DNA of 31,438 nucleotides from the IMG/VR virus record IMGVR_UViG_3300025083_000135, positions 1-31,438 of that record; one strand, given 5' to 3'. The DNA is from a virus. Under the pieces are notes generated by a model, which saw only the letters and a list, made by a program, of their open reading frames with translations, was not told the DNA's origin and searched no databases. The position numbers and the translations under genes are program-made. This document shows, piece by piece, positions 1-31,438 of this stretch (the first letter of the stretch is position 1; every line of letters begins with the position of its first letter).

Positions 1-1045
1 CTAAGATTTTTGCTTGTTGTTTATTACCGTGTGTTGCACCATCTGCGTGTACTACTCCATGAACTGCACAGACTTCGCCTTGCTCTTGTTCCGGTTTGTA
101 GTTTCCTGTGTAACTTCTTGGTTTCCCCAAACGCTTGCGAGCACTTGTAATAATCTTTTTAAAACTTTCATCATTCAACTCCATAACTTCATCGTTAAAT
201 CTTTCAATTGAATCTTCCATTGTTAGCCTAATAGGACTAAACTTACGTTTGCCTTCACCTAAATCAATAATATCAAAGTCTGGCGAATTAGGATAAGAAA
301 TATTAATAGGATATGTACTACCAATAACACTAGTACACGTAGTACCTAATGCTTTTGCCATATGTTGTCCTAAACTATCACATCCAATAAAATGATCGGC
401 AATTTGAATTACGCTAGACCAAACTCTTACATCTGGAATTTGTGGAACTGCTACTGGAACTTTAGTGTTTTCTTCAACTACAACAGGAAATTCGCTCATT
501 ACAATCACAGCATAATCATCACGTAAGTCTTTACAAATACGTATAACATCATTTAAATGAAAACTTCTGCTAGTGCCGTCAATTACAAAGTCGCCCATGT
601 TTTCAGCTGTACGTCCAAATGGTTGAAATACTACTACTTTGTCTTTTCCAGTTACTGCTTTGATTTCTTCAACAACTTTATACCCTTGTACAAGTTCATG
701 CTTGTTCATATGTATAGTTGGATCTGGTAGATCTCTTACACCTTTATTGTTTATAGCAATATCAAATGCTTGTGCTAAACTACATTTTTGATTATAATAT
801 TCCCAAACCCTATAAGGTTCTGGAGAATAACAATCTCTGTCTTTAATGTAATCTTTGAATAAATTTTTATGCCAGTTGTCGTATGCTAGTTCGTGTAGTT
901 GTGGATGACCTTTATAAAAGTCCATTCCGCCTTCACAAACAATAATAAAGTCTTGATCTGTTTCGTAGAGTTTTTCAAATGCTGGAATACTTGCAACAAC
1001 TCTGCCTGCTCCACCGTTGATAAAATATGCTTTTTTGCGTTCCAA
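1..1045 (-). CDS. Glycosyltransferase family 9 (heptosyltransferase-like) protein, C-terminus cut by window edge
   Basis: The frame is open for 348 codons from a TTG start to the left edge with no stop, so the C-terminus is missing. The TTG is chosen because an AGGAG box lies 6 nt upstream, the same spacing as in neighbouring genes, and a late promoter box lies just before it. The N-terminus reads ERKKAYFINGGAGRVVASIP, a glycine-rich nucleotide-sugar-type opening. A middle segment VVVFQPFGRTAENMGD resembles the start of the GT9 C-terminal domain. IGCDSLGQHMAKALGTTCTS matches the GT9 signature around D-S-x-x-x-H-x-A-x-A-L-G-T. Family members transfer heptose or similar sugars from nucleotide donors in LPS synthesis. 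In a phage late operon the acceptor could be a virion protein or host surface glycan; that is inference. It follows the fibre cluster and is separated from it by a terminator. Confidence 0.75.
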   Translation of the reverse strand, partial: MERKKAYFINGGAGRVVASIPAFEKLYETDQDFIIVCEGGMDFYKGHPQLHELAYDNWHKNLFKDYIKDRDCYSPEPYRVWEYYNQKCSLAQAFDIAINNKGVRDLPDPTIHMNKHELVQGYKVVEEIKAVTGKDKVVVFQPFGRTAENMGDFVIDGTSRSFHLNDVIRICKDLRDDYAVIVMSEFPVVVEENTKVPVAVPQIPDVRVWSSVIQIADHFIGCDSLGQHMAKALGTTCTSVIGSTYPINISYPNSPDFDIIDLGEGKRKFSPIRLTMEDSIERFNDEVMELNDESFKKIITSARKRLGKPRSYTGNYKPEQEQGEVCAVHGVVHADGATHGNKQQAKIL

Positions 1046-1068
1046 TGTTTTCTCCTGTATAGTACAAA

Positions 1069-1077
1069 TATTTATTG
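1069..1077 (-). promoter_or_regulatory. T4-type late promoter box for the glycosyltransferase gene
   Basis: On the minus strand this reads CAATAAATA, close to the T4 late consensus TATAAATA. It lies 24 nt upstream of the TTG start, leaving room for a short leader that contains the AGGAG box. It follows directly after a terminator, so it would restart transcription here. Confidence 0.6.
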
Positions 1078-1112
1078 AGAGGATACTTTATAGGACGCCA
1101 ATCTGGTAGTCA

Positions 1113-1136
1113 TAAAAAAAGGGCCTAGTGGCCCTT
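1113..1136 (-). terminator. Rho-independent terminator after the tail-fibre module
   Basis: On the minus strand a 6-bp GC-rich stem AGGGCC/GGCCCT with a 4-nt ACTA loop is followed by seven T residues. It lies about 25 nt after the stop of the fibre-assembly-like gene and ends the long fibre transcription unit. Confidence 0.88.
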
Positions 1137-1161
1137 AATTTATTAATTTATAATGCTAAAT

Positions 1162-1953
1162 TTATTTTTTACCTGCAACCTTTTGAGCGGCAACATCTAC
1201 GTCAACAGCAAATGCACCTTCTCTATACGGATCTGCTGGATCTGCTGATGTGTCTGGATCACGCATATCTTTTGGTACTGTAGGAAACATCATAACTGCT
1301 TGCCATGGCTCGTAGCCGTTTGCTTGTGCCCAAGCTGGTAAATCTCTTAGTCTTTGTCTATAATCTTTCCAAGTCTGTTGAATAGATTCGGGAGCGTCTG
1401 TCTGTCCAACTTTAGCGTCTGTATCATGCAGATGAGAATCTCTAACATCTCTAAGATCTTGCCATGTTAGATCCATTTTTGTACCTGTTGCGGCCCAATC
1501 ATGAATACCAATATTGAATGTTTCTGTAGCAAAATCATATGTGATGTTTTGTTCGTCGTATACATCTCTTGGCTCTAATTCGTCTGTATATTCAACGTCC
1601 ATATAACCGTCTGGTGCGTCCCAAAGAATTTTCCATTCTCTTTGACGTCTCATTAATACTTGTTCGTCTTTACCGTCATCGTTACCAATTTCACATAGTA
1701 AAGGATTTTCTTTACAATCAACAGTAACTCTTGTAATATCTGCGGCAGTTGGTCTTTCAAGATCCATCTTTTCCCATAGACACCAACCAGATTCTTTACC
1801 GTAGTTATCTGTATCTGCAGGGTCATTACCTATTTCAAACGTTAAAAATTCAGGACCTTTATAAGTAAAGGTGCCGGTTCTTCCGTTTTCAAAACTATTT
1901 TTTCTCCACTCGTCCCAAATTGGGTAAGTAAATGTTTTTTCAATTTTTCTCAT
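1162..1953 (-). CDS. Probable tail fibre assembly / tail chaperone-like protein
   Basis: 263 aa, starting at an ATG with AGGAG about 9 nt upstream and a late promoter box further up. The C-terminal part holds QQTWKDYRQRLRDLP (about residues 190-204) followed by a MMFPTVP segment. The W-x-x-Y-R-x-x-L-R-D-L-P pattern ending in a F/W-P-x-x-P is typical of the phage tail assembly chaperone family (tail fibre assembly proteins). The N-terminal 180 residues are acidic and tryptophan-rich and not recognised. Family members help fold or attach fibre tips and are often encoded just after the fibre gene. Here the gene comes right after three Cys-rich putative tip proteins, which fits. An alternative is a structural protein that shares only this C-terminal motif. 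Confidence 0.65.
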   Translation of the reverse strand: MRKIEKTFTYPIWDEWRKNSFENGRTGTFTYKGPEFLTFEIGNDPADTDNYGKESGWCLWEKMDLERPTAADITRVTVDCKENPLLCEIGNDDGKDEQVLMRRQREWKILWDAPDGYMDVEYTDELEPRDVYDEQNITYDFATETFNIGIHDWAATGTKMDLTWQDLRDVRDSHLHDTDAKVGQTDAPESIQQTWKDYRQRLRDLPAWAQANGYEPWQAVMMFPTVPKDMRDPDTSADPADPYREGAFAVDVDVAAQKVAGKK

Positions 1954-1972
1954 GTTATTCAGCTCCTAAAAC

Positions 1973-1980
1973 TATTTATC
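1973..1980 (-). promoter_or_regulatory. T4-type late promoter box for the fibre-assembly-like gene
   Basis: The minus strand reads GATAAATA followed by GT, 20 nt before the ATG. It lies immediately after the TAA of the preceding Cys-rich gene, so the whole intergenic gap is a promoter plus ribosome site (AGGAGCT). Confidence 0.68.
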
Positions 1981-1982
1981 AT

Positions 1983-2822
1983 TTACATGAATGTTATTCG
2001 AACAACGCCTGAGCCGCCTTGTCCAGATCCACCTGCACAGCACTTAGCCCAGTTATTACAATATGAACTAACGCCTGGCATTCCGCCTCCTGCTGGCCAC
2101 TCAATGTGACAACCGCAATTACACCATCCTTCGGCAGTTACTGATACTGTCATTTTACCAATTAATGGAGGTTGTCCTGATCCTGAATACTGATACACAC
2201 AGTGACAGTAACCATGTCCTGGTTCCCATCCTGTAGTTCCCATCATTCCAAAATCTGCTCCAAAAATACCACATCTATTACAGTTTTCACAACCAAAGTG
2301 TGTGTGTCTTGGACCCCATGCGTCTCCATTACACATCCAGCCACCACAGCCGCCTACTGTACAAAAATTCGATAAGTTATGTCCGTTTACATAACTCTTA
2401 CAACCCATACTTGCACCACAAGTATGTGCTTTACCACATGGCCAAGCGCCACCAGCACATACACTGTACTGACATCCTGGAGATGTTGCAATAGTCTTAG
2501 ACCCGTAATTGCCTCCAGCGCCGCCAATTGAAAATGAACAACAGTTACAGCAAGTGTGACCTGGGCCGCCACCGCCACCTGACCAAATTTCAAATGTTAC
2601 TGTACTTGCACCATCTGGTACACACCAATAACAGCATTTTCCGTTTGCTTGTTCGCAACAGCCACTTTGTCTAGCACACTGATGACATCTCATGCCACGT
2701 TCATTGTAGATCCATTGTACACCCATATTGTTGCCGTTACCGTGTGCGATATCAGCGGACGTAATTGTTCCGTTAACTATACTGTCATTTGCTACTTTTT
2801 TATAACTTGCGTATGTTGCCAT
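1983..2822 (-). CDS. Cysteine- and glycine-rich putative tail-tip/adhesin protein, copy 3
   Basis: 279 aa with about 30 cysteines (near 11 percent), many as CC or CxC pairs. It opens MATYASYKKV like its two neighbours. The layout is a short N-terminal stalk-like part (1-35), a WIYNERGMRCHQC box (about 37-49), a GGGGGPGHTCCNCC run (about 82-95), YSVCAGGAWPCGK, CKSYVNGHNLSNFC, CGGWMCNGDAWG, CGIFGADFGMMG, then a variable stretch (about 190-232), and a conserved WPAGGG...WAKCCAGG end. No signal peptide or membrane segment is seen. Gly-rich loop sandwiches are known in T-even adhesin gp38, an analogy and not a demonstrated homology. The cysteines may bind metal or form disulfides after release; function is unproven. 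Last of three tandem paralogues. Confidence 0.8.
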   Translation of the reverse strand: MATYASYKKVANDSIVNGTITSADIAHGNGNNMGVQWIYNERGMRCHQCARQSGCCEQANGKCCYWCVPDGASTVTFEIWSGGGGGPGHTCCNCCSFSIGGAGGNYGSKTIATSPGCQYSVCAGGAWPCGKAHTCGASMGCKSYVNGHNLSNFCTVGGCGGWMCNGDAWGPRHTHFGCENCNRCGIFGADFGMMGTTGWEPGHGYCHCVYQYSGSGQPPLIGKMTVSVTAEGWCNCGCHIEWPAGGGMPGVSSYCNNWAKCCAGGSGQGGSGVVRITFM

Positions 2823-2834
2823 TTCTTATCCTTA

Positions 2835-3671
2835 CTATGCGAATGTTATTCTAACCATGCCTGATCCACCCATATTGCCGCCTGCACAACATTTTGCCCA
2901 GTTACCACAATATGAACTTTGTCCTGTTTGTCCACCACCTGCAGGCCAGTTAACATAACAAGCACAGTTACACCACGCTTCTGCGTTAGCACCTGCACTG
3001 TGTCTGCCTACAAAAGGTGCCGAACCTGACATTCCCCAGTCTGCTGATTTACATTGACATCCACCGTGTCCACCCATTACACCGGTTGATCCCATAATTC
3101 CAAAGTCTGCTCCAAAAATTCCACATATATTACAGTTACCACATGTTTGTGTATGGTTTGGTCCCCATGCACCACCGTTACACATCCAACCTGGACATCC
3201 ACCTGTAGTACAGAAGTTACTTAAATTTGCACCATTAACATAACTTTTACAACCCATTCCTGCGACACAAGTATGCGATTTACTACAACGCCATGTACCA
3301 CCTGCACAAATTGAATATGTACAACCTGGACACGTACTAATAGTTTTTACTGCATAGTTACCACCTGATCCGCCTGCAGAGTGCATACAGTTGTTACAGC
3401 AAGTAGCGCCTGCGCCACCGCCTCCACCTGACCAAATTTCAAATACTACTTTTGAAGTGCTAGCCGGAACTGTCCAGTAGCAACACTTACCATTTGCTTG
3501 TTCACAACAATCGCCAGCATCTGAACATGCCATGCATCTCATGCCTCTTTCATTATAAACCCAAAATACGCAATACTTGTTACCTGCGCCAGCGCCTAGT
3601 TTAGCGGCCGTAATACTATTGTCTTGAAAGTTGTCTGCTGTTAATGTTTTATAACTTGCGTATGTTGCCAT
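2835..3671 (-). CDS. Cysteine- and glycine-rich putative tail-tip/adhesin protein, copy 2
   Basis: 278 aa with about 29 cysteines, colinear with the copies on both sides. It keeps the VYNERGMRC box, the GGGGG run, CKSYVNGANLSNFC, CGGNCN-type pairs, CGIFGADFGIMG and the terminal WAKCCAGG block. It is the most divergent copy: the box after the start reads MACSDAGDCC where the others have CARQSGCC, and NNCMH replaces NCCSF. The segment between CQC and EAWCNCAC (about 200-230) is unlike the other copies. It begins 12 nt after the previous copy with only a weak ribosome site, so co-translation within one mRNA is likely. Function is not known; a receptor-binding or tip role is inferred from position downstream of the fibres. 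Confidence 0.8.
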   Translation of the reverse strand: MATYASYKTLTADNFQDNSITAAKLGAGAGNKYCVFWVYNERGMRCMACSDAGDCCEQANGKCCYWTVPASTSKVVFEIWSGGGGGAGATCCNNCMHSAGGSGGNYAVKTISTCPGCTYSICAGGTWRCSKSHTCVAGMGCKSYVNGANLSNFCTTGGCPGWMCNGGAWGPNHTQTCGNCNICGIFGADFGIMGSTGVMGGHGGCQCKSADWGMSGSAPFVGRHSAGANAEAWCNCACYVNWPAGGGQTGQSSYCGNWAKCCAGGNMGGSGMVRITFA

Positions 3672-3683
3672 TATTTTCTTTCC

Positions 3684-4523
3684 TTATACAAACGTTATTT
3701 TTACTATGCCAGATCCACCTTGACCTGAACCACCTGCACAACATTTTGCCCAGTTACCACAGTAACTAGATGTTCCTGGAACTCCACCGCCTGCTGGCCA
3801 AACAATGTGACATCCACATGCACACCATGCTTCGTTAGTAGTTGTACCACCGTAAGTTCCAATACCTGCGGCCGCTCCTGTCCAACCTGTTTGTCCGTGA
3901 CATCTACAAGTTGTTGTACCTGCTTTAATACCCATACCGCCCATCATTCCAAAGTCAGCACCAAATATTCCACATATATTACAGTTCGCACAGTTTGTTA
4001 CAGCATGTCTTTGACCCCATGCATCACCATTACACATCCAGCCGCCACATGCGCCAGTAGCACAAAAGTTACTTAGGTTGTGACCGTTAACATAGGATTT
4101 ACAACCCATGCCCGCTGAACACGTATGTGATTTACCACATGGCCAACTTCCGCCTGCACAAACACTATATTGACATCCTGGATTGGTATCAATTGTTTGA
4201 ATTGCATAGTTTCCGCCTGCGCCTCCAATTGCAAATGAACAACAATTACAACATGTATGTCCTGGACCGCCGCCTCCGCCGCTCCAGATTTCAAAAGTTA
4301 CTTTGTAAACATTGTCTGGTGCACACCAGTAACAACATCTACCATTTGCCTGTTGACAACATCCTGATTGTCTTGCACACATGTGACATTGCATACCGCG
4401 TTCGTTGTATACCCATTGTGTCTTACGACAAGCACCTGCACCAGGTTGTAACTTGGTCCTTGTGATTGATCCGTCGGGTATTCCTTCCGATGTAACCTTT
4501 TTGTAACTGCTGTATGTTGCCAT
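3684..4523 (-). CDS. Cysteine- and glycine-rich putative tail-tip/adhesin protein, copy 1
   Basis: 279 aa with about 31 cysteines, first of the three in transcription order. It shares with copy 3 the ARQSGCC, CCNCCSF, PGCQYSVCAGGSWPCGK and CCAGGSGQGGSG segments, so copies 1 and 3 are closer to each other than to copy 2. The N-terminal linker (about 12-36) and the region after CRC (about 200-235, rich in T, G and A) are the variable parts. An AAGGAAA ribosome site lies just upstream; no late promoter is visible, so it is read from the promoter at 5367. I have the impression that related Cys-rich proteins occur in other marine T4-like phages, but this could not be searched. Confidence 0.8.
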   Translation of the reverse strand: MATYSSYKKVTSEGIPDGSITRTKLQPGAGACRKTQWVYNERGMQCHMCARQSGCCQQANGRCCYWCAPDNVYKVTFEIWSGGGGGPGHTCCNCCSFAIGGAGGNYAIQTIDTNPGCQYSVCAGGSWPCGKSHTCSAGMGCKSYVNGHNLSNFCATGACGGWMCNGDAWGQRHAVTNCANCNICGIFGADFGMMGGMGIKAGTTTCRCHGQTGWTGAAAGIGTYGGTTTNEAWCACGCHIVWPAGGGVPGTSSYCGNWAKCCAGGSGQGGSGIVKITFV

Positions 4524-4544
4524 TTACGTTTCCTTAATAATTCT

Positions 4545-5000
4545 CTATACAGTGTAGATACGCCATCCGTAGCTATCGCCCGAATAAACAATATCAAATG
4601 CCGCGCCTTCTGTACTAACAGTCAAATTAGCTGAATCGCCTTGTATTAGTTTACCATTTCTTGCTAGTGTCAAAGCATTAGAGTCAAAAGTTTTTCTTAA
4701 GTCAAAGAATCTTATGACATCACCTACTGCTGGTGATCCTGGAAGTGTAATAGTAAATCCGCCGCCGTTAGTATCACAGAATATCTGTTCTCCTGATGCC
4801 GCTGAATACGTTGTACTAACTGTCTTAGCACTTAAAGTACCCACTGGTAACCATGCTGATTGATCGGAACTATAAAGTTCTAACACACTTAAATCTGTGT
4901 TAAATCTTAATGCTCCTGAACCTGCATTAGTAGTTCTTTGTGCTGTAGTTCCAAAAGGGACAGTTAAACCTGGTGAACCTACTGATATTCTTCTTCCCAT
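4545..5000 (-). CDS. Small tail fibre/structural protein with TTAQR-RYNT module
   Basis: 151 aa. The N-terminal part has VPFGTTAQRTTNAGSGALRF followed by NTDLSVLELY and a W. This is the P-x-G-T-x-x-x-R-P...G-x-x-R-Y-N...E-x-Y...W module that also occurs in the two large fibres of 1351 and 1238 aa and in the 172-aa protein. The C-terminal half (about 80-151) is beta-rich with GDVIRFFDLRKTF and ends GDSYGWRIYTV, which looks like a small capping or tip domain. It is encoded just upstream of the Cys-rich array and 20 nt after the 108-aa protein. It is probably a virion component; exact position is unknown. Confidence 0.7.
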   Translation of the reverse strand: MGRRISVGSPGLTVPFGTTAQRTTNAGSGALRFNTDLSVLELYSSDQSAWLPVGTLSAKTVSTTYSAASGEQIFCDTNGGGFTITLPGSPAVGDVIRFFDLRKTFDSNALTLARNGKLIQGDSANLTVSTEGAAFDIVYSGDSYGWRIYTV

Positions 5001-5020
5001 TGCTTTATCCTATCCTTATG

Positions 5021-5347
5021 TTATGCCGCTGGTACGGCTGTTTCAATACCCATAACCATTGAGGTTACGTTAGCTTGACTTGATCTTACCACAACTTTTT
5101 TAGTTGCGTCAATTACAATACCAGTTCTCTCTAGTACGCCATTTGGACCAACGGATACATCATACTCTAAGTATTCTGCCGCTCCTGGTGTATCTCCAGT
5201 ACTTGTTGATAATCTAATGTTTGTTGTATTCGAACCTCTGTTACAAAAGTTGATAGTAACAACACTATATGTATCAGCAGGCACTGTATAGATTGTAGTA
5301 TTTGTATTTGCTGAAAGATCGCTTGATCCTAATATTCCTGATGCCAT
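5021..5347 (-). CDS. Small beta-rich virion protein of about 110 aa (type shared with two other genes here)
   Basis: 108 aa with a pattern of short strands: NTTIYTVPADTYSVVTINFC, then N...IRLSTS, and KKVVVRSSQANVTSMVMGIE at the end. Two other genes in the window (at 16238 and 25043) have the same length, a Y-T/V-P-A start of the first strand, an N at the end of the second strand, and a closing V-x-S/T-S strand. Fold and function are not established; a beta-sandwich fibre-junction protein is a guess. An AGGAGTA ribosome site and a late promoter precede it, and it starts the unit that runs through the Cys-rich genes. Confidence 0.68.
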   Translation of the reverse strand: MASGILGSSDLSANTNTTIYTVPADTYSVVTINFCNRGSNTTNIRLSTSTGDTPGAAEYLEYDVSVGPNGVLERTGIVIDATKKVVVRSSQANVTSMVMGIETAVPAA

Positions 5348-5366
5348 TTTATTACTCCTATGTTAG

Positions 5367-5374
5367 TATTTAGC
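5367..5374 (-). promoter_or_regulatory. T4-type late promoter box for the 108-aa gene and Cys-rich array
   Basis: The minus strand reads GCTAAATA followed by CTAACATAGGAG and then the ATG. It lies 2 nt after the stop codon of the 1613-aa fibre gene. Confidence 0.65.
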
Positions 5375-5376
5375 CA

Positions 5377-8300
5377 TTATGTTTTACTTGTTAAAAAGTA
5401 CGCAAATGCAACTGGACTTCCACTTACACCGCCGTTAAAGTTCATTCCCGTAGTTACAGTAATTGGACTATTATCGGTTGTACCTATTGTATTTCCAGTA
5501 ATATTTATTTTACCTGCTGTAACTGCGTTAACGTTCAGAGAGCTACTTCCTCCACCAATCTGTGAATTGATGTATGTAATAATTGCTCTTTGTGTCGGAA
5601 CAACGTTATCTGAACTTGCACTAAATGTACCATCTGTACTAAATTCATTAATAACAGCGCCGCCTTGTCCTAAGCCAACTGCACCTAGTGACAATTCTTG
5701 TAGTCCTGCTAAACTGAATGCACTTGTATTCAAACTAGCTGATCCTGTTGATTGTTCAACGTTGAACAATCTACCAACTCTAAAGTTACCGTCTTGGTCA
5801 GTACTTGTGTAGAATATTCTACCTCCGCCTGACTCTGTAACTTCATCACTTGGATCATTAGCAACACTCGGTGTTCCTGGATAGTTAGTACTTGCAAAGT
5901 TACCTGTACCAATGTCTAGGAAATCGTGTCCTGTTAATCTTACTTGACTAAATCTCTTTCTTATTGTAATGTTAGTACCGTGCTCTGGAGAAGTTTCAAC
6001 TCCTAAGTCTGGTGACACTTGTAAACTAGCAGTATAGTTACCTGAACTACCTAGTAGTTCTCTAACAAACACAATTTTAAAGAATCTGCTATCGCCATCA
6101 AGTTGTAAGTTTGCACCTTCAACTGGAATATCACTCATTCCGTAAACGTTCATAAATTGTGCTGATTGATAAATGTCAGCATATCCATCACCGCTTACTG
6201 TGCCGCCTGCAGTTTCAAAGTCTGTACCTCTTCCAGTCCATGTTGGCTGTGCTAACACACCGTCAGCAATTCTAGTTTCCCATGGAACTTCAGTAGTTTC
6301 ACTTGGATCTGTAATTGTTAATGTTGGAGTACTTGTGTAACCACTACCTGGATTAACAATATAGAACTGTGTAATTCTACCAGTTGTTACTTCTGCTCTA
6401 ACTTGAGCTCCTGTACCACCGCCGCCAATTACTTGGACTCTTGGTTCAATACTGTATGCTGTTGTAGCATCAAGTGTTGCCTCAATACCGTTTGTTGGAT
6501 GCCATGTTTCCCAGCCTGCCGCATTATCTGATTCTTTTGCAATACTAGCAACTTTGGTACCTGGATTGTATGCACTAATAAATCCATACTGTCCTGCACC
6601 TGTACCTGCTGTAATAACAACTCTCATACCAATGTATTTTGTACTGTTGGCTGTTTCAGTGTTTGACAATGTAATAGATGTAGTTCCACCTGCCTGTGCA
6701 GTATTTTCACTACTAGAGTAACCTCTACCACCTATTGAGTCTGCATCATTAAACAATCCATCACTGTTAGTATCTTTTTCATTGTAACTAGATCCATCAT
6801 CTGGGTTACGTAATCTAACTTCAAACAATCCACCATTTACATAGTTACCGTTAGCTACTACTGCACCATATCCATCTCCACTAATTGTGTAAGTTGCGTT
6901 AGTGTAGTTGTTACCAGCGTTAGTATATTCAAAGTGTATAATTTGATTACCGTCTGTTAATGCTCTACCAATCTGTGCTTCAAGTTTTCTGTTGTTAACA
7001 CCACCTGTTGTTGGAATCTCAGTAACGTCAATAAATTCTGATACTGCACCTTTGTCACCGTATGAACAGTTACCATTAGTACCACGTATCTTACCGCCGT
7101 TTTCTGCAAGGTATCCAATATGTCCGTAGTATGAGAAAATACTAACAAGTTCTGCTCTACCTAAGTTTGTTACCCATGCACCAATACCATCACTTAAAAT
7201 TTGTGTAAAGTCGTTAGCAACAATTGAGTCATTACCACCGTTGTGTAGTGCTCCATCAACTTTTAGTCCTACACATGCAGTACCAAAGTTTGTTACACCT
7301 TGTACATATGGAGAACGTGTTGTGATCCATACACGATCATCGTCTGGTCCCCAGCCTGGATCTAGTGAACAAAATGCTCCTGCTGTTGGACGTTTAGTTC
7401 CGTAAGCGTTTGCTGATCCTAATGTTCCTGATAATCCGCCTAATGTCATGTTTCTAATGCCTGTACCGTCTCTTAGTAAGTACATATTTTCTAATGTAGA
7501 ACCGTTTACACTGTTACCATACATTAATCCTGCTATTAGTGTAGCATAGTTACTACCTTCACCTGTTGCATTGATTAAGTCATATATAAATGCATCAATA
7601 TAATGTGCAACATCTGCTTCACAAGCCGCTTCATCAAATGAGTATGCTGGATAGTTTACATTAATATATTTTGTAACATCACGTCCAATAAACGCTTTGT
7701 TCAAATGTAGTATTCTAGCCGCCGCAAACTTAGTTTGATCATCAACTCTTTCATTTGCACCTCTATATAATGGTGCTGAACTATCGCCTGATGCTCCGTT
7801 AACTAAGTAATCAATTTGATCATATAGCTCTGTACATAAGTTTTCAACATAAGTTGATACTCCACTAGTACTCCAAGGCTTACTAACATTCTGTGTAAGT
7901 GTATTGCCAGTTTGTCTTGTAATTGTTGTACCTTCAATAACATCGTCGATTATTGATTTCATGTGTAGAATACCAGCTAGTGAATAAGTTGTATCAGCTG
8001 ATTCTGTTACACTTCCTGCTGGTTCAACTCTTGTACTACGTAGTTCGTCACCAACAATAGCTGTTAGTTCTGGAACTCTAATAGGTAATACTTCAGTATA
8101 TGTTCCTGTTTTAACATAGATAACTTTGTGTATTTTCTTTGCTGTAGGAACTGTATAACCTGCACCTAGCGAAATAGCTGATGTAATAATAGCCATACTT
8201 GCTGTTAACTCTGTTAATGCATTTGATTCTTCAACTCTTGTAGCGTCTTTAATTTGTAAGTATCTATCACCCGATGCAACACTATCTAAATCTTGATAGT

Positions 8301-10218
8301 CTGCCGCTGGTGTAGCACTGTCTAGTACATCTTCTACTAGAGAAATTACAAAGTTAAGTGCCGCAACGTTTTGTGATTCTGAACCAGTTGTAAAGAAGTC
8401 CGGACTTACATTGTCTTTCATTGCTTGTGCAACTCTAACAGTATGTACGTTTCCGCCGTGCTTAAGATCTAATACAATACCGTCTAATGCAAATCCTGCA
8501 AGTCTTTGGAACTTGTCTTCATCAAAAGCAAAACCAATAAAGAATGGTGATGTTTGTGTAATGATTTGTCTCTTAGCCCATTTTGCAGTTTCAAATGCAA
8601 TGAACATTCTGTTTTCTTCTAATAGTGATGCCGCATTAGGATTCTTAGGTCCTTTTTCAACTTCTTCACATGCGTAACGAATTGATTTCCAAGGACGGTC
8701 AAGTGTTCCTCCTCCTGTTGGGAATACTTTATTTGCACCGTTAGTTGCAACATAGTAAACATCAGGAGTTAAACCAAAATCTCTCCATTCAGGTATTCCA
8801 CTTGCACTAACACTTAGTACTTGTCCTTCACCACCAATTGGTAATCTTGCAGGACCTGATCCTGAACGATAAAGTAAATCACCTTCAGTAGTAATTGCTG
8901 ATTCCTCAGCACCACTTGCTAGTGTATTCCAATATGTACCATCGTCTGCAGATGGTTTATTAAGGTTGCTTGATGTGTGTGCAAGAATACAAATATAACT
9001 TATTAATCCTTCACGTACTGTATCACCTGCATCATATAATGTAGCAGTTGACCAACCGTTTTTCCATTCAATACCTTGGTTTAGTCTTGACCAATAAGTA
9101 GAATTTGGTGGACGTTGTGCTTGGTTGTCAGCAATAGCTAGGTAAGTATAACCACCTAATCTTACAACATCGCCAATTCTGTAATCTTGGTTAGATGAAT
9201 CATCGCCCCAGTCACCTCTATTATTAAAGCCTGAAGTTACTAGATCAAATTTTGAACTAGATGCAGGATTTTCTGCAAAAACGTTATCGTTAGCAACATA
9301 TTGGTTACCACCATAAGTTACAAAATCACCTGGTTGATATCTTTCATCTGGTTGCCATGAATTTTCAAATTCTAGTCCAGGTACAAACTTTTCCCAATTT
9401 GCAATATCTGCTTGGAGTGTACCTAACTGTGAGTCTGGATTAGTAACAACTGATGTGTGATGAGTTGTACAAATATAAAGTGTTGCACCAAATAGTACAA
9501 TGTCGTTAACTTTATATCTATAAGCATTAACCCATTCGCCTAAATATTCAAAACCTTTGTTTAGATAATCCCACTTACTTTGATCTGCTTCAAGTCCGTT
9601 TGCGGCTGTAGCATTTGAAGTGTGTCCAGTGTTACAAACATAAAGTGTTCCACCATATCTAATAATGTCGTTAATTTTGTAACGAGTTGAAATAGCCCAA
9701 TTCTGTTTCCAGTCTTGACCTTCTGAGAACAAATCCCATTTTAAAATATCTTGTTCAAGTCCAAGTGCATTAGTGGCCGCGGCAGTGTGACCAGTGTTAC
9801 ACAAGTAAATGTTACCACCATATTTTACCAAGTCGTTTGCTTTATAAATTGTTCCAGCTACCCAGTTGTCTTTCCAGTCAATGGATGTAGCAAACTGATC
9901 CCATTTTGATTGATCAGCTTCTAGTGTTGCTTGTGCTGTGTGGCCAGTGTTACAAATGTAAATAATACCACCATATCTTACGATGTCATTAATTTTGTAA
10001 AATGTTGATGTTGACCAATCACTTTGCCATTTTGTACCATCACTGAATAGATTCCAGTGTGATGCGTCTGTGTAGAAATCAGCACTTGAAGTATGCCCTT
10101 TCACTGCAACGTAAGTACGTCCACCGTACCTAATTACGTCATCTTTCAGGTAACTCGTTCCTGTTGTCCACGAGTCCTTCCAAATAAATCTAATTCTACC
10201 TAGCTTAAATTCTGCCAT
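5377..10218 (-). CDS. Giant tail fibre with CBM-like repeats and beta-helix (1613 aa)
   Basis: Residues about 8-450 hold eight degenerate repeats of the form W-x-x-G/S-T-x-Y-x-x-x-D-x-V/I-x-Y-G-G-x-x-Y-x-C-x-x-G-H-T, which resembles the family 5/12 chitin-binding module. About 490-1200 begins with YYVATNGANK and PWKSIRYACE, the usual opening of phage beta-helix (DUF1565/pectin-lyase-like) regions. It continues with helix-type repeats including RNMTLGGLSGTLG and GALHNGGNDSIVANDFTQ. A conserved distal block follows: VRLTGHDFLDIGTGNFASTN, GRIFYTSTDQDGNFRVGRLF, and SDNVVPTQRAIITYINSQ. It is a full-length paralogue of the 1862-aa gene and lacks that gene's propeller insert. It is likely a long side or tail fibre that binds surface polysaccharide. 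No enzymatic residues are apparent. Confidence 0.82.
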   Translation of the reverse strand: MAEFKLGRIRFIWKDSWTTGTSYLKDDVIRYGGRTYVAVKGHTSSADFYTDASHWNLFSDGTKWQSDWSTSTFYKINDIVRYGGIIYICNTGHTAQATLEADQSKWDQFATSIDWKDNWVAGTIYKANDLVKYGGNIYLCNTGHTAAATNALGLEQDILKWDLFSEGQDWKQNWAISTRYKINDIIRYGGTLYVCNTGHTSNATAANGLEADQSKWDYLNKGFEYLGEWVNAYRYKVNDIVLFGATLYICTTHHTSVVTNPDSQLGTLQADIANWEKFVPGLEFENSWQPDERYQPGDFVTYGGNQYVANDNVFAENPASSSKFDLVTSGFNNRGDWGDDSSNQDYRIGDVVRLGGYTYLAIADNQAQRPPNSTYWSRLNQGIEWKNGWSTATLYDAGDTVREGLISYICILAHTSSNLNKPSADDGTYWNTLASGAEESAITTEGDLLYRSGSGPARLPIGGEGQVLSVSASGIPEWRDFGLTPDVYYVATNGANKVFPTGGGTLDRPWKSIRYACEEVEKGPKNPNAASLLEENRMFIAFETAKWAKRQIITQTSPFFIGFAFDEDKFQRLAGFALDGIVLDLKHGGNVHTVRVAQAMKDNVSPDFFTTGSESQNVAALNFVISLVEDVLDSATPAADYQDLDSVASGDRYLQIKDATRVEESNALTELTASMAIITSAISLGAGYTVPTAKKIHKVIYVKTGTYTEVLPIRVPELTAIVGDELRSTRVEPAGSVTESADTTYSLAGILHMKSIIDDVIEGTTITRQTGNTLTQNVSKPWSTSGVSTYVENLCTELYDQIDYLVNGASGDSSAPLYRGANERVDDQTKFAAARILHLNKAFIGRDVTKYINVNYPAYSFDEAACEADVAHYIDAFIYDLINATGEGSNYATLIAGLMYGNSVNGSTLENMYLLRDGTGIRNMTLGGLSGTLGSANAYGTKRPTAGAFCSLDPGWGPDDDRVWITTRSPYVQGVTNFGTACVGLKVDGALHNGGNDSIVANDFTQILSDGIGAWVTNLGRAELVSIFSYYGHIGYLAENGGKIRGTNGNCSYGDKGAVSEFIDVTEIPTTGGVNNRKLEAQIGRALTDGNQIIHFEYTNAGNNYTNATYTISGDGYGAVVANGNYVNGGLFEVRLRNPDDGSSYNEKDTNSDGLFNDADSIGGRGYSSSENTAQAGGTTSITLSNTETANSTKYIGMRVVITAGTGAGQYGFISAYNPGTKVASIAKESDNAAGWETWHPTNGIEATLDATTAYSIEPRVQVIGGGGTGAQVRAEVTTGRITQFYIVNPGSGYTSTPTLTITDPSETTEVPWETRIADGVLAQPTWTGRGTDFETAGGTVSGDGYADIYQSAQFMNVYGMSDIPVEGANLQLDGDSRFFKIVFVRELLGSSGNYTASLQVSPDLGVETSPEHGTNITIRKRFSQVRLTGHDFLDIGTGNFASTNYPGTPSVANDPSDEVTESGGGRIFYTSTDQDGNFRVGRLFNVEQSTGSASLNTSAFSLAGLQELSLGAVGLGQGGAVINEFSTDGTFSASSDNVVPTQRAIITYINSQIGGGSSSLNVNAVTAGKINITGNTIGTTDNSPITVTTGMNFNGGVSGSPVAFAYFLTSKT

Positions 10219-10245
10219 TTTTTGCTCCGTTCTTGATATTATACA

Positions 10246-10253
10246 TATTTATC
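10246..10253 (-). promoter_or_regulatory. T4-type late promoter box for the 1613-aa fibre
   Basis: The minus strand reads GATAAATA followed by TGTATAATATC, 28 nt before the ATG. A CGGAG ribosome site lies between. It falls in the 47-nt gap after the 1862-aa gene. Confidence 0.65.
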
Positions 10254-10265
10254 ATTATTATATCA

Positions 10266-13200
10266 TTATCCATTAAAGTCATCTCGTTCAGTTCTGCCCG
10301 ACATAAACATATTCATTGCGGCTAATCCGCCGCCTAGTGGTCCGTTAACAGTCAAGTCAACTGCTACAGTAGCCTGTGATTCTGGAACATTTACTCCAGC
10401 TGTGTTTGACCACGTAGTGTCTTCAAATACTAACTGACCTGCTGTTAGTTTGTTTGTAAACAAGTTTGATCCACCACCATTAAATCTATTTTCTATGTAT
10501 AGTTTTAATGCATTTTGTGTTGGAACAATATTGTCTGAGTTAGCAACAAAAGTATTATCAGTACTAAATTCTCTAATAACAGCCTGTGTTCCTCCAACTC
10601 TAATTCCACCAAGTCTTAACTCATCTAGTCCTTCTAAGTCAAAGAAGTCTGCACTTAATGTAACACCACCTTGTGCCTGTGAAACTCTAAATAACTCACC
10701 AACTCTATAGTTACCATCTTGGTCTGTACTTGTGTAGAATACTCGTCCGCCGTTTGATTCAACAACTTCATTTGCTTGTCTTGTTTCATTCGACGCTGAT
10801 TGTCCAAATACATAAAGCCCTGGATAGTTAGTATTAGCAAAGTTACCAGTACCAATATCTAGGAAGTCATGTCCTGTAAGTCTACAGCTACTATAACGTT
10901 CACGTATAGTAACTCCGGTGCCATGTATAGGTGCTAATGCACGACCTAATACTGGACTAATTTGGAATGTTAATTCAATGTTTGGTGCTACACCGCTTGA
11001 TTCTGTAACTTTAACCAATCTATAAATTGTATCACTTCCTGTAAATCTTACGTTTGCACCTGGTCCTGGAATTAAACTCAGTCCACTAATTTTCATAGTG
11101 TTACCAATTTGTAATTCTTCTCCAAAACCATTACCAGCTATTGTTACAATCGCACTTTGATATCCTGTACCTCTATTAACAAATGTTGGTTGTGGTAAAG
11201 CGCCGTTGTTAATATCAACAACATAGTACGGCTCACTGTACTCTTCAGGATCTTCAACTGTTACTGTTGGTGGAGTAATATATCCACTACCTGGATTGTA
11301 AATATTAAACTGATTTAATTTTCCATCTTTTACTTCAACTCTTGCAAATGCTGTTGCACCACCAGTAATAATGTTACCAACTGATCCTGCATTTGATAAG
11401 CCAACCCATGTTGGTAAGTTATTTCTAATTCCGCCTGCTATTGCTGTTAAGTTTCCTGTAGCTTCTCTTACAGTCCAACCATATCCGTTATCTGAACTTA
11501 CTGTTGTTCCAGTGCTACTTACTGCTAAGAATGCACCTTGTGTATAACCAATTTTCCAGTTTTCTCTACCTGAGTCTCCAACTAATTGCGAGTCTGACCA
11601 TGCAGTACCAGTGTCACTGTAGATAACTCTATCTGACTGTGCCATTGTTGCAATCCAACAGTTGTTACCAAAAATTAAATCGCTGTATACTTCTGGTGCC
11701 GCAGGTGTTACCGCCGCTCCAGTGTTCCATGTTACTCCATTGTCTCCTGAATAAACTGTAGTACCGTCTTCAGCGATTGCAATCCATTTGCCTGCACCGT
11801 ATGCTAGTCCTACCCACGTAGTTGCACTTCCGCCTGTTGCTACTGTAGTCCAAGATCCACTTGCAACTTGTGTTGAGTCGTCTCCTGTTGTAAGTGTGTT
11901 TTTATAAATGTTTGCATTGCCTGTAGCAAGACACATAATTGTATCATTGTTTGGTCCACCAATTGCAACATGTTTCCAAGATGTACTTGCTGGAAGTGTT
12001 GAGTGATCAAAGTTAATACCATCATTTGAATATACTAGTTTGTTACTACCGTCTGCAACTGCCGCTATAATTGGACCAGTTTTAGCAAAGCCTGACCAAC
12101 TTAAACTGTAGTCTGCTAAATCTCTATTTGTCCAAACTGCGCCATCTGCTGAAACATAAAAGTCATTAGTTCCAGTTACAGCATAATACCACATACCAAT
12201 GTCGTTACTATAACCCATACCCAGTGAACCTGTTTGTACACTGTTGTTAGACTTACTAAATGTTGGGCTTTCTATACTAACTCTTGGCTCATAAAAGTAA
12301 ACTGTAGTTGCTGATAATGCTGTTACATTTAATTTCCCTGGAACAATATTATCCCATCCTGGTGAGTTAGTTGATTCTGTATATACTGTTGCAGTAAATG
12401 TTGCAGGATTATAACTTTGAATCCATCCATATTGTCCTGCACCAATACCTTCAGTAATAACAATACGCATTCCTATTAGCTGTGCCGCTGTTCTTACTTC
12501 TGAAGCCGCTAAAATAATGCTTGATAAATCTCCGCCCTGTGCTGAGTTACCAAAAGATTTAAATCCTCTACCACCAACGTTTGTACTGTCATCTGGTAAT
12601 TGTAAATCAATTTTTGAAATAGCACCTTGTCTAAATTCATCAAATTGCATATCTAGTCCAACACCTGATGCTTGAGTAGTTGATGCTGTTGCTTGTGTAT
12701 AAGTTTGTCCTGTATTTTTGTATGCTAGTGCAAGTATAGAAGTACCTGTTGACCAAACTTCATCTACAGTTGCTTCTCCTGATTGGTTATTAACTGTAGC
12801 AGTTTGTGGAGTTTCTGTTGTATCAAATCCTTCTGATACACTACCAAATGTTCCGTACGAGTTGTTACCGTTAGTAGCACGTAAAATTCCGCCGCTCTCT
12901 GCTAGATAACCAATGTGTGCGTAATATGTAAACACTGATACAAGCTCTGAACGTCCTCTGTTTGTTGCCCAGTAACCAATGCCGTCACTTAGTACTTGTG
13001 TAAAGTCGTTAGCAACAATAGATCTGTTACCACCGTTGTGTAGTGATCCATCAATTTTCATACCAACACAGTTGTCACCAATTGTTGTAACACCTTGTAC
13101 ATATGTTGATCTACCGCCAGCAATTCTCTTTAAGTTTACAGCACCTGCTGATGCACTTACAAATGTGTGTGCTGATGTTTCAGAACTAATCCCTACATTC

Positions 13201-15854
13201 ATTGTAATAATATTACCACTTACGTTTGTAATTTCAATGTTTTTATTATAATAAGGATCTGTAGTTCTTGGATGGGAAAGTGGTGTAACATTTCCATCAC
13301 TAGCACATGTCCATGTTAAACTTTGTGCGTCTAGTGTAATAGAATTTCCTATTTTAATGTTGTGTGACCAGTTTACAGAATTCATTGATGCAGTTACAAA
13401 TCTATGTTCAGATACATTTGAACTTACACCTACATTTACTGTAATAGTAGTAGCTGTTTTTGCAACAATTTTACATAACTGTCCGCCGTGTGCTGGATCC
13501 GAAACTCTTGGATATGCTTGTGGGTTTGCATAGTTATTTGATGCACAACTAAATTGGATACTCTCGTCATCAAAAGTAACTTCTTCACCTACAGATAATC
13601 CATGTACAGTACCAAATTCTAATGTCATTTGTCCTGTTACAGGATCGTAAGTTGTTCCTGTTGTAGGTGTATATTGTGCTGTTGGTAATGTCAATGTCAT
13701 TACACCTGTTGTTGGTTCATAAGTACCAGCTGTTGGTGTATACTGCATATTGTTTACGTTTGCAATCCAAACACTTGAATCGTCTGGTCCAGTACCTGGA
13801 TCTAATGAAACAAACGCTCCGCCTGTTGGACGACTTGTTCCGTAATCGTTTGGTCCTACTAACACACCTGTTAATCCTTTAAGTGTTAAGTTTCTAATTC
13901 CACAACCATTTCTAACATAAAACATATTTGATATGTTGTTAGCTGATGGAATAATTAATGCTTCTTGTGGTTGTGGCACACCGTGTATATAAGTTTTTTC
14001 GCCTAGTACAACATCGCCTTGATCAGTCATAGCCGGTCTAACTGTAGTTGATCTAAGTTCTGCACCTACTAGTGCAACTTTACTAGGAATACTAATTGGA
14101 AGTATTTCTGCAAAATCTCCTGACATAACTTTAACTGTTGCATGTTCGCCAACTCTGTTAGGTTCATCTGCTAATAAGTAATTCATTGCAAATCTAATAG
14201 TTCTAAATGGAGAGTTTAATGATCCACCTGCTGTAGCATCGTCAATACCGTTACGTGAAACATAATATAAATTATCTTGTAAATCTAATGTATCCCATGC
14301 TGGCATACCGTTAGTTGATCTTAGCGTTTGTCCTGTTGCGCCAATTGGTAAACGTAATGTATCAATTGCTGTAGAATCTTGATCTTGGAATGTTTTCAAA
14401 TCACCTTTTCTTGCTAACTTGTTAGTTAGTGTACCAAGTACTGCAATTTTCCAGTAGTTTTGATCTGGCTGTTCTACATCTAAATCTGGTCTTGATGCTG
14501 ATTCACTTGAACGATGATATTGTAAACAAGTATACGAAGAACCTTGCCAGTTAACTATATCACCTTTAAAGTATTCAATATTATCTTCCCAATAGTCACG
14601 CCATTGTCTACCGTCAATAACTAATTCCCAGTATGCAGGCCATGTATCAGGCTGTAAGTTTGTACTGTCTTGAATAGCAATATATAAGCTACCTGAAAGA
14701 CGTACTAGATCACCTGTTTTGTAATCTACAAATGCAGAGTCATCGCCTGCACCGTTCCAATTACCTTTAAACGTATAACCTTCAAATGATACATTCCAAT
14801 CAGTTCCATATAAACTTGGTTGTAATGCTGTATTAAATGTAATTGCTTTATAAATGTAACCACCGTAAAGTACAGTATCACCAGGTTGATAATAAACGTT
14901 ATCAGCCCAAACATTTTCATATTCACTACCAGGTAAGTATACTGCCCATCTACTTGCGGCATAGTCTGTATTAAATCCACCACTGCCTGATGTTGATGTG
15001 TGTCCTACTAGACACTTCATTAAGTTGGCGCCACGTTTTACAATGTCGTGTTTCTTATATCTATAATCTGCTTGCCAAATACCTTCAATAGTTTCAACAC
15101 CTGTATCTGGATCTTCGTAAACTTTTGTTACATATTCGATACCATCAAGTTGTACTGCCCATTTAGCTTGGTCTTCTTCTAGTCCAAGTGTAATAGAATC
15201 TGCTGATGTGTGTCCTTGAACACACTGATAAACAATACCACCGTACTTGACAATATCATTAACACGATAACGTGTACCAATTGACCATGTAGCTCTCCAT
15301 GTATCACTGTCTGACAATACTGTCCAGTCTGCTTGGTTAGCTTCAAGTCCTAACAGCGTAGTTGCGGCAGAAACGTGCTGATTAGTTGCTTTGTAAACTT
15401 TACCATTGTAACGTACAAGATCGTTTGTTCTATATAATGTATTAATTGTCCAGTTGTATTTCCAGTCAGCGGACGAAACAGCAACTAATGTCCATTTTCC
15501 AATGTCAGCAACTAGACCGTCTGTACCTGAAACAAATGTTGCGGCAGATGTATGTGATTCAGTACATTCGTAAATACTAGCACCGTATTTTACTAAGTTA
15601 CCTATGGAGTAATCTGTACTAGTAGTCCAAGTATTTTTCCAAACTTTACCTTCTGATTGTTTAGTCCATTTTGGTTCAGCTGGTGTAACGTCTGTACCTG
15701 CTACGTCATTATAGAAAGTTCCTGCTGTATGTGTTTTTAATGCTACATACGTAAAACCTTGGTATTGTATCATATCGTCAACGATATAATCACTACCACC
15801 GGCCCATTCGCCTTTCCAGTTAAATCTAATTCTACTAAGTTTAAATTCTGCCAT
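10266..15854 (-). CDS. Giant tail fibre with CBM-like repeats, beta-helix and inserted Asp-box propeller (1862 aa)
   Basis: It starts MAEFKLSRIRFNWKGEW, near-identical in plan to the 1613-aa fibre. About 8-480 holds eight CBM-like W...Y...D-x-V-x-Y-x-G-x-x-Y-x-C...H-T-S repeats. NLYYVSRNGID and PFRTIRFAMNYLL (about 525-560) open the beta-helix. About 700-900 contains two copies of a module with F/W-x-C-A-S...P-R-x-x-D-P and a N-V-G-I/V-S-S...H-x-F-V-x-A-S ending. About 1205-1495 is an insert absent from the paralogue, with repeated Asp-box-like motifs SADGAVW, SNDGINF, SGDNGVTW, SDTGTAW and SSDNGYGW. The distal part repeats the conserved VRLTGHDFLDIGTGNFANTN and FYTSTDQDGNYRVGELF blocks. The role is inferred as host-surface binding; the propeller may bind glycans. 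Confidence 0.82.
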   Translation of the reverse strand: MAEFKLSRIRFNWKGEWAGGSDYIVDDMIQYQGFTYVALKTHTAGTFYNDVAGTDVTPAEPKWTKQSEGKVWKNTWTTSTDYSIGNLVKYGASIYECTESHTSAATFVSGTDGLVADIGKWTLVAVSSADWKYNWTINTLYRTNDLVRYNGKVYKATNQHVSAATTLLGLEANQADWTVLSDSDTWRATWSIGTRYRVNDIVKYGGIVYQCVQGHTSADSITLGLEEDQAKWAVQLDGIEYVTKVYEDPDTGVETIEGIWQADYRYKKHDIVKRGANLMKCLVGHTSTSGSGGFNTDYAASRWAVYLPGSEYENVWADNVYYQPGDTVLYGGYIYKAITFNTALQPSLYGTDWNVSFEGYTFKGNWNGAGDDSAFVDYKTGDLVRLSGSLYIAIQDSTNLQPDTWPAYWELVIDGRQWRDYWEDNIEYFKGDIVNWQGSSYTCLQYHRSSESASRPDLDVEQPDQNYWKIAVLGTLTNKLARKGDLKTFQDQDSTAIDTLRLPIGATGQTLRSTNGMPAWDTLDLQDNLYYVSRNGIDDATAGGSLNSPFRTIRFAMNYLLADEPNRVGEHATVKVMSGDFAEILPISIPSKVALVGAELRSTTVRPAMTDQGDVVLGEKTYIHGVPQPQEALIIPSANNISNMFYVRNGCGIRNLTLKGLTGVLVGPNDYGTSRPTGGAFVSLDPGTGPDDSSVWIANVNNMQYTPTAGTYEPTTGVMTLTLPTAQYTPTTGTTYDPVTGQMTLEFGTVHGLSVGEEVTFDDESIQFSCASNNYANPQAYPRVSDPAHGGQLCKIVAKTATTITVNVGVSSNVSEHRFVTASMNSVNWSHNIKIGNSITLDAQSLTWTCASDGNVTPLSHPRTTDPYYNKNIEITNVSGNIITMNVGISSETSAHTFVSASAGAVNLKRIAGGRSTYVQGVTTIGDNCVGMKIDGSLHNGGNRSIVANDFTQVLSDGIGYWATNRGRSELVSVFTYYAHIGYLAESGGILRATNGNNSYGTFGSVSEGFDTTETPQTATVNNQSGEATVDEVWSTGTSILALAYKNTGQTYTQATASTTQASGVGLDMQFDEFRQGAISKIDLQLPDDSTNVGGRGFKSFGNSAQGGDLSSIILAASEVRTAAQLIGMRIVITEGIGAGQYGWIQSYNPATFTATVYTESTNSPGWDNIVPGKLNVTALSATTVYFYEPRVSIESPTFSKSNNSVQTGSLGMGYSNDIGMWYYAVTGTNDFYVSADGAVWTNRDLADYSLSWSGFAKTGPIIAAVADGSNKLVYSNDGINFDHSTLPASTSWKHVAIGGPNNDTIMCLATGNANIYKNTLTTGDDSTQVASGSWTTVATGGSATTWVGLAYGAGKWIAIAEDGTTVYSGDNGVTWNTGAAVTPAAPEVYSDLIFGNNCWIATMAQSDRVIYSDTGTAWSDSQLVGDSGRENWKIGYTQGAFLAVSSTGTTVSSDNGYGWTVREATGNLTAIAGGIRNNLPTWVGLSNAGSVGNIITGGATAFARVEVKDGKLNQFNIYNPGSGYITPPTVTVEDPEEYSEPYYVVDINNGALPQPTFVNRGTGYQSAIVTIAGNGFGEELQIGNTMKISGLSLIPGPGANVRFTGSDTIYRLVKVTESSGVAPNIELTFQISPVLGRALAPIHGTGVTIRERYSSCRLTGHDFLDIGTGNFANTNYPGLYVFGQSASNETRQANEVVESNGGRVFYTSTDQDGNYRVGELFRVSQAQGGVTLSADFFDLEGLDELRLGGIRVGGTQAVIREFSTDNTFVANSDNIVPTQNALKLYIENRFNGGGSNLFTNKLTAGQLVFEDTTWSNTAGVNVPESQATVAVDLTVNGPLGGGLAAMNMFMSGRTERDDFNG

Positions 15855-15871
15855 TTTCTTTACCTTTTACG

Positions 15872-15879
15872 TATTTATT
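15872..15879 (-). promoter_or_regulatory. T4-type late promoter box for the 1862-aa fibre
   Basis: The minus strand reads AATAAATA. It overlaps the TGA stop of the preceding 119-aa gene and lies 18 nt upstream of the ATG. The AAGGTAAAG ribosome site fills the gap. Confidence 0.65.
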
Positions 15880-16238
15880 CATACTCCTGTCGGGTATGTA
15901 TAATCCTCATTAATTCGTGCTACTAAATTTCCGCTATCGTCAATATAATAACTAATGCTTCTATTATCCCATCTAAACTGCTCGTAGTTTAAATTTTCGT
16001 AAATCCTTTTGTGATTTACATCTCTACCTTCAAGAAAGTCTTCACCTTGTTGAAAATCTTCATAATTTTCTTCAGGATCACCTTCTCTGTTGATAACAAT
16101 ACTTTCGTGACTTTTTAATTGATCAACTTTACCAATAAATAGTTCACCTTCAGATGTTCTACGTAATCCATAAAAATATCTTGCGTCAACTTGGTTGACC
16201 ATATCTGAAAGACTTTGTCCTAAACTACCATCACTCAT
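15879..16238 (-). CDS. Small conserved T4-like structural protein, 119 aa
   Basis: Acidic 119-aa protein with QVDARYFYGLRRTSEGELFI near the start, then EENYEDFQQGEDFLEGRDV, and NYEQFRWDNRSISYYIDDSG near the end. I associate this kind of sequence with small structural proteins of marine T4-like phages, but a search would be needed. Its ATG overlaps the TAA of the 109-aa gene by one base (TAATG), so the two are translationally coupled. It may link the neighbouring large fibres; that is inference from position only. Confidence 0.68.
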   Translation of the reverse strand: MSDGSLGQSLSDMVNQVDARYFYGLRRTSEGELFIGKVDQLKSHESIVINREGDPEENYEDFQQGEDFLEGRDVNHKRIYENLNYEQFRWDNRSISYYIDDSGNLVARINEDYTYPTGV

Positions 16239-16567
16239 TATACTATCTCCACTAAGCTAAGAATCACATCAAGTGACTCAGTTGTGTCCGATGTAACATA
16301 TAACGTATTGCTTGCATCAAGGACAATTTTTTCACCTTTACCAATTGGCTTCATTGCAGTACTTGGAGGAATAGGCATTCCCTTAATCATGTATCCAATG
16401 GAACTTGCTTCATCGCCAATTTCAATATCAACACTTACCATACTACCTGTTAAATTAGCAATGTTCATACCAATAACAGTTGTACTTGTTGCGGCTGGTG
16501 TTGTGTAAACTGCTACCCGTTGAGTACCAATTTCTTTGCCTATTATATTTTTAAAATTAGTTGCCAT
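16238..16567 (-). CDS. Small beta-rich virion protein of about 110 aa
   Basis: 109 aa; second member of the roughly 110-aa type in this window (see the genes at 5021 and 25043). The strand pattern is QRVAVYTTPAATSTTVIGMN, then NLTGSMVSVDIEI, GEKIVLDASNTLYVTSD and DVILSLVEIV. It sits between the 1238-aa fibre and the 119-aa protein with an overlapping stop/start at its end and an AGGAAA-like ribosome site. A small structural role is likely; no catalytic motif is seen. Confidence 0.65.
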   Translation of the reverse strand: MATNFKNIIGKEIGTQRVAVYTTPAATSTTVIGMNIANLTGSMVSVDIEIGDEASSIGYMIKGMPIPPSTAMKPIGKGEKIVLDASNTLYVTSDTTESLDVILSLVEIV

Positions 16568-16575
16568 CTTTTTTC

Positions 16576-19500
16576 CTAAATTGTTAATGCAAGTTTAATT
16601 GCAATTTCCTCTGCATCGTTAAATGTAACAGCACCAGTAGCACCTGCAACTGAAACCCAGTTATTACCTACATCATATATTTCAACTCTGTCTTCCACTG
16701 TATTATAACGCATCATACCAAGTTCTGGACTAGGATGTCTATTTGCGTTATTACCAACTGGAATAACAAAACCGCCTGTGCCATCAACTTTAAAGTATCC
16801 TGTACCTTGTTGTTTTAAAGAAGTAATAGCACCGTCTATAGTATTAGTTATCTGATTTCCGTTAAAACTAAAGTTTTCAACAGCAACATAACCGCTTCCA
16901 TTTGCACGTAAAAGCAAGTTTTGATTAGTTGTAATTGTTTCTAATATGCTACCATGTATAGCAATATCGTCAACTTCTAAACGTTTTGCATCAAATCTTT
17001 GGCTAGTAACATCAGCTACTAGCGATCCGCCTGCATAAAAACGTAATGTGTCGTCATCTGCACCTGGTGTTAGTTCTGGTGTAATATACGTATCTCTGTC
17101 AATATCGTAAACTCCACCTAGTGTATTCCACTCAGTAGTGTATGCTTCAAATACTGAAGTATCTGTATTGTAACGTATCATACCTGCTATAGGTGATCCA
17201 GGACGCTGTGCTGTTGTACCTTTAGGTAATGTTAAAGATCCTGTACCATCAATTGTTACAGTTTGACTACTTGGATCTAATACAATATCACCACCTGGAT
17301 TAGCAACAGTATTTCCACTAAGTTCAATGTTGTCAATAATAACTTGACCTACACCGTTAGTTGTAATATTAATATCACCGTTACTTGCAGTTGTAGTAAT
17401 TGTGTCATTATCAATAATAATATCATCAACAAGGACTTTACCAATATTTGCTTCTGACCAGTTTAATAATGCTGTACCTAATTTATAAGTGTCATCAATA
17501 TTAGGTACAATGTCACTATCAATTCTTGCATTAATATTAATTGTATCTGTGTCTTCGTCACCTAGTGTAATATTGCCGCCAACAGTTACGTTTCCAGTAA
17601 CATCTAAATTACCTGTAATATTAACATTGTCTTGTAAATTAATTGTGCTAGTGGAACTATTAATATTAATGTCGCCGCTTGTACTACTAATAGTATTTCC
17701 GCTTATTCTAATATTTCCACTTTCAACTTTTGTTCCGTCAATTATTGTTGTGCTTGTGCCGTCAGTAAATGTAATACCTTGGTTATTGTTGAATAAGAAT
17801 TCTGCGTTAGTAAATGTTACTTCACCTGTGTCTTGATTAATTCTAAACAAGTCTCCAACTCTAAAGTCGCCTTTATGATCAACTGTACTAAAGTATACAT
17901 TCGCATCACTATTTGCAACTACTTCGTTTTCTTGTATAACTGCTGTAATATCATTTGTTACGTCTTTACCTGTACCAATGTATGCAAGGTTCATACCAAT
18001 TGCATAAACAACTGATCCGCTACCTGTGCCATGTATTCCATAGTTGCCGTAAACACTTGCACTTGCAATACTTCTAATTTCTCCACCAAAGTCTGAATGG
18101 TCAATTAGTGTTAGTGCTGTAGCTGTACCACCTGCACTAAAGTCAATGTCTTGAATAAACGTATCATCGTCTACTAAAATTTGTGATCCGTTGTCACCAT
18201 TAAAGTCTAATTTTAAAACTGTATACTGATCAACTACTGTTGGTGCTGTAGGGTTACTAAATGCTGTTGTTACTCCAACACCTTTTCTAACTCTAAAGTC
18301 GTCTATACGTCCATCAAAGCCTTGTGTACCTGCATAATTGTTACCAATTACTAACGGCTTTGTAGTACCTAAATTTGTATTGTTACTTGCTGTTGCTTGT
18401 ACTGCGCCATCTACAAATAATTTAATTGTAGAGCCCACTCTTGATATCATAATATGATAGTAAGTAGTGTTTACTAAAGTAATTGCAGGAGCCATAATCT
18501 CTGTATTACCAATGTATACTTTAGGCTGTCTATCAACTGTATAAAAATGTAATGCGTTGTCTGTATCTGATCCTGCTCTAAAATCAAACTTACTTTCTGT
18601 TCCAGTATCATCTGCAATGTAAATTACACATTCAACACTAAAGTCACCAGTTCCAAAACCAAAATCACTTGCTGTTGTTAATGTAAATCTATCATCAGTA
18701 CCGTCAAACAATCCCATACCAGTGCCATACTTAACTGCACCAGTTGTTGTTATCTGTGCATTACCAACTGCTGTAACTGTTTTCTTAGCTCTACTTAACG
18801 GTGTAATAAATCCGTTTGCTCTGCCGTCAATAATAACTTCATTAGTTGCAACACTTTCAATAGTTGATTGTGCTAGTTGTGTTCCGCTTGCATCTTTAAG
18901 TGTAATTGTTTGACCTGCGGCAGGTGTTGTTCCTTCTAACCCGCTATACTTAATTCTTGTTTTACCGTCGCCTTTAAGACCAGTTGTACCTTCAAGTATT
19001 TCAATGCCTTTGTCTGCAAAATATGTAAAACAGTTTAACCATTCTACTCTTGCACCATTAGTAACTTTTAGTCCACTTGCATTTGGCGTAATAAATGTTA
19101 CACTATGGAAAAGCATACTTGCTTCACGTGAGTCTACGTGTGCAACACTACCATCTAAGTATGCTCCACGTCCTGCATCGCCTGCGGCGAATCCTCTTGG
19201 ATCAGTGTTAGAAGTAGTTGTACCTTTTGTAATTACACTTACATTTCTAATGTAAGGTGATCTTTCATAAACTCTAAAGTTATTTGCAAAACGGAAAGCA
19301 TGTCCTGTAGTTGCTCCACTATTATAATAAAAATCTTTAATAGTAACATCTTCAACTGCTGAGTCGCCGTTCATTACAAATGCATCATTACTTTGTGTTC
19401 CGCTTGTTGGTGAAATTTCAACTGCACGTAAACTGTGTCCTCTTACTGTAACACCTTGTGGTACTGTTAATGGAAATGCTTCTTGATATTGTCCAGGATA

Positions 19501-20292
19501 AATGTAAACTGTGTCGTGTAATCCTGCAAGCTCTAAACCCTTTGCAATAGTTGCAACAGGATCTTGTGGGTGTGTACCTGTTCTTACATCATTACCATTT
19601 GAGGAAACATATATAATATTTCCTGGAATACTAATTAGGTCAATAGCACCAAAGTCTAAGTCGTTTGTTGTTAGTGTGTTTGTTGTTACGTTAGCAAAAT
19701 TACCTGTTGCCCAACGCTTTGTTTCAGTACCAATGTTATAAGTGTTATGCACATCAGGCATAATATCACTTGCAATGTCTGCATTAATAAAAATATTATC
19801 TGTATCTGAATCACCAATTGTAATATTTCCGTCTGCACTAATATTTCCTGTAGCGTGTAAGTTACCAGTAACAGTTGTATTACCTACAATATTAATTACA
19901 CCAGTGCCGTTAGCACGTATAAACAAATCATCATTTGTACTTGTATTTTCAATAAATGTGTTATTGATTTCTAAATCGCCTACAACAACTCTATTACCAA
20001 CAATAGTATTGTCAGCAGTTGCAATAGCAAATTCTTGTGCGGAAGTTGATATAGTGCTTGTTGCACCATCAATAGTTACGTTTCCAACTTGGAAGGTAGT
20101 ATTTGTAATTTCTAGATCAGTTACTCTGGCAACGCCTGCAACATCTAATGCGTATTGAGGATTGGTGGTTTTGACACCGATTCGACGGTTTGTTACATCT
20201 AAGTATAATAAGTCTGTCTCAAAGGCTAAATCCGTCCCATTACGTAGGAGGTTTTCCTTTAAGAGAGGACCCGATATGCGACCAATTGCCAT
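16576..20292 (-). CDS. Large tail fibre with beta-helix and inserted LamG-like domain (1238 aa)
   Basis: It begins GRISGPLLKENLLRNGTDLAF followed by RRIGVKTTNPQYALDVAGVA, the G-I-G-x-x-T-x-x-P-x-x-x-L-x-V-x-G pattern common in fibre shafts. About 235-460 is a beta-helix region (YVSSNGNDVRTGTHPQDP, YIYPGQYQEAFPLTVPQG). About 515-700 is an insert resembling a LamG/concanavalin-like jelly roll, with FGTGDFSVECVIYI, YYHIMISRVGSTIKLFVDGA and GFDGRIDDFRVRKGV. It is followed by the conserved FSTVDHKGDFRVGDLFRIN block. The last third has repeated GNVTVGGNITLG-type shaft segments and two TTAQRP...RYNT modules. It is a paralogue of the 1351-aa fibre. The insert suggests carbohydrate recognition. The stop lies 8 nt before the 109-aa gene. 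Confidence 0.82.
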   Translation of the reverse strand: MAIGRISGPLLKENLLRNGTDLAFETDLLYLDVTNRRIGVKTTNPQYALDVAGVARVTDLEITNTTFQVGNVTIDGATSTISTSAQEFAIATADNTIVGNRVVVGDLEINNTFIENTSTNDDLFIRANGTGVINIVGNTTVTGNLHATGNISADGNITIGDSDTDNIFINADIASDIMPDVHNTYNIGTETKRWATGNFANVTTNTLTTNDLDFGAIDLISIPGNIIYVSSNGNDVRTGTHPQDPVATIAKGLELAGLHDTVYIYPGQYQEAFPLTVPQGVTVRGHSLRAVEISPTSGTQSNDAFVMNGDSAVEDVTIKDFYYNSGATTGHAFRFANNFRVYERSPYIRNVSVITKGTTTSNTDPRGFAAGDAGRGAYLDGSVAHVDSREASMLFHSVTFITPNASGLKVTNGARVEWLNCFTYFADKGIEILEGTTGLKGDGKTRIKYSGLEGTTPAAGQTITLKDASGTQLAQSTIESVATNEVIIDGRANGFITPLSRAKKTVTAVGNAQITTTGAVKYGTGMGLFDGTDDRFTLTTASDFGFGTGDFSVECVIYIADDTGTESKFDFRAGSDTDNALHFYTVDRQPKVYIGNTEIMAPAITLVNTTYYHIMISRVGSTIKLFVDGAVQATASNNTNLGTTKPLVIGNNYAGTQGFDGRIDDFRVRKGVGVTTAFSNPTAPTVVDQYTVLKLDFNGDNGSQILVDDDTFIQDIDFSAGGTATALTLIDHSDFGGEIRSIASASVYGNYGIHGTGSGSVVYAIGMNLAYIGTGKDVTNDITAVIQENEVVANSDANVYFSTVDHKGDFRVGDLFRINQDTGEVTFTNAEFLFNNNQGITFTDGTSTTIIDGTKVESGNIRISGNTISSTSGDININSSTSTINLQDNVNITGNLDVTGNVTVGGNITLGDEDTDTININARIDSDIVPNIDDTYKLGTALLNWSEANIGKVLVDDIIIDNDTITTTASNGDINITTNGVGQVIIDNIELSGNTVANPGGDIVLDPSSQTVTIDGTGSLTLPKGTTAQRPGSPIAGMIRYNTDTSVFEAYTTEWNTLGGVYDIDRDTYITPELTPGADDDTLRFYAGGSLVADVTSQRFDAKRLEVDDIAIHGSILETITTNQNLLLRANGSGYVAVENFSFNGNQITNTIDGAITSLKQQGTGYFKVDGTGGFVIPVGNNANRHPSPELGMMRYNTVEDRVEIYDVGNNWVSVAGATGAVTFNDAEEIAIKLALTI

Positions 20293-20406
20293 CTTCTCTC
20301 CTAATACGGGGATCCTGTCCCTCTAGCCAAAATTTTCAGCATTTGCTCTTTGCCGGCTAACCACAGTTTGTCCAGCATCGGGTTGGTCTACCCTTTGTGA
20401 TGCGTT
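20293..20406 (-). promoter_or_regulatory. Long, GC-richer 5' leader of the 1238-aa fibre gene
   Basis: About 113 nt separates the late promoter box at 20412 from the ATG, much longer than the 15-30 nt leaders of most neighbours. It can form small hairpins, such as GGGT/ACCC around 20385 and GGG...CCC near 20312, and a longer GCTGG/CCGGC pairing. It contains a 25-codon open frame. Confidence 0.45.
20301..20378 (-). CDS. Candidate 25-aa leader peptide
   Basis: ATG to TAG, 25 codons, reading MLDKLWLAGKEQMLKILARG then TGSPY. The TAG is part of the AGGAG ribosome site of the 1238-aa fibre gene, so termination here would deliver ribosomes to the next start. The peptide looks like a basic amphipathic helix. 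Its own ribosome site is poor: only GGG about 16 nt upstream, inside a possible hairpin. It could be chance, since a frame of this length is not rare. Confidence 0.28.
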   Translation of the reverse strand: MLDKLWLAGKEQMLKILARGTGSPY

Positions 20407-20411
20407 ACTAT

Positions 20412-20419
20412 TATTTAGC
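20412..20419 (-). promoter_or_regulatory. T4-type late promoter box for the 1238-aa fibre unit
   Basis: The minus strand reads GCTAAATA followed by ATAG. It lies just after the TAG stop of the 1351-aa fibre gene and heads a unit of three genes (1238, 109 and 119 aa). Confidence 0.6.
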
Positions 20420-20431
20420 TTAAAAGGAAAA

Positions 20432-23400
20432 TTAGTCTAGTATAAGGTTAAAAACGTAGGCCAATTCTTCAACATCAGATGATTCAATACTTTCAACTTC
20501 ACCAGCCGCATTAATCCAGTTAGATCCGTTCCAAGTTTCAAGATATTCTAGTGTTAAATTGTACCTAGTATGACCAACTTCGGGTGATCCAGGACGCTGT
20601 GCAGTTGTACCTTGTGGTACAACCATACCACTAGTATTATCAATTTTTAAGAAAGCTTCGCCTGTTGTATTAGTTAAGTTAAAGGTAAAGTTATTACTTG
20701 ACCAGTTCCATAATTCACTATCTCTAAATTTAACGTTTTCTATTTCAGTATATCCAGTTCCGTTAGATCTAAGTATACTTGTACCATCAGCTTCGTCACT
20801 TGATACTATATTTCCATCAATGCTAAATTTATGCTCACTACTAAATCCTGTTGATTCAATTAGTGTTCCGTTAAGTGTATGATTTGTTTGTCCTGCTGTA
20901 ACAAAGTTAAATTGATTATTTGACAAATCTAAGTAAGTATCTCTGTCAGTATCGTAAATACCATCAAGTGATACACTACCTGCAACTTCCAATCCTTCAA
21001 GTGTGCCAAAAGTATTATTATATCTTAATCCACCTTGTATTGCTGGACGTTGTTCTGTTGTACCTCTAGGAAGTGTTATATTGCTTGTTGCACTTACAGT
21101 TACATTACCTGTGGGTTTAAGTATAACATCTCTACTAGTTCCACCTAAATTATTTGTTACATTTGTCCAATAATCTATTGATGGACTGTTTGTAATAGGC
21201 AAGTAAAATGAAGCAGTGGTTGCTATAGAATAACCTGCCGCATCATTAGCCGCTAGTGCTAAACTAGTATAATGATCAAACAATGATGTTATACCAGGTG
21301 CTCTCCAAACTAATGCTCCAGACATTGTTGTTGTTAACAAATACAAATACTCATAACACAAGTCGTTATAACTTAGTCCTGTAGGATCAGTATACCATGC
21401 AAAAGCCGGATAGTTATAGCCTGCTTGTCCGCCTGCTTGATATCCGCCACGTGCAGAATCCATTGCATTTGTAAGTGTGCTTGGCCTAGTTGTACTTAAT
21501 TCTGTGTACAATCCGCTTATTCTTGGCATGAGCATATTCTTTAATATTTTTTCGCTTGCTAAATCTCTTTGACCGCCTGCACCATCACCTAAATAACTAT
21601 TCATTTCGCTTTGATAAACACCAAAGATTCTGTTTACTGCAAATGATCCAAATGTACTTGCTAGTGTTGTTTCTTCTGCTGAATCAGCATATACAACAAT
21701 TCCATATAATCCACTTGAGAAAGTTGCAAGTAATGCTGTGTTATCAGCAACGCCGTCAAAGTCATTATCTAAATAACTTGCTAACATATTTGCCGCATGT
21801 TTAATTGCAAGGTCGCTAACGTTTGCTGTTCCTAATACAGGAATACCAAATACTGTAGTATACCTTGGAAGTTGTGTTTTAAATCCTTGATTTCCGTTAA
21901 AGATATCAGGAGTTGATAATTCGTAATCAGTAACAATAAATTCACCTTCAGGACTAAACTTACCAATAATTTTATTATCTTCAAATTCTAAGTTTTCTAC
22001 ACGAACTTTACCTGTACCTTTTGCAGTGATATACAAATCTGCATTTGTTTCATTAGTTGCAATAGTTTGAGACGAAATACTAATACTGTCAATATTCGCT
22101 GTTTTAGTGTGTAATTCTTTCCAACGATTTGCGGCAGTACCTAAAGTTAAACCTTCAGTTGAACCAGGTTCAAAGTCTTGACTAATGTTTGTATTAAAAT
22201 CAACAGTATCAGTTGGAGCATCACCTATTGTAGTAAGTGCGCCGCCAATTGATAAATTACCTGTCATATCAATACTTGGTGCAGTTACACTACTTTGGAA
22301 TACAATGTTTCCAACACTATTAAAATTAATAGCAGATTTTGTTGCTTCAATTACATTACCTTGAATAACGATATTATCTAAAGCAACTACTCCTTGATTA
22401 AGTGTAACTGTGTCATTGTTGTTACGTATTTGTACTTGTGAATTTGTTGCAAAAATACTTTCAATATCAAAACTAGTTCTTTCGTTTTCTAAGTCAACTA
22501 AAAACTTGTCACCAACTCTAAAGTTTCCTCTTTGATCTTGTCCTGTAAAATAAACTTTTGCATTGTTTAATTCTGTTACTTCGTTTGCTTGTATAGCTGT
22601 TGTATTATCATTAGTTATATTTTTACCAGAACCAATATACGCAAAGTTTTGGTTAATCATATATGCTAAACAGTCTGCGCCGTCAGCTTCAATACCTTTA
22701 TTACCGTATACGTTAGCACTAGCAATAGTTCTTAACTCTCCGCCATATACTGTTGTTGCTTCTGGAGTTGTTCTACCAGCAGATCCTTGCAACATATAGA
22801 TACCTTTGTTTGCAAAGTATGTGAAACTATTAAGCCATTCAACTCTTACACCATTTGTGATTGTTAATCCATCTACACCGGGTGTAATAAATGTACAACT
22901 ATGAAATAACATACTTGCACTTCTACTGTTAGATGCAACTACTTGTCCATCAACTAAAGCACCTTTGCCTGCATCTCCGGAATCAAATCCTCTTGGATCG
23001 CTTACACTTGTAGTTGTTCCTTTTGTAAGAACCGTAATGTTTCTAATATAAGGACTTCGCCCTGGCTCTTGTTCAAAAACAGTTGTTGAAAAGTTATTAG
23101 CAAACCTAAATCCGTATCCAGTATCTGCTCCACTATTATAATAAAAATCTTTAAGAGTAATATTTTCAATAGTTACATCACTGTTAACTAAAAATGCATC
23201 ATTACTTTGTGTAGCTGATGTTGGGTAAATTTCAACACCTTTAATATTATCACCTTGGATTGTAACACCCTTAGGTACAGTCATTGGAAATGTTTCTTGG
23301 TACTGTCCTGGGTATATATAAATTAGATCTCCGTCTGTTGCAACGCTAAGGGCTTTTGTAAGCGTAGCAAATGGACCGCCTGGGTTATTACCATCGTTAA

Positions 23401-24487
23401 TATCATTACCGTTGTTTGAAGAAACATAATAAATTCCAACATCTTTTGTAAGTTCAATACCTCGATAAACTAGTCCACTAGCTTTTACACTGTCTGCAAT
23501 TAAGTTATCAACAGCAATTCTAAATCCTTTTGCAGGACCTGTACTATCATCGTCTTTACCAATATGAAACCTATCACTATCATCTGGTATTAGATCGTTT
23601 TTAAATTCTGCTAAGAAACTTGCTGTGTCAGTACTGTCATCACCGATTGTAATTGAAGTACCACCGTATGTAATATTTCCTGTAGCATGTACATCACCTG
23701 TTACTGTAAGTGTTCCGCCAGTTTGTAGTTGTAATTGCTTAGGTACACTTCTTGGATAATATTTTTCAATGTATGCTTTAAATGCTTCTGTATTTGCATG
23801 TTCTGCAAGTGTGTTTGATGCAGGGAAAGCAGTACCGCTTACAAATTGCGTGTTTAATTCTTTTAATTGTAGTGCATCGTCGGCTTGAATATCTCCATCG
23901 CCGTCCCAGTCAAGTGCCGCTAATTCTTCTGATGTCCAGTTACCTGATTGTGATAATGATAGTGCATAATCATACAAACGATCCATATCGTTAGGTGGAC
24001 TACTTGCACTTATCTTTGGTCCTGGATCCCAATAGTTTCCGTAGTTACCATTGCTATTCCAAGCCGCTGTTTGTCCGTCAAATACTTCTGACTTAATACC
24101 AATGCCGCCATTAGTTTGTAATGCTTGAATACCGTCACCTTTAACAGCAAAGTTATAACTACCAATACCTGTTGTATTAATATATCCTTCAGGATGTGTA
24201 GATTTAAGCGTAACGTTTCCGCTAGGTGTACTAATACCTGTAGTTGCAAGTGTAATATCACCAACCTTAAGACTGTTTCCAAATATAATATCTGGATCAC
24301 TGCCTCCTGATGTTGTACGTAGTGTACCGCTAACTGTTAAATTTCTGGGAGTTGTAGTGGTGTTAATACCTAAGGTATTATCACGTTTGACAACAAGAAG
24401 GTCATTGTCAAATTTTAAATCTGCTAATTCTCTTAATAAGTTGTCTTGTAGTAACTGTCCACCAATGCGGGCAACTTGTGTACTCAT
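20432..24487 (-). CDS. Large tail fibre with beta-helix plus dockerin-like and DNDxDG-type inserts (1351 aa)
   Basis: It starts ARIGGQLLQDNLLRELADLKF like its 1238-aa paralogue. About 150-215 is an insert ending in LDWDGDGDIQADDALQLKEL, an EF-hand/dockerin-type calcium loop with D at 1, 3, 5 and 12. About 350-560 is the beta-helix (YYVSSNNGNDINDGNNPGGP, YIYPGQYQETFPMTVPKG). FTGQDQRGNFRVGDKF marks the conserved block. About 855-1115 is a second insert with FGIPVLGTANVSDLAIKHAA, MLASYLDNDFDGVADN and a tyrosine-rich CYEYLYLL segment. This resembles an uncharacterised family I remember from marine microbes; it breaks a shaft that continues as DVILKPTGNVTVSA. The C-terminal part has two TTAQRP/RYN modules and ends in an acidic SDVEELAYVFN tail. 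It is probably a long host-recognition fibre. Confidence 0.82.
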   Translation of the reverse strand: MSTQVARIGGQLLQDNLLRELADLKFDNDLLVVKRDNTLGINTTTTPRNLTVSGTLRTTSGGSDPDIIFGNSLKVGDITLATTGISTPSGNVTLKSTHPEGYINTTGIGSYNFAVKGDGIQALQTNGGIGIKSEVFDGQTAAWNSNGNYGNYWDPGPKISASSPPNDMDRLYDYALSLSQSGNWTSEELAALDWDGDGDIQADDALQLKELNTQFVSGTAFPASNTLAEHANTEAFKAYIEKYYPRSVPKQLQLQTGGTLTVTGDVHATGNITYGGTSITIGDDSTDTASFLAEFKNDLIPDDSDRFHIGKDDDSTGPAKGFRIAVDNLIADSVKASGLVYRGIELTKDVGIYYVSSNNGNDINDGNNPGGPFATLTKALSVATDGDLIYIYPGQYQETFPMTVPKGVTIQGDNIKGVEIYPTSATQSNDAFLVNSDVTIENITLKDFYYNSGADTGYGFRFANNFSTTVFEQEPGRSPYIRNITVLTKGTTTSVSDPRGFDSGDAGKGALVDGQVVASNSRSASMLFHSCTFITPGVDGLTITNGVRVEWLNSFTYFANKGIYMLQGSAGRTTPEATTVYGGELRTIASANVYGNKGIEADGADCLAYMINQNFAYIGSGKNITNDNTTAIQANEVTELNNAKVYFTGQDQRGNFRVGDKFLVDLENERTSFDIESIFATNSQVQIRNNNDTVTLNQGVVALDNIVIQGNVIEATKSAINFNSVGNIVFQSSVTAPSIDMTGNLSIGGALTTIGDAPTDTVDFNTNISQDFEPGSTEGLTLGTAANRWKELHTKTANIDSISISSQTIATNETNADLYITAKGTGKVRVENLEFEDNKIIGKFSPEGEFIVTDYELSTPDIFNGNQGFKTQLPRYTTVFGIPVLGTANVSDLAIKHAANMLASYLDNDFDGVADNTALLATFSSGLYGIVVYADSAEETTLASTFGSFAVNRIFGVYQSEMNSYLGDGAGGQRDLASEKILKNMLMPRISGLYTELSTTRPSTLTNAMDSARGGYQAGGQAGYNYPAFAWYTDPTGLSYNDLCYEYLYLLTTTMSGALVWRAPGITSLFDHYTSLALAANDAAGYSIATTASFYLPITNSPSIDYWTNVTNNLGGTSRDVILKPTGNVTVSATSNITLPRGTTEQRPAIQGGLRYNNTFGTLEGLEVAGSVSLDGIYDTDRDTYLDLSNNQFNFVTAGQTNHTLNGTLIESTGFSSEHKFSIDGNIVSSDEADGTSILRSNGTGYTEIENVKFRDSELWNWSSNNFTFNLTNTTGEAFLKIDNTSGMVVPQGTTAQRPGSPEVGHTRYNLTLEYLETWNGSNWINAAGEVESIESSDVEELAYVFNLILD

Positions 24488-24511
24488 AATATTCCCTCTC
24501 TACATTACTAC

Positions 24512-24519
24512 TATTTATA
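24512..24519 (-). promoter_or_regulatory. Perfect T4 late promoter box for the 1351-aa fibre
   Basis: The minus strand reads TATAAATA, an exact match to the T4 late consensus, 24 nt before the ATG. A GAGAGGGA ribosome site lies between. It is 4 nt after the stop of the 172-aa gene. Confidence 0.78.
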
Positions 24520-24523
24520 GTAA

Positions 24524-25042
24524 TTACTTGTCGAAGTTATGTAGTACTTGTACTGGTTTTCCTGTTGGTACTGGTGTTCCAAATACTAGATAATAACCTG
24601 CCGCATACGGAGCACCTGGTCCTGAACTTGGATTTTGTACTATTGTGTAGTTTGTTGTTGCTAATTGAAATACGTTTTCAATAGTAACTAAAATATTGTT
24701 TTCTGATATAGGCACTGGATAGTAACTATCGCCTGAATTTAATGGGCCAAATGTAGTTTCACTGCCGTCACCATTACCTAAGTTTTGTTGTATGATAGTT
24801 GTTGGTTCTCTAAATCTAACTGGCTTCCAAGCACTATTTTGATAAACTTCAAAATCATTAGTATCGGAATTATATCTAAGCATACCTTCAACACCAGTAA
24901 ACGGTCTTTTGTTTTGGGTTCCCTTAGGTACAATTAATGCTTTATCAGTATTAATGGTTGCAAGACCTAAAGCATCAATATTGAGTCCTGCAGTATCTGA
25001 GTTAATACCTCTAGAAGTTGTTTGTGCTTTTAAAAATCTCAT
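24524..25042 (-). CDS. Tail fibre-associated structural protein, 172 aa
   Basis: The N-terminal half carries the shaft/junction module LIVPKGTQNKRPFTGVEGML then RYNSDTNDFEVYQNSAW. The C-terminal half has NNILVTIENVFQLATTNYTI and ends VPTGKPVQVLHNFDK, a pattern I link with T4-like marine phage fibre or baseplate proteins. It starts at an ATG directly after the TAA of the 114-aa gene (TAAATG). It likely joins small and large fibre parts; there is no enzymatic motif. Sure that it is a real gene; the role is only inferred. Confidence 0.72.
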   Translation of the reverse strand: MRFLKAQTTSRGINSDTAGLNIDALGLATINTDKALIVPKGTQNKRPFTGVEGMLRYNSDTNDFEVYQNSAWKPVRFREPTTIIQQNLGNGDGSETTFGPLNSGDSYYPVPISENNILVTIENVFQLATTNYTIVQNPSSGPGAPYAAGYYLVFGTPVPTGKPVQVLHNFDK

Positions 25043-25387
25043 TTATACTTCCAAATAACTGATAGTCATAGCCAAGTTAGCTGGTGCTTGACTTGACGTA
25101 ATAATCTTGTCGCCTGCTTCTAAAACTAACTTTTCAGTATCAAACGTAAATGTATCAGCGCCAGCAACTACTAAATTATTAATAATTTGGTTAGCATTTG
25201 GATCTGAATTACCTTTAGTTTGTCCGCTTGGTACAACATGCAAGTCAAACTGTGAATCGTTTGATCCGCCTGTATCTGCAGGCTGTGTATTACAAACCAT
25301 AATAGTTGTAATTGCATATCTTTTATTAGCGGGCACTGTTAAGTGTGTCTTGTCTGCTATAGATAGTTGTCCGTTTATAATCGCCAT
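25043..25387 (-). CDS. Small beta-rich virion protein of about 110 aa
   Basis: 114 aa; third member of the roughly 110-aa type. It has KTHLTVPANKRYAITTIMVC, an N at the strand end, then QFDLHVVPSG, DTFTFDTEKLVLEAGDKIIT and AMTISYLEV. This copy has the clearest sandwich-like pattern, with GDKI preceding a strand. It lies 11 nt after the 316-aa gene and has an AAGGAAAG ribosome site. It is again followed by a small protein with a fibre module, the same arrangement as at 5021/4545. Confidence 0.7.
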   Translation of the reverse strand: MAIINGQLSIADKTHLTVPANKRYAITTIMVCNTQPADTGGSNDSQFDLHVVPSGQTKGNSDPNANQIINNLVVAGADTFTFDTEKLVLEAGDKIITSSQAPANLAMTISYLEV

Positions 25388-25398
25388 ATTTTCTTTCC

Positions 25399-26349
25399 TT
25401 AAAATAACATACTAAACAATAATGATCTATTAGTACTTATCAATTCGTCTTCGTCGCTATTCTTATTTGTGTACCAAACACCGCTATCACCTATTGCAGG
25501 TTCTTTTCCGTATACTGCAATGTTAGTGCCTGGATTAATACTAGTGCCGTCTGCTTGAACTGGCATTTTTAAAACGCCATCAATAGTTACAAATGAAGTT
25601 CCTGAACTGCTAAGTGTTAAGTCAGTTGCACTTGTTAATGTTGATATTGTATTGTCCTGGAATACAATGTCTTCAATTTCTGTTGTATTTTTCTTAAACT
25701 GTGCTACTTCTGCACCGTCAATAGTAATTTTTAGATTACTAACTCCGCCATCAATACTTTCGTCAAACAAATTAAGAGCTGAGTCTCCTCTTGCAATACT
25801 TTGAATTGTAATAGTTTGAATACCTGTTGTAATAGCATCATCAACATATTTTTTATTAGGCAAATCGTCATCGTCAGTAATTTGGTTTTCGTAGTCGTTT
25901 GTACCACTTACACTAACTACACCAGTTCCGCTATTAATAAGATATAAATCACCGCCACCAGTAGTAATAGCATTTGTTCTTAAACCAATAATTGCATTGT
26001 CTGCTGTTTTAAAAACAAATGTTCCTGCTTTAACTGTTTGTGTTACAGGATCATTAAAAGATGTTTGCTCATCAAATACTAATAAAGCATCTGTTGCTGT
26101 ACCTCTATCAATTTGAATACCTGCTGTGTTTTCAGTAATGCCTGAACCGCTTTCGCCTTTGTTTAAAGTAATAATGTTGTCAACTAAATCTAATGTTTGT
26201 GAATTAACAGTAGTTTGCGTACCATTAATTTGTAAGTCACCTGTAACAACAACTGTACCTGCCTGAGTACCTGTGTCAAGTGTAATAGTATTCCCACTTG
26301 ATACTCTTGCTACATAGTTACCGGTATTTACATTTAAAATTTTTGACAT
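25399..26349 (-). CDS. Tail fibre/shaft structural protein, 316 aa
   Basis: The sequence reads as a trimeric-fibre shaft: VVVTGDLQINGTQTTVNSQT followed by LDLVDNIITLN (a repeat type common in phage fibres), then NTAGIQIDRG, KKYVDDAITTGIQTITIQS near the middle and short beta repeats after it. The C-terminal GDSGVWYTNK...LISTNRSLLFSMLF looks like a small attachment end. There is no large insert. It is the first fibre gene after the head module and may be the proximal piece; that is inference. The start is supported by AAGGAATT upstream. A strong hairpin lies between it and the preceding gene. Confidence 0.72.
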   Translation of the reverse strand: MSKILNVNTGNYVARVSSGNTITLDTGTQAGTVVVTGDLQINGTQTTVNSQTLDLVDNIITLNKGESGSGITENTAGIQIDRGTATDALLVFDEQTSFNDPVTQTVKAGTFVFKTADNAIIGLRTNAITTGGGDLYLINSGTGVVSVSGTNDYENQITDDDDLPNKKYVDDAITTGIQTITIQSIARGDSALNLFDESIDGGVSNLKITIDGAEVAQFKKNTTEIEDIVFQDNTISTLTSATDLTLSSSGTSFVTIDGVLKMPVQADGTSINPGTNIAVYGKEPAIGDSGVWYTNKNSDEDELISTNRSLLFSMLF

Positions 26350-26369
26350 TTATAATTCCTTAAAGTAAT

Positions 26370-26388
26370 GGGGGTAATAAATACCCCC
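26370..26388 (-). terminator. Intergenic hairpin, possible attenuator or weak terminator
   Basis: A perfect 7-bp stem GGGGGTA/TACCCCC with a 5-nt TTTAT loop lies in the 47-nt gap between the 153-aa and 316-aa genes. The sequence after it (ATTACTTT) is a poor U-tract, so partial termination or mRNA processing/stabilisation is as likely as full termination. No separate promoter for the downstream genes is visible. Confidence 0.5.
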
Positions 26389-26396
26389 AAAATCAT

Positions 26397-26858
26397 TTAT
26401 GCGTCTTCTGTTAGATCGTCATCATCTGTACCGACTAATGTGTTATCATCGCCAGCTTCTTCCATTCTAACAATTCCTGATGCCGCGGCACCTGTTAGAG
26501 CAAATTTTAATGATTGTCCGTCTAGTGCGTTAGATCCAGTAGCACTTGGCTTTGCTAAAACAACTTTACGTCCTGTAATTTTTGCAACACCATATGTTTC
26601 TGAGTCAGCACCTTGTACTGAAATTGACATTTCACCTGCACTTAAAGCCGCAGGTAATACACCTGTTTTTAAAGTACAATCAAATGTACCGCCTGTACCG
26701 ATTTCTTCGCAACGGAACTTTTTAGATCCTAGTTGCTTAACGATAAAGCCTTCTTTAACTGCTGTGCCGTTATGAAAATTTACTTTGATTTCTGTTCCTG
26801 AAGCTGTCGGGCCTGTGCCTGCAACTGCAAAAAGTCTTTTGTTTAGTGGTCTTCCCAT
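26397..26858 (-). CDS. Conserved virion structural protein, 153 aa (decoration-type candidate)
   Basis: It begins MGRPLNKRLFAVAG and has KEGFIVKQLGSKKFRCEEIG, then LSAGEMSISVQG, and an acidic tail DDNTLVGTDDDDLTEDA. I link the MGRPLNK-start, GSKKF-centre type with structural proteins of marine T4-like phages; confirmation needs a search. It has the canonical AGGAGAAAAAAATG start shared with the capsid and scaffold genes, implying high expression. Position after the capsid gene and small size would fit a head decoration or a tail-tube-type protein, but neither is shown. Confidence 0.68.
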   Translation of the reverse strand: MGRPLNKRLFAVAGTGPTASGTEIKVNFHNGTAVKEGFIVKQLGSKKFRCEEIGTGGTFDCTLKTGVLPAALSAGEMSISVQGADSETYGVAKITGRKVVLAKPSATGSNALDGQSLKFALTGAAASGIVRMEEAGDDNTLVGTDDDDLTEDA

Positions 26859-26885
26859 TTTTTTCTCCTATATAAGTAGTCCAAT

Positions 26886-26934
26886 GCCCGTTCTATGAGC
26901 TACGCTGTGGGTACAGCATAAGTCCGCCTCGCGG
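26886..26934 (-). promoter_or_regulatory. Structured 5' leader of the 153-aa structural gene
   Basis: Three hairpins follow one another in a leader of about 87 nt: CCGC/GCGG with loop GAG (26924-26934), a 7-bp stem with loop ACCC (26902-26919) and GCTC/GGGC with a 7-nt loop (26886-26900). They are GC-rich against an AT-rich background. They may stabilise the mRNA or control translation. Confidence 0.5.
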
Positions 26935-26938
26935 CACA

Positions 26939-27340
26939 CTATCGACACAAGTATTTATCATTCCTAATGTGATTAATAAAAAATCGAATGTGATCAAAGT
27001 GTTTTGCTAGTGTTTCAAATAATTCAACATTTAAGTTATGTGTACATCTGTTATAACTTATTTTACCAATACTTGAATAGTAATTAACATTAATACCGTA
27101 TTCAGGAAATATACCTGTTACAAATAGACATGTATCACCTAGTGTTTTTGCATCTCTTGAGTGTTTTATCTCTAACATAGATTCTGCAAAAGATTTTGTT
27201 GGGAGGAAATTAGATTTATCAACATGCGAAGCAAGCAACAAAACAATATAATGTTCGATGTACTCGGGCATTTCGATGCCTGTTCTATCTCGTGTCTCTA
27301 GTACAACATCATAGAACGCTGAGGCGTACTCGTCCTTCAT
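26939..27340 (-). CDS. Conserved hypothetical protein, 133 aa
   Basis: The start is set at the ATG at 27340 (MKDEYASAFYDVVLETRD), because the frame upstream of it runs through a terminator stem and the late promoter box. It has PEYIEHYIVLLLASHVDKSN, a KTLGDTCLFVTGIFPEYGI core and a YYSSIGKISYN segment. I recall bacterial hypothetical proteins with a similar G-D-x-x-L-F-V-x-G-F-F-P...Y-Y-x-x-x-G-x-x-A-Y pattern, but no function. No ribosome site is visible between the promoter and ATG, so the mRNA may be leaderless. Its 3' end contains the late promoter of the next gene. No other early- or metabolic-type gene is in the window. Confidence 0.65.
   Translation of the reverse strand: MKDEYASAFYDVVLETRDRTGIEMPEYIEHYIVLLLASHVDKSNFLPTKSFAESMLEIKHSRDAKTLGDTCLFVTGIFPEYGINVNYYSSIGKISYNRCTHNLNVELFETLAKHFDHIRFFINHIRNDKYLCR
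26952..26959 (-). promoter_or_regulatory. T4-type late promoter box inside the 3' end of the 133-aa gene
   Basis: The minus strand reads GATAAATA followed by CTTGTG. It overlaps the codons for D-K-Y near the C-terminus and drives the 153-aa structural gene through a structured leader. Confidence 0.65.
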
Positions 27341-27345
27341 ACTAA

Positions 27346-27353
27346 TATTTAGC
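27346..27353 (-). promoter_or_regulatory. T4-type late promoter box touching the start of the 133-aa gene
   Basis: The minus strand reads GCTAAATA, and only 5 nt separate it from the ATG. With T4-like spacing the transcript would begin at or just inside the start codon. It lies 4 nt after the U-tract of the terminator. Confidence 0.55.
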
Positions 27354-27356
27354 CAA

Positions 27357-27603
27357 GAAAAAAGACTCCGAAGAGTCTTTTTAAAGTATAAGCAAAATAG
27401 GTAGGACTCGGTTATACCTACAAGCACGTACACAGAATACCATTCTATCACGCACAACCTAGTTCCGCTCGGTAGAGCAATGTGATCCTCAGTCTCTCAA
27501 CCTTGAACCTGGGTACCACCCCTAACTAGTCAAGTTCGACCCTTCTGGTAAAGGCCTCTTCCTTGCACTATAAACAAAAATTAATTACTTTTTTGTTGCT
27601 TAT
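27357..27603 (-). ncRNA. Candidate structured small RNA between a sigma70-like promoter and a UUCG terminator
   Basis: About 245 nt lacking a convincing gene, with its own promoter (27610-27638) and terminator (27359-27382) on the same strand. Possible minus-strand stems are: 7 bp pairing 27505-27511 with 27531-27537 (one G-U), GCTC-TACC-GAGC at 27467-27478, AGAAT-GGT-ATTCT at 27434-27446, and TAGGTA/TACCTA at 27398-27420. The sequence is GC-richer than its surroundings. Parts look tRNA-like, but no cloverleaf closes. It could be a phage regulatory RNA, a decayed tRNA region or a long leader with attenuation. Confidence 0.45.
27359..27382 (-). terminator. Rho-independent terminator with C(UUCG)G loop
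   Basis: Ten-bp stem AAAAAGACTC/GAGTCTTTTT with a TTCG loop closed by C-G, followed by more T. It would stop transcripts entering from the sigma70-like promoter before the 133-aa gene. Because the stem starts with an A-run it may also act on the plus strand. Confidence 0.88.
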
Positions 27604-27609
27604 GTACTT

Positions 27610-27638
27610 AATATAACAGACTTTATATATAAAGTCAA
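27610..27638 (-). promoter_or_regulatory. Sigma70-like promoter with an 18-bp palindromic operator candidate
   Basis: TTGACT (27638-27633), a 17-nt spacer and TATATT (27615-27610) give near-consensus -35 and -10 boxes on the minus strand. A perfect 18-bp palindrome, GACTTTATATATAAAGTC (27619-27636), fills the spacer and overlaps the -35 box, as an operator would. It is the only host-type promoter I see in the window. Confidence 0.68.
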
Positions 27639-27665
27639 CCTCTTTTTTGCCAAAATAGGAAAAAA

Positions 27666-27700
27666 AGTCAAAAAAATAGGCCCTCGAAAGGACCTATTTT
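27666..27700 (-). terminator. Rho-independent terminator after the major capsid gene
   Basis: The minus strand forms a 12-bp stem (one U-G pair) AAAATAGGTCCT/AGGGCCTATTTT around a TTCG loop, followed by a run of T. It lies about 25 nt after the capsid stop and closes the head operon. Confidence 0.88.
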
Positions 27701-27725
27701 AATTTTGTTTCTAAACTAAGAGATC

Positions 27726-28883
27726 TTAGCTGAAGCTTACGTTGGCAATTGAAACTTTGCCTAAGTAGTCAGCCGCGTTACCTAGTGAAGACGCAACGTT
27801 TGATAACTCAACATAACCGTAGCGTGTCATAAATGATACTACTGGCTCAAATGTTGATGGATCAAGTACAACGCCACTTGACATTAATGGAATATAAGGA
27901 GCGTAGAACGCTGGTGCGTCTGATTCGCTTGATCCTTTGTATCCAACTAATACGTCAGTGCTGTCACCTGCATATGCATCTACGTATACTTTCATTGCAC
28001 CGTTCAAAGTACCAACCATTTTAGTGTTAGTTGGAGCTTCAAAAGTACCTTCAGTTGTACGTGCAAATGCACTTGTTGTTGCAGACTGTAGGATAGTTAA
28101 TGCAAATGGTGATACCACTGCATAGTTACCTGCGCCACGACGTGTTCTTGCCGCGATATCGTTAGCAACTTTGTTGATCATAACAGCTAATGCCGCATGC
28201 TCGTCGCCTACGAATGTTGCAGTTCCTGAAACGCCGTTTTGATCATATGCTTGGCTAGCTGTACCAGCTAGTGAACGCAATGATGCAAGGATCTCTTGAT
28301 CGATCTCAGCAGTAATTTCTTGGGCTAATGCCGCCATTACTTCTGCTTCGATGTCGATGCCTTGTTGTGCTTGAGCGTCTTGAGCCGCTTCAAAAGTCCA
28401 GCGAGCTGATAGCTTTCTGGTTTTTGCTTCGACTGTCTGCTTTAAGATTTGGATTGACAATCTCTTGCCTGCTGTACCTTCTAAAGTAGCGGTTGCATCT
28501 GCTTTATCAGTTGAACCTCCACCTGAATATCCAACACCAATCTTAAATGGTGATAGAGCTTCTTCGCCTGCAGTCACATCATCTAATGTGTCTGAGTAAC
28601 GAACTCTTAATGTGTGGATTTGACCCACGGGACCTGTCATTGGCTGTACACCGACTAATTCGTTGGCGATAACAGTTGGCATAACACGTCTGATTACTGG
28701 TAGGATAACTCTGTTAAGAGTTGCAACATTCCCTGCTGAAGATGCACCTGCTGTAGCTGATTCTGCCAAATACCTTTTAGTATTTTCCAGAGTCACGCCC
28801 ATCACGGCTTTCTTATTGCCTTCTAGGCCTTCAAGAAGTGCAGTCTTAGTATCCTGCCAGCGACTTTCTAATAGTTCTGACAT
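27726..28883 (-). CDS. 23: Major capsid protein (T4 gp23-like)
   Basis: 385 aa, shorter than T4 gp23 (521 aa). It has the family core PVIRRVMPTVIANELVGVQPMTGP, residues about 61-85, then HTLRVRYSD, and the C-terminal PSTFEPVVSFMTRYGYVELS segment. The shell protein forms the hexamers of the head. Residues 39-42 read LAE/S, fitting the T4 prohead protease rule (hydrophobic-x-E, then a small residue); cleavage after Glu41 would remove a pro-region of about 41 aa that contains charged helix-like sequence. It starts with a strong AGGAGAAAAAAATG 10 nt after the scaffold gene, so is co-transcribed with it. A UUCG terminator follows. Confidence 0.93.
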   Translation of the reverse strand: MSELLESRWQDTKTALLEGLEGNKKAVMGVTLENTKRYLAESATAGASSAGNVATLNRVILPVIRRVMPTVIANELVGVQPMTGPVGQIHTLRVRYSDTLDDVTAGEEALSPFKIGVGYSGGGSTDKADATATLEGTAGKRLSIQILKQTVEAKTRKLSARWTFEAAQDAQAQQGIDIEAEVMAALAQEITAEIDQEILASLRSLAGTASQAYDQNGVSGTATFVGDEHAALAVMINKVANDIAARTRRGAGNYAVVSPFALTILQSATTSAFARTTEGTFEAPTNTKMVGTLNGAMKVYVDAYAGDSTDVLVGYKGSSESDAPAFYAPYIPLMSSGVVLDPSTFEPVVSFMTRYGYVELSNVASSLGNAADYLGKVSIANVSFS

Positions 28884-28893
28884 TTTTTTCTCC

Positions 28894-29997
28894 TTATTTC
28901 AATCCTGCAAGTCTTCTAATATCTACTACATTATCAGTAGCAGATGCTGTGCTTGCATCTATGTCATTGGTTTGTTTATTGCCTGTAATTTTTGTGCCTT
29001 CAGTGAGTGTTGCCTTGGTTTCCTTAGCTGGAGTGTTCCCTGCAATTACGCTTGGCATGTACTTATCGAAAGACTTATTAAGTTTCTCGGTTTGTACAGA
29101 TTCCAGTAAGTCAGCCATGATTTCCTTTTGTTCACCATTTAATGGTGAAAGGAGTTCATTCATAACTTCTTTTCTTTTAGCTGTGTCTTTTGCAATTCTA
29201 ATTTCAGCGTCTTTGCTTTCTACTAGTGTTGCTTTATCTTCAGCTACTTTTTTAGCTTCAGCTAATTGTTTATCTTTCAACCCAACTACTTTTAATAGTT
29301 TTGCTGTTTCGGACTTCTCATTAAGATAGCTGTTAGTATATTCTGTAGCGAAAGATTCGAAAATCTTGCGTCCAAAATCATTCTTACGAGCTGAATCAAT
29401 GTCTTCCTTCAATTGAGTCATTTCTTTATTAAGACCTTTCTCAACTGTTTCAGCAACAATTTTCGTTGCGTCTGTGATAAACTTGGATTTAACTTTAGCT
29501 AGATGTGTTTTAGCTTCACGTACTAAACGTACCTTTGTTTCAGCTAAGTCTTTTTTGTCTTCATAAAACTCTGCGATTTCTTTAGATAATGAATCAACAA
29601 CAAAATTCTCAAGTTTGGAAAACTTTCCTGCCATAGCTTTTTGATCTTCATGAAGTTCACCGATCTCTTTACCTAACTGACCAACAACAAAGTTTTTCAT
29701 TAACTCTGCGTTTTCACGCATTGCTACTGCATATTTTGCTCTTGCTTCGGCTAGTTTTTGACGATCGTCTGCGAACTCATTAAGTTCTTCTGCAAGTTTT
29801 TCTTCTAACATAGTATCAATAGCTTCCACCATTGTTGCTTTGTCATGCTCATACTTTTGAGCGAATTCCTCGCGAAGTTCAGCTGTGGCGCTCAAACGAT
29901 TCTCTTGAATCCTTTGTTCCCATGCTTGTTCGATTTCTGCTCTGATATCTTCGGAAATTGCATTATTTTCAAAGAGTGCTTTCAGTGCATCTAACAT
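28894..29997 (-). CDS. 22: Prohead scaffold/core protein (T4 gp22-like)
   Basis: 367 aa, strongly charged and almost wholly helical, lying between the protease and capsid genes as in T4. Long stretches are coiled-coil-like, such as VAEDKATLVESKDAEIRIAK. About 105-165 holds two copies of a NFVV-x-x-L-x-K-E-I-x-E-x-x-E-D-x-K repeat. The C-terminus NVVDIRRLAGLK is a distinct short tail that may contact the capsid protein. Scaffold proteins fill the prohead and are degraded by the protease; several L-x-E sites suit this. Its AGGAGAAAAAAATG start matches that of the capsid gene. Confidence 0.88.
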   Translation of the reverse strand: MLDALKALFENNAISEDIRAEIEQAWEQRIQENRLSATAELREEFAQKYEHDKATMVEAIDTMLEEKLAEELNEFADDRQKLAEARAKYAVAMRENAELMKNFVVGQLGKEIGELHEDQKAMAGKFSKLENFVVDSLSKEIAEFYEDKKDLAETKVRLVREAKTHLAKVKSKFITDATKIVAETVEKGLNKEMTQLKEDIDSARKNDFGRKIFESFATEYTNSYLNEKSETAKLLKVVGLKDKQLAEAKKVAEDKATLVESKDAEIRIAKDTAKRKEVMNELLSPLNGEQKEIMADLLESVQTEKLNKSFDKYMPSVIAGNTPAKETKATLTEGTKITGNKQTNDIDASTASATDNVVDIRRLAGLK

Positions 29998-30010
29998 TTT
30001 TTTCTCCTTG

Positions 30011-30643
30011 TTAGCGGAGACCGTTGATAATGTTCACCAACGATTCCTTTAAGTATTTCTGTGCCTTTTCGTCGCCGTTAAGTTCGCGAGCCATGTTCAT
30101 TGCCTGATACCCACCACGGGTATTTAATAAGTGTTCGTAAATAGGCGTTGGATACGCCCCTGGAGCACTTGGTTGAGCAACGGCATCAACTGTAATAATT
30201 TCAAATTCGCTGACCTCGCCGCTTCCATCTTCTTTAACATTTCCAGATCCCCTAGACGAAACACCTAATTTTACACCATTTTGTATCATGGTTTGAATTA
30301 GTTGTCCCATCGGGGTTGGAATTACTTTAAGTTTTCCGTAACCGTTTGGACCATCCATCCACATTTCTGTGATCATATGGCTTACACGATCTAAATTAAC
30401 ATTAAGTCCTTCAGGATGATCAACTTCACCTAATACACTATATCCGCCTTGGATTTGATCATTGAGCGTGTTGACAGCTCTACTAATCTCAGTTACAGGA
30501 TATACACGTTGGTTAGCGTTACGAACACCACCTTGTATGCAGATACCTTTTAGATACAGGTCTTTTCCACCTGTTTCATTCTCAGTAGTCTCAACGACCA
30601 TTTTTGCTTGGTCGAATGATAGTGTTTCAGTTAAGTTTAACAT
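30011..30643 (-). CDS. 21: Prohead core protease (T4 gp21-like)
   Basis: 210 aa, close to T4 gp21. The family's herpesvirus-assemblin-type serine protease features can be seen: GEVDHPEG with the candidate catalytic His76, KLGVSSRGSGNV with candidate Ser129/130, and ITVDAVAQPSAPGA. Conserved R-N-x-N-x-R-x-Y-P precedes them. It cleaves the scaffold, core and capsid pro-region at hydrophobic-x-E sites during head maturation. It is placed between the acidic core protein and the scaffold, the T4 order. It begins 20 nt after the core gene with an AAGGAATA ribosome site. Confidence 0.92.
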   Translation of the reverse strand: MLNLTETLSFDQAKMVVETTENETGGKDLYLKGICIQGGVRNANQRVYPVTEISRAVNTLNDQIQGGYSVLGEVDHPEGLNVNLDRVSHMITEMWMDGPNGYGKLKVIPTPMGQLIQTMIQNGVKLGVSSRGSGNVKEDGSGEVSEFEIITVDAVAQPSAPGAYPTPIYEHLLNTRGGYQAMNMARELNGDEKAQKYLKESLVNIINGLR

Positions 30644-30663
30644 CTGTTATTCCTTAATCTCAA

Positions 30664-31437
30664 TTAAGAACCAATAGTACTTTTACTATCTGTTCCAGTT
30701 TCGCCTGCGCCTTTTTTCTCTGCGCCATGGCCTTTAGCGTTTGAACTCATTGACTTAGAAGCTTTACCGCCTGGTACGTTAACGTTCCCTGCATTGTCTT
30801 CTTTAGGTGCACTTGCTTTTCCGCCTTTTTCTTCAGCTGATCCGCCAGCAATGTTACCTGCTGTTCCACCCATGTCATTTTTACCAGCAACTGGTGATTT
30901 AGTGCCGTCTGTTCCAGTATCGCCCATTTTAGGTGTTACTTTCTCTACGTACTCTCTCATTTGCTCTCCAGCAGTTTTAGTGCCTTCGAAAGCTGGTGCT
31001 TCGTCTTCTACGCTAAGTTCGGGAGCGACATCAAATGCCTCTTCCTTGTCTTCATCACCTTCGTCATCCATGTCCATGTCAGCGGCATCTTCGTCGCCTT
31101 CATCGCCATCATTGTCGCCAGCCATCATTTTTTCAAATTCTGACTTAAGATCATCAAGAGCATCTTCTAGATCAACTACACGGTCTTCGATTTCTTCTTC
31201 ATCGCCGTCCATATCGCCGTCTTCACCTTCTTCGTCGTCTGCTTCGATGTCTGCCATCATATCGTCAGCCGCGTCGCCGCCCATTGGGTCAGCTTCTGGT
31301 GTAATTTCGTCGAAGTTTTCATCAACTTCTTCGTCTGAAGCTTCGTCTACTTCTTCGTCAGTAGCTTCGTCAACTTCTTCGTCTGTTGCTTCGTTAGTCT
31401 CTTCGTCGTCTGAAGACTCATCTACTTCTTCATCTGA
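30664..31437 (-). CDS. Acidic prohead core-like protein (position of T4 gp67/gp68), N-terminus cut by window edge
   Basis: The frame is open to the right edge, giving at least 257 residues; the internal ATG at 31284 is not a convincing start since the same acidic repeat style continues upstream. The N-terminal visible part has five E/D-rich octad units of the DEEVDEA type. The centre (VVDLEDALDDLKSEFEKMM) is a likely coiled coil. The last third is Gly/Lys/Ser-rich and basic (e.g. GKASAPKEDNAGNVNVPGGK). T4 encodes the acidic core proteins gp67 and gp68 at this place, so a prohead core role is inferred. It is much longer than those (80 and about 140 aa). Confidence 0.75.
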   Translation of the reverse strand, partial: SDEEVDESSDDEETNEATDEEVDEATDEEVDEASDEEVDENFDEITPEADPMGGDAADDMMADIEADDEEGEDGDMDGDEEEIEDRVVDLEDALDDLKSEFEKMMAGDNDGDEGDEDAADMDMDDEGDEDKEEAFDVAPELSVEDEAPAFEGTKTAGEQMREYVEKVTPKMGDTGTDGTKSPVAGKNDMGGTAGNIAGGSAEEKGGKASAPKEDNAGNVNVPGGKASKSMSSNAKGHGAEKKGAGETGTDSKSTIGS

Positions 31438-31438
31438 A
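31322..31438 (-). repeat. In-frame 24-bp tandem repeat coding for acidic octads
   Basis: Three exact-period 24-bp units (31322-31345, 31346-31369, 31370-31393), then a 27-bp variant and a partial fifth unit reaching the window edge. Each codes for an S/T-D-E-E-V-D-E-A-like octad. All are in frame, so the number of units can change without loss of the reading frame. Confidence 0.8.

Follow-up and report, generated by a model that had tools for sequence, protein, structure and literature searches.

A predicted seven-bladed Asp-box propeller at a fixed site in tandem giant tail fibres of an uncultured T4-like virus, and its inferred loss from one paralogue

Why does one of two tandem giant tail fibre genes carry a propeller-like segment that its neighbor lacks, was this segment gained by the one fibre or lost from the other, and what might it do for the virus? 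The window, i.e., the whole stretch of 31,438 nucleotides that was analyzed, is a linear viral record (31.4 kb) that includes a T4-like major capsid gene and a minus-strand block of structural genes. Its virus is an uncultured T4-like phage, probably a marine one, since its GenBank relatives are mostly marine cyanophages. The fibre pair is laid out as follows.

10266..15854, minus strand: fibre A, 1862 aa, first of the tandem giant tail fibre paralogues (ORF; PHROG tail fibre families)
5377..10218, minus strand: fibre B, 1613 aa, the propeller-less second paralogue (BLASTP and alignment with fibre A)
14430..15854, minus strand: N-terminal region of fibre A, residues 1-475, with eight CBM_5_12 matches (Pfam PF02839, E 2.7e-41)
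13119..13763, minus strand: module of fibre A, residues 698-912, with an apparently recombined core at ~751-900 (dS; sliding identity)
12273..13118, minus strand: 'pre' flank ahead of the propeller, fibre A residues 913-1194, common to fibre B (BLASTP, 45% to B)
10269..11363, minus strand: 'post' C-terminal flank, fibre A residues 1498-1862, common to fibre B (BLASTP, 43% to B)

CBM_5_12 repeats are found at the N-terminus of both fibres, which are 39-45% identical across most of their shared parts. The original prediction described the two paralogues as otherwise colinear. The order of their blocks agrees with this description; strict colinearity does not hold, as further large blocks set them apart, one found only in A (~698-912) and two found only in B (~520-700 and 780-910). 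A tail fibre assembly-like gene (1162-1953, minus strand) adjoins the fibre cluster, and 16576-20292 on the same strand encodes a protein that resembles a baseplate wedge and has, at residues 530-668, a LamG/ConA-like lectin domain (Pfam PF13385). Three Cys- and Gly-rich paralogues in tandem, each of ~279 aa (1983-2822, 2835-3671 and 3684-4523, minus strand) belong to phrog_4205, of unknown function, and are possibly fibre-tip adhesins; S-SSM7 and Sf-FS3 likewise have three genes of ~260 aa directly behind the fibre.

The difference between the paralogues that concerns us here maps to two positions.

11364..12272, minus strand: Asp-box beta-propeller domain, 303 aa, fibre A residues 1195-1497 (alignment with B; AlphaFold; VIA)
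6421..6429, minus strand: empty site in fibre B, a 3-residue linker IGG, residues 1264-1266 (alignment with A)

BLASTP and MAFFT confirmed that the segment is missing from fibre B, and set its edges at 1195-1497, slightly wider than the ~1205-1495 first proposed. Both edges are clean, EPRVQV-IGG-GGTGAQVRAEV in fibre B corresponding to EPRVSI-[303 aa]-GGATAFARVEV in fibre A. The segment was also said to carry repeated Asp-box motifs, and five were located, the general motif being S/T-x-D/N-x-G-x-x-W/F/Y.

12132..12152, minus strand: Asp-box SADGAVW, residues 1235-1241, blade 1 (motif pattern, strand positions)
12009..12029, minus strand: Asp-box SNDGINF, residues 1276-1282, blade 2 (motif pattern, strand positions)
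11727..11750, minus strand: Asp-box SGDNGVTW, residues 1369-1376, blade 4 (motif pattern, strand positions)
11598..11618, minus strand: degenerate Asp-box SDTGTAW, residues 1413-1419, blade 5 (sequence; intact in relatives)
11475..11498, minus strand: Asp-box SSDNGYGW, residues 1453-1460, blade 6 (motif pattern, strand positions)

In blade 5 the Asp is replaced by Thr, and relatives have an intact motif with SADG, SDNG or SSDG at this position; blade 3 has no Asp-box. These repeats exceed chance, with six pattern matches in the fibre A segment against 1.7 expected from shuffles of the same segment (P ~0.007), and with 4.5 matches per insert to the strict pattern across 108 homologous inserts against 0.44 in shuffles. 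In the same 108 inserts the spacing is mostly 39-44 residues, i.e., one motif per blade. The window's segment itself had no Pfam match and no significant sequence match among solved structures, while Pfam BNR matched 7 of 12 close homologues of the propeller weakly (E 0.041).

An AlphaFold2 model of residues 1160-1540, built with 28 homologues, was nearly all beta (pLDDT 86, pTM 0.85), and its strands divide into seven four-stranded blades, in five of which an Asp-box lies in the loop that joins strands 3 and 4, where the motif has been described in Asp-box propellers (PMC2716378). VIA ranked virginiamycin B lyase, YncE and WD40 propellers first (Z 24-28, with nearly the whole domain aligned); its best match was virginiamycin B lyase at Z 27.9, and a seven-bladed designed propeller reached Z 25.3. 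The first Foldseek ranks were taken by Ycf48, a cellular photosystem II assembly factor and Asp-box propeller that has only the fold in common with our segment (~13% identity). The fold is common to many predicted viral proteins. The predicted propeller refutes a continuous beta-helix through the segment and supports the Asp-box beta-propeller that had been called from the motifs: the segment is modeled as a seven-bladed Asp-box beta-propeller that forms a unit of its own in the C-terminal half of the fibre, with conserved fibre segments on both sides. A model of fibre B, which has no propeller, was meant to show what the domain is inserted into and had low confidence (pLDDT 29).

Viral contigs were scanned with the propeller and with the 'pre' flank, and a third flank scan was aimed at basal relatives. 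In 87 other contigs, an A-type fibre likewise carries an insert at this position, with flank identities down to ~54%. In the 65 of these in which both genes were readable, the insert in A measures ~300 aa or more and B lacks one; the remaining 22 have the insert in A, the state of B lying outside the count. The scan of basal relatives, a few contigs of which overlap with the earlier sets, returned 44 contigs with the insert in A alone, 22 with inserts in both fibres, nine with the insert in B alone and two with neither, some being undetermined; L197/L198 is the sole lineage found in which both sites are empty. The propeller occupies one fixed site in ~200 related metagenomic fibre genes. Inserts missed by BLAST belong, as a group, to the same family by profile comparison (99.4%, E 1e-21, with unrelated segments of the same fibres scoring <1% as controls); results for single sequences vary, and L125 by itself gave no match. 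Inserts of ~600-800 aa are present at the same site in L112, L122, L052, L167, L174 and others, some with up to ~20 Asp-box-like motifs, and are probably two tandem propellers. L057 and L058 contain, at 6001-6693, a 388-aa ORF that matches the propeller and has no fibre segment.

The window's propeller had no match in GenBank phages, a B-lineage propeller used as query had just two distant ones, and no relative was found in genome_contigs. Cyanophage and pelagimyophage tail fibres (phrog_9851; P-SSM2, S-CAM1, Mosig) have related N-terminal and pre/post segments, and no propeller was recognized in nine GenBank records of these phages. One candidate, the S-PRM1 protein annotated as 'endosialidase' (L144, AXN58398.1), was rejected, as it has no Asp-box series and its extra segment resembles HGLxVGxxV repeats.

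How the propeller came to be in one fibre of the window's pair was addressed with trees of the fibre genes. Parsimony on 170 non-redundant genes required six presence/absence changes (one concerns an insert of intermediate length), whereas shuffled labels required ~44, and the state at the midpoint root was 'present'. IQ-TREE analysis of 54 genes gave three losses without an outgroup, several deep node supports being low both in this tree (47-59) and in the 170-gene tree (0.1-0.7). In most orthologue pairs the dS of the propeller is similar to that of its flanks, indicating that the domain was inherited together with the fibre. From the trees we infer that the propeller was present in the common ancestor of the fibres and was lost on the B lineage and on a few A lineages, so that its presence in A and absence from B in the window are best read as loss from B. 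As the GenBank outgroup fibres have no propeller, this reading requires a single, older gain ahead of the A/B split.

The original prediction had read the segment as a gained module, a recent splice into this lineage's fibre A that could have changed or widened host specificity. The clean edges, the absence from the same-genome paralogue and the propeller-less GenBank cyanophage relatives would all fit such an event. It nevertheless appears highly improbable given the same-site inserts in 87 other A-type contigs down to ~54% flank identity, the similar dS of propeller and flanks, the 'present' ancestral state and the propellers in B-lineage fibres of basal relatives. The latter inserts in the paralogue point to loss rather than gain, an outcome that the prediction itself had listed as refuting, though they occur in distant instead of close relatives. 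Rather unlikely, and less so than a new splice, is that the propeller shuttles between A and B at its fixed site by gene conversion, a question of origin that is compatible with any of the functional readings below. The identical site in both fibres, the reciprocal patterns of presence and absence and the intermixing of some basal A and B copies in the propeller tree would be expected from such exchange, but presence and absence are strongly tree-structured, and the propeller and fibre trees agree within the clade of the window.

Comparison with orthologues whose propellers share 75-92% identity with that of the window indicated purifying selection on the domain (dN/dS ~0.2). In the closer pairs, its amino acid sequence has nonetheless diverged roughly twice as far as those of the flanks, and in nearly all orthologues its identity is lower than that of either flank, e.g., 59% versus 76-78%. 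On sequence grounds, this faster divergence fits recognition-like evolution, and relaxed constraint as well. A different part of the fibre bears marks of exchange. The module at residues 698-912 is absent from fibre B and from 15 A orthologues, and its core at ~751-900 has a dS of 0.55-0.81 versus ~0.2-0.45 in neighboring regions (L002-L011). Sliding identity placed residues ~751-900 closer to L012 and L013, which are otherwise more distant relatives. Together, the high dS and this closeness indicate recombination with an L012/L013-like lineage, and the truly mobile module of fibre A is this upstream stretch and not the propeller. Within the propeller, a small patch around blade 3 (residues 1301-1350, window ~11805-11954) likewise resembles L012/L013 more than it does near relatives.

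PHROG tail fibre matches and the fold place the propeller within a tail fibre protein, and a surface-binding role is plausible. In a comparison of 108 propellers, conservation is essentially limited to Ser, Gly, Trp and Tyr of the blade frame. This conservation of frame residues alone, together with a fibre rich in carbohydrate-binding modules, makes a binding head likelier than an enzyme. The BC and DA loops are slightly more variable (0.64 and 0.66 versus 0.73), a difference too small to point to a binding face. An enzyme, be it a glycosidase, an endosialidase-like protein or a polysaccharide lyase, that would strip polymers from the surface ahead of binding was nevertheless considered. Phage tailspikes frequently bear enzymes, and the best structural match, virginiamycin B lyase, is a lyase with seven blades like our propeller (~10% identity). 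Glycoside hydrolases often contain Asp-box propellers (PMC2716378), and GH33 sialidases and phage endosialidases have the Asp-box motif in common with the fibre A domain. GH33 enzymes, however, are six-bladed and contain an Arg triad, features that were both missing from fibre A: the best Arg column among the 108 propellers reached 53%, six of the 108 had fewer than three Arg, and 28 close homologues had one invariant Arg and no R[IVL]P (RIP) motif. His was the commonest residue in no column of the 108-propeller alignment, so the catalytic residues of virginiamycin B lyase are absent as well. GH33 chains were not among the VIA matches listed, which by itself is uninformative. A catalytic propeller is improbable, and the sialidase connection that had been drawn from the motifs finds no support in these comparisons.

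It is somewhat less unlikely that the propeller is a structural part, i.e., a hinge, a spacer or a platform on which other proteins of the fibre or tip dock. Propellers are frequent protein-interaction platforms, and a tandem of three tip-like genes follows closely downstream (1983-4523). Against a structural role, the domain is missing from B and from several A lineages, showing that the fibre tolerates its loss, and its divergence outpaces that of the shared segments on either side.

We favor, with a probability of about 0.6, a non-catalytic seven-bladed propeller that binds a receptor or glycan, was ancestral to the paired fibres, and was lost from B and kept and diversified in A. In this model the propeller would form a binding head on the side of the fibre and would touch a glycan or another host-surface receptor; the ancestral pair would have had the domain, which the window's B lineage then lost while the A lineage retained it and let it diverge. 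A more speculative extension holds that the site is a fixed socket in two paralogous fibres of which at least one must stay occupied, the propeller being the primary, diversifying receptor contact and labor being divided by reciprocal loss or exchange. Nearly all phages sampled retain a propeller in one or both fibres, independent loss events being too few for statistics on such a rule; we regard this extension as tentative and doubtful.

Propellers are known in phage receptor-binding proteins, including a seven-bladed one in PhiKZ (PMC4901313). In Gp45 of Staphylococcus phage phi11, a propeller with proposed GlcNAc binding sits mid-protein, between the stem and a C-terminal domain, as in fibre A (PMC4901313); Gp45 differs in having five blades and in being a siphophage baseplate protein, and no sequence match was found. 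PhiKZ gp131C (PDB 4GBF) carries a seven-bladed propeller on a protein of the myophage tail periphery (PMC4901313). By description it resembles that of fibre A in blade number, with function unproven in both, but it forms the C-terminal domain, whereas the fibre A propeller is internal. We found the present family undescribed in the papers searched on Asp-box, BNR, seven-bladed or domain-shuffled phage-fibre propellers. What is new is a large propeller family at a fixed site common to two paralogues.

The absence of a domain from one genome's paralogue is a poor guide to gain versus loss, and attention shifts to another module of the same fibre as the recombining one. How uncultured T4-like phages recognize their hosts is largely unread. 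A recognizable, diverging, putative binding head at a fixed site in ~200 fibre genes offers a testable handle on the host surfaces that these phages contact.
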